Below are positions 1 through 40,405 of a stretch of 40,405 bases of DNA, piece after piece. The notes under the pieces were generated by a model. The model ran no database searches, was not told where the DNA came from, and saw only the letters and a program-made list of their open reading frames with translations. How positions within the stretch are numbered: position 1 is the first letter of the stretch; the number at the start of each line of letters is the position of its first letter. The position numbers were made by a program, and so were the translations under genes. Source of the stretch: Desulfobacca acetoxidans (GTDB lineage Bacteria; Desulfobacterota; Desulfobaccia; Desulfobaccales; 0-14-0-80-60-11); NCBI GenBank assembly GCA_020722205.1, contig DYLF01000017.1, positions 1 through 40,405 of the forward strand, written 5' to 3'.

Positions 1-211
1 TTTTAAATAACTATAGTCCAGATGAAAGTCAAGCAAATTCTGGAAAAATCTTTGGCCATTATTTATTTCTGGGATAACCTGTAGCGGGCGAGGTAGTCCG
101 CCGGGGCGGTGAGGGCCGCCCGAGCGGCGGCCACGCTGATGGCTCCTGGTCACGCTGGGGCGTAGGCAGGGGCGGTTTTTTTTGTAGGGTATTTTAACCG
201 GTAGGAATTCC
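1..211. other. Left-edge non-coding stretch
   Basis: No convincing gene. A GC-rich hairpin (GGCCGCC, 5-nt loop, GGCGGCC) lies near 114-132 and a run of eight T near 177-184. A 23-codon minus-strand frame ends at 63; it could be the last scrap of a lost gene but has no recognisable motif. Confidence 0.4.
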
Positions 212-732
212 GTGGCATTTAGTCTGGCCATCATCATCATCGTGGTGCTGGCGGCGGATTACCTGTTTCGGCGGCTGAAACTAGCGGGTCTGGTGGGCAT
301 GCTGCTGGTGGTTCCCATGTGTGGGGGCTGCTTAGGCCGGAAATGTTGGCGGTGTCTGCCGACTTCCGGAAGATCGTCTTAATCGTCGTTCTGCTCCGGG
401 CCGGGTTTGAATTGCGGCGGGACACCTTGAACCGCCCGGCCCGTCCAGCCATACTCATGTCTTGCATACCGGCCTGGTTTGAAGTTGTCGGCGTGGTGAT
501 GCCCGCTCCCTATCTTCTTGGGCTCACGCTGCTGGAAGCCGCAATTTTGGGGGCGATATGGGGCGCGATTTCTCCGGCGGCGGTGGTGCCGTTGATGATT
601 GATTACATGGAGCGGGGTGTGGGGGGCAAATAAGGCATCCCCACCCTGACCTTGGCCGCCTCTGCCAGAGACGACGTCTTTGTCATTGTGAATTTTACCA
701 TCCTGTTGGCCATCGAGCTGGAAAATGATTGA
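212..732 (+). pseudogene. Decayed cation/proton antiporter (CPA/NhaP-like) fragment
   Basis: Read across two lesions, the translation follows the N-terminal third of a CPA-type Na+/H+ antiporter: an opening hydrophobic helix (LAIIIIVVLAADYLFRRLK), GMLLVG, ADFRKIVLIVVLLRAGFELR, GAIWGAISPAAVVPLM, then GIPTLTLAASARDDVFVIV. The frame opens at a GTG at 212 and loses one base near 309-314, where GTGGTTCCC would need one more G to give VGSHVWG. It then meets an in-frame TAA at 631-633 just before GIPTL and ends at TGA 730-732. Family members are about 400 residues long; only about 170 can be recognised and no downstream half follows. The product would be a membrane transporter, but this copy cannot make one. 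The family assignment rests on recognised motifs; the lesions are read directly. Confidence 0.75.
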
Positions 733-942
733 GGAGAAGGAATTTTGGGTGGCAGGCAAGGGCGAGGGGGCATTGGGCTTGATCGCGGCGCTGGACATGA
801 GATTTTGGAGGGTGAACGACCGACCAAGCCGGGGCAAAATTAGGAGTCACCAGGATACGCCGGGAGGCCGCTCTTTTGAACAATACTGGGAAATCTTGGA
901 AAGTTAAGATTTGGGGGGAGAATTTAACCTTAAAGGAGTAAC
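733..942. other. Intergenic stretch after the antiporter remnant
   Basis: A 60-codon plus-strand frame (725-907) overlaps the end of the remnant, but its translation resembles nothing I recognise and has no Shine-Dalgarno. It is treated as non-coding, probably further decayed sequence. Confidence 0.4.
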
Positions 943-985
943 GGTAAACAATAAAGCTCCCCGGAGCCTGGAAGAGCCGGGGAGC
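943..985 (-). terminator. Rho-independent terminator of fhs
   Basis: On the minus strand the stem GCTCCCCGG...CCGGGGAGC is followed by TTTATTGTTT. A second strong hairpin (TTCCAGGCCCC...GGGGCCTGGAA, 1003-1028) lies between it and the fhs stop codon, giving a tandem hairpin terminator. Confidence 0.85.
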
Positions 986-1044
986 CTGGTGAGAGAAGAA
1001 GGTTCCAGGCCCCGGGGGGGGCCTGGAAGAGAGAGAAGCAGGGA

Positions 1045-2829
1045 TTAGAACAGGCCGATGACTTTGCTGGTGTTGGTGTCCACGTCCACCTTGCGGAAGG
1101 CCGGGTCGGAGCTGGTGCCGGGCATGAGGGAGATGGCGCCGCACACCGGGCAGATGAACTTGGCGCCGCTGTAAATGAGGAAGTCCCGGACGGGGAGCCG
1201 CCAGCCCTTGGGGGTGCCTTTCTTGGTAGGATCATGGGAGAGGCTGAGATGGGTTTTCACCATCATGGTGGCGTAGTCGTTGTACTTGGGATCCGCTTCG
1301 AACCGCTTGGCCTTGGCCAAGGCTTCAGGAGCGAAGTCCACGCCGTCTGCGCCGTAGACTTCCTTGGCGATCAGTTCCACCCGCTGGCGCAGGGGCATTT
1401 CTTTGGGATAGAGGAACTTGAAGTCCGGCTTTTCTTGGCAGGCGTCGATGACTGCGTCGGTAAATTCCAGGGCGCCTTCGCCGCCGAACTGCCAATGCTT
1501 AGACACTGCCACGCGGGCGCCTTCGGCTTCGGCCACCCGGCGGATCAGGGCATGCTCTTCCTCTGAATCGTAATGGAAGGCATTGATGCACACCACCGGT
1601 TTGATGCCGGATTTTTTGATGGTGCGGATGTGGTGCGCCATGTTCTCCACCCCATCTTCCAGCCATTTGAAGTTCTCTTTGGTGGCTTCGAAGTATTGTT
1701 TGGGGATGGGCTTGCCGGGGGGGCAAGGGAGCGCCCCGGCTTTGACGCCGTGGTGCTTGAGGCCGCGCACGGTGGTGGTGAGCACCGAAACATTTGGAAT
1801 GAGACCACTGAAGCGGCACTTGACATTCCAGAACTTCTCAAAACCGATATCGGCGCCGAAGCCGGACTCGGTGACGTGGTAGTCAAAGAGCTTGAGGCCG
1901 ATCTGGTCGGCGACGATGGAGCTTTGTCCCACCGCGATGTTGGCGAAGGGGCCGGCGTGCACGAAGCAAGGCTGCTTTTCCACGGTTTGCATGAGGGTGG
2001 GGTTGATGGAGGGCAGCATCCAGGCGGTCATGGCGTTGCCGCATTCCAGGTCCCGGGTGGTGATGGGATTGCCCTGCTTGTCGTAGCACACCGTGATGTT
2101 GTTCAATCTTTCCTTCAGGTCGGCCAGTGAGGTGAAGACGGACAGGATGGCCATGACTTCCGAGGACACGGCGATGCCGAAGGAGGACTTCATCATGAAG
2201 CCGTCCATCTTGCCGCCCAGGCCGATGATGATATGGCGCAGGGCCTGGGCGCAAAAGTCCATGATCCAGCCCATTTCGAAGTTTTTGGGATCGATGTTGA
2301 GGCGCTTGAGGTTCCGCTTGGCCAATTGCTCATCGTTGTAGTTGAACTCATGCATCAGGCGGGAGGTGGCGGCCACCATGGCCAGGTTGTGGGCATTCAT
2401 GATGTTGTTGATGTCGCCGGTAAGGCCCAGGGAGAACTCGGTCATGGGGATCAGAAGCGAGAGGCCGCCGCCGGCGGCGGTGCCCTTGATGTTCATGGTG
2501 GGGCCGCCGGAGGGCTGGCGGATGCAGCCGCCGACGTTCTTGCCCCGCTTGCCAAAGCCCTCGATCAAACCCATGGTGGTGGTGGATTTGCCTTCTCCGA
2601 GGGGGGTGGGGGTGATGGCGGTCACTTCGATATACTTGCCGTCGGGCTTGTTCTTCAGGCGCTCCAGACACTTTACATAGTCAACGCGGCCAATTTTCTG
2701 ACCGTAGGGGATGCGTTCCTCTTTGGGGATGCCCAGCTTATCGCACATTTCGTCAAAGGGGATCATCTCCGCTTCGGCAATTTCGGCAATCTGCCAGTCC
2801 TTCATTTTAACCGGATCGTACTTCGCCAT
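1045..2829 (-). CDS. fhs: Formate--tetrahydrofolate ligase
   Basis: Cytoplasmic enzyme that joins formate to tetrahydrofolate at the cost of ATP; first step of the methyl branch of the Wood-Ljungdahl pathway, reversible in acetate oxidisers. 594 residues, slightly above the usual ~560. The family P-loop [15 protein letters not shown] is at residues 73-87, followed by [19 protein letters not shown] and the [13 protein letters not shown] block. I chose the ATG at 2829 because AAGGAGGAATGGCAC sits just before it; the ORF-track start 13 codons upstream has no ribosome site. The C-terminus departs from the usual LTGDIMTMPGLPKxPA: it reads [25 protein letters not shown], introducing a CxxC, while the closing GLF is kept. 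The gene stands alone on the minus strand, divergent from metV-metF, which supply the next steps of the same pathway. Confidence 0.97.
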
Positions 2830-2964
2830 GTGCCATTCCTCCTTAAGGAATATTTGGTTTGTGAACAATATAGAACCCGGAGATTTCCACCGGGTTGATT
2901 CAGCAGTTTCTGGTATCTTGCCCTGATCAGGCCAGACTTTATACTTTTTTTCACATAAGGTGAA

Positions 2965-2993
2965 TTTTTAGCGAATGCCAGGCAGTTTGTCAA
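2965..2993 (-). promoter_or_regulatory. Sigma-70-type promoter for fhs
   Basis: On the minus strand TTGACA (2993-2988), a 17-nt spacer, then TAAAAA (2970-2965). It gives an approximately 130-nt 5' leader that includes a CCTGATCAGG palindrome near 2922 and a small CCCGG...CCGGG hairpin just before the ribosome site. The rest of the 2830-3182 intergenic region holds no gene. Confidence 0.6.
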
Positions 2994-3050
2994 TAGTTAT
3001 TTTATGGCGAATGTTCCTTTAAAGAAAAATAATTTGGGAAATTTTTCTGT

Positions 3051-3079
3051 TTGACAAAACTGATTGGGGGGCCTATATT
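3051..3079 (+). promoter_or_regulatory. Sigma-70-type promoter for metV-metF
   Basis: TTGACA (3051-3056), 17-nt spacer, TATATT (3074-3079): a near-consensus promoter about 100 nt before metV. Its -35 lies about 58 nt from the fhs -35 facing the other way, so a regulator bound between them could act on both units. Confidence 0.7.
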
Positions 3080-3182
3080 GTGAAGGGTTGTACAAATTTG
3101 GGTTCAGAGGTTGGAGGTGAGGGTGAGTGGAATGGTATTTTCCCCCTACCCCCCAGCCCCTAACTCTCACCCGGAGGTAATC

Positions 3183-3854
3183 ATGGTTATTGCGGAGTCA
3201 AAACCCGTATCCGAAATCCTGGAGATGATCAAAGGTTATAAAAAGGTGCTGGTGGTGGGTTGCAAGGGCTGCGTGACGGTATGCAATGCGGGGGGGCAGA
3301 AAGAGGTGGAAATTCTGTCGTCGGAGTTGCGCATTGCCCGTCAGGTATCGGGGAACGAGGTGGAGATCAAGGAGTACACCTGCGAGCGGCAGTGCGACCC
3401 GGAGTACATCGAGCCCCTGGATGAGCTGGTGAAAGATGTGGACGCGGTCGTCTCCATTGCTTGCAGCGTCGGGCCGCAGTATATTGTGGCCCGTTACCCC
3501 TACCTGCCGGTGTATCCTGGTCTGAACACGGTAAGCATCGGTGGGGCGCTGGAACACGGGGTCTGGCGGGAATTTTGCCAGGCCTGTGGCAATTGCGCCA
3601 TTCACCTGTTTGGTGGTTTGTGTCCCATTGCCCGCTGCGCCAAACAATTACTCAATGGCCCTTGCGGGGGGTCGTCGGGTGGCAAATGTGAAGTAGGCAA
3701 GGGGCAGATTGACTGTGTATGGCATCTCATTTATGAACGATTAAAGAATCTGAATCAACTGCACATCATGGAAGAGCTCCGGCTATATAAGGACTGGTCC
3801 ACGAGCCGGGACGGTGGACCGCGCACCACAATCCGGGAGGAGTTGAGAAAATGA
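3183..3854 (+). CDS. metV: MetV-like methylene-THF reductase partner (zinc/iron-sulfur subunit)
   Basis: 223 residues of the methylene-tetrahydrofolate reductase C-terminal family (PF12225), found beside MetF in acetogens and sulfate reducers, where the two proteins form the ferredoxin- or NADH-linked reductase. The sequence is Cys-rich: GCKGCVTVC at 26-34, CERQCD, then CQACGNCAIHLFGGLCPIARC and the signature LLNGPCGGSSGGKCEV. The ATG at 3183 is chosen because GGAGGTAATC precedes it; the ORF track extends 24 codons further through sequence without a ribosome site. The gene overlaps metF by 4 bp (ATGA), so translation is probably coupled. Cofactor content is family knowledge; the Cys pattern is seen. 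Confidence 0.9.
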   Translation: MVIAESKPVSEILEMIKGYKKVLVVGCKGCVTVCNAGGQKEVEILSSELRIARQVSGNEVEIKEYTCERQCDPEYIEPLDELVKDVDAVVSIACSVGPQYIVARYPYLPVYPGLNTVSIGGALEHGVWREFCQACGNCAIHLFGGLCPIARCAKQLLNGPCGGSSGGKCEVGKGQIDCVWHLIYERLKNLNQLHIMEELRLYKDWSTSRDGGPRTTIREELRK

Positions 3855-4780
3855 CCATGACTGCTGGCAGCAATCTGGAAAAAGTTTTGCGGAGCGGCCA
3901 GAAAGCCGTCACTTGTGAATGCGGGCCGCCGCGGGGAGCCGACGTCGAACACTTTCGCCACAAGGCCACTTTTCTTAAGGAATGTGCGGATGCGGTGAAC
4001 GTCACCGACAATCAGACGGCGGTAGTGCGTTTTTGCTCCATGGCTGCCTGCCGCATACTCTTGGACATGGGCATTGAACCGGTTATGCAGATGGTCACCC
4101 GGGACATGAACCGCATAGCGCTGCAAAGCAACGTGTTAGGGGCGGCGGTCTTGGGGATCAAGAACCTGCTATGCCTCACCGGCGACCACAGCTCCTTCGG
4201 CGACCATCCACAGTCGAAAAACGTGCATGATCTGGACTCGATTCAGCTTTTGAACACGGTGCGGATGATGCGCGATGAAGGGAAGATGATCAGCGGCACC
4301 GAGGTGCAGGGACGGCCAGCGATGTTCATCGGGGCGGCCGCCAATCCCTTTGCCGACCCGTTTGAGTTTCGGGTGGTGCGCTTGGCCAAAAAGATCAAAG
4401 CCGGGGCGCAGTTTATCCAGACGCAGTGTATATACGACATGGAGCGCTTCCAAAAGTTTATGGAGATGGCCAATGACATGGGGCTGACGGAGAAATGCTA
4501 TATTATGGCGGGGATTACGCCGTTGAAGTCTGTGGGAATGGCCAACTATATGAAGAAGTTTGTGCCTGGTCTGTTAGTGCCGGATGAATATATCACCCGG
4601 CTCAAGGGGGTGCCCAAAGACAAGGTGGCAGCGGAGGGCATGAAGATTGCTGTGGAACAGATTCAGCAATGTTTGGAAATGAAGGGTGTGGCCGGCATCC
4701 ATCTGATGGCCATTGAGTGGGAGGATCATGCCCCGGAGATATTAAAGTCGGCGGGGGTATTGCCGCGGCCCAAAGTATGA
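3851..4780 (+). CDS. metF: Methylenetetrahydrofolate reductase
   Basis: Flavin-dependent TIM-barrel enzyme reducing 5,10-methylene-THF to 5-methyl-THF (or the reverse in acetate oxidation). 309 residues, a normal length for a stand-alone catalytic domain. Family segments include TCECGPPRGAD near the N-terminus, ADAVNVTDNQTAVVR, GIEPVMQMVTRDMNR, NLLCLTGDH and QFIQTQCIYD. It overlaps the end of metV by 4 bp and is followed by a hairpin terminator, so metV-metF is a two-gene operon. With divergent fhs it covers two steps of the C1-folate pathway; no methylene-THF dehydrogenase/cyclohydrolase or CODH/ACS lies in the window. Confidence 0.95.
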   Translation: MTMTAGSNLEKVLRSGQKAVTCECGPPRGADVEHFRHKATFLKECADAVNVTDNQTAVVRFCSMAACRILLDMGIEPVMQMVTRDMNRIALQSNVLGAAVLGIKNLLCLTGDHSSFGDHPQSKNVHDLDSIQLLNTVRMMRDEGKMISGTEVQGRPAMFIGAAANPFADPFEFRVVRLAKKIKAGAQFIQTQCIYDMERFQKFMEMANDMGLTEKCYIMAGITPLKSVGMANYMKKFVPGLLVPDEYITRLKGVPKDKVAAEGMKIAVEQIQQCLEMKGVAGIHLMAIEWEDHAPEILKSAGVLPRPKV

Positions 4781-4812
4781 TGTCTGAATGAGTAGGCAAT
4801 GAAAGAGGAAAG

Positions 4813-4838
4813 GCCCGGCCATCGCGCTGGGCTTTTTT
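4813..4838 (+). terminator. Terminator of metV-metF, abutting the etfA start
   Basis: Stem GCCCGGC / GCTGGGC (7 pairs, one G-U) with a 6-nt loop, followed by six T. The T-run ends 7 nt before the etfA ATG, so it occupies the space where an etfA ribosome site should be. Confidence 0.75.
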
Positions 4839-4845
4839 ATGGGTT

Positions 4846-5868
4846 ATGGAAAAAAATCAGATCTGGGTGTTTGCCGAGCAGCGGGGCGGGGTGCTGCACG
4901 TGGTGGGTTTGGAGCTGCTGGGCAAGGCCAGGGAGTTGGCTGACGCCGCGAAGAAGTCGGTGGCGGCCGTGTTGCTGGGCGACAAGCTGGCGGGGCTTGC
5001 CGACCGGCTCATGGCGCACGGTGCTGACGTGGTGCTGGTGGCAGAAGATGATTTGTTGGAGCCCTACCAGTTATTGCCCTATACCGCGGTGCTGGCCAGG
5101 GCTTGTCGGGAATATGAGCCGGACATCTTTCTGTTCGGGGCTACCAGTCTGGGGATGGAACTGGCGCCCCGGTTGGCGGCGCGCCTGGCCACCGGTCTGG
5201 CGGCGCATTGTATTGATCTGAAGTTCGATGCCGAGGGGGAGCTTTTGCAGATGGTGCCTGGCTGGGGGGGCGGGGTGGTGGCCGCCGTCAGGTGTCCCAA
5301 GCATCGCCCCCAGATGGCCACGGTAATGCCTGGGGTGCTGAAAAAGTGTGAACCGGCTCGGCGGTCAGGGGAGGTCAAACGGTTAACGGTAGTGGACAGA
5401 TTGGACGGTTCCGGACCTCAGGTGTTGGAAATTTACCGGGAGGCGCTGAGAGAGAGGCCGCTGGCAGCCGCTGAAGTGGTGGTGGCGGGCGGCTGGGGGG
5501 TGGGTGGGAAGGAAGGTTGGAGTCTATTGGAGGAACTGGCCAGGATCTTGGGCGGGGCGGTGGGGGCGACCCGGCCGGCAGTGGATGAGGGGTGGGCCAA
5601 AGAGGAGCAAATGATCGGACAGAGCGGCAAGACGGTGAGGCCCCGTCTGTACGTGGGGGTGGGCATCTCCGGGATGCCGCACCACGTGGTAGGGATGGAG
5701 GATTCGGCATTCGTTGTCGCCATCAACCAAGACCCCCAGGCTCCGATCTTTGAGGTGGCGGATGTGGTTATTGTAGGGGATTACCGTGAGATTCTGCCCC
5801 CTTTACGGGAAGCGCTGCGCGCTAAACTTGAGAGTGGTCAGTTTGGGGTGAGGGGCCAGTCATCATAG
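4846..5868 (+). CDS. etfA: Electron transfer flavoprotein alpha subunit
   Basis: 340 residues with the two-part EtfA structure: an N-terminal alpha/beta domain beginning IWVFAEQRGG and a C-terminal FAD-binding domain carrying GQSGKTVRPRLYVGVGISG, H-VGMEDS, VAINQDPQAPIFEVADVVIVGD. EtfA with EtfB carries electrons between acyl-CoA or other flavin dehydrogenases and the membrane or ferredoxin pools. No EtfB gene is adjacent, which is unusual because etfB normally precedes etfA. The ATG at 4846 matches the usual N-terminus, but the region upstream is a terminator T-run and no Shine-Dalgarno is visible. Mean residue and motif quality look normal, so I call it intact; how it is transcribed is unclear. 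Confidence 0.9.
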   Translation: MEKNQIWVFAEQRGGVLHVVGLELLGKARELADAAKKSVAAVLLGDKLAGLADRLMAHGADVVLVAEDDLLEPYQLLPYTAVLARACREYEPDIFLFGATSLGMELAPRLAARLATGLAAHCIDLKFDAEGELLQMVPGWGGGVVAAVRCPKHRPQMATVMPGVLKKCEPARRSGEVKRLTVVDRLDGSGPQVLEIYREALRERPLAAAEVVVAGGWGVGGKEGWSLLEELARILGGAVGATRPAVDEGWAKEEQMIGQSGKTVRPRLYVGVGISGMPHHVVGMEDSAFVVAINQDPQAPIFEVADVVIVGDYREILPPLREALRAKLESGQFGVRGQSS

Positions 5869-5890
5869 GAGCGGGTGTATAGAGAGATGG

Positions 5891-6757
5891 TTATTTTCCC
5901 GCCACCGCCAGGATAACTTCGTAAGTTACGGTGATAGCGCCGTTTTGCCTGAACAGGTCCTGATAAGCCGCCACCATGGTTTTATACAACTTGGCTGAAA
6001 AGGGGCGTGGTTGGGGGTTGGTGGCGCCGGTGGCCTGCAAGGACTGCAAAAAATCCGGGACGGTGGGAAAGGCCAGGGAGAGGGGCAGTCGTTGCAGGTG
6101 GATGGCGGGAAATCCCGCCTGCTGCAGGATGCGCGCCCAATCTGTGGCGGTCAGGAAGGCCGAGGCCGGGATAGACGGAATCCGGTTGATGTTTAGGAGG
6201 TTGCCGGCCTGCCGCAGGGCGGCGGCCAGCTCGCCGAAGGTTCCTGGCCCCAGGGTGGAGAAGGCCAGGCAGCCGCACTTTTTCAGGCTTTGAAAGTATA
6301 GGGAGATGGTGGTCTCCGGATGGGTAAACCATTGGAAGGTGGAGTTGGAAATGATCAGGTTGACGTCCCGGCTGGGAGGAAGCTCACCGTCCGCCACCAC
6401 CCAGGCCAGGTGCGGGTCAGGCGGCAGGCGGCGTCGGGCCCGGGCCAGGAGGGCGGCGTCAAGGTCCAGCGCCAGCAAATTAGCGTGGGGATTGAGACGG
6501 CGCAGGGCGGCGGTCAGATAACCGGTGCCGCAGCCCACTTCCAGGATGTGGTGGGCCTTATTTACGATGGGGGCGGTTTGGGCCAGCAGTTCCCAGGCCA
6601 TGAAGCGCTGCACCCGGGCATGGCGGTCGTAAGAAGCCGCCCTCTTCACGAAGTTTCGCCGGATGCCTTGCTTGATGGCTTCGCTCCCCGGCCGGCAGGG
6701 AGGGGATGCAGTTTCCTGAGGACAAAGAGTGATTTTCGTGGCTTCTTTTACAAACAC
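5891..6757 (-). CDS. bioC: Malonyl-[acyl-carrier protein] O-methyltransferase (BioC-like)
   Basis: Class I SAM-dependent methyltransferase. After a variable N-terminus comes the BioC-type start IRRNFVKRAASYDRHARVQ, then SAM motif I ILEVGCGTGYLTAAL, ALDLDAALLARAR and SNSTFQWFTHPE, typical of BioC, which methylates malonyl-ACP to begin pimelate synthesis for biotin. The next operon on this strand encodes a biotin-carrying carboxylase, but no other bio genes are present. The track start is a GTG at 6757 without a clear ribosome site; the conserved domain begins near residue 32, so the true start may lie downstream. It is convergent with etfA across a 22-bp gap. A general methyltransferase function cannot be excluded. 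Confidence 0.8.
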   Translation of the reverse strand: MFVKEATKITLCPQETASPPCRPGSEAIKQGIRRNFVKRAASYDRHARVQRFMAWELLAQTAPIVNKAHHILEVGCGTGYLTAALRRLNPHANLLALDLDAALLARARRRLPPDPHLAWVVADGELPPSRDVNLIISNSTFQWFTHPETTISLYFQSLKKCGCLAFSTLGPGTFGELAAALRQAGNLLNINRIPSIPASAFLTATDWARILQQAGFPAIHLQRLPLSLAFPTVPDFLQSLQATGATNPQPRPFSAKLYKTMVAAYQDLFRQNGAITVTYEVILAVAGK

Positions 6758-6970
6758 ACAGGCGCTTTCGGATTCCTTGGCAGATCAGCTAAACTGGAGC
6801 ATAAATATTCTGCCCCCGGGGTCAGCCTAAGGCTTTCAGTCTAGGGGGGCATAATCCAAGAATCATGGAACGAAGCAACATGACGGAAATCGAAAGGTAG
6901 AACCACCGCCCTCGGCCCCTCTTTAAAGAGCAGGCGGGGGGAGATGCTCTACATCAGATTTCGCCGCCGA

Positions 6971-7024
6971 AAAGACCGCTAGCCTCCTTGCTCTTTGATA
7001 AACAAGGTTCTTCAGGGTGCGAAA
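6971..7024 (-). repeat. Dispersed 54-bp intergenic repeat, copy 1
   Basis: AAAGACCGCTAGCCTCCTTG... through CTTTGATAAACAAG and TTCTTCAGGGTGCGAAA matches 27911-27964 at 50 of 54 positions in the same orientation. Strand assignment is arbitrary. On the minus strand both copies read TTTCGCACCCTGAAGAA. Similarity fades on both sides. Confidence 0.8.
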
Positions 7025-7143
7025 GTTGAGTTATTGAGTCAACCGTATTTAGTATGTCCATGTTAAGAATCAAACAATTCTTCCTCAGCAATGGAATAAT
7101 CCCCTTCTCCCCCCTTTAGAAAAGGGCGGAAATTTAAGGAAGT

Positions 7144-7162
7144 CGCCTTAATACTGAAGGCG
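7144..7162 (-). terminator. Possible weak terminator of the transcarboxylase operon
   Basis: Minus-strand stem CGCCTT / AAGGCG with a 7-nt loop, about 50 nt after the pycB-like stop, followed by ACTTCCTTAAATTT. The T-run is poor, so this is tentative. Confidence 0.3.
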
Positions 7163-7211
7163 GTAGGGTTAGAGTGCGGGTGAACGGTGATTACCTTGGG
7201 CAGCCCTCCGT

Positions 7212-9167
7212 CTATTTCCCGATCACCAGGATGACCGCGTCTTTGGCCACCGAGGCGCCGGGTTCAAAGTTGATGGCTTTGATGGTGCCGGAGGCCGGGG
7301 CGGGGAGGCTGTTCTGCATCTTCATGGCTTCCAGGATGCAGACCAGGTCGCCGGTATTGACGTGGTCGCCCACCTTGACGTTGAAGCTGATGATCATGCC
7401 AGGCATAGGAGCACGCAGAGGCACCTCTCCTTCCACCGGGGCTTCAGCGGGGGCGGCGGGGGCGGCTTTGGCCGGGGTGGGGGCTGGGGCCACGGCCGGG
7501 CGAGGGGGGGCGGCAGGAGCAGGGATGGCGGCGGGGGCCAGGCCGGTGATTACCGGGGCCCCGGAGGTGCACTCCACCTCCACCTCAAAGTAGCGGCCGT
7601 CCACAAAGACGTTGAAGGTGCGCAGACCGGGGCCTTTGGCGGGCGTCGGTTTTTCGAGGCTGTCCAGATAGTCTTTAACCTTCTGAAAAGCGTTTTTCTG
7701 TTTGATGGTGAGATAGACCTCGTCCTCCAGTTTGACCTGCTCCAGGGTTTTGGCCTTGACCTCTTCGGGCACCGGCTCCAACCCGTACTTCCACTTGAGA
7801 AAGCGGGCGCCGGTGGTGGGATAGAGGGCATAGATGAGGACGTCGCCGTCGTTTTTGGCCAGCCCTTTGGTTTCGGCTACTGCTTTGTCCCACTCCGGCT
7901 CCAGGATATCGCCGGGCCGCGCGGTGATGGGCTCTTCGCCCCGCTCGTAGCCCTTCAGGATGGTTTTTTGCACCTCAGGGTCCATGGGGGCTGGGGTCTT
8001 GCCATAGAGGCCGTAAGCCAATCCTTTGACTTCGGCGGGCACCTGTTGGTAACGGCCGAACAGGACATTAAAGACGCCCTGGATGCCGACGATCTGGCTG
8101 GTGGGGGTGACCAAGGGGGGGTAGCCCAGGTCCTTGCGGGTCTGAGGCAGCTCCGCCATAACTTCCAGGATGCGGTCCAGGGCTCCGGCCTCCTTAAGCT
8201 GGTTTACCAGATTGGAGTACATGCCGCCGGGTATCTGGTGTAGTAACACCCCGGTATCGATCTGGGCGATTTTACTGGTGTCCAGGAGGTCCCGGTATTT
8301 TACGGCCACCTTCTCCAGGTCCTGGCCGATTTCGATGAGTTTGGCCAGGTCCATGGGGCTTTCGCGGTCGGTTTGCTCCACGGCCACCAGGATGGGTTCG
8401 ATGGCCGGTTGGGCGGTGCGGAGGGCAAAGGGGGACAGGCAGGTGTCAACGATATCCACGCCGGCCTCGATGGCCTTGAGATAGCTCATGGAGCCCTGGC
8501 CGGAGGTATAGTGGGTATGAAACTCGACGGGGATTTTGATGGTCTTCTTAAGGGCCTTGACAATGGCATAGGCGTCGTTGGGGGAGCACATGCCGGCCAT
8601 GTCCTTGAGGCAGAAGGAGTCGGCCCCCATATTTTCAGCCCGCTTGGCGAAGTCCACGTAGTATTCCAGGTTGAAGATGGGCCCGCCCATGCGCCGTTGG
8701 GTCAGGGAATAGCACACTGCGGCCTGGAAATGGGTTTTTAGGCCCTGTTTTTTGCCGTCCCTGATGGCCTTCACCGCCACCTCCCAGTTGCGCTGGTCGT
8801 TTAAGGCATCAAAGACCCGGAAGATATCCACGCCGTTATCGGCGGCATAGCGCACAAAGCGGTAAGTGACATCGTCGGCATAGTTGCGGTAGCCCACCAA
8901 GTTTTGGCCCCTGAGCAGCATCATGGTGGGGGTCTTTTTCAGCAGGCGTTTGACGGTGCGGATGCGGTCCCAGGGATCGTCCCCCAGGAAGCGGTGGGCG
9001 GTATCAAAGGTGGCCCCGCCCCAGACCTCCAGGGCGAAGTAGCCCATCTCATCCATGCGTTCCATGAAGGGAAAGATGTCTTCGGAACGCATGCGGGTGG
9101 CTAACAGCGATTGATGACCATCCCGGAAGGTGGTGTCCGTGAACTTGATGGGATTTTTTCCGGCCAT
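7212..9167 (-). CDS. pycB: Biotin-carrying carboxyltransferase (PycB / transcarboxylase 5S + 1.3S type)
   Basis: 651 residues. The N-terminus is the HMGL-like carboxyltransferase fold with FTDTTFRDGHQSL at 8-20, the metal/lysine region FCLKDMAGM near 175, and the HTHYTSGQGSM block. A conserved carboxylase domain follows to about 470, then an Ala/Pro-rich linker and a C-terminal biotinyl domain whose EAMKMQ places the biotinylated lysine near residue 616. Such proteins act on pyruvate/oxaloacetate: PycB, oxaloacetate decarboxylase alpha, or the 5S and 1.3S parts of methylmalonyl-CoA transcarboxylase fused. The start ATG follows AGGAGTCATAC. No biotin carboxylase (PycA) lies nearby, but a CoA-side carboxyltransferase heads the operon, favouring a transcarboxylase. 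That choice is inference. Confidence 0.93.
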   Translation of the reverse strand: MAGKNPIKFTDTTFRDGHQSLLATRMRSEDIFPFMERMDEMGYFALEVWGGATFDTAHRFLGDDPWDRIRTVKRLLKKTPTMMLLRGQNLVGYRNYADDVTYRFVRYAADNGVDIFRVFDALNDQRNWEVAVKAIRDGKKQGLKTHFQAAVCYSLTQRRMGGPIFNLEYYVDFAKRAENMGADSFCLKDMAGMCSPNDAYAIVKALKKTIKIPVEFHTHYTSGQGSMSYLKAIEAGVDIVDTCLSPFALRTAQPAIEPILVAVEQTDRESPMDLAKLIEIGQDLEKVAVKYRDLLDTSKIAQIDTGVLLHQIPGGMYSNLVNQLKEAGALDRILEVMAELPQTRKDLGYPPLVTPTSQIVGIQGVFNVLFGRYQQVPAEVKGLAYGLYGKTPAPMDPEVQKTILKGYERGEEPITARPGDILEPEWDKAVAETKGLAKNDGDVLIYALYPTTGARFLKWKYGLEPVPEEVKAKTLEQVKLEDEVYLTIKQKNAFQKVKDYLDSLEKPTPAKGPGLRTFNVFVDGRYFEVEVECTSGAPVITGLAPAAIPAPAAPPRPAVAPAPTPAKAAPAAPAEAPVEGEVPLRAPMPGMIISFNVKVGDHVNTGDLVCILEAMKMQNSLPAPASGTIKAINFEPGASVAKDAVILVIGK

Positions 9168-9307
9168 GTATGACTCCTATTAAAAGTTTCTATTTGCGGT
9201 GGATGATTTTGGGTAGTATTGCGCCCTACACCATTCCCCTGCCGGTGGGATAGAGGCACCATTAATGTAAGTTTTCTGGAAGCGTCCACCAAACTCAGCA
9301 CTAATCA

Positions 9308-9502
9308 CTATTTTAGGCTGCGTCGCTGGGCCAACACTCTGAGCTGCATGGTTTGCTGGCGCCCCGCCAGGCCCCAAAGGTTTGGTGGCGGAGCCGGCGG
9401 CGGCCAACGGGCGGGAGCCGCGGCCAACAAGGCCTCCTCCTCCAGGAGGTAAGCCTGAACCGCGCCGCTGACAGCCGCCAGAATCTGAGGGGTGACCGGC
9501 AT
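9308..9502 (-). CDS. Small subunit of the carboxyltransferase complex (OadG/delta-like)
   Basis: 64-residue protein between the two carboxyltransferase genes, with GGAGAAATAA before its ATG. It opens with a short helix, TPQILAAVSGAVQAYLLEEEA, passes through an Ala/Pro-rich linker and ends NLWGLAGRQQTMQLRVLAQRR. The pattern of a helix, a flexible linker and a terminal LAGR-xx-M-R box is what I recall for small proteins beside methylmalonyl-CoA decarboxylase/propionyl-CoA carboxylase subunits in related anaerobes. No clear membrane segment is present, unlike classical OadG. It probably tethers or stabilises the complex. Function is inferred from position and motif only. Confidence 0.65.
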   Translation of the reverse strand: MPVTPQILAAVSGAVQAYLLEEEALLAAAPARWPPPAPPPNLWGLAGRQQTMQLRVLAQRRSLK

Positions 9503-9606
9503 TTATTTCTCCTTATTTAAAGGTTTTAGGTGTCGGGCCCTGGGATTGCCGTTTTTGTTGCCAAACACAAGTCCAGAAGCAAAAACCCAAAACCAAGAAT
9601 ACCGCC

Positions 9607-11160
9607 TTAAACCGGGATATTGCCGTGCTTCTTGGGGGGCAGGTTTTCCCGTTTGCTGGTCATGATCTCCAGGGCCTCAATCAGCCGGGGGCGGGTTTCC
9701 CGGGGGGGGATGACCTGGTCCACAAAGCCCCGGGAGGCAGCGATATAGGGATTATACAAGAGGTTCTCGTAGTGGGCGATGATCTCCTGGCGCTTGGCCT
9801 CGGGGTCCGGTGCTGCCTTAATTTCCCGGCGAAAGATGACGTTGGCCGCCCCTTCGGCTCCCATGACGGCGATTTCGGCCGTGGGCCAAGCCAAGACCAT
9901 GTCGGCCCCCAGGTCCCGGGAACACATGGCTAGATAAGAGCCGCCGTAGTCCTTGCGGGTGATCAGGGTAAGCTTGGGCACGGTGGCCTCGGAGTAACAC
10001 CACAGGAGTTTGGCGCCGTGGCGGATGATGCCCCGGTGCTCCTGGTCGCTGCCCGGCAGATAGCCCGGCACATCGGCGATGGTGAGGAGGGGCAGGTTGA
10101 AGGCGTCGCAGAAGCGGATGAAACGGGTGGCCTTGTCGGCTGCGTCCACGTCCAGACAGCCGGCCAGGACGCGGGGCTGGTTGGCGATGAGGCCGATGGG
10201 CCGACCATTAAGACGGGCGAAGGCCACGATCATATTTGGGGCATAATAGTGGTGCGGCTCAAAGAAATCGCCGTTATCCACGATGGCCCGGATGACGTCG
10301 TACATGTCGTAGGAGGCCCGGGGGTTATCGGGCACGATGCTGTCCAGGGCCGCATCCTCCCGGCCGCTCGGGTCGGAGCAGGGGATGATGGGCGGGTCTT
10401 CCATGTTGTTGTTGGGCAAATATGACAGCATGCGCTTGATCTGGTTGAGGCAGTCTTCGTCGTTTTCGCAGGCGAAGTGGGCCACGCCGCTTTTCATGTT
10501 GTGGGCCATGGCGCCCCCCAGATCCTCGAAGGATATTTCCTCTCCGGTGACGCTTTTGATCACATCCGGCCCGGTGATGAACATATAGGAGGTGTTTTTC
10601 ACCATAAAGACAAAGTCGGTCATGGCCGGGGAATAGACGGCGCCTCCGGCGGTGGGGCCCATGATGGCGGAAATTTGTGGGATGACCCCGGAGGCAATGG
10701 CGTTGCGGTAGAAGATCTGGCCGTAGGCCGAAAGGGAATCTACACCTTCCTGGATGCGGGCGCCGCCGGAATCATTCAGTCCCACAAAGGGCACACCGGC
10801 CTTCAGGGCCAGGTCCATGACTTTACAGATTTTTCTGGAGTGCATCTCTCCCAAGGAGCCGGCCCGGGAGGTGAAGTCCTGGGCGAAAGCAAAAACCGGG
10901 CGGCCGTTGACCCGCCCGAAGCCGGTGATGACGCCGTCGGCGGGGATATTCACCTTCTCCATGCCGAAATTAACGCAGCGGTGGGTGACAAGCAGGTCGG
11001 TCTCCCGGAAGGTGCCGGAATCAAATAACAAATCCAGGCGCTCCCGGGCCGTCAGCTTGCCGCTCTTATGCTGCTTGGCCACCGCTTCGGCCCCGCCCAT
11101 GGCTTTGACCTCAGCCTCTTTGTCTCTGAGTTCCTGGATCTTTTGGGCCACCGTTTTCAT
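9607..11160 (-). CDS. Acyl-CoA carboxylase beta / methylmalonyl-CoA carboxyltransferase (12S-type)
   Basis: 517 residues of the crotonase-fold carboxyltransferase family (propionyl-CoA carboxylase beta, MmdA, transcarboxylase 12S). Visible blocks: LTARERLDLLFDSGTF near 35, the N-terminal oxyanion region GLNDSGGARIQEGVDSL, GPTAGGAVYSPAMTDF, and the C-terminal GAEGAANVIFRREI followed by SRGFVDQVIPPRETR. It moves a carboxyl group between biotin and propionyl-/methylmalonyl-CoA in the cytoplasm. AAGGAGTCAGCT precedes the ATG. It is first of three genes on this strand with the small subunit and the biotinylated 5S-like protein, reconstructing the parts of a transcarboxylase. A sodium-pump decarboxylase is the main alternative, but no membrane beta subunit is seen here. 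Confidence 0.9.
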   Translation of the reverse strand: MKTVAQKIQELRDKEAEVKAMGGAEAVAKQHKSGKLTARERLDLLFDSGTFRETDLLVTHRCVNFGMEKVNIPADGVITGFGRVNGRPVFAFAQDFTSRAGSLGEMHSRKICKVMDLALKAGVPFVGLNDSGGARIQEGVDSLSAYGQIFYRNAIASGVIPQISAIMGPTAGGAVYSPAMTDFVFMVKNTSYMFITGPDVIKSVTGEEISFEDLGGAMAHNMKSGVAHFACENDEDCLNQIKRMLSYLPNNNMEDPPIIPCSDPSGREDAALDSIVPDNPRASYDMYDVIRAIVDNGDFFEPHHYYAPNMIVAFARLNGRPIGLIANQPRVLAGCLDVDAADKATRFIRFCDAFNLPLLTIADVPGYLPGSDQEHRGIIRHGAKLLWCYSEATVPKLTLITRKDYGGSYLAMCSRDLGADMVLAWPTAEIAVMGAEGAANVIFRREIKAAPDPEAKRQEIIAHYENLLYNPYIAASRGFVDQVIPPRETRPRLIEALEIMTSKRENLPPKKHGNIPV

Positions 11161-11240
11161 AGCTGACTCCTTATTGATAATAACCCTTACTCCCGAAAAG
11201 AGAGCCTTGAGACTTGCGGAGAATGAGAGAGTCGGATAGT

Positions 11241-11297
11241 AATAAGCTAGTAATTTTGAAGCTAGGAAAGCTTATTTTCTTTTTCTGGCCTTGTCAA
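11241..11297 (-). promoter_or_regulatory. Promoter with overlapping inverted repeat for the transcarboxylase operon
   Basis: Minus strand TTGACA (11297-11292), 17-nt spacer, TAAGCT (11274-11269). A perfect inverted repeat AATAAGCT...AGCTTATT (11241-11248 and 11269-11276) starts in the -10 and runs into the transcribed region, with AAGCTAG repeated directly inside. This looks like an operator. The -35 is consensus; the -10 is weak. Confidence 0.5.
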
Positions 11298-11445
11298 TCC
11301 CCCGCTTCGGAAATGTTTTCGGTTTTCCGGGTCTTTTTTCTGGGGCGCTACCGATGGGTGGCCAAGACTAGGCGGGGGGATTTCGTCACCAACTTAACCT
11401 GATTACCTGACGGATTTTTGTGGAAGACATGACGAGGAGGGGTTG

Positions 11446-11910
11446 ATGGCTACCAGTGTAGAGGGGGAGGTTCAGCAGGCCAGCCACCGGACCCGGGTGC
11501 GGGTGCGTTTTGGGGACACGGATCCTTATGGGATTGTTTATTTTGTCAGTTATTTCCGCTATTGTCACCGGGCCATTGAGGAGTATTTGAGAGATTGCGG
11601 TTTGTTGCCGGAGAAGACTTTTCGGAATACCGAGGAAGAGTTCGGTCTTCCTATTGTGGAGGCATGGTGTCGGTTTCTCAGGCCTTGTCGCTATGGGGAA
11701 CTGTTGACCATAGAAACCCGTCTCCAAGAAATGCGCCGCAAGGCCATGATCTTCCGCTTTGAATTTTTTTCGGAGAAGGGGGAGCTGGCGGCGGAGGGCA
11801 CGGCGCACCTGGTGGCGATTGACCGGCAGTGGAAAGCCCGGGAGGTGCCGGAGAGGGTAAGGGCGGCGTTGGCAACAGGAACGAGAACTATAGAAGACCA
11901 GGTGCAATAA
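11446..11910 (+). CDS. Acyl-CoA thioesterase, YbgC/4-hydroxybenzoyl-CoA type
   Basis: 154-residue hot-dog-fold thioesterase. The signature VRVRFGDTDPYGIVYFVSYFRYCHRAIEEYL contains the catalytic Asp of the D-x-x-G motif and the helix that follows it. Such enzymes hydrolyse short or aromatic acyl-CoA or acyl-ACP in the cytoplasm; the substrate cannot be read from sequence. GAGGAGGGGTTG stands before ATG 11446, preferred over the TTG three bases earlier in the track. It is followed 135 bp later by thiL on the same strand, so the two may be co-transcribed, though their functions are not obviously linked. Confidence 0.85.
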   Translation: MATSVEGEVQQASHRTRVRVRFGDTDPYGIVYFVSYFRYCHRAIEEYLRDCGLLPEKTFRNTEEEFGLPIVEAWCRFLRPCRYGELLTIETRLQEMRRKAMIFRFEFFSEKGELAAEGTAHLVAIDRQWKAREVPERVRAALATGTRTIEDQVQ

Positions 11911-12045
11911 ACCCGGACTGGTCTGTATCCTGTGGCAAAGCGCTGAGGTTCGCCGCCTCTGCCAGGGGGGGCTGTAAACCGCTGGAGAAAAAGCAGGCCG
12001 TCGATAACTTGTCGGGCCCCGGGACAGGGAGCTTGCAGAACAGTA

Positions 12046-13077
12046 ATGTTTATGAGGGAATCGCCCAAGGGAGAGGTGGAGCTGATCTTGAAGTTGGCGC
12101 AGGGGTTTGGGGCCGGGCCGCCGGAGGTGGTGGCAGGGATCGGCGATGATTGCGCGGTCATCGACCTGGGTCAGGGTGAGGCTTGGCTGTGGACGGTGGA
12201 CACCTTGGTGGAAGGGGTGCATTTTGAGCTGTCCTATATGAGCCCGGCGCAGTTGGGGCGCAAGGCCTTGGCGGTGAATTTGAGCGATATTGCAGCGATG
12301 GGGGGGGAAGCTCGCTATGTCCTGCTTTCCTTGGGTTGGCCGCCGGAGCGGGAGCTGGCCGGGGCGGTGGCGCTGGGAGAGGGCTTGGCCCAGGCGGGCC
12401 GGGATTATGGGGTGAGCGTGATCGGCGGCGATACGGTGGCTTCGCCCGGGGGGGTGGCGGTGACTATTACGGTACTGGGCCGGGCGCCAGCGGTTGAGAT
12501 TATCAGGCGCGGGGGGGCGCAGGTGGGCGATCTGATCTATGTCACCGGGAGGCTGGGAGAGGCAGCCGCCGGCTTGGCAATCTTACAAGGGCGGGCCGAT
12601 ATACCGGCGGAGCTGGCCGCGCCTTTACTGAAGGCCCATCTTGAACCTCAACCCCGGTTGGCCGCCGGTCGGTTGTTGGCGCAAAAAAGGTTGGCAACCG
12701 CCCTCATTGATTTGTCGGATGGGGTGGCCAGTGATTTAAGGCACCTCTGTCGGGCCAGCGGGGTGGGGGCGGTGCTGCGGCTGGAGTGGATTCCCATTTC
12801 CCCAGGAGTTGTAGAAGTGGCCAAGGCCATCAATAGGGATTCCTTGGAGCTGGCGTTGCGGGGGGGCGAGGATTATGAGCTAATGTTTACCTCAGCACCA
12901 AAGTTACGCCAGCCCTTGTTACAGGCCTTTGCTAAAATTGGGATTCCCCCTCCCATACAAATCGGGGAGATTATTCCAGGAGGAGATATACTGGTTATGA
13001 CGCCGGCCGGGGAGAAGAAAGACTTGGGGGTAGGATATGACCATTTCCTGCTTGACCGGGGAGTCGTCAGGGACTAA
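12046..13077 (+). CDS. thiL: Thiamine-monophosphate kinase
   Basis: Phosphorylates thiamine monophosphate to thiamine diphosphate, the last step of cofactor synthesis. 343 residues, normal for ThiL/PurM-fold enzymes. Motifs: VAGIGDDCAVID near 27-38, VDTLVEGVHFELSYMSPAQLGRKALAVNLSDIAAMGG, GGDTVAS, ALIDLSDGVASDLRHLC and LRGGEDYELMF, which together form the metal and ATP sites. The start at 12046 lacks a strong ribosome site; an ATG two codons later is equally possible. No other thiamine genes lie nearby. Confidence 0.95.
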   Translation: MFMRESPKGEVELILKLAQGFGAGPPEVVAGIGDDCAVIDLGQGEAWLWTVDTLVEGVHFELSYMSPAQLGRKALAVNLSDIAAMGGEARYVLLSLGWPPERELAGAVALGEGLAQAGRDYGVSVIGGDTVASPGGVAVTITVLGRAPAVEIIRRGGAQVGDLIYVTGRLGEAAAGLAILQGRADIPAELAAPLLKAHLEPQPRLAAGRLLAQKRLATALIDLSDGVASDLRHLCRASGVGAVLRLEWIPISPGVVEVAKAINRDSLELALRGGEDYELMFTSAPKLRQPLLQAFAKIGIPPPIQIGEIIPGGDILVMTPAGEKKDLGVGYDHFLLDRGVVRD

Positions 13078-13187
13078 CATGAGCGACTGTGGGCAGGAGG
13101 GTTGTGCTGTCGAATTTGGTTAGGCCCTAGACCCGGGCGGACGCCGATGATATCAGGGTGGTGTGAGGGGAAGGGTTTCGTCAGGTC

Positions 13188-13376
13188 ATGGCAGAGAGGG
13201 AGAGACCATTGAAAGTTTGTGGCACCTGTCGGTACTGGTCTGCCCGGTACAAAGGTTTTTGCGAACGCCTTCAGCAGGGGGTGGGGAAGTTCTGGATGTG
13301 TGAGAGCTGGTGTGGGCAAGGCACTGAGCCGGAGGAGGCGTCAGCTGCTGAGAGTAAAGAGGCGGCAGTAAAGTAG
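13188..13376 (+). CDS. Small Cys-rich protein, possible zinc ribbon
   Basis: 62 residues with the pattern CGTCRYWS-x8-C...CESWC, five cysteines in the first 42 residues, followed by an acidic Glu/Ala tail. The spacing suggests a single metal-binding knuckle. I do not recognise a named family. It lies between thiL and a flavin reductase on the same strand, and a second small Cys-rich protein follows the reductase. The ribosome site before ATG 13188 is weak (CAGGTC), so the call rests mainly on the cysteine pattern. Confidence 0.55.
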   Translation: MAERERPLKVCGTCRYWSARYKGFCERLQQGVGKFWMCESWCGQGTEPEEASAAESKEAAVK

Positions 13377-13447
13377 GGGGATCTGGGTTTTAGGTTCGGG
13401 GTTTTGGGTTGGCAGTAACCTGACGGGAGCAAGGAGGGGTGAAATCT

Positions 13448-13906
13448 ATGTTGGATATTGCCTTTAGGGGGTTGGTGCACGGAGTCTATGTGGTAACCAC
13501 TCGGGTGGGGGAGCGCATCAACGGCATGACCGCGGCCTGGGTCTCCCAGGTTTCCTTGCACCCATTGCTGATTATGGTGTCCATTGCCCCGGCCCGCTAT
13601 TCCCACGAGCTTATTAAGGAAAGCGGGGTCTTTGCCATCAATGTGCTGACCACGGAACAGGTGGAGGTGGGCAAGCGCTTTGGATATAAGAGTGGTCGCA
13701 AGGTGGACAAATTCGTCGGCTTGGAATACATCACCGCGGTGACCGGTTCCCCTATTCTGCCTCAGGCCTATGCCTACTTCGACTTAAAGGTAACGGCCAC
13801 TTTCCCGGCCGGCGATCACACCCTGTTCGTGGGGGAAGTGTTGGACGCCAAGATCTTACAGCCGGAGGCGCAGGCCTTGGTGTTCAAGAAGGCGGATTTC
13901 TTTTAA
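13448..13906 (+). CDS. Flavin reductase family protein (FMN-binding split barrel)
   Basis: 152 residues of the flavin reductase-like / flavoredoxin split-barrel family: an N-terminal GVYVVTTRVGERINGMTAAWVSQVSLHPLLIMVSI, the FMN-contacting SIAPARYSHELIKESGVFAINVL, and a C-terminal HTLFVGEVLDAKILQ. It binds FMN and may act as a flavoredoxin or flavin reductase in electron transfer. AAGGAGGGGTGAAATCT precedes ATG 13448; the GTG used in the track lies only two bases past the ribosome site. Small Cys-rich proteins on both sides could be redox partners, which is inference. Confidence 0.87.
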   Translation: MLDIAFRGLVHGVYVVTTRVGERINGMTAAWVSQVSLHPLLIMVSIAPARYSHELIKESGVFAINVLTTEQVEVGKRFGYKSGRKVDKFVGLEYITAVTGSPILPQAYAYFDLKVTATFPAGDHTLFVGEVLDAKILQPEAQALVFKKADFF

Positions 13907-13926
13907 GGGTCAGCGGCGAAAAAAGT

Positions 13927-13955
13927 TTGACAAATGAGCTGTATTGTTTTATGAG
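13927..13955 (+). promoter_or_regulatory. Sigma-70-type promoter for the small Cys-rich gene
   Basis: TTGACA (13927-13932), 17-nt spacer, TATGAG (13950-13955). The transcript would start near 13962, inside the AT-rich stretch before an AAAGGAGGAATG. Confidence 0.6.
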
Positions 13956-14030
13956 AGTTAGTCAACGATTTTATTTTAGTTTAAAAGGAGGAATGACGAC
14001 AAGGAGGTCAGAGGCAAAAGGATTCCAGGG

Positions 14031-14252
14031 ATGGAAAGAGTGATGATGAACTTTGGGAACGGGGGAGTCATCTGTCTGAATGGGGACATTCCGAGGGAAT
14101 GCCAGAGTTGTCTGTGGTGGGAGTGGGACCCCAAACAAGGGGTTTGTCGGAACGGCCAAAGTCCTTGTTGCGCCATTTATCGGCAGCGCCTGCTTTTTAG
14201 CGAAGCCGAGGCGTTTGTGAGGACCGTCAACTTTGCAGACCGCAAGTTTTGA
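14031..14252 (+). CDS. Small Cys-rich protein
   Basis: 73 residues with CQSCLWWEWDPKQGVCRNGQSPCCAIYRQ, a compact C-x2-C...C...CC cluster like a rubredoxin-type or zinc-ribbon metal site, followed by a helical tail. No family recognised. The start is uncertain: ATGs at 14031, 14043 and 14046 are possible. Upstream a good ribosome site (AAAGGAGGA) belongs to a 16-codon frame (ATG ACG ACA AGG AGG...) whose TGA overlaps the 14043 ATG, so translation may be coupled. A clear promoter lies at 13927-13955. The 3' end overlaps convergent nfi by 26 bp. Confidence 0.6.
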   Translation: MERVMMNFGNGGVICLNGDIPRECQSCLWWEWDPKQGVCRNGQSPCCAIYRQRLLFSEAEAFVRTVNFADRKF

Positions 14253-14895
14253 GGTTCCGACTCAGCAGGTCAGCGTGCCGTAAAGGGACAGGCAGGCGAT
14301 ATTGACTTAGGCAGCCCAGGGTGATGTCCAGGCAGTCTCTCAGGGATACACGATGTCCGGGGGAGACATAAAGGGGTTTTTTCCCTTCCCTGGTGCGTAG
14401 GATGAAACCCAAGACCTTTTCTTGAGAGAAGAGGGGGCGAAAAGCCCCCTTTTTTATTTCGGGTTCGGTTCCTTGGCCTATGAGGCGGCTTTTGGCGACG
14501 CCGATGGTGGGGGTGTTGAGCAGGAGGCCGAGGTGGGAGGCCAGCCCCAGACCCCGGGGGTGGGCAATCCCTTGCCCGTCCACCAGCAGCACCTCCGGAC
14601 GCTGGTGCAACTTGGCCCACACCTTCATGAGCACGGGTATTTCGCGAAAGCTCAACAGCCCCGGGATATACGGGAAAAGGCAGGGTTCCCCGGCCCCGGC
14701 CTCTGCCACCAGCTCCAGCCCTGGGTAAGTATAAACGGCGATGGCCCCGAAGATGCGCCTTTCGCCCCGGTCATAGGCGGCATCGGCACCGCCCACCAGT
14801 TGTGGGGGGCGGGCCAAGGGGGTGAGCCGAACCTGAAAGCGCAAGGCTTCCTGGAGGGCTACTGCGTCCTGATAATTTTTGGGCCAGTTGTGCAT
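14227..14895 (-). CDS. nfi: Endonuclease V (deoxyinosine 3'-endonuclease)
   Basis: Cuts DNA one base 3' of deoxyinosine, starting repair of deaminated adenine. 222 residues, the normal length. Visible family blocks are VGGADAAYDRGE with the first metal Asp, the Tyr-wedge region SFREIPVLMKVW (usually Y-x-P-G-x-LSFRE, here YIPGLLSFREIP), LLVDGQGIAHPRGLGLASHLGLLLNTPTIGVAKSRL with the second Asp, and SPGHRVSLRDCLDI. It is monocistronic by position, convergent with the small Cys-rich gene. Confidence 0.95.
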   Translation of the reverse strand: MHNWPKNYQDAVALQEALRFQVRLTPLARPPQLVGGADAAYDRGERRIFGAIAVYTYPGLELVAEAGAGEPCLFPYIPGLLSFREIPVLMKVWAKLHQRPEVLLVDGQGIAHPRGLGLASHLGLLLNTPTIGVAKSRLIGQGTEPEIKKGAFRPLFSQEKVLGFILRTREGKKPLYVSPGHRVSLRDCLDITLGCLSQYRLPVPLRHADLLSRNLKTCGLQS

Positions 14896-15026
14896 GGCTT
14901 TTGGGTTTTAGGTCTTAAGTTTTAATTTCCGCTCCGGAGAAAAATGGCGGCGTCTCGGTTTGACAAGATACCACGGTTCATTCACAAAGGTCCCTGGCCT
15001 CTCGTTCATCGCCTTCAGTCTCTAGC

Positions 15027-16214
15027 CTATGGTCTGCGCACCAATTCGGCGCTATAGATAAATGGCCCGTCTCGGCGTTGCCAGCCCTGTGGGGTGCGTT
15101 CCAGGAGCCAGCCGCTGTCTTTTTTACCGCCGAAGGGCAGGCGCAAGGGGGTGAAAAGGAAGTCAGGGTTGTCATAGACCATGCCAAAGGTTTGGAGCAG
15201 GGCTTCCTTGCCGCCGGGCGGCGGGGTGCCGAAGAAGGCGACCAGAAAGGGATAGCGGGAAGCCAGAACTTTGGCCAGGCTGTCGGCGTCGCTGGGGGAG
15301 GGGACGAGGGCCAGAAAAGGGCCAAACAGCTCCAAGTCCGGGGGCTGGTGGGTTTCCACCAGGAAAGGGCCCTGCCACTCCCCGTCCTGGCGGGGAGGCA
15401 GCAAGAAACGATGGTCGCTGAGGGCCTCGAGGGCGCGCGCCAATAAGAGGCGGGTGCGCGCCACTTTGATGGGGCCGATCCAGGTGTCCGGGTCCCTGGG
15501 GTCGCCGACCTTGATTTCTGGCAGACGGGCCAGGATCAGGTCACGGGCGGTGTGGTAAATGTCCTGGTGGATATAGGCGCGCTTCAGGGTGGTGCAGTAT
15601 TGGCCGCCGTTAATAAAGGCGCGGTGCACAATAAAGCGGGTGGCGGCCTCCAAAGGGGCGTCCCTGAAGAGGATCACCGGCGGCAAGCCGCTGGGTCCGG
15701 CAAAAAAGAGTTTGTCAAAGGCCTGGGCCTCTTTTTCGTACACCGCCCCCACTTCGGTGCCGCCGGCGATGAACAACACCCTGACCTCCGGGGCAGCGAT
15801 GCAGGTTTGGCCGAAGGCGCGGTTGTCCACAGCGGTGACCAGCTCAATCTCCGGGAAAGGCTGCACCACCTGTTTCAGCACCTGGGCAGTGCGGGGGGTC
15901 TGGGAGGAGCAACTGAAGCGGAAGCGGTTGCCTCCCAGGAGAGCGGCGCCGCCGACTCGGGCCAGCATGACCGGGGCGGCGTCATAGGGGAAGATGGCGG
16001 CCACGACGCCATAGGGGTATTTGCCCTGCACGTGGGGAAGTTCCTCCTGCATGGTTCGGAGGTGATCCACGGCCAGGTCCACTTCCAGGGCGGCGAAGCG
16101 GCAAGGGGTGCCGATGTCTTGAGCGGCGGCCGCCACCAAGGAAGGGCGGGCGGCGGCCAGGGAAGAGGCCAGGTTTGTCAGCAAAGTCAGACGCGCTTTT
16201 TCGTTCCGGATCAT
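15027..16214 (-). CDS. Aldehyde dehydrogenase-family protein, short and lacking the usual general base
   Basis: 395 residues, against about 480 for typical ALDHs. Family blocks: YPYGVVAAIFPYDAAPVM (the usual PWNFP is altered), GGQYCTTLKRAYI with the nucleophilic Cys at 207, and PFGGKKDSG near the C-terminus. The ELGG segment that normally supplies the general-base Glu reads FFAGPSGLPPVILF, with no Glu, so hydrolysis of a thioester may be impaired or another acceptor used, as in CoA-acylating enzymes. ATG 16214 is preceded by GAGGAGTCTGGCCCC; the track's 59-codon extension lies inside the upstream gene. It is last in a minus-strand run after the thiouridylase-like gene, 34 bp away. Substrate unknown. 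Confidence 0.75.
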   Translation of the reverse strand: MIRNEKARLTLLTNLASSLAAARPSLVAAAAQDIGTPCRFAALEVDLAVDHLRTMQEELPHVQGKYPYGVVAAIFPYDAAPVMLARVGGAALLGGNRFRFSCSSQTPRTAQVLKQVVQPFPEIELVTAVDNRAFGQTCIAAPEVRVLFIAGGTEVGAVYEKEAQAFDKLFFAGPSGLPPVILFRDAPLEAATRFIVHRAFINGGQYCTTLKRAYIHQDIYHTARDLILARLPEIKVGDPRDPDTWIGPIKVARTRLLLARALEALSDHRFLLPPRQDGEWQGPFLVETHQPPDLELFGPFLALVPSPSDADSLAKVLASRYPFLVAFFGTPPPGGKEALLQTFGMVYDNPDFLFTPLRLPFGGKKDSGWLLERTPQGWQRRDGPFIYSAELVRRP

Positions 16215-16248
16215 GGGGCCAGACTCCTCGCCTCGCAGGATAGAGAAT

Positions 16249-17232
16249 TCATATGAGCCAGTCTTTGTATTGTTCTTTGGGCATATTGGTGAGGTGGACG
16301 AAGGTTTGTTGGTCTCTCTGGCGTATGGTGACAGTGACCTGAAGCCCAAGGGGGGCGTCGCTGTAAGCTGCGGCCAGGGCGGCAGCGGCATTGAGATCGG
16401 GAGTGGCGGAGTTTGTGGACAAAAGAACTATCGGTCCTGGGAAATCCTGGATTTTCAGGATGAAGTCGGCTGGACCGGCCAGTTCTAAGATAGCCTCGTT
16501 TTCCAGGCGGGTGCGGCCGACCACCGCCTTGACCCCTCCGGGGAGGCGGAAGTGCCGGCCCCGCTTGAGAAGTTCCAGGTCCCGGCGGGTAAGGAGGGGA
16601 GAAGATGCAAGGAGTTCCTTGAGTCGGTGGGCGTAGCCCGGCTCAGTCAGGAGGCAGCCGCCGGCCGGAGAAGGATAGAGGCTGATGCCGAGTTCTGAGG
16701 CCAGGGCCATCTGAAGCTTGCGACCCCGGCCGTGGAGGCCCAGAAGGCGCTCCCGGTCCACCCAGCCCAAAAGTTCCGGCTTAGTGGGCTGGAGGAGTTT
16801 GGCGCTCAAAGGTCTAAGCAGCAGCTCTGCATAACCAGATTTTTTGGCCACCAGGTTGAGGGCGCTCTTATGTTGGCTCATCGGCCGCTGCCCCAGTACC
16901 TCGCCGGTGAAGAGAAAATCAAAGCCCTCGCGGGAAGCGAGGGCACCCGCTTCCCGAAACATGAGGATGTGGCAGTCCACGCAGGGGTTGTGCCCTTTGC
17001 CCCAGCCATGGGGGGCCTGGAAAAGGAGGGGGGTGAACTTGTCGGTGAGGTCCAGCTCCCGCAAAGGGAGGCCGAGATGAGCAGCGGATTCCCGGGCCCG
17101 GGCGGCGCCAAAAAACGGAGTGACAAAACAAAGGAGAGACACCTCCACTCCCAGATTCTTGAGCAGGGTGGCGGCCAACATGCTGTCCAGGCCGCCTGAG
17201 AAAAGGCCCAAGGCGCGTATGGGACGATCCAT
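16249..17232 (-). CDS. PP-loop tRNA thiouridylase-like protein
   Basis: 327 residues. An N-terminal adenylating PP-loop ALGLFSGGLDSMLAA (SGGLDS at 12-17) resembles MnmA and ThiI. A C-x2-C (NPCVDCH, 85-88) and GQRPMSQHKSAL follow, and further on AGGCLLTEPGYA. The family activates tRNA or another substrate with ATP and transfers sulfur; members of this shorter type are often annotated as thiouridylases although their substrate is unproven. The last ~80 residues form a separate domain with GPIVLL and QVTVTIRQRDQQ. It stands between larE and the aldehyde dehydrogenase-like gene on the same strand, so two ATP-dependent sulfur-handling enzymes are neighbours. Confidence 0.8.
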   Translation of the reverse strand: MDRPIRALGLFSGGLDSMLAATLLKNLGVEVSLLCFVTPFFGAARARESAAHLGLPLRELDLTDKFTPLLFQAPHGWGKGHNPCVDCHILMFREAGALASREGFDFLFTGEVLGQRPMSQHKSALNLVAKKSGYAELLLRPLSAKLLQPTKPELLGWVDRERLLGLHGRGRKLQMALASELGISLYPSPAGGCLLTEPGYAHRLKELLASSPLLTRRDLELLKRGRHFRLPGGVKAVVGRTRLENEAILELAGPADFILKIQDFPGPIVLLSTNSATPDLNAAAALAAAYSDAPLGLQVTVTIRQRDQQTFVHLTNMPKEQYKDWLI

Positions 17233-17334
17233 GGTTTGGTGATCTTCTGTCAGTTATCAGAGATTGACTAGGGCCTCTGATCAGTAATCGGTGAACTCAA
17301 AACCCGGCCCCGGCGTTAAACCAATAGCCGGAAA

Positions 17335-18102
17335 TCACGGTCTATAGTCTATCCCGTCTGACAATTGGAAACAATGCCAACCCAGGCGGTGCAGCAGGTT
17401 AAGGAAGGGGCGGCGGAGCCGTGCTTTAAGGAAGAGCGCCCAATCTGGTGGGGACAATTCCAAGCGGGCTTGCTGGTTCTGCACCCGGAGGCGCACCTGG
17501 CTGAAGCCCCGCGCCTTGAGCCAGGCTTCTGCCTGCCCTACCCGGACAAGGTGGTCGAGAGTAAGGTGGGTGTGATAAGGGAAACGGGTGGCCAGGCAGC
17601 TCTGGGGGGGCTTGTCCCAGATAAGACCGAGCCGGCGGCTGGTGAGCCTAATGGCCGCTTTGTCCCACCCCAGTTCCGCTAGGGGGCTTTTCACCTGAGA
17701 CTCCCGGAGCGCCGCTAACCCCGGGCGGAAGTCGTGCAGATCGTCCAGGTTGGTGCCGTCCCAGATCACCTCCGCGCCTTTGGCGGCTGCCACTTCCCGG
17801 GCTTCGGCCAGCAGGGCTTTTTTGCAGGCATAGCAGCGGTGCGGGGTATTGGCGCGAAAATCCGGAAGCTGGAAGGGGTCCATTTCCCTGACCAGGAGGT
17901 TGACCTGTAAGCCGTGGGCCAACCGCCAGGCTGCGGCCAGTTCACCGGCGGGGACGTGAGGGCCGGTGAAAGTAAGGGCCGTGAGTCCGGGACCCAGGAG
18001 GGGGGCGGCCACGGCCAGGAGCAGACTGGAATCCAGACCGCCGGAGAAGAGCAGGAGGGCTTGTCGCCAGCGGCGGAGGTAATTAATAAGTTCAGAATTC
18101 AA
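17335..18102 (-). CDS. larE: ATP-dependent sacrificial sulfur transferase LarE-like
   Basis: 255 residues. PP-loop LLFSGGLDSSLLLA (SGGLDS at 20-25), HRCYACKK at 89-95, GTNLDDLHDFRPG, and PPQSCLATRFPY with the Cys at 169 in the position of the sulfur-donating Cys of LarE. LarE adenylates and thiolates a nicotinate-derived dinucleotide during synthesis of the nickel-pincer cofactor of lactate racemase; many anaerobes have LarE relatives with other roles. LarB, LarC and LarA are absent from the window, so the substrate is open. It is 51 bp downstream of hcyS and 102 bp upstream of another PP-loop gene, all minus strand. Confidence 0.88.
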   Translation of the reverse strand: MNSELINYLRRWRQALLLFSGGLDSSLLLAVAAPLLGPGLTALTFTGPHVPAGELAAAWRLAHGLQVNLLVREMDPFQLPDFRANTPHRCYACKKALLAEAREVAAAKGAEVIWDGTNLDDLHDFRPGLAALRESQVKSPLAELGWDKAAIRLTSRRLGLIWDKPPQSCLATRFPYHTHLTLDHLVRVGQAEAWLKARGFSQVRLRVQNQQARLELSPPDWALFLKARLRRPFLNLLHRLGWHCFQLSDGIDYRP

Positions 18103-18153
18103 GGCACAAAGTTCTACCTTCTCCCAAGCTAAAAGCCTGCGGCGGCAAGTGTA

Positions 18154-19326
18154 TCATTCTGTGGTGGGCAAGCACTGGACAGGTTCAGTCAGGAAGAACT
18201 GACCGGTCTGAATCCAGTTCTTAAGGAGATGGGCGATTTCCCGGGCCCGCACGAGACTGGAGAGAGGCACGGTGGGCACTTCCTGGCCTCCCAGAATGAT
18301 GGTGCCGCTTTTCAGTTGAGCATAGCTGACGTGGCCGAGGGTGCGGCCGGCACCACCTGATTCATCTCCGCCGTAATCAACGAGGGGGGCGAAGAGCTCG
18401 TCGTCGGTGACGGCGCAGGCGCGGGCCATCTCCTCGTTGAGCAAGGGGATGGGGATGCCCAGTCCCACGCACAGGGAGCAGCCGTAGCCCAATAGAGAAA
18501 CTCCCACCAGATAGCGGGGGCTCATGGTTTTAAGGTCGCCGATGACCATCAAGGTGGCAGCCGGGGCCATCGGCACACCGTTTTCGCCTCGCGGTCGCCC
18601 CGGGTGGTGTTGAGTGCCCGGAAAACAGACATAGCCCACGCCGCCCCCCAGGAAGATGCGGGTGCCGATGCCGATGGTGCGGTAATAGGGGTCATTGAAC
18701 AGAGGGCTAAGCTGTCCGGCGGTGCAGTAGTTGGCGTTGCCGGCCCGGGGTCGCAAGGGTCCCATGTAGGTATAGAGGGTGCGGTGGGAGAGATTGACCG
18801 CGCAGTTGTAGTTTTGATAGCAGTTGCGTGGGTTTAAGAGGACGGCGTTCACCATTTTGTTCAGGGTGAGTTTCATTTCCACGCGTTTGTTGGGGTAGCA
18901 GTCGGTGCCGTAGGCTTCCACCACCAGATGGACGGACTTGCCGGCCACCAGGTCGCTGATGACGTGGCCGCCGCCGTATTTGAATTCACCGGGATAAACT
19001 TTGTTGAGGGGGTCGTCGGCGGATGGTTCGGTGGCGCCGAGATAGAGGTCCACGGCGGCCAGCCCGGCATAGGCCGGGACATTGTTGATCCAGGCGCGTG
19101 CAGCTTTGATGGGCGGGCTGGTGTGACCGAAATTCAGGAAGGCTCCGGAAGAGCACATGGGGGAGAAGGTGCCGGTGGTGACCACGTCTACTTGGCGGGC
19201 GGCGGCGACTTCCCCCTGACGGCGGACAATGTCGATGATTTCCTCAGCGGTGACCACCACCACTCGGCCTTGCTTGATTTTTTCATTGATTTCTTGATAG
19301 GTCTTGTTTACCTGGTAGTTAGGCAT
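18154..19326 (-). CDS. hcyS: Homocysteine biosynthesis protein (HcyS, former DUF39)
   Basis: 390 residues of the HcyS family, which in methanogens and anaerobic bacteria makes homocysteine directly from aspartate semialdehyde and sulfide. Family features: TYQEINEKIKQGRVVVVTAEEI at the start, TTGTFSPMCSSGAFLNFGH with a conserved Cys near 58, EAYGTDCYPNK, the glycine-rich GIGTRIFLGGGVGYVCFPGTQHHP, and GYGCSLCVGLGIPIPLLNEE. The characterised archaeal system also uses a NIL-domain ferredoxin; none is fused or adjacent. It begins a minus-strand run with two PP-loop sulfur enzymes and is divergent from marC across only 38 bp. Confidence 0.9.
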   Translation of the reverse strand: MPNYQVNKTYQEINEKIKQGRVVVVTAEEIIDIVRRQGEVAAARQVDVVTTGTFSPMCSSGAFLNFGHTSPPIKAARAWINNVPAYAGLAAVDLYLGATEPSADDPLNKVYPGEFKYGGGHVISDLVAGKSVHLVVEAYGTDCYPNKRVEMKLTLNKMVNAVLLNPRNCYQNYNCAVNLSHRTLYTYMGPLRPRAGNANYCTAGQLSPLFNDPYYRTIGIGTRIFLGGGVGYVCFPGTQHHPGRPRGENGVPMAPAATLMVIGDLKTMSPRYLVGVSLLGYGCSLCVGLGIPIPLLNEEMARACAVTDDELFAPLVDYGGDESGGAGRTLGHVSYAQLKSGTIILGGQEVPTVPLSSLVRAREIAHLLKNWIQTGQFFLTEPVQCLPTTE

Positions 19327-19364
19327 ACAATATCCTTAATCTGTTTTCCGGAGACGGTTCCCTA

Positions 19365-20018
19365 ATGACGCCTGAGGTTATGGGAAGCAGTGGGAAGTTC
19401 TTCATCACCTGTCTGGTTTCGTTGTTTGTGATTATCGATCCGCCGGGCAATCTATTTCCCTTTCTGTCGCTGTCGGGCGGCTGTCCGCCGAGGTTGGCCC
19501 GGAAGCTTGCTCGCCGGGCCTGCGGCTTCGCCTTTGTGATCCTGTTGCTGTTTATTGTGGCAGGGCAGTTGATCATCAGCATTCTAGGCATCAGCCTGGC
19601 GGCTTTCCAGATTACCGGGGGGTTGGTGCTGTTCCGCATCGCCTTTGATATGCTGGAGGCCCGGGGGCACTTTAATCGATTGGATACCTCCTCCAGTCTG
19701 CAGGCGAGTGATTACCAGGACATCGCTCTGGTGCCGCTGGCGGTGCCGCTGCTCTCCGGGCCCGGGGCCATTTCCACGGTGCTGGTGCTGACCAGCCGGG
19801 CCGCGACCCTCCAGGAGGAAGCCATTTTGGTAGTCGCCCTGGGCCTTATTCTGACCTTCACCTATCTATTTTTCCGTTTTGCCGAAGTTCTGTTAAACAT
19901 CCTCACGGAAGTCCGCATCCGGCTGTTGACGCGTCTCATGGGTTTGATCCTGGCGGCACTGGCGGTGGAGTTTGTCCTCCGGGGCTTCTACACGGCCTTC
20001 CCGTCCTGGTCTCAGTAA
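19365..20018 (+). CDS. MarC-family integral membrane protein
   Basis: 217 residues, about six hydrophobic helices, with MarC features: an N-terminal FVIIDPPGNLFPFLSL (usually D-P-x-G-x-x-P-x-F), a central AFQITGGLVLFRIAFDM and ALVPLAVPLLSGPGAISTVLVL. MarC proteins sit in the cytoplasmic membrane; their transport role is not settled, and the early link to antibiotic resistance has not held. The ATG at 19365 has only weak ribosome-site sequence. It is divergent from hcyS and its 3' end overlaps the convergent radical SAM gene by 7 bp. Confidence 0.9.
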   Translation: MTPEVMGSSGKFFITCLVSLFVIIDPPGNLFPFLSLSGGCPPRLARKLARRACGFAFVILLLFIVAGQLIISILGISLAAFQITGGLVLFRIAFDMLEARGHFNRLDTSSSLQASDYQDIALVPLAVPLLSGPGAISTVLVLTSRAATLQEEAILVVALGLILTFTYLFFRFAEVLLNILTEVRIRLLTRLMGLILAALAVEFVLRGFYTAFPSWSQ

Positions 20019-21325
20019 TAATCCACCGGGTCGATTTTTTTGGCCGCTGACCAGCGAAAGAACAGGTTGCTGGGCAGGCCCTGGAAGATATAACTGGTTG
20101 GCGGCCACAGGAGTCGACGGCAGATGGAGGAGAACGAATAGAATTTCTGAAAACAGCGCCAGACGCCGCTTTCACATTCCTCCGGGGTCATGTGTTTGGG
20201 TATGAAGTTGCAGATCATACCCAGGTATCGTTCGGCCTGGGGGTTGTGCAGGCGGCCTTGCCGGTGCATCTGGTCCCACATGGGCGTACCCTGGCGCGGG
20301 GTGGCGACATTGAAGAAGGCCAGGGGGGCCTTGACGCGCTCCAGAAAGGCCAGGGTCTCCTCAAAAAGCTCTTTGGTGTCGCCGTCCAGTCCGAACATGA
20401 AGTTCAAGGAATAAAAGATGCCCCGATCTCGCAAGCGTTTGAGGAGCCATTCGTATTCCTGCACCGGGTTTTGCCGTTTATCGATGGAGGTGATGGACTC
20501 CTGGCAGACGTTTTCGATGCCGATATTGACGTGATGGCAACCGGATTTTTGAGCCAGGTCCAGCAAATCTTCGTCTCGGGAGGTGTTGATGGTCCAAAGA
20601 CAGCTCCAGCGCACGTTGAGGGGCAGCAAGGCTTTGAACAGGTCCCGGGCATATTCCCGATGGCCGGTGAGATTGTCGTCGATGAAATAAATATTCCTCA
20701 AGCCGGTGAGGCGGGTATTGGCCCTGATTTCGGCAATAACTTCTCCCAGGGGGCGGCGTCGATAGGTGTGACCGTAAACTATGGGGACTTCACAGAAAGA
20801 GCAGTGATAGGGACAGCCTCGGGTGGTCTGCGTGGGAATAATTTTGACCCGATAGCGCCGGTAGTCGATTAATTCCAAGCGGGGCCGGGGGAGGCCGACC
20901 AGGGAATGAAACTGGGCGGGCTGATAGCGGGGTTGCAGGCGGCGGTTTCGCGCATCCTCCAGGACCTGGGGCCAGACGTCTTCGGCTTCGCCCACCACCA
21001 CGGCGTCGCAGTGCTCCTGGGCTTCCTGGGGGTGAAGGGTAACGTGGAAGCCGCCCATGACCACCGGCACCCCGCGGCGGCGAAATTCGCCGGCAATTTC
21101 GTAAGCTCGTTCCGAGGTGGCGCAGGTGGCGGTAATGCCCACCAGATCATAGCGGCGTTGGTAGGGAATGGGACCCAGGCGGTCGTCGGCCAGGTCTACC
21201 TGAATACCCTTGGGAGTCAGGCCGGCCAGGTAAGGTAGGGTCATACCCACCAGCCAGCGGGTGCGGCTCCGCAGGGGGGTGCGATCCGGGTATTTAGTGG
21301 TTGGTTGTACCAGCAAGATACGCAT
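20012..21325 (-). CDS. B12-binding domain radical SAM protein
   Basis: 437 residues. The N-terminal ~130 residues form a cobalamin-binding Rossmann fold (MRILLVQPTT, DLVGITATCATSERAYEIA, VMGGFHVTLHP, VVVGEAEDVW). The radical SAM cluster motif CPYHCSFC is at 171-178, after QTTRG. The C-terminal third carries LNFMFGLDGDTKELFEETLAF and NVATPRQGTPMW, typical of class B / MiaB-like B12 radical SAM enzymes often with a DUF4070 tail. Such proteins methylate or rearrange lipids, hopanoids or secondary metabolites; the substrate is not readable. It is monocistronic. Confidence 0.9.
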   Translation of the reverse strand: MRILLVQPTTKYPDRTPLRSRTRWLVGMTLPYLAGLTPKGIQVDLADDRLGPIPYQRRYDLVGITATCATSERAYEIAGEFRRRGVPVVMGGFHVTLHPQEAQEHCDAVVVGEAEDVWPQVLEDARNRRLQPRYQPAQFHSLVGLPRPRLELIDYRRYRVKIIPTQTTRGCPYHCSFCEVPIVYGHTYRRRPLGEVIAEIRANTRLTGLRNIYFIDDNLTGHREYARDLFKALLPLNVRWSCLWTINTSRDEDLLDLAQKSGCHHVNIGIENVCQESITSIDKRQNPVQEYEWLLKRLRDRGIFYSLNFMFGLDGDTKELFEETLAFLERVKAPLAFFNVATPRQGTPMWDQMHRQGRLHNPQAERYLGMICNFIPKHMTPEECESGVWRCFQKFYSFSSICRRLLWPPTSYIFQGLPSNLFFRWSAAKKIDPVDYY

Positions 21326-21398
21326 GAGGCATTGGCCTTTGGTCAGTGATTATAGCTAGCCCTAATTTATGTATAGCCATGGTAACAGTATAATTCAA

Positions 21399-21719
21399 TC
21401 AGTTTTTGCGCACCAGGGGGATGACTTTGCCCTTGCCCTTGCCTTTGGACGATGAGGAAGGAGACTGGGTTGATGGGGGGGGCGCCGGTTTGGGTGGTAT
21501 CAGGACCAGTTTGATGGGCTTGTCCTGCATGGTGAACTCCTCCCCATCCAGGTGGGACGCCTGCAGAATCCACACCACCGTTTGGGGGGGCATGGTGAGG
21601 ACCAGTAGTTCCACCTGATACCAGCCCCGCTTGACATCCGGATTGATGTCATTGATGCGGGCATAAAAGGCAGGTTTTTGTTCCAGGTAGACCAGAACCA
21701 GGTCATTAATGCCAGCCAT
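21399..21719 (-). CDS. Conserved hypothetical protein with basic Pro/Ser-rich tail
   Basis: 106 residues from the ATG at 21719; the track begins four codons earlier at a TTG, and neither start has a clear ribosome site. The first ~75 residues look like a small beta-rich domain (GINDLVLVYLEQKPAFYARINDINPDVKRGWYQVELLVLTMPPQTVVWILQ). The last ~30 are a low-complexity tail, PPKPAPPPSTQSPSSSSKGKGKGK. I do not know its function. It follows radical SAM on the same strand, 74 bp upstream of it, so the two could share a transcript. Confidence 0.65.
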   Translation of the reverse strand: MAGINDLVLVYLEQKPAFYARINDINPDVKRGWYQVELLVLTMPPQTVVWILQASHLDGEEFTMQDKPIKLVLIPPKPAPPPSTQSPSSSSKGKGKGKVIPLVRKN

Positions 21720-21890
21720 GGGTTTTTTCAACCGTCAGCCACAGATTTCACAGATGTTAACTTATTTCGCATAATTCCCACCAGGTGGCAGGCAAGAAAA
21801 ATGGTCAAGGCTCTCAGCTTTGCCAAATACTCTAACAGAGGCGGGTGAAATTGCAAGAGCTAGCAGACCGGCGAGAGGGGGAAGGTAAAG

Positions 21891-22292
21891 ATGGCAGGAA
21901 TAAAATTTTTGGATGTGTCCACAGAAATTCGAGAGGACCGGCGAGGGCTGGTTTTTTTCCCGTTGCAAGGCAGGACGTGTAATATAGAGGAGTGTTGCCG
22001 GACTTTTCATCTGGTGACGATCAATCCCGGGGAGGTGAGGGGCAACCACCACCATCCGGCTCACGTCGAGTGGCTGTATCTTTTTCCGGGGGAAGGGGTG
22101 GTTTTATGGAGAGAGGAGGGGGGAGGATGCCAGGAGCAGCGGGTTAGTGGTCATAAGACCCTGATTTACATTCCTCCCGGGGTGCCCCATGCCGTGCGAA
22201 ACTCGGGGCCGAGAGTGCTGTATCTGCTGGCTTGGCGGGAGGCGGCGGGGCAGCCAGCAGAAGCGGAGACGGTGCCTGACGAGATCGGTTGA
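21891..22292 (+). CDS. Cupin-domain protein (WxcM/FdtA-like)
   Basis: 133-residue single cupin. The metal motif is spread over GNHHHPAHVEWLY (His 53-55, His 58, Glu 60) and PPGVPHAVRNSG (His 100). The N-terminus, VSTEIREDRRGLVFFP, and the HHH-x-x-H-x-E-W arrangement resemble sugar 3,4-ketoisomerases of the WxcM family, but no sugar-nucleotide genes are adjacent, so it may simply be a metal-dependent cupin of unknown substrate. GGGGGAAGGTAAAG precedes the ATG. Confidence 0.75.
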   Translation: MAGIKFLDVSTEIREDRRGLVFFPLQGRTCNIEECCRTFHLVTINPGEVRGNHHHPAHVEWLYLFPGEGVVLWREEGGGCQEQRVSGHKTLIYIPPGVPHAVRNSGPRVLYLLAWREAAGQPAEAETVPDEIG

Positions 22293-22429
22293 TGGGTGAT
22301 AGGCGTTGGGGTGATGGGTTATGTTAGCCAGGAAGGGTTATCCGCCTTGCAAAGACGTTTAAGGAACCTCCTTACGATGGCCTTGTGGCGATAGCCGCTT
22401 GTCCTTGGCAGAGTATTTATGTTTGGCCC

Positions 22430-23362
22430 TCATGGCTGGCAGGTCAGAGGGGCCAGGCGGAAGACGCCTTCCGGGGTTAGGGTGGCCTTAACGCCTAAAG
22501 TGCGCAGGAAGTCCGTCAGGGGGCGGCCCAGGAGCAGGTCGGTGGCCGGCGGTTTGAGCTGCCAGTCGTTGATCAGCAGCCGGCGCAGGTAATGGTCAAA
22601 GTGCAGGGCCTCAAAGAGGGCCTCGGAGGAGTGGTCCTGGCCGGCGGCCACCTCTGCCAGCATATCCCTCACTTTGAGCAGATCGCAACGCTTTTGGTGG
22701 GCGGTGATCAGGTCCCAGATTTCAGGAATATGGGCGAAGAGATGGCGCCTGGTAAGGATTTCCGAGGGCTCAGGGGGGGAAGGAGGCGCACCCCAGCACT
22801 GCCAGCGGCGGCACTGCTCCGGGCGCTGCTCGTAAATGCGGCATTTCCGGGTGGCGGCCTGATAAAAGGAACACTGGCGGCTGCCGGGCAGTTGGCGCAC
22901 TTTCAGGCGCTCCTCTGAGGAGTGGGGAACAGCGCCTGGCAGGGAGGTCCCCTCCTCCCCGGGGCGCAGGGTGTAAACGTCGTTTTTGGTGATGACCTCC
23001 TGCATAAACAGTGGGAGGTCCGCCAACAGCAGCGTGGGGCTGCTATTTTCGCAACATTCGCCGCAGCGAAGGCAGGTATCCTGCAAAGCTTGGTAACGCT
23101 GGCGGGCAGCGCCCACCAGACGCCGCCACGCTTCGGCTCGCTGCTCCGGGGACAGGTCGGTCCACTCCTGGTGAATTTGGCGGTAGTCGGCCGCAGTCTC
23201 GATTTCCTGGCAGATGATGCGGAAACGGGTGCTTTTGGCAGGGACGGCTACGAGCTCTTGCAGATATTCACCCCAGAGGGAGGCCATTACCTCCTTAGGC
23301 CCGTAAGCCAAGGCCTCCCAGGGATCAGTGCGGATTTTGCCGGTGAATTTTAGACGAGACAT
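22430..23362 (-). CDS. YkgJ-type Cys-cluster (zinc/iron-chelating) protein
   Basis: 310 residues. The Cys-cluster fold is visible as CLRCGECC (97-104), then CSFY and CRIYEQRPEQCRRWQC near 170-195, a typical set of ligands for a zinc or iron centre. An N-terminal helical extension of about 90 residues and a C-terminal ~100-residue region have no recognised domain. The family is widespread in anaerobes and the function is unknown. It is divergent from rsmB across about 250 bp. Confidence 0.8.
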   Translation of the reverse strand: MSRLKFTGKIRTDPWEALAYGPKEVMASLWGEYLQELVAVPAKSTRFRIICQEIETAADYRQIHQEWTDLSPEQRAEAWRRLVGAARQRYQALQDTCLRCGECCENSSPTLLLADLPLFMQEVITKNDVYTLRPGEEGTSLPGAVPHSSEERLKVRQLPGSRQCSFYQAATRKCRIYEQRPEQCRRWQCWGAPPSPPEPSEILTRRHLFAHIPEIWDLITAHQKRCDLLKVRDMLAEVAAGQDHSSEALFEALHFDHYLRRLLINDWQLKPPATDLLLGRPLTDFLRTLGVKATLTPEGVFRLAPLTCQP

Positions 23363-23610
23363 GAAGGTTCCTCAAAAATAGCCGTTCTTGATAAGGCATT
23401 CCCGAATTTGGCGTTTTCTTTAAGTCTATTAAATAAGCGGCTGGCTGACAATCAACAAATAGCGGCTGTTTACCTAACCGACTGATATATATATAAATGG
23501 TTCAAATATAAATGGCCCAAGCCCGTCTAGCGGCGAAGGACGGCTTGCTGGCGCAGGATATTTTCTTAGGGACTTGAGCTGGAACCCGGCGGGGCGGGAA
23601 ATGTAGGGTG
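23363..23610. other. Intergenic region between the YkgJ gene and rsmB
   Basis: No gene. It contains an AT run (GATATATATATAAATGG) with the 8-mer ATAAATGG repeated 17 bp apart, and a hairpin AAGCCCGTC...GACGGCTT at 23519-23546. Either could carry the rsmB promoter and leader, but no clean -35/-10 pair was found. Confidence 0.4.
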
Positions 23611-25008
23611 ATGCACCTGAAGAAAAAGAATGGTGGCGGTAAGCGGGGAAGCTCGTCTCCGCCGGGGGCTCGCACGCTGGCGGTGCGCATCCTGGCAGCG
23701 GCGGCGGCTCAAAAAGTTGCAGTGGAGGACCTGTTGGCCGAAACTTTAAGGAGTCACCCGGCCTTACCGCGGGTAGAGCGGGCCTTGGTGCTGGAACTGG
23801 TACAGGGGGTGAAAAGGTGGGAGATCCGATTGGATTATATTTTAAGCCAGATAAGCCGCCGGCCGTTGCAGAAACTGCATCCGCTGGTGTTGATCATCCT
23901 GCGGCTGGCAGCATATCAGCTCCTTTTTCTGGACCGGGTGCCGGCGCATGCGGCTGTGTCAGAGGCCGGGCGGTTGGCGAAGACATGGCATTTGCCCCAA
24001 ACCTTGGTGGGGTTTATCAATGGGGTGTTGCGGCGTTTGGCCGCGGGGGAGATGCCGCCTTTACCGCCCCTGGAAAGCGATTCGGTCTGGGCTCTGAGTG
24101 TGGAGAGCGCTCATCCACCCTGGTTGGTGGCACTTTGGTTGGAGCGCTACGGCCTTTCTCTCACCCGGAGCAAACTGGCGGCGAATAATCAGATACCTCC
24201 CCTGACCATACGGGTTAACACTCTGAAGACTGACCCCGCCGCCCTGAGGGAGCGGTTGTGGCAGGAGGGTGTGGAGGCGGTTCCCTGTCGGTTTTCTCCG
24301 GTTGGCCTCCATCTGCTCAGGTTTGAGGCGCCGCCCCTCAGCCTCCCCTCTTTCCGGGACGGTCTCTGGCTTTTTCAGGATGAAGGGGCCCAGCTGGTGT
24401 CCGCCTTGTTGCCGCTTTTGCCTGGCCAGCGAGTAGCGGAACTCGGGGCGGGGCGTGGGGGCAAGACCACCTATCTGGCTGAAAGGCTGGGCCGGGACGG
24501 CCAGGTTCTGGCTCTGGACAGACATCATGGGCGGTTGCGGGACCTGGCGGCTCTCGCCCAGCGCTGGGGGACTGCAGTCATTCAGCCTTTGCGGGCCGAT
24601 GCTACCATTTCCTTACCGCTGCACCCATGCTCTTTGGATGCGGTAATGATTGACGCTCCCTGTTCGGCTCTGGGGATCATAAGGCGCCACCCGGAAATCA
24701 AAACCCGGTTAAAGAAGGAGGAGCTGGCCACGTTTCCTCCCCGCCAACTGGCCATGTTGCACCAGGCCGCCTCACTGGTGCGCCGCGGAGGACATCTGCT
24801 TTACATCACTTGCACTACCGAGCCGGAGGAAAACCAGGAAGTGGTTGCCACGTTTCTGGCTGGGCATCCGGAGTTCCACCTGAGCAGCCGGCCTGACCTG
24901 CTGCCGTTGACCGCCGCTCCTTGCTTTAAGCCTTCGGGCTTCTTTATTTCCTCACCGGAGGAACTTAATCTGGATGGTTTTTTTGGGGCCTTATTGGTGA
25001 GAAAGTGA
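23611..25008 (+). CDS. rsmB: 16S rRNA (cytosine-967 C5)-methyltransferase
   Basis: Methylates C967 of 16S rRNA. 465 residues: an N-terminal NusB-like helical domain (roughly 15-150, with LPRVERALVLELVQGVKRW and HAAVSEAGRLAK) and a C-terminal Rossmann methyltransferase. SAM motif VAELGAGRGGKTTYLAERL is followed by the catalytic region MIDAPCSALGIIRRHPEIK and YITCTTEPEENQEVV, giving both RNA-m5C cysteines. The start is uncertain: GTG 23608 or ATG 23611, both after weak ribosome-site sequence. Stands alone. Confidence 0.93.
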   Translation: MHLKKKNGGGKRGSSSPPGARTLAVRILAAAAAQKVAVEDLLAETLRSHPALPRVERALVLELVQGVKRWEIRLDYILSQISRRPLQKLHPLVLIILRLAAYQLLFLDRVPAHAAVSEAGRLAKTWHLPQTLVGFINGVLRRLAAGEMPPLPPLESDSVWALSVESAHPPWLVALWLERYGLSLTRSKLAANNQIPPLTIRVNTLKTDPAALRERLWQEGVEAVPCRFSPVGLHLLRFEAPPLSLPSFRDGLWLFQDEGAQLVSALLPLLPGQRVAELGAGRGGKTTYLAERLGRDGQVLALDRHHGRLRDLAALAQRWGTAVIQPLRADATISLPLHPCSLDAVMIDAPCSALGIIRRHPEIKTRLKKEELATFPPRQLAMLHQAASLVRRGGHLLYITCTTEPEENQEVVATFLAGHPEFHLSSRPDLLPLTAAPCFKPSGFFISSPEELNLDGFFGALLVRK

Positions 25009-25034
25009 GGAAGGGGAGCGGCTTGGGCGTGGCG

Positions 25035-27815
25035 TTATGAATTCAGAACTTCGGCCACTTTCTGGGAGAGAACTTCCACGGTATAGGGTTTTTGGATGAA
25101 TCCCTGGGCCCTAGGTTTGCCCTGGGTATCGGTTTCCCCATAGCCGCTGGAAAAGATAACTTTGACGTCAGGATCAAGGGCTTTCAGACACTCATAGGTT
25201 TGCTGGCCGTTTAGGCCGGGCATGATCAGATCCAACAGCACCAGATCAATGGAATGGCTTTTTTCTTTGAAAATCTCCAGGGCCTTGGCGCCGTCCGAGG
25301 CCGTCAACACCCGGTAGCCCAGGCGCTCCAGGAGCTTGGCCGCCACCCTGCGCAGCACCGGTTCGTCGTCCACCAACAGGATGGTGCCCTGGCCATAAAC
25401 GAGGGGGCGATCTTCGGGATGGGATTCTGCCGGCAGACGGGAGGATTGGGGCAGGTAAATGGTAAAGGTGGTGCCCTGGCCCAATTGGCTGGCGACCTCC
25501 ATGAAACCCTGATGATTTCTGATGGTGCTGTAGGCGGTGGCCAGACCCAGGCCGGTGCCTTGGCCGGCGGTTTTGGTGGTAAAAAAAGGCTCAAAAATGT
25601 GTTTCAATGTCTCTTCATCAATGCCCACCCCGGTGTCTCTCACCATCAGGCGGATGTAGGCTCCAGGGTTCAGGCCCGGCGGCAGGCCGTCTCCGGCATT
25701 GAGGACCACCGTGGTGGTGTGCAAATTGATTTCGCCGCCGTCAGGCATGGCCTGCCAGGCGTTGACCAGGAGATTCATCAGTACTTGCCGAATTTGGGTG
25801 GCATCCACTTCCACGGCGGCGGGGGCGGCCAGCAGCTGGAGGTTCATTTGGACATCCCGATGGGTGCGAGCGAAGACGTCGGCAGTCTGGTTAACCAGGT
25901 GGTTGAGATTGACGGGCCGCACTTCGACCGGGGTTTCCCGCGCCAAAGTCAGCAGCTGTCGGGTCAGTTCGCTGCCGGCCTGTACCTGCCCGATGATCTC
26001 GTGCAGTTCCACCTGAAGGGGACTGTCATCATCGAGCTGGTTAAGGATGAGCCTGGCCAAGCCCATGATGACCATGAGAAGGTTGTTGAAGTTGTGGGCC
26101 AGTCCGCCGGCCATGGTGGCGATGGTTTCCAGCCGCTGGGCATTCTGCAGGTGTTTCTGCAGGTTTTCTTCTTCGGAACAGTTGCGGCTTAGGGAGACCG
26201 AACCCAGCACTTCGCCCTGTTGGTCGATGAGTTTGCGGATAGACAAGCGTGTCGGGCAGGGGTAGCCGTCTTTATGGCGCAGCACCACCCGGCGGCTGTG
26301 CACCTCGCCCTTCTCCCGGAGTTCAGAGAGGACCTGTTGTCTCTCCTCCTCGGCGGCGTAAAGCAGCGAGTAGTGCTGGCCCGTCAGCTCCTGGGGGAGA
26401 TAGCCGAATTCCTTGCTGACCTGGGGATTAAGATAGGTGAAGTAGCCTTTGCGGTCCACCACCGAGATGACCAGCGGAGCGGCCTCCAAAACATCGTGGA
26501 GAAACTGAGAGGTTTGGGCCAATTCCTCCTGGGCCTGTTTGAGGAGAGTGATGTCGCGGGCCACATAGACAGCTCCCCTGAGTTGGCCATTTTCCAGGGA
26601 GAGGGGATGGGTGGCAAGGTGGAAGATGCGCTCAGAGATGTCATCGTGCCACTCCCCCTCGGTTCGGGCGCCGGTGCGCAGAGTTTCAGGGTTGGTGAAG
26701 AAGGGCGGTGGGTTCTCCATATGACGAGCCAGTTCCTCACATGATTTTCCCTGGGCGGCCTCAGGCGGCAGCATGAGATATTCGGCCGCGGCGCGGTTCA
26801 AGGAAGTCAGGCGGTTTTCCGCGTCCACCAGGAACAGCAACTCCGGGATGGCATCAAAGGTGTTTTCCCACTCGGTGCGGGAGATGGTGGTTTCCTTCAG
26901 TCGGGCTACCAAGCGGTTCAAGCTCTGAGCCATTTCCCCCCACTCATCCTGGCCCAGAGAGGGAACGCGGTAGTCCAGGTTGCCCTCGTCCATAGCGCGA
27001 GCCGCGGCGCTCAATTCCCGCACTCCCCGGGTAAGACGGCGAGCCAGGAGCAGACTGACCATGATTCCCAGGATGGTCGAAGCGCTCAGAAGAGCGACCA
27101 TGAAGTTGCGGAAATGGGTGAAACGAGTGGCCACAATGGCCTTAGCCAGATTAAGATGGGCGGCCAGGGCCCCGGTGATGGCGCCGGCGGCCGGGTTGAT
27201 TTCTTCCAGATGGGCGATGGCGCCCACCGAGAGGTGAACGCCATCTGAGGTGGCTCTATTAACCGGGGCAAAGAACACGAATTGGTCCCGCGCCCTGTCG
27301 GGTGAGTCGAGTCTGTGCCAATAGCCCCAAGAATATGCTCCTCCTAACTGTTGTTTGACAATTTCGCCCAACTTGGGGTTGGCTGCTGTCAGTTCCTCGA
27401 GGGACCGGTTCTCCCACTCCGGTTGGTGATTTACCAGGCAGGCCCCCCGGCGGCTGTCCATCACCATAGTGTAGCCGGTTTGCCCGAGAGGCTGGAGGGC
27501 AATGCGGCGAAACTCGGGATTGGTGCGTAGTTCGGCCAGCTTGGCGGAAGGATGGGCCGTGAGATAGAGTTCCAGTTGGAGGGCCACAGCCAGCGCTTTT
27601 TGGCGGACCATAAGGGTAAAAAACTCCTGCACCTGCGCGGTTACGCGGCTGGCTTCCTGTTGTTGCAAGACGGCCAGTTTCTGATTGAGGTCATGGACAA
27701 TATGGTCGGCCAAAAGCCAGATTCCGAGGCCCATCCCCAAAAGCGGTATAAAACCGGCCAAGGCTGCCCAAATGATCAGTTTGCTTCTATAAGACAGAAC
27801 TTTTTTCCGCGTCAT
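25035..27815 (-). CDS. Hybrid sensor histidine kinase with response-regulator receiver
   Basis: 926 residues. Two membrane segments (about 13-35 and 240-262) flank a periplasmic ligand domain of ~200 residues with a Cache-like GYTMVMDSRRGACLVN. Then come HAMP (LARRLTRGVRELSAAARAMDEGNLDYRV), two PAS domains (TFDAIPELLFLVDAENRLTSLN; VLEAAPLVISVVDRKGYFTYLN), and the NtrB-like kinase core (H-box AGGLAHNFNNLLMVI, N-box QVLMNLLVNAWQAM, G1 DTGVGIDEETLKHIFEPFFTTK, G2 GQGTGLGLATAYS). A receiver follows with TILLVDDEP, phosphoacceptor VLLDLIMPGLNG and IQKPYT. It is probably a phosphorelay sensor. It lies downstream of a substrate-binding protein gene on the same strand, which could supply its ligand. 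No separate response regulator is nearby. Confidence 0.93.
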   Translation of the reverse strand: MTRKKVLSYRSKLIIWAALAGFIPLLGMGLGIWLLADHIVHDLNQKLAVLQQQEASRVTAQVQEFFTLMVRQKALAVALQLELYLTAHPSAKLAELRTNPEFRRIALQPLGQTGYTMVMDSRRGACLVNHQPEWENRSLEELTAANPKLGEIVKQQLGGAYSWGYWHRLDSPDRARDQFVFFAPVNRATSDGVHLSVGAIAHLEEINPAAGAITGALAAHLNLAKAIVATRFTHFRNFMVALLSASTILGIMVSLLLARRLTRGVRELSAAARAMDEGNLDYRVPSLGQDEWGEMAQSLNRLVARLKETTISRTEWENTFDAIPELLFLVDAENRLTSLNRAAAEYLMLPPEAAQGKSCEELARHMENPPPFFTNPETLRTGARTEGEWHDDISERIFHLATHPLSLENGQLRGAVYVARDITLLKQAQEELAQTSQFLHDVLEAAPLVISVVDRKGYFTYLNPQVSKEFGYLPQELTGQHYSLLYAAEEERQQVLSELREKGEVHSRRVVLRHKDGYPCPTRLSIRKLIDQQGEVLGSVSLSRNCSEEENLQKHLQNAQRLETIATMAGGLAHNFNNLLMVIMGLARLILNQLDDDSPLQVELHEIIGQVQAGSELTRQLLTLARETPVEVRPVNLNHLVNQTADVFARTHRDVQMNLQLLAAPAAVEVDATQIRQVLMNLLVNAWQAMPDGGEINLHTTTVVLNAGDGLPPGLNPGAYIRLMVRDTGVGIDEETLKHIFEPFFTTKTAGQGTGLGLATAYSTIRNHQGFMEVASQLGQGTTFTIYLPQSSRLPAESHPEDRPLVYGQGTILLVDDEPVLRRVAAKLLERLGYRVLTASDGAKALEIFKEKSHSIDLVLLDLIMPGLNGQQTYECLKALDPDVKVIFSSGYGETDTQGKPRAQGFIQKPYTVEVLSQKVAEVLNS

Positions 27816-27910
27816 ATTCGATTAGGTAATGTCGGCTTCTGCTCGATTTTTAGGGGGCAGAAAACCATCCCCGGCGGTCAGGCGACTCCCCCCCCGGGGG
27901 AGAGGGGATG

Positions 27911-27964
27911 AAAGACCGATGGCCTCCTTGATCTTTGATAAACAAGATTCTTCAGGGTGCGAAA
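27911..27964 (-). repeat. Dispersed 54-bp intergenic repeat, copy 2
   Basis: AAAGACCGATGGCCTCCTTG... TTCTTCAGGGTGCGAAA, 50 of 54 identical to 6971-7024 and in the same orientation. It lies in the 215-bp gap between the substrate-binding protein gene and the sensor kinase, beside a C/G-rich run (CCCCCCCCGGGGGAGAGGGG). Confidence 0.8.
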
Positions 27965-28030
27965 TTGGTTAATAAGTTCCCCGGTTATCGGCGCACTGCC
28001 GAAAGAACAAACCTTATAAATCCAGAAGAA

Positions 28031-29029
28031 TCATTGGAGCAAGTTATTGGCCAGACTGAGAAGGGAGCGGTTCAGCTTCAGATTCAGGGTCTTGGCCGTT
28101 TTTAGATTCAGGGTTAATTTTTTCAAGCGCGGCTTTTCCGGCGGCACCAGACCTGGGGGGACGCCAGCCAGTATTCTGCCGGCCTGCCGACCGGCTTGCC
28201 GGCCGATGTCATAAAAGTCACAATGGTAGGCGAGAAGGGCGCCAAAGGGCACCAGGTCACCAGCCACCACCTGCACCGGGATACCGGCCTTGGCGGCCTC
28301 CCGGCAAATAATCTGTAAATTCTGAGGCAAATCCAGGATGGGGTCGGTGGGAGTAATCAGGACGTCAATCCGTTGGGCCAACAGAGGCGCCAGGCCCGCC
28401 GGCAAGTCTTTTAGCTGCTCCCCTGAAACGGTTTGGCTGAACACCTTTAACCCTAACAATTGCGCCGCCTCCTTCATTTCCCGCGCCGTGGCCACAGCCT
28501 GGGGGGTCTGAGGACAATAAAGGATCCCCAGCCTTTTTATTTTTGGCACGGCGAGACGCAACATCTGTAGTTGCTCCAGGGCCGGGACCTCCATGCTGAC
28601 CCCGGTGAAGTGGACGTCCTTTGCCAGTTCCAGTCTCTGCAAGCCGGTGGCTGCGGGCGCGCCGACAATGCTGTAAACTGTAGAGATATCCAGATCTTTA
28701 GTGGTCTGCAAGGCCGCCAAGGCCGGGATTGTGCCAAGACAGATCAATAGCCGCGCCCCGGCTTGCACCAGCTCCTGAGCAGCCAAAACGGCCCGCTCAG
28801 GTTGGTTAGCCACCGTAATGCCTTTGAGCCTGATGCTGAGGCCATCATGATAACCGGCCTCCTTAAGGCCATCGATAACTCCCTGGTAGGTCAGATTGTA
28901 GGCCTCCACCTCCGTTGACCCTTGAATAATCCCCACCAGCGGCAGAGAAAAGAACAGAGCATCCTGGCAAGCGCAGCCGCAGAGGCCCAGACAGAGAAAC
29001 AAGAACCTGATAATCCTGAGGCGCACCAT
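28031..29029 (-). CDS. ABC-type substrate-binding protein (TrpX/PF04392 type)
   Basis: 332 residues. The N-terminus MVRLRIIRFLFLCLGLCGC is a secretion signal, probably a lipoprotein signal with Cys 19 as the attachment site. The rest follows the PF04392 periplasmic-binding fold: PLVGIIQGSTEVEAYNLTYQGVIDGLKEAGY, AGARLLICLGTIPALAAL, FTGVSMEVPALEQLQMLRLAVPKIKRLGILY, RIDVLITPTDP and PVQVVAGDLVPFGALLAYHCDFYDIGRQAG. Relatives bind aromatic amino acids or unknown ligands. No permease or ATPase genes are adjacent; instead a sensor kinase follows. This suggests a sensory rather than transport role, which is inference. Confidence 0.85.
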   Translation of the reverse strand: MVRLRIIRFLFLCLGLCGCACQDALFFSLPLVGIIQGSTEVEAYNLTYQGVIDGLKEAGYHDGLSIRLKGITVANQPERAVLAAQELVQAGARLLICLGTIPALAALQTTKDLDISTVYSIVGAPAATGLQRLELAKDVHFTGVSMEVPALEQLQMLRLAVPKIKRLGILYCPQTPQAVATAREMKEAAQLLGLKVFSQTVSGEQLKDLPAGLAPLLAQRIDVLITPTDPILDLPQNLQIICREAAKAGIPVQVVAGDLVPFGALLAYHCDFYDIGRQAGRQAGRILAGVPPGLVPPEKPRLKKLTLNLKTAKTLNLKLNRSLLSLANNLLQ

Positions 29030-29363
29030 ATCCCAAGGTTAGGTCGTTTTGTCGGCAAGTATTTCTTGACACTTTATGTATCGGCTTCTCTTTCCGACAA
29101 CTTAACCTTCTTCTTCCGTTGACCTGGAAAATTATCAGTTTAGCTGCCCAAGGGCGGCGTTCCCAGCTTTGGCGCGGCCGCGGTTTTTCGGTTTAAACGA
29201 CAAAATTGAAGGGGTCATGGCAAGCGGTCGGTAAAAACGATTTATCCGATAAATCTCTTTGGCTCACCTGATGGTTGATAATAAAAAAATATTTTGAAAA
29301 AAAATTTGATTAGTAATTTATTTTTTTATAAGATAGGCCGACTTTAGGGAGGAAGGTTCATTC
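29030..29363. promoter_or_regulatory. 334-bp divergent control region with inverted repeats
   Basis: No gene. Inverted repeat TTGTCGGCAAG...CTTTCCGACAA (29049-29059 and 29090-29100, one mismatch) lies just upstream of the substrate-binding gene. A 17-bp palindrome GATTTATCCGATAAATC is at 29239-29255. Then a very AT-rich block (29279-29334) with TATAAG and a GGGAGGAAGG ribosome site leads into the RpiR gene. The palindrome is a plausible operator for that regulator. Confidence 0.45.
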
Positions 29364-30248
29364 ATGCCAGAAGTGTCAATGATCGCTCCGCACACTGAAG
29401 TGCCACCAAGCAGTGCGCTTATTCGTCTACGCGGTCTCTATTCTTCCCTGCGGGCGGCTCTGCAAAGAGTTGGGGACTTGATTTTGGCGCAGCCGGAGAT
29501 GGCCATTTATGCCTCGGTGAACGAGGTGGCAGCGGCAGCAGGGGTGAGTGAGGCGACGGTGATGCGGTTTTGCCGGACATTGGGGTTTCGGGGTTTTCAG
29601 GATTTCAAGATCGCCTTGGCGCGGGAGTTGGTGTCCCCCTTGCAGCGGTTGCACGAAGAGGTGGCGGAGGGCGATGATGCGGCGACCATTGTCCGCAAGG
29701 TTTTCCAGGCCAATATCAACGCCTTGCAGGACACCCTGGAGATTCTCAACCTGAAGGCGATGGAGGAGGCGGCCCATTGGATGTTGGCGGCGCGTCAGGT
29801 TTGGGTCATCGGGGTGGGCACCTCCGGGCCTATTGTGCGGGATGCGGGGAACAAATTTTTTCGCTTGGGGCTGGATGTGCACAGTCAGACGGATGCTCAC
29901 CTGATGATGATGCAGGCTGCGCTTCTCACCTGTGAAGACGTGATGCTGGCGGTGTCGCATTCCGGCAGCACCCGGGATCCGGTGGAGACCGCGAAGGTGG
30001 CCAAGGCTGCTGGGGCCAGGATTATCTGCATCACCAATAACTCCCTCTCACCACTCACCCGGGTGTCTGACTTGGTGTTGGTGACCGCCGCCCGGGAGAC
30101 CCGCTTTCGCCAGGAGGCCATGGCGGCCCGTCTCTGCCAGACCAGCATCATTGACAGCCTTTATACCCTGATGGCTTTGGCCCGCTCGGAGACGGCCCTG
30201 GAGAATCTGGCCAAAATCGAGAATGTCATTGTTGCTAAGCAGTATTAG
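29364..30248 (+). CDS. MurR/RpiR-family transcription regulator
   Basis: 294 residues. An N-terminal HTH_6 domain (about 20-95, with NEVAAAAGVSEATVMRFCRTLGFRGFQDFK as the recognition region) is joined to a C-terminal SIS sugar-isomerase domain (VWVIGVGTSGPIVRDAGNKFFRLGLDV, LAVSHSGSTRDPVETAKVAKAAGARIICITN). Such proteins sense sugar phosphates and repress or activate sugar-metabolism genes. A class II aldolase gene follows 102 bp downstream and is a likely target. GGGAGGAAGG precedes the ATG. Confidence 0.92.
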   Translation: MPEVSMIAPHTEVPPSSALIRLRGLYSSLRAALQRVGDLILAQPEMAIYASVNEVAAAAGVSEATVMRFCRTLGFRGFQDFKIALARELVSPLQRLHEEVAEGDDAATIVRKVFQANINALQDTLEILNLKAMEEAAHWMLAARQVWVIGVGTSGPIVRDAGNKFFRLGLDVHSQTDAHLMMMQAALLTCEDVMLAVSHSGSTRDPVETAKVAKAAGARIICITNNSLSPLTRVSDLVLVTAARETRFRQEAMAARLCQTSIIDSLYTLMALARSETALENLAKIENVIVAKQY

Positions 30249-30350
30249 ACGGGGAGAGGTGAGCTTTTGGCTGAAAGTTTTTAGTGAACCCCAATTCTTA
30301 AGTTGAGACTCGGAACCTGAGACGAAAGATTTTTGACTGCGGACATTGGA

Positions 30351-30998
30351 ATGCAGACGGAACGGCAAGTAAAGCAGTGGATTGTGCGAATCTGCCGGAT
30401 GCTGCACCAGAAGGATCTGATAGCCGCCACGGATGGTAACGTCAGCGTCAAGGTGGGAAACAAACTGCTCACCACCCCCAGCGGGGTAAATAAGGGATTT
30501 TTGGAAGAAAAGCAGATTATTACGGTGGACTTGGAAGGACGGCTGTTGGAGGGGACGGGCCAGCCCACTTCGGAGTTGGAGATGCATCTGCTGGTGTATC
30601 GCCTCCGACCGGAGGTGGGGGCGGTGGTGCATGCGCATCCGCCTCTGATCACCGGCTTTTCCATTGCCGGCGTTTCTCTGGAGGAGTTTATCCTGCCGGA
30701 GGTGGTCATGACCATGGGGGTGATTCCCACCGCTGCTTATGCCACCCCGGCCACCGGGGAGGTGGCGGAAGTTATCCGGGAGCTGATAAAGGGGTACGAC
30801 GCTTTGATCCTGGAGCGTCACGGGGCGGTGACGGTAGGGCTGGACCTGATGGAGGCTTACAACAAGATGGAGAAGCTCGAACACACCGCCCTGGTCATCC
30901 TGACGGCCTTGCAACTCGGCCGGGTGCGCCTGCTGCCCCCCCGGGAGGTGGAAAAGCTTATTCAGTTCCGGGTGGTCAAAGGACTGAAGCCCCCTTAG
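30351..30998 (+). CDS. Class II aldolase / fuculose-phosphate aldolase family
   Basis: 215 residues of the L-fuculose-1-phosphate aldolase / AraD family. The zinc ligands are visible: VVHAHPP (His 94, His 96) and LERHGAVTVG (His 157), with Glu 75 in QPTSELEMH as the catalytic acid/base position. GNVSVKVGNKLLTTPSG forms the phosphate site. The reaction would cleave a sugar phosphate to dihydroxyacetone phosphate and an aldehyde, or act on a related substrate such as methylthioribulose-phosphate; the exact substrate is not readable. The track starts 6 codons earlier at a TTG; ATG 30351 is preferred. It lies behind the RpiR regulator. Confidence 0.85.
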   Translation: MQTERQVKQWIVRICRMLHQKDLIAATDGNVSVKVGNKLLTTPSGVNKGFLEEKQIITVDLEGRLLEGTGQPTSELEMHLLVYRLRPEVGAVVHAHPPLITGFSIAGVSLEEFILPEVVMTMGVIPTAAYATPATGEVAEVIRELIKGYDALILERHGAVTVGLDLMEAYNKMEKLEHTALVILTALQLGRVRLLPPREVEKLIQFRVVKGLKPP

Positions 30999-31062
30999 AA
31001 GTGGGTTTTGGGTTTTTAGGTGTTGGGTATCGGCATTTTAATTACCTCCGTGAACTTACTCA

Positions 31063-32124
31063 ATGTCTGCAAATCTTCCGTCCCGCGTCCTGTTGGCTGC
31101 CTACTCCCCCTACCCTCCCCTGGCGGAAAGCCTGGCGGCCGCTTTGGGTCGCCTCGGCGTGGATAGCCGTATCTTTCATGCCTGGCTGTGCAACACCTGG
31201 TTCGATCGCCTGATCATCCACCCCCTCAACCATTATGCCCACAGCTTGCGTCTGACGCCAAAAGGGGTGACTCTTCTGGCCGGGCATCCCAAGTCCCACA
31301 AGGAGTGGCGCAGCCGGAAATTTTTGGAGTTGCAGCGACAGTATCAGCCGGACCTGGTGCTGCTCACCGGCATTTTGCGGTTCAAGCCGGAGGTCTTGCA
31401 GGTGCTTAACCAATCCGCTACGGTGTTTTACTGGTTTACGGAAGCGGAGCACCGCTTTTCAGAGGTGGTGCACGAGTTACCTTATTATCATCATGTCTTC
31501 TTTCTCTCTTCCCTGGGTCTTAAGCAGGCACGGGCTTTGGGTTACACCAAGGTGTCTCTTTTGCAGCATGCGGTGGACACCGGGGCCTTTCGCCCCCTAA
31601 AGCTTCCCCTCCTTCACGACTGGTGTTTTGTGGGTCAGTGGCATGAACGCCGCCAGCGATATGTGGCAGGCCTGGCTGAGGTATCTCGGCGGTTTGTCAT
31701 CTACGGCCCCCGCTGGCGCAAGCATAATCTGTGCAGGCCGGTTATATTTTCCCGCATTAAGGGGCAGGGTCTCTGGGGGGAAGATCTGATCAGGCTCTAC
31801 AATCAGACCCGGGTGGTCATCAACATTTCCGTTTGGGCTGATGAGGCTGGTGGAGGATGGGGGGTGAACCAGCGGCTGCTGGAGGCGCCGGCCTGCGGCG
31901 CTTGTCTGTTGAGCGATTACAACCGGGACGCCGAGCTTCTATTGACTCCCGGTCGGGACTTTATCAGCGCCAAGAGTCTGGCGGAGATGCAAGAGTGGCT
32001 GGCGGTTTTGTTGGCCGATGAGGCGAAACGCTCAGCAATTGCCCGCCAGGGATGCGAGCGGGCCTCCCGGCTGCGCAATTATGACGACCTGGTGGCGGAG
32101 GTCTTACAGCAGTACAGAAGCTGA
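31063..32124 (+). CDS. CgeB-like glycosyltransferase
   Basis: 353 residues. The sequence follows the spore-protein CgeB/Glyco_trans_1_2 type of GT-B protein: an N-terminal half with RVLLAAYSPYPPLAESLAAALGRLGVDSRIFHAW and DLVLLTGILRFKPEVLQ, VFYWFTEAEHRF, LGLKQARALGYTKVSLLQHAVD, WCFVGQWHERRQRYVAGL, then the C-terminal INISVWADEAGGGWGVNQRLLEAPACGACLLSDYNRDAELLL, which holds the donor-binding Glu. It presumably transfers a sugar to a surface or carbohydrate acceptor. It is 64 bp after the aldolase on the same strand and convergent with the binding-protein gene. Confidence 0.82.
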   Translation: MSANLPSRVLLAAYSPYPPLAESLAAALGRLGVDSRIFHAWLCNTWFDRLIIHPLNHYAHSLRLTPKGVTLLAGHPKSHKEWRSRKFLELQRQYQPDLVLLTGILRFKPEVLQVLNQSATVFYWFTEAEHRFSEVVHELPYYHHVFFLSSLGLKQARALGYTKVSLLQHAVDTGAFRPLKLPLLHDWCFVGQWHERRQRYVAGLAEVSRRFVIYGPRWRKHNLCRPVIFSRIKGQGLWGEDLIRLYNQTRVVINISVWADEAGGGWGVNQRLLEAPACGACLLSDYNRDAELLLTPGRDFISAKSLAEMQEWLAVLLADEAKRSAIARQGCERASRLRNYDDLVAEVLQQYRS

Positions 32125-32135
32125 CCCTCTTAGCA

Positions 32136-33695
32136 CTAGGGTGAAGCCGGATGCCAGTGGGGCAAGTTGTAGAAGATGCCAAGGGGGGAGGGGGAGATGC
32201 CTTTTAGGGTCGTTCTGGCCAGGAAGACGGCGTCGCAGTTGTAGAGGAAGACGCAGGGAGGATCCAGGACCATAATTTCCTGCACCTGTCGGTAAAAGGC
32301 GCGCCGTTGGCTTCTTTTCAGGGTGCGCCGGGCTTTTGCCAGTAAACAGTCCACCTCGGGATGATGGTAGTTCAGAAAGTTCCAGGCACCTTCCTTAGTC
32401 TGGGAAGAATGCCACAGCATATAGAGATCTGGGTCCCAGAGGAAATGGCGCTCCAACAGGACAAGGTCAAAATGGCGTTTATTTATGACGAGGTGCCGGA
32501 AGGTGAGCCAATCGAAGGTTCTGATCTTCAAAAGAATGCCTAGGGACTGCAAATTTTCTTGAATTATTTGGGCGGTGAGGAGGTTTTCTTTGCTTTCGTA
32601 ATTGGTGGCCAGGATAAGAGGGTTGCCCGATGCGACGGCACTGCCGGGGGTAAAGGCCTGCTTTTTGAGAATTTCCTTGGCCTTGGTAGGATTATAAGGA
32701 TAATCGGGGAGTTGGTCGTGGGAATACCAGGTCCCGGGGGGGAAGGGACTGTGGCCGGGACTGCCCAGGCCTTTGAATACCCCCTGGATAATAGCTGCCT
32801 TATTTATCGCCATACTGAAGGCCTGCCTGACTTGTCGGTTTCGGAACCCAGGGTGGAGGTGGTTGAAACCCAGGAATCCGTATCGGCTCGCGGTGGTGCG
32901 GAAAAGAGCAAATTCCGGCCATTTGTTGGGATGTCTTTTTAACTCATCGTATTGCGCAGGCGTCAACTCCATAACATCTACTTTGCCGGTCTTGAGTGCG
33001 AAAAAACGGGTGGTGGGGTCCGGAATTATTTTGATGATGAGCCTCTGAATCATGGGGGGGCCGAGAAAAAAGTCAGGAAAGGACTCCAGCACCAGCTGTT
33101 GGCCGGGAAGCCAATCTCGGAGGCGGTAGGGGCCGGTGCCGATGGGGCTCCGGTCATAGGCCGGATCGGTGACGGCTCGGTGCTGAAAGACATGCTGAGG
33201 TACAATTCCCACCGTCCAGCTCTCCAGGGCGGAGCCGAAGGGTTCGTCATAATCCACGACCACGGTGTAGCGGTCTCGAGCAGTTACCCGTCGCACCGGC
33301 CCGAACTGGCTTTTAAGGGGGGTGGGTATGTCCGGGGAGGTGATGGTACGGTAGGTAAAGACCACATCGTCGGCAGCGAATTCTTGGCCGTCGTGCCACT
33401 TCACCCCCCGCCGCAGAGAAAAGGTGAGACGATGGCCGTTCGGGGAGAACTGCCAGCTTTCGGCCAGCTCTCCGGCTATCCTTAAATCAGGCTGGATTTT
33501 GGTCAATCCATTAAAGAGCCAGCCGCTGATGGTAAAAGAGGTGTTGTCCGCAAGGAAGACGGGATTCAGAGCGGCTGGTTCGGCTGGAAAGGCCAATACC
33601 AGCTGATTCTGGTCCGGCGGTGAGGCGTCAGGGGCACCACATGCCACCACTACCAGAAATAAGCCAGCAGCAAAGAGAGTACTTTTAAAGGGCAA
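32136..33695 (-). CDS. Peptide/nickel-type ABC substrate-binding lipoprotein (family 5)
   Basis: 519 residues from a TTG at 33695. A lipoprotein signal LPFKSTLFAAGLFLVVVAC ends at a lipobox VVAC. The mature protein matches extracellular solute-binding family 5: LVLAFPAEPAALNPVFLADNTS, FNGLTKIQPDLRIAGELAESWQFSPNGHRLTFSLRRGVKWHDGQEFAADDVVFTY, GTGPYRLRDW, VRQAFSMAINKAAI. It would bind a peptide or metal-chelate in the periplasm. The ORF track joins it to an upstream receptor fragment, because no stop separates them. An ATG in another frame lies 8 nt upstream: with one more A, ATGAAGCGGTTG would give an ideal MKRLPFK start. This suggests a one-base loss or a sequencing error. No permease or ATPase genes follow. 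Confidence 0.8.
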   Translation of the reverse strand: MPFKSTLFAAGLFLVVVACGAPDASPPDQNQLVLAFPAEPAALNPVFLADNTSFTISGWLFNGLTKIQPDLRIAGELAESWQFSPNGHRLTFSLRRGVKWHDGQEFAADDVVFTYRTITSPDIPTPLKSQFGPVRRVTARDRYTVVVDYDEPFGSALESWTVGIVPQHVFQHRAVTDPAYDRSPIGTGPYRLRDWLPGQQLVLESFPDFFLGPPMIQRLIIKIIPDPTTRFFALKTGKVDVMELTPAQYDELKRHPNKWPEFALFRTTASRYGFLGFNHLHPGFRNRQVRQAFSMAINKAAIIQGVFKGLGSPGHSPFPPGTWYSHDQLPDYPYNPTKAKEILKKQAFTPGSAVASGNPLILATNYESKENLLTAQIIQENLQSLGILLKIRTFDWLTFRHLVINKRHFDLVLLERHFLWDPDLYMLWHSSQTKEGAWNFLNYHHPEVDCLLAKARRTLKRSQRRAFYRQVQEIMVLDPPCVFLYNCDAVFLARTTLKGISPSPLGIFYNLPHWHPASP

Positions 33696-34880
33696 CCGCT
33701 CATTCGGGAAAAGTTTGTCACCTTTGTCCTTGTATCTCTGATAATCCAGGCCGATGGTCAGGGTGTGGTTTCTCAGGGTGTGGCGGTAGCTCAGGTCGGT
33801 GCCGTAAGAGACATCGTCCCACCACTTCTTGTGGAAGATGCGGTTGCGAGCCACCCAGGTATTGAAGGCCTCCCGTTCACCCCAGTTTTTCCAGTAGCGC
33901 ACCTTTAATAAACCCTGGCGCAGAACTTCTTGTTCATATCCGACATCAAAGAGGATGCGGTCTCTTTGCCAATAACTACCTGGTTCCGGACGGCCTCGAA
34001 ATCCCATGCCACCATGCATGATATCCCCGTCATGGGGCGGGAAATTGGGTTTGGTGGGGCTATGGTAGAATGGCGAGGAATAATCCGGGGAATTGCGGTT
34101 GTTGACCAAGAAGCCTTTTTTGACCCTGATCAACTGGACATTGGTGAATAGTTTGCCGTGCCAAGAGAAGTTATAGGCGGCCATGGCGTTGAGATTTTTT
34201 ATCCGGAAGTTGCCGTTTCAGAGGTAACCGGCGCTTTCGGGAATCCCGCCGCTCAGGGCGTATTCAAAGGCTCCCGGCTTCCAGGCGTGGAAGAAGTTGG
34301 CGGTCTTGGTGCTATAACTGGCCACTGAACCTTGGACTTCAAATTTCGGTTTGGCGGTGCCTTTCTTGGTCACCAGATTGATGACTCCCCCTAAGGTGTT
34401 GCCGTAGCGGGGATCGCTGACCCCTTTGATCAACTCGATTTTTTCGATATTATTTAGGGGTATGGTGGTCCAATCTACGAAATAGCCTCCGGCCGTTCCC
34501 GGCGTGTGCAGAGGGCGGCCGTCGATGGTCACCAGTATCCGCCGAGCCCCGAACCCTCTCACCTTGATGGAGTCATCGTCCAGGGCGCCGCCTACTTCCT
34601 GCAACCTCTGGACATCCACCCCTGGCTGGCGTTTGAGGGCGCCGTCCAAGGTAGTGCCGATGCCCTGCAGGAGAATCTCCGGTTTGATCACAGTCATGTT
34701 AGGGGTTTCGATATTAGTCTGCAATTCCTCGGCCGAGACCTCTATCTCCTCCAACTGGAACAACTGTTCCGATTTTCCCTCTTTCGGAGCGTTTTCTTGG
34801 GCGGCGGCGCCGCGCTGGATACCGGTGAGGGTAAGCAAGAGAAAAACGAGGCCCAAAAACCTTAAAAGGGGAAGGGTCAT
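33696..34880 (-). pseudogene. TonB-dependent receptor, interrupted by a stop and truncated
   Basis: The first 220 residues are a normal receptor start: signal peptide (LLRFLGLVFLLLTLTGIQRGAAAQ), a TonB-box region, and the plug domain with VIKPEILLQGIGTTLDGALKRQPGVDVQ, DDDSIKVRGFGARRILVTIDGRPLHTP and LNNIEKIELIKGVSDPRYGNTLGGVINLVTKKG. In-frame TGA occurs at 34220-34218 (GGIPESAGYL*NGNFRIKNLN); related receptors commonly have Arg there, so CGA to TGA is likely. Reading on in the same frame gives about 170 more residues of early beta-barrel strands ending HTLRNHTLTIGLDYQRYKDKGD. The frame then runs into the lipoprotein signal of the next gene. Roughly 300 C-terminal barrel residues are missing, so no working receptor can be made. 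Confidence 0.9.
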
Positions 34881-34889
34881 TTTTGCCTC

Positions 34890-35600
34890 CTAGTGCCCGG
34901 ATATTGGCGACCACCAAAACAGGCCCACCAAGCTGCGGTTTTTCAGCCAGTAATGCCCATCTTGATGGACCAGTCTTGTTTTCAGAGTGTCTTTTTCAGC
35001 GGAACTTAGGATTCTGCCCTCTTGATGATGATGATGTTCCCAAAGCTCGTCCAGATGATGATAGGCAAAGGAGCTGTCAGTTTCCAGATACCGGCTCCAG
35101 GTTAAGCGGAAATTATGATAGTGGCGAGGCAAGTCAGCTGACAGGAAATCCAGCTCGGTGACCAGACAAACATGTTGGGGCTGCGCCTGAAAGGCTTTGG
35201 CCAAAGCCAGGTTTATCTCCAGAGAGGTCAGATGCAGGCTGTTGCAGGCCAGGATCAGATGCAAGTCCCTGGCTTGAGCCAGAGGTAACTCTTCCCAGGA
35301 AGAGGCTTCAATTCTGAGACCTGGGAGAAGCTGATGACCAGCGGCTTCGCGGAGCAAGGCCCGCATTCCTTGGGAGGGCTCCAAGGCGGTGACCTCACAG
35401 CCCTTCTGCCAGAGGGGCAAGGCCAGGACACCGCTGCCGGCGCCGATGTCCAAGACTCGCCAGCCCGGTGTGGTGCGGGCTGTAATCAGGGGGATAATGT
35501 CCTGATGATAATGACCATGCTCCAACCAGGTTTTTTGCCAGCGGGCTTGGGCGTTCCAATATTGAACCGTCTTTTTCCGGTGAGGTATTTTGCTCGGCAT
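34890..35600 (-). CDS. Class I SAM-dependent methyltransferase in the TonB locus
   Basis: About 236 residues from the ATG at 35600. SAM motif I is visible as WRVLDIGAGSGVLALPLWQKG, motif II as VTALEPSQGMRALLREAAG, and DLHLILACNSLHLTSLEINLALAKAF as the post-motif. The track start at 35651 is 17 codons upstream, but it lies inside a terminator hairpin; the ATG at 35600 just after the U-run is more likely, though no clear ribosome site precedes either. Methyltransferases of this kind occur beside TonB receptors and nickel/peptide transporters in related anaerobes, perhaps making or modifying a metallophore (family knowledge, weak). It stands 9 bp upstream of the broken receptor. Confidence 0.78.
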   Translation of the reverse strand: MPSKIPHRKKTVQYWNAQARWQKTWLEHGHYHQDIIPLITARTTPGWRVLDIGAGSGVLALPLWQKGCEVTALEPSQGMRALLREAAGHQLLPGLRIEASSWEELPLAQARDLHLILACNSLHLTSLEINLALAKAFQAQPQHVCLVTELDFLSADLPRHYHNFRLTWSRYLETDSSFAYHHLDELWEHHHHQEGRILSSAEKDTLKTRLVHQDGHYWLKNRSLVGLFWWSPISGH

Positions 35601-35605
35601 GTGCC

Positions 35606-35655
35606 AAAATAAAAAGGCCATGAAGTCCGCTGTCCGGCGGCAGACCTTCATGGCC
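35606..35655 (-). terminator. Intrinsic terminator in the methyltransferase leader
   Basis: Minus strand GGCCATGAAG...CTTCATGGCC, a perfect 10-bp outer stem (35616-35625 with 35646-35655) with further pairing inside, followed by TTTTTATTTT. It lies between promoter and the methyltransferase coding region, so it can only act as an attenuator. A leader segment can compete for its 3' arm (see the leader entry). Confidence 0.8.
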
Positions 35656-35787
35656 TAGATTATTGCAGAAATCGCCAGCAACACCGCCTTTCCGGCGGTG
35701 CCCTTCACGGCAGGCTAAGGGTGGCTACCATAAATCAGCGTTTTTGGCGCTGACCAAACCCGGGGTTCATTCCCGATCAGTTGGTGT
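35656..35787 (-). ncRNA. Structured 5' leader, candidate attenuator/riboswitch
   Basis: Minus-strand leader between a promoter and an intrinsic terminator. Hairpins seen: CAGCG-N7-CGCTG (35736-35752), CACCGCC-GGAAA-GGCGGTG (35682-35700) and a possible outer CTGATC...GGTCAG. The segment GCCGTGAAG (35711-35703) is complementary, with one G-U pair, to CTTCATGGC, the terminator's 3' arm (35625-35617), so it could form an antiterminator. I could not match it to the cobalamin, TPP, FMN, SAM, Moco, GEMM or manganese classes from memory. Whether it binds a ligand is unknown. Confidence 0.5.
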
Positions 35788-35817
35788 ATTTTATGACAAG
35801 GTGGCCAGTCTGATCAA
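35788..35817 (-). promoter_or_regulatory. Promoter of the methyltransferase-receptor-binding protein unit
   Basis: Minus strand TTGATC (35817-35812), 18-nt spacer, TAAAAT (35793-35788). It gives a leader of about 180 nt before the methyltransferase. It separates this unit from tonB, which ends about 100 bp upstream. Confidence 0.6.
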
Positions 35818-35920
35818 TAATTTTTTTCACGTCAAGAGTGATCAATCAACCCACCGATTTTTGTTGGCTTACGGTGGCAGGCGATGGTTAACTAGAGAGC
35901 GGCTAACAAAAGGAATTTTC

Positions 35921-36736
35921 TTAGCCCTCGGTGAGGCGGAAGGCCAAGGGCACTTCAATGGTCAGTTGGGACCTGGTCAGGCCGGTGGGAAAAGGTGGAA
36001 ACCGGCCGACTTTTTTCAGGGTCTCCAAGGCCGCCCGGTCCAGCAGGTTGTATCCTGAGGAGCGGGAGATGCCTGAGCCGTCCACTTGACCGGAAGCCGA
36101 GATAGTAAAGCGCAACATCACCACCCCTTGCTGGTGCTGGCGACGGGCCATGGGGGGGTAGTCCTTATGGGCTGCCAGGCGGCGATAAACTTCCCTCAGG
36201 TAGGCTTTCAGCGGGGAGCCGCCGCCGGTGCCGGCACCACTGCCGCCCCCGGCGCCGGAACCTGAGCCACGCCCGACCCCCGAGCCGCCGCCGGCACCAC
36301 TACCCTGTCCGGCCCGACCGGATGTGCTCTCCGACCGCAAAGCAGCCGTGGGGGGACTGGTGCGTACGGCGGCGGTTTGAATGGCGGGAGCGCTGGTGGG
36401 TTCCGGCAGCAGAGGGCGGGGCGCCAGGCGCGGCGGGGGCGGTTTCTTGGCCCGGGGCTTTGCCTTCTTGGGAGGCGGTGAGGGGGGCGCATTTTCAGGC
36501 TTTTTGAGAGCGCCGGAACCGCCGCTCTTACCTGGCAGGCCCGCTCTAAAGTCCGCCAGCGTTACGGCCTCCACCGGTACCACCCTTTTGACCGGCGAGG
36601 ATGGAATCTGAAGATGCAAGGCGGTTCCGATAATCAGACCGTGCAGGAGCAGGGAGCCCAGGATCGACCAGAACCAGTTTTGAAAGTCGCGAGATAACCA
36701 AGGCATAAGACAAGATATTCTTGCAAAACTCGTCAT
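35921..36736 (-). CDS. tonB: TonB energy-transducing protein with Gly/Ser-rich linker
   Basis: 271 residues. A membrane anchor (about 18-42, WFWSILGSLLLHGLIIGTALHL) is followed by a basic/Pro-rich part (PPSPPPKKAKPRAKKPPPPRLAPRPLLPEP). An unusual Gly/Ser-rich segment of repeated GSGAGGGSGVGRGSGSG-type units comes next, then the C-terminal domain with YREVY-like RRLAAHKDYPPMARRQHQQGVVMLRFTISASGQVDGSGISRSSGYNLLDRAALETLKKVGRFPPFP. TonB transmits the energy of the ExbB/ExbD motor across the periplasm to outer-membrane receptors. The gene is 41 bp downstream of exbD. The start is not certain: ATG 36736 or the ATG 10 codons later, neither with a strong ribosome site. Only one receptor, a broken one, lies in the window, so it must serve others if it is active. 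Confidence 0.9.
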   Translation of the reverse strand: MTSFARISCLMPWLSRDFQNWFWSILGSLLLHGLIIGTALHLQIPSSPVKRVVPVEAVTLADFRAGLPGKSGGSGALKKPENAPPSPPPKKAKPRAKKPPPPRLAPRPLLPEPTSAPAIQTAAVRTSPPTAALRSESTSGRAGQGSGAGGGSGVGRGSGSGAGGGSGAGTGGGSPLKAYLREVYRRLAAHKDYPPMARRQHQQGVVMLRFTISASGQVDGSGISRSSGYNLLDRAALETLKKVGRFPPFPTGLTRSQLTIEVPLAFRLTEG

Positions 36737-36777
36737 CTCTGCGCAAAAAGAGTCTTCTTTCTCTCTAGAACCCTAAA

Positions 36778-37173
36778 TTATTGTTGTTCCACTTCGATGC
36801 CGATGCGCTGCACTTTCATCGTCCGCAGGCGATCTATGATCTCAATGAGGCGGCCGTGTCGGACTTCCCGATCGGCGGCTATGACGGCCTGGGCCTCAGG
36901 ATTTTGGCGTTGTTCTTGAAAGAGGCGGTCAAAATCAGCGTCCTGGGCCAGCTTGACGCCGTTGATGGCCACGGCCCCCTCGCGGTCAATGCTGATGATG
37001 ATGGGCGTGTTTTCGAGCTTGTCGGCCTGCACCGCCTTGGGCAAGGCGATGGCAAACATTCGGGGCAGCATGACGGTGGCGGATATGAGAAAGATGATCA
37101 GAATGACCAGGACAATGTCCACAAAGGGGGTCATGTTGATTTCAGTGATCGGCCCGGGGGTGTGAGATTTCAT
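36778..37173 (-). CDS. exbD: ExbD/TolR-family biopolymer transport protein
   Basis: 131 residues. One N-terminal membrane helix with the proton-carrying Asp in the family motif TEINMTPFVDIVLVILIIFLI, followed by a periplasmic domain (PIIISIDREGAVAINGVKLAQDADFDRLFQEQ, VIAADREVRHGRLIEIIDRLRTMKVQRIGI). With ExbB it forms the inner-membrane motor that energises TonB. It sits between exbB and tonB in the order exbB-exbD-tonB, 124 bp after exbB. Confidence 0.93.
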   Translation of the reverse strand: MKSHTPGPITEINMTPFVDIVLVILIIFLISATVMLPRMFAIALPKAVQADKLENTPIIISIDREGAVAINGVKLAQDADFDRLFQEQRQNPEAQAVIAADREVRHGRLIEIIDRLRTMKVQRIGIEVEQQ

Positions 37174-37297
37174 GTCGTGTCTTTGTCTTCATGAGTCAGT
37201 GACCAGCGGCCAGTGACCCTTGATTCATTCATAATTATTAATGTTTCAGATCTCGGGTGTCAATGGCGGAAGAACTGCAGCAGAAAACTGTAAGCCC

Positions 37298-37918
37298 TCA
37301 CTTTGACAGGTGGGCCAGCAGCATCTGGCCCAGGCGCTGGGAGCGTTCCAGCACCACCTGGACCCGGCTTAAAAAAAAATTATAAGCCACCACAGCCGGG
37401 ATGGCTACAAACAATCCCACTGCGGTAGCCACCAGGGCTTCTGCGATGCCGGCCATGACCATGGGGCCGCCACAGGAGTCGGTAACAGCCAAGGCCTTGA
37501 AGGAGTGGATGATGCCCACCACGGTGCCGAACAGGCCGATGAAGGGGGCGTTGGCCCCCAGGGTGCCCAGGAAATTCAAGCGTTTTTTGAGGAACAGGCC
37601 CACACGCAGGCGCTCTCCCTCCATGGCTTCCTGGACTGCGGCCTTGCCGAGGTGGGCATGTTTCAGTCCGGCCAAAAATACCTGGGCCTCGAGAGCCGTA
37701 TCTGTTTCACAGCGAGACATGAGGCGGTTCCAGGCCCCTTGCTGGAGGAGGGGTTCAATCTCAGCAATAAATCGGTCTTCGGCAAACCGGTGCCGGTAAA
37801 GCACCAGCCCCCGATTAATAATCACCGCCACTGAGGCCACGCTCAGGAACAACAAGAGCCAAAGCACCCAGGTGCTGCCGCCGATGGCCAGATTCATGAG
37901 GGCCTTAATCAGTTCCAC
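37298..37918 (-). CDS. exbB: ExbB/TolQ-family motor protein
   Basis: 206 residues, three membrane helices (about 15-37, 115-140, 155-180). Family blocks: STWVLWLLLFLSVASVAVIINRG, then LNFLGTLGANAPFIGLFGTVVGIIHSF, and GIAEALVATAVGLFVAIPAVVAYNFF. ExbB forms the pentameric proton channel with ExbD. A GTG at 37918 follows GGAGATGACGG. The gene is first in the operon, behind a leader with a hairpin and a promoter that carries a palindrome. Confidence 0.94.
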   Translation of the reverse strand: MELIKALMNLAIGGSTWVLWLLLFLSVASVAVIINRGLVLYRHRFAEDRFIAEIEPLLQQGAWNRLMSRCETDTALEAQVFLAGLKHAHLGKAAVQEAMEGERLRVGLFLKKRLNFLGTLGANAPFIGLFGTVVGIIHSFKALAVTDSCGGPMVMAGIAEALVATAVGLFVAIPAVVAYNFFLSRVQVVLERSQRLGQMLLAHLSK

Positions 37919-37930
37919 CCGTCATCTCCG

Positions 37931-37988
37931 TAAATTAATAAAGCCATGACAGTTCATCCGCCTTCAGGGGGATGACACCTTCATGGCT
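37931..37988 (-). terminator. Terminator-like hairpin in the exbB leader
   Basis: Minus strand AGCCATGA...TCATGGCT (37981-37988 with 37942-37949) encloses TCATCC...GGATGA, and is followed by TTTATTAATTT. Its 5' arm begins GCCATGAAGG, the same ten bases as the hairpin before the methyltransferase unit. Being upstream of exbB it can only work as an attenuator or processing signal. The U-tract is imperfect. Confidence 0.5.
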
Positions 37989-38049
37989 CTGATTCCAAAT
38001 TCTTGCAAGGGGACCATCTCAGGGAGTCCAATCTCCCTGGTTGCAAATT
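37989..38049 (-). other. exbB 5' leader with nested hairpins
   Basis: Minus strand TTGCAA...TTGCAA (outer stem) enclosing CAGGGAG-ATTGGA-CTCCCTG (strong 7-bp stem), then the GGAATCAGAGCC run into the terminator-like hairpin. No ligand class recognised. The CTGAGA hexamer it contains is not accompanied by the remaining thi-box elements. Confidence 0.4.
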
Positions 38050-38078
38050 GATTTAGCCCAACTGCCGGCAGTTGTCAA
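38050..38078 (-). promoter_or_regulatory. exbB promoter with 16-bp perfect palindromic operator
   Basis: Minus strand TTGACA (38078-38073), 17-nt spacer, TAAATC (38055-38050). The palindrome CAACTGCCGGCAGTTG (38059-38074) fills the spacer and touches the -35. A dimeric repressor bound here would block RNA polymerase. It does not look like a Fur, NikR or Zur box as I know them. Confidence 0.65.
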
Positions 38079-38139
38079 GCCCAAAAATCGTGAGGTGCCA
38101 GGATGATCGGTTGACTTTAAGATATTACCCGGGGTTGCC

Positions 38140-38319
38140 TTAATCAGCCTTAAGGCGGTGAAAAATGGCCACCAGGGTCGGTCCTCCAGCCTGGGGGAGG
38201 AGAGCGGAGAGGACCCAATCGCCGGCGGCCTGATCCTCCAAAATCACCCTTAATTCCTGCTCAAAATTACTCATGTCCTGAATATTGAGTTCTCGGAATT
38301 TGTATTCCAGATCAGCCAT
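38140..38319 (-). CDS. Small DUF4177-like protein
   Basis: 59 residues from the ATG at 38319, which follows GAGGAGGAGACATGTC; the track starts 26 codons earlier without a ribosome site. The pattern LEYKFRELNIQDMSNFEQELRVILEDQAAGDWVLSALLPQAGGPTLVAIFHR resembles DUF4177: an opening strand, a helix ending near GW/DW, and a closing FHR-type strand. Function unknown. It lies between a lipoprotein gene and the exbB promoter on the same strand. Confidence 0.65.
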   Translation of the reverse strand: MADLEYKFRELNIQDMSNFEQELRVILEDQAAGDWVLSALLPQAGGPTLVAIFHRLKAD

Positions 38320-38424
38320 GACATGTCTCCTCCTCAAAAAATCCGTTGGCCCAGGCTGCCAGCCCGTTCTCAGGCACTGGTCAGATTCCCTTATCACTCA
38401 GTCGATGGATAACCGCTTTTAGAA

Positions 38425-39030
38425 TCATCCGATCTGCTTTGCCAGCTCTTCCACTGCCTCCGCTGAGGGGGGGTGATCCAGGAAAACTTCCACCGGATCG
38501 GACTCGCCGGCAAACTCAGGATAATGTTGAACGATCCATCTCTTAGCCGCCTCTCTCTTGGCGGCGTCTTTTCTGATAGCCTGCCGGATGTTGCGTACTT
38601 GAGGGCTGAGTTCGGTCCTGGCCTGCATGGGGGCGAACTTCTTGCCGGTGTCCACCGCAGGCACAAACAGATATTGCGCGGTGGGTGTGGCGACGGCCAA
38701 TTTTCCGACTGCAAACTTCTCTTTGATCTTGGTGTAATGCAGGAACTGCAAGTCCACCTCAATGTCGCTCACCAGTTCCGGAGTTTCGGCGGCGCTGCCG
38801 GTGGGGCCGCCCCCGACGCTGACCTTGCCGGTGGGAATGTAATAGTATTGGCTGCGGACAAAACCAAAGCGCACGTGGGGTATCTGGGTTTGGGGATTGC
38901 CGCTGATATCCAGACCGATAACGCTCTGCACGGTGGTGGTGACGTAGCCGTTGGCAGTGCAGCCGGTAACCAGAAGGGCACCAACCAACATGGCAGTCAC
39001 CAGGGTTGCCCGACACTTATGGTTTCTCAT
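38425..39030 (-). CDS. Predicted lipoprotein
   Basis: 201 residues from the ATG at 39030 (GGAGGAGTGGCG precedes it; the track uses a GTG two codons upstream). An N-terminal signal MRNHKCRATLVTAMLVGALLVTGC ends in lipobox VTGC. The mature part has no recognised domain; it contains TTTVQSVIGLDISGNPQTQIPHVRFGFVRSQYYYIPTGKV and a C-terminal charged helix (RNIRQAIRKDAAKREAAKRWIVQHYPEF). It is the second gene of a two-lipoprotein unit, 42 bp after the first. Confidence 0.75.
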   Translation of the reverse strand: MRNHKCRATLVTAMLVGALLVTGCTANGYVTTTVQSVIGLDISGNPQTQIPHVRFGFVRSQYYYIPTGKVSVGGGPTGSAAETPELVSDIEVDLQFLHYTKIKEKFAVGKLAVATPTAQYLFVPAVDTGKKFAPMQARTELSPQVRNIRQAIRKDAAKREAAKRWIVQHYPEFAGESDPVEVFLDHPPSAEAVEELAKQIG

Positions 39031-39072
39031 CGCCACTCCTCCCCTCTTCTTTAGGGCGCGTCCGGCGCGCTG

Positions 39073-39498
39073 TTAATGTTGATCGGGGTCCTGACTAGGA
39101 ACGTCGGTTGGCGGGCAGGCATTATACCCGGCTGGCAAGGCGTCGACGGTTAGAGGTTGTCCTGGGCCGGCACTGACCGCCAGCACTCCCTGCCAACCTG
39201 GGGCAATGCTTGTCTGCTGCAGGCTGTGATAGCCCAGGGCCACACCGCCATGAGGCGCCCCCTGGATAAGGAGGCCCAGGGTATGGGAGCGCAGGGCGGC
39301 GGCGGAGTTATCCGGCGTGGTTTTGCCGGAGACCAGACCAAAACCAAGAATGAGGGTATGACGGGTGCCATCGGCGGTGTTCCAGGAAATACAGCCGGTG
39401 AAGAAGAGGAGGCTCAGGCTAAGGCAAAAGGCAAGCAGCACGGCTGCTTTGGAAATCTGTGACCGACCCCCACGACGGTTCGGCAGGATCAAGTTCAT
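39073..39498 (-). CDS. Predicted lipoprotein
   Basis: 141 residues from the ATG at 39498, which follows GAGCAGGAGC; the track begins 39 codons upstream inside sequence with a hairpin (GCTCAG...CTGAGC near 39507-39525). The basic N-terminus and AAVLLAFCLSLSLLFFTGC form a lipoprotein signal with lipobox FTGC. The mature part contains DGTRHTLILGFGLVSGKT and SHTLGLLIQGAPHGGVALGYHSLQQTSIAPGW, with no domain recognised. It shares the lipoprotein unit with the next gene downstream. Both probably sit in the outer membrane or inner-membrane periplasmic face. Confidence 0.72.
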   Translation of the reverse strand: MNLILPNRRGGRSQISKAAVLLAFCLSLSLLFFTGCISWNTADGTRHTLILGFGLVSGKTTPDNSAAALRSHTLGLLIQGAPHGGVALGYHSLQQTSIAPGWQGVLAVSAGPGQPLTVDALPAGYNACPPTDVPSQDPDQH

Positions 39499-39730
39499 GC
39501 TCCTGCTCAGCAAAGAGCTGAGCGGTTTGCCTGAGCAGCCGGTTAATAAAAGAATGATGGAGATTTTTGGGATATTAGAAAAAATAGTTGTGTCCTTTAA
39601 TAAACCCAAAATCATTAATTGTAAAGGAATTTATGGCCAGGGCAAACAGCGCGGGTCGAGGTATGGTTTTTGACTAGTGGAGGGTAAAAGGGTGCGCGGC
39701 AATTTTCTTTCCCGGGGCAGGAGATAGCGC
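39499..39730. other. Intergenic region upstream of the lipoproteins
   Basis: No gene beyond a small hairpin near 39507-39525. Purine-rich and AT-rich stretches near 39580-39620 could include the lipoprotein promoter, but none was resolved. Confidence 0.35.
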
Positions 39731-39783
39731 TTGAATTAGGTTTCTGATGTCCCTATAATTAAACAATGTTTAAAAAAAGGAGG
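39731..39783 (+). promoter_or_regulatory. Strong promoter and Shine-Dalgarno with no intact gene behind
   Basis: TTGAAT (39731-39736), 17-nt spacer, TATAAT (39754-39759), then AAAAAAAGGAGGTGATT, a near-perfect anti-16S complement. A GTG at 39793 or ATG at 39808 gives only 12 or 7 codons before TGA; the GTG at 39783 opens a 70-codon frame resembling nothing I know and overlaps the ribosome site. Confidence 0.6.
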
Positions 39784-39990
39784 TGATTCCGGGTGCATCC
39801 GCTGATTATGCCAAACATAGCAAGTTCTTGAGGCTCGAGTTCCCGGAGGGCCTGGGCGAGGCTCCCGTACATTCGGTTAGCAAGGGATGGGGCGGATCAT
39901 CTGGAACCAGAGCCTCCTGCTGGTTAGGATTAAAACAACCATTCGCCTCTTCTGAAACACTTCCCCAAGTTTCCGCCTGCCCGCAGTTTT

Positions 39991-40405
39991 GCTAGCCATT
40001 TATTGCTGACTTACTCCTGCGCCGAAAAGGACGGCACCTTCACGAGTACCGAACGGCGAGTGAATAGGGTGCGTCAGGCGATAGCGCCGCTGGGTCAGGC
40101 AAAACCCGACTGGCAGATAATCTGCGAGATTGCCCATCGACTGGGATATCCCATGAGCTATAGCGGGCCGGTAGAAATTTTTGAAGAGATTCGCCGAGTA
40201 ACCCCTTCTTACGCCGGTATGACCTATGAACGCCTGGAATCAGGCGGCCTGCAATGGCCCTGTCCATCAGTTGACCACCCCGGAACGACCTTTCTGCATA
40301 AAGATAAATTTACCCGTGGTAAAGGCCTTTTTTTTGCCATTGAGCATAAGGAGCCAGCCGAACTGCCCGATGCCGAATATCCTTTGACTCTGACCACTGG
40401 TCGGT
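39991..40405 (+). pseudogene. 3' part of a formate dehydrogenase alpha-like gene, 5' part missing
   Basis: From 40000 the frame reads LLLTYSCAEKDGTFTSTERRVNRVRQAI...KPDWQIICEIAHRLGY, ...TPSYAGMTYERLESGGLQWPCP...HPGTTFLHKDKF, then GKGLFFAIEHKEPAELPDAEYPLTLTTGR at the right edge. This is the C-terminal part of the molybdopterin-guanine-dinucleotide oxidoreductase (FdhA) catalytic subunit, including the AEKDGTFT block and the start of the molydopterin-binding domain. The frame is closed by TAA at 39931-39933, and translation before about 39991 does not resemble FdhA. So the N-terminal iron-sulfur and active-site region is absent. The gene continues past the window. A more distant rearrangement of a whole gene cannot be excluded. 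Confidence 0.8.

What the first reader, a model, noticed from the sequence alone, without database searches (positions are those of the whole stretch)
35606..35817. Candidate riboswitch or attenuator before the methyltransferase/receptor/binding-protein unit
On the minus strand a promoter (TTGATC-N18-TAAAAT) is followed by about 130 nt of structured leader and a textbook terminator (10-bp outer stem plus TTTTTATTTT) lying before the coding region. The leader segment GCCGTGAAG (35703-35711) can pair over 9 bp with CTTCATGGC, the 3' arm of the terminator (35617-35625). Mutually exclusive terminator and antiterminator is the hallmark of an attenuation switch. I do not recognise a known ligand class. 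The genes it controls point to uptake of a metal chelate or small peptide-like compound.
Basis: partly seen in the sequence, partly recalled or inferred. Interest (0 to 1): 0.78.

Follow-up and report, generated by a model that had tools for sequence, protein, structure and literature searches.

The report
Dual-hairpin switch for nickel-uptake genes
The stretch is one copy of an apparently undescribed RNA on/off switch that sits before nickel- and cobalt-uptake genes in many oxygen-avoiding bacteria and travels with two little-known protein genes that may work it, so it could explain how these microbes control nickel uptake.

Summary
The proposed antiterminator pairing is not conserved. What is conserved is a two-hairpin attenuator. 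P1 has a stem of any sequence and a 4-6 nt loop ending GAA. P2 (RCC-AYGAA-GGY) is built into the 5' arm of an intrinsic terminator. The window holds a second copy before exbB, and the genome a third before cbiM. The element occurs in 90 of 395 genomes of the phylum and 22 of 293 Clostridia, and in Nitrospirota and Spirochaetia. It precedes CbiM, TonB/ExbB/receptor, NikA-like, DUF4198, FmdE and ECF genes. Rfam has no match, and ANTAR proteins are absent from the host. In Clostridia all 22 element-bearing genomes encode DUF3842 (base rate 105/293, p=3e-11). DUF3842 often lies beside the element, commonly followed by CooT, a nickel-binding CODH accessory protein; at several loci the element precedes a DUF3842-CooT operon. 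Best reading: a nickel/cobalt-responsive transcription attenuator whose trans-factor is probably DUF3842 with or without CooT; a direct metal riboswitch is the main rival. The RNA element and its regulon are well supported. Ligand, direction and protein link are inferred.

The parts
35788..35817 (-). Promoter: -35 TTGATC, 18-nt spacer, -10 TAAAAT, just upstream of P1
   Evidence: a TTGAC[A/T/G] -35 box precedes P1 in all six relatives shown and in both other copies of this genome
35761..35775 (-). P1 hairpin CGGG-AATGAA-CCCCG (loop ends GAA; short stem with a bulge)
   Evidence: sequence; GAA-loop hairpins enriched at this place in the family
35736..35752 (-). Accessory hairpin CAGCG...CGCTG, not seen in relatives
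   Evidence: fold
35699..35712 (-).
   Evidence: pairing with the 3' arm not conserved
35682..35700 (-). Accessory hairpin CACCGCC-GGAAA-GGCGGTG
   Evidence: fold
35644..35654 (-). P2 hairpin GCC-ATGAA-GGT, embedded in the 5' arm of the terminator
   Evidence: its 5' arm is nearly invariant while its 3' partner varies
35606..35655 (-). Intrinsic terminator stem and U-tract (TTTTTATTTT 35615-35606)
   Evidence: covariance model R1 hit 35606-35660, 51.5 bits
34890..35600 (-). SAM-dependent methyltransferase controlled by this copy; probable start ATG 35600
   Evidence: Pfam Methyltransf_25/11; relatives with the same leader
37932..37993 (-). Second copy: P2-terminator before exbB
   Evidence: R1 hit 46.7 bits; sequence
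38021..38038 (-). P1 of the second copy, AGGGAG-ATTGGA-CTCCCT; its loop ends GGA, not GAA; promoter TTGACA at 38078-38073
37298..37918 (-). exbB, first gene of exbB-exbD-tonB, target of the second copy
   Evidence: Pfam MotA_ExbB
36778..37173 (-). exbD
35921..36736 (-). tonB
34218..34880 (-). TonB-dependent receptor, plug domain (ORF interrupted)
32136..34184 (-). ORF joining part of a receptor barrel to a family-5 (NikA/DppA-like) binding protein

Best explanation
The leader is one copy of a widespread dual-hairpin transcription attenuator controlling a nickel/cobalt-uptake regulon in anaerobes. SHOWN by sequence comparison: hairpin P1 (GAA-ending loop), a linker, then hairpin P2 (RCC-AYGAA-GGY) whose bases also form the 5' arm of an intrinsic terminator; P2 and the terminator cannot coexist. 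The element precedes Ni/Co-uptake genes across several phyla and co-occurs and co-locates with DUF3842 and, often, CooT. INFERRED: a trans-acting factor, most likely DUF3842 helped by the Ni-binding protein CooT where present, recognises the GAA loops of P1 and P2 while the RNA is being made. When nickel (or cobalt) is scarce it holds P2 in hairpin form, so the terminator cannot form and the uptake genes are read. When the metal is plentiful the factor lets go, the terminator folds and transcription stops just before the gene. At several loci the element precedes DUF3842-CooT itself, so the system probably also regulates its own level.
For: Conservation: 17 of 29 genomes of the order, control pattern 1 match; 90 of 395 genomes of the phylum, 65 of 251 genera; 22 of 293 Clostridia; Nitrospirota and Spirochaetia loci. 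P1: GAA-ending hairpins of >=5 bp in 28 of 52 leaders, next loop end 10, distal control 3 of 48; >=6 bp 23 of 52 against 0 of 48; 57 of 105 in the larger set, next 18, with 46 distinct stems and all pair types at every position. Terminator: compensatory UA-CG change in 34 of 85 sequences and GC-AU in 2; the 5' arm nearly invariant while its 3' partners go to wobble. Regulon: 24 genes after T-tailed hits include CbiM, SBP_bac_5, TonB receptors, TonB, ExbB, FmdE, CobN; none of these appears among the families listed for 71 genes after T-less matches of the same pattern; 58 phylum targets: receptors 15, CbiM 11, DUF4198 5, ExbB 5, FmdE 3. Trans-factor: DUF3842 in 41 of 44 element-bearing genomes and 22 of 22 in Clostridia, base 105/293, p = 3.3e-11; within 2.5 kb of the element in 5 cases, 0.05 expected; CooT in 80 of 90 element-bearing phylum genomes against 150 of 305 others, p = 1.2e-12, and 45 of 46 of the strongest; 19 element-CooT pairs within 5.5 kb, about 0.5 expected, 17 on the same strand. 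Element directly before DUF3842-CooT in L328, L329, L330. CooT binds Ni with Kd 9 nM per dimer, and cooT mutants of R. rubrum do not grow on CO unless nickel is added (PMC6006190).
Against: No expression, binding or metal-response data. DUF3842 is predicted as a Rossmann-like fold and CooT matches only CooT structures, so neither looks like a known RNA-binding protein. 15 of 22 element-bearing Clostridia lack CooT, so CooT cannot be the universal factor. Three element-bearing genomes lack DUF3842 (all fragmentary or metagenomic). Both proteins may co-occur simply because nickel users need them. P1 is not found by the strict criterion in about 45% of leaders, and P1-P2 spacing varies from 0 to 103 nt. 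Genomes are related, so the p-values are too small. The base rate of DUF3842 in the window's own phylum was not measured.
Confidence: 0.6

Rival explanations
1. A direct metal riboswitch: the tandem GAA-loop hairpins themselves bind Ni2+/Co2+ (or a metal chelate) and set the terminator/hairpin balance, with DUF3842 and CooT merely being regulon members.
For: Regulon is Ni/Co uptake; small tandem hairpins are enough for other ligands (guanidine-II riboswitch, own knowledge); the element occurs without CooT in Clostridia and without detected DUF3842 in 3 fragmentary genomes.
Against: No sizeable conserved aptamer core beyond the two loops; P1-P2 spacing 0-103 nt; DUF3842 in 22 of 22 element-bearing Clostridia and the repeated DUF3842 adjacency need another explanation.
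Confidence: 0.22
2. An ANTAR-type dual-hairpin antitermination target.
For: Same logic: two small hairpins, the second overlapping the terminator; the hexaloop form of P1 fits A1/G4 (8 of 57; PMC3369931, PMC8934654).
Against: ANTAR (PF03861) absent from the host and from 28 of 29 genomes of the order and from 12 of 20 element-bearing genomes elsewhere; P2 loop is always five bases; spacing far wider than the 5-12 nt of eut.
Confidence: 0.04
3. One reading: GCCGTGAAG pairs with the terminator 3' arm, ligand unknown.
For: 9-bp pairing is real; a fold with P2 forced uses it (-67.9 against -74.5 kcal/mol); where P1 equals P2 in sequence (Clostridia, Nitrospirota, Spirochaetia) P1 could also pair with the 3' arm over 10 nt.
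Against: Only 6-7 nt in the close relatives, as in control stretches.
Confidence: 0.06
4. Ordinary unregulated terminators (end of upstream operon) that share sequence by chance or as mobile repeats.
For: Copies lie between genes; some are near-symmetric and could terminate both ways.
Against: Conserved 5' arm across phyla, P1, promoter directly upstream, and the Ni/Co gene association absent from T-less matches.
Confidence: 0.05

Closest known systems
ANTAR dual-hexaloop antitermination elements (EutV/eut, NasR/nas, AmiR/ami)
   Same: Two successive small hairpins, the second sharing bases with the 5' arm of an intrinsic terminator; loops A-rich with a G near the middle; several copies per regulon
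   Different: Loops of 4-6 nt ending GAA with an invariant pentaloop in P2; spacing 0-103 nt; no ANTAR protein in the host; Ni/Co-uptake regulon; linked to DUF3842 and CooT
NiCo (czcD) riboswitch
   Same: Ni/Co-related gene control by a leader RNA
   Different: No Rfam match here; NiCo is a four-way junction mostly before efflux genes (own knowledge), this one precedes uptake genes
Guanidine-II (mini-ykkC) riboswitch
   Same: Two small hairpins with like loops (own knowledge)
   Different: Other loop sequence (ACGR), other regulon, no Rfam match
NikR repressor of nickel uptake in delta-proteobacteria
   Same: Controls nikMQO-type nickel uptake operons (PMC545781)
   Different: DNA-binding repressor with a GTGTTAC inverted repeat; here an RNA terminator element
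CooT, CODH accessory protein (PF10133; PDB 6fan, 5n76)
   Same: Host CooT belongs to this family
   Different: Known only as a nickel-binding maturation factor of unclear action; no link to RNA regulation in the papers read

Membership tests
ANTAR target RNA | Second hairpin overlaps the 5' arm of an intrinsic terminator | tested here: met
ANTAR target RNA | Both loops are hexaloops with A at 1 and G at 4 | tested here: not met
   P2 pentaloop throughout; P1 loops 5 nt (28), 4 nt (18), 6 nt (11), AnnGnn in 8 of 57
ANTAR target RNA | Short linker (5-12 nt in eut) | tested here: not met
   median 37, range 0-103 nt (PMC3369931)
ANTAR target RNA | ANTAR protein encoded in the genome | tested here: not met
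   PF03861 absent from G000 and 28 of 29 genomes of the order, absent from 12 of 20 others
Any Rfam 15 family, including NiCo | Match to the covariance model | tested here: not met
   0 matches at gathering score in the window and in ten related loci; only chance-level matches in the relaxed search
Riboswitch | Direct binding of a ligand by the naked RNA | not testable with these tools
   needs in-line probing or binding assays
Transcription attenuator | Intrinsic terminator before the gene, mutually exclusive with a conserved alternative structure | tested here: met
   (structure predicted and conserved, switching not measured)
Ni/Co uptake regulon | Downstream genes are Ni/Co uptake genes | tested here: met
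   CbiM, ExbB, TonB, receptors, SBP_bac_5, DUF4198; substrate specificity of most is inferred
CooT family | Match to PF10133 above cut-off | tested here: met
   host protein 83.9 bits; PDB 6fan E 8e-12

The most novel reading that the evidence does not exclude
A protein-driven, nickel-responsive antitermination system: DUF3842 (no function known), with the nickel-binding CooT where present, reads tandem GAA-loop hairpins to switch on Ni/Co uptake in anaerobes of several phyla. This would give a first function to DUF3842, recast CooT from CODH chaperone to regulator or co-regulator, and provide an RNA-level nickel sensor outside NikR.
Probability: 0.45. Interest if true: 0.92.

Novelty: new variant of a known kind. 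Interest (0 to 1): 0.82.

Why it matters
A 2009 survey found NikR in fewer than half of the organisms with NikABCDE and inferred unknown, NikR-independent control (PMC2667541), and the action of CooT has remained unclear (PMC6006190). This element offers one testable answer to both: an RNA switch in sulfate reducers, acetogens and other anaerobes that depend on nickel for CODH and hydrogenase, with two named candidate proteins. It would also add a second dual-hairpin antitermination family beside ANTAR, and it labels many unassigned genes (methyltransferase, DUF4198, FmdE, CobN-like, ECF S components, receptors) as likely nickel/cobalt-uptake genes.

Tried and rejected
Rfam at gathering score and at relaxed E-values: only chance-level snR39 and DGCR5 matches. 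ANTAR as trans-factor: rejected. CooT alone as trans-factor: weakened by CooT-less Clostridia that carry the element. Fold comparison: CooT resembles only CooT; DUF3842 gives weak Rossmann/FtsZ-like matches, no RNA-binding fold. Plus-strand coding (ORF 35663-36058): the opposite-strand element is RNA-conserved across phyla and that reading has no support; its translation was inspected only. Literature: no paper in the held library mentions DUF3842, and searches for a Ni/Co dual-hairpin attenuator found none; only open-access papers are held.

Full report
CHECK OF THE OBSERVATION. The leader folds better than its shuffles (z = -3.0). Rfam 15 has no match in the window; relaxed searching of the leader gives only chance matches.

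THE CONSERVED ELEMENT. Six genomes of the same order have homologues of the methyltransferase at 40-53% identity, and each has a like leader. The pattern GCCATGAAGG-N6-30-TTCATGG is in 17 of 29 genomes of the order, against one match for the reversed control. The window itself holds a second copy before exbB (37932-37993), and the genome a third before a cbiM operon (contig C143). That cbiM operon also encodes CbiQ and a DUF4198 protein, and beside it lies a CooC-like ATPase (the CooC name is my reading of a CbiA/NifH-type domain).

P1 IS REAL. Because stems differ, P1 was tested by its loop: all hairpins with 4-6 nt loops in the 130 nt upstream of P2 were listed and sorted by the last three loop bases. 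GAA leads (28 of 52 leaders with >=5 bp; next AAA 10; GAA in upstream control stretches 3 of 48; with >=6 bp 23 of 52 against 0 of 48). In 105 leaders GAA leads 57 to 18; 46 of 57 stems are distinct and every stem position shows all Watson-Crick pair types. The stems were selected for pairing, so the evidence is the loop bias, not the pairing. About 45% of leaders show no P1 by this strict rule; the window's own P1 falls outside it because its stem is 3-4 bp with a bulge, and the P1 of the exbB copy has a loop ending GGA.

P2 AND TERMINATOR. In 85 aligned copies the 10-bp terminator stem is 97% paired. U-A changes to C-G in 34 sequences and G-C to A-U in 2. At the pairs nearest the apex the 5' arm keeps G while the partner is C or U. 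That asymmetry is expected if the 5' arm must also form P2 (RCC-AYGAA-GGY). P2 and the terminator share bases and exclude each other. Forcing P2 costs about 6.6 kcal/mol in the window leader, so something must stabilise it.

THE REGULON. Matches followed by a T-run precede CbiM, family-5 binding proteins, TonB receptors, TonB, ExbB, FmdE, CobN, an ECF ATPase and the same methyltransferase family; none of these is among the families listed for matches without a T-run (the control list shows 25 of 57 families). NikA profiles rank high for the binding proteins but below their cut-offs. A covariance model found the element in 90 of 395 genomes of the phylum and 22 of 293 Clostridia. 58 further phylum targets: TonB receptors 15, CbiM 11, OprB porins 6, DUF4198 5, ExbB 5, FmdE 3, FecCD 2, methyltransferases 2. 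In Clostridia an ECF S component of about 180 aa recurs. The common thread is nickel/cobalt uptake; iron, molybdenum or corrinoids cannot be excluded for single genes.

TRANS-FACTOR. ANTAR proteins are absent from the host and nearly all of its order. One element locus (L124) led to CooT, a nickel-binding CODH accessory protein. In the phylum sample CooT is in 80 of 90 element-bearing and 150 of 305 other genomes (p = 1.2e-12), and in 45 of 46 of those with the strongest elements; 19 element-CooT pairs lie within 5.5 kb where about 0.5 are expected (the lists were truncated and relatedness is not corrected). But most element-bearing Clostridia lack CooT (7 of 22 have it). DUF3842, usually encoded just before CooT, fits better: 41 of 44 element-bearing genomes and 22 of 22 in Clostridia against 105 of 293 overall (p = 3.3e-11). 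It lies within 2.5 kb of the element in 5 clostridial cases (0.05 expected), and beside it in L097 and L110. In L328, L329 and L330 the element directly precedes DUF3842-CooT with overlapping reading frames, which looks like self-control. The host has DUF3842-CooT on contig C51. No held paper mentions DUF3842 and no structure is known. Models: CooT matches CooT crystal structures; DUF3842 looks like a nucleotide-binding Rossmann-type fold.

MECHANISM. Low metal: factor bound to the GAA loops, P2 kept, terminator prevented, genes on. High metal: factor released, terminator forms, genes off. The direction is inferred from the logic of uptake genes and from the nickel-dependent growth of cooT mutants in R. 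rubrum (PMC6006190). A direct metal riboswitch remains the chief rival.

COMPARISON AND NOVELTY. The element works like the ANTAR dual-hexaloop system (PMC3369931, PMC8934654) but fails its defining tests: hexaloops, short linker, ANTAR protein. It is not in Rfam. I rate it a new variant of a known kind (dual-hairpin attenuators), with an unusual regulon and unassigned protein partners.

LIMITS. All evidence is comparative. E-values from the short-calibrated models are rough. Co-occurrence may partly reflect a shared anaerobic, nickel-using life style.

Noticed in passing
window 32136-34880 (-): The TonB receptor after the methyltransferase is broken: a 220-aa plug ORF, then an ORF that joins about 170 residues of receptor barrel to a complete family-5 binding protein. 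This looks like a deletion or assembly join plus a frame change.
   Followed up: partly
L038, L050, L124: Small proteins (LLxHWIEHN or MDELEKLK type) are encoded near the element in Thermovorax and Nitrospirota; the L038 one has no Pfam family.
   Followed up: partly
L110, L290, L302, L304, L311-L314, L318-L319: An ECF S-component family of about 180 aa (LPMHIPVLLxGF) with unknown substrate is a recurrent target of the element in gut Clostridia, often followed by a kinase-like or 360-aa unknown protein.
   Followed up: partly
L059 (Carboxydocella), L097, L147, L235: CobN-like chelatase and FmdE-domain proteins follow the element, suggesting a role in metal or tetrapyrrole handling.
   Followed up: no
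window 34890-35600; L099; L195; L202; L316; L317: Class I methyltransferases stand next to receptor or binding-protein genes under the element in several phyla; possibly they make or modify a metallophore.
   Followed up: no
L193, L202, L232: Two or three elements lie in tandem or on both strands between divergent genes, so one intergenic region can hold several attenuators.
   Followed up: no
window 28031-32124: An ABC substrate-binding lipoprotein (PF04392) and a glycosyltransferase-like gene lie downstream of the unit on opposite strands; no element seen before them.
   Followed up: no
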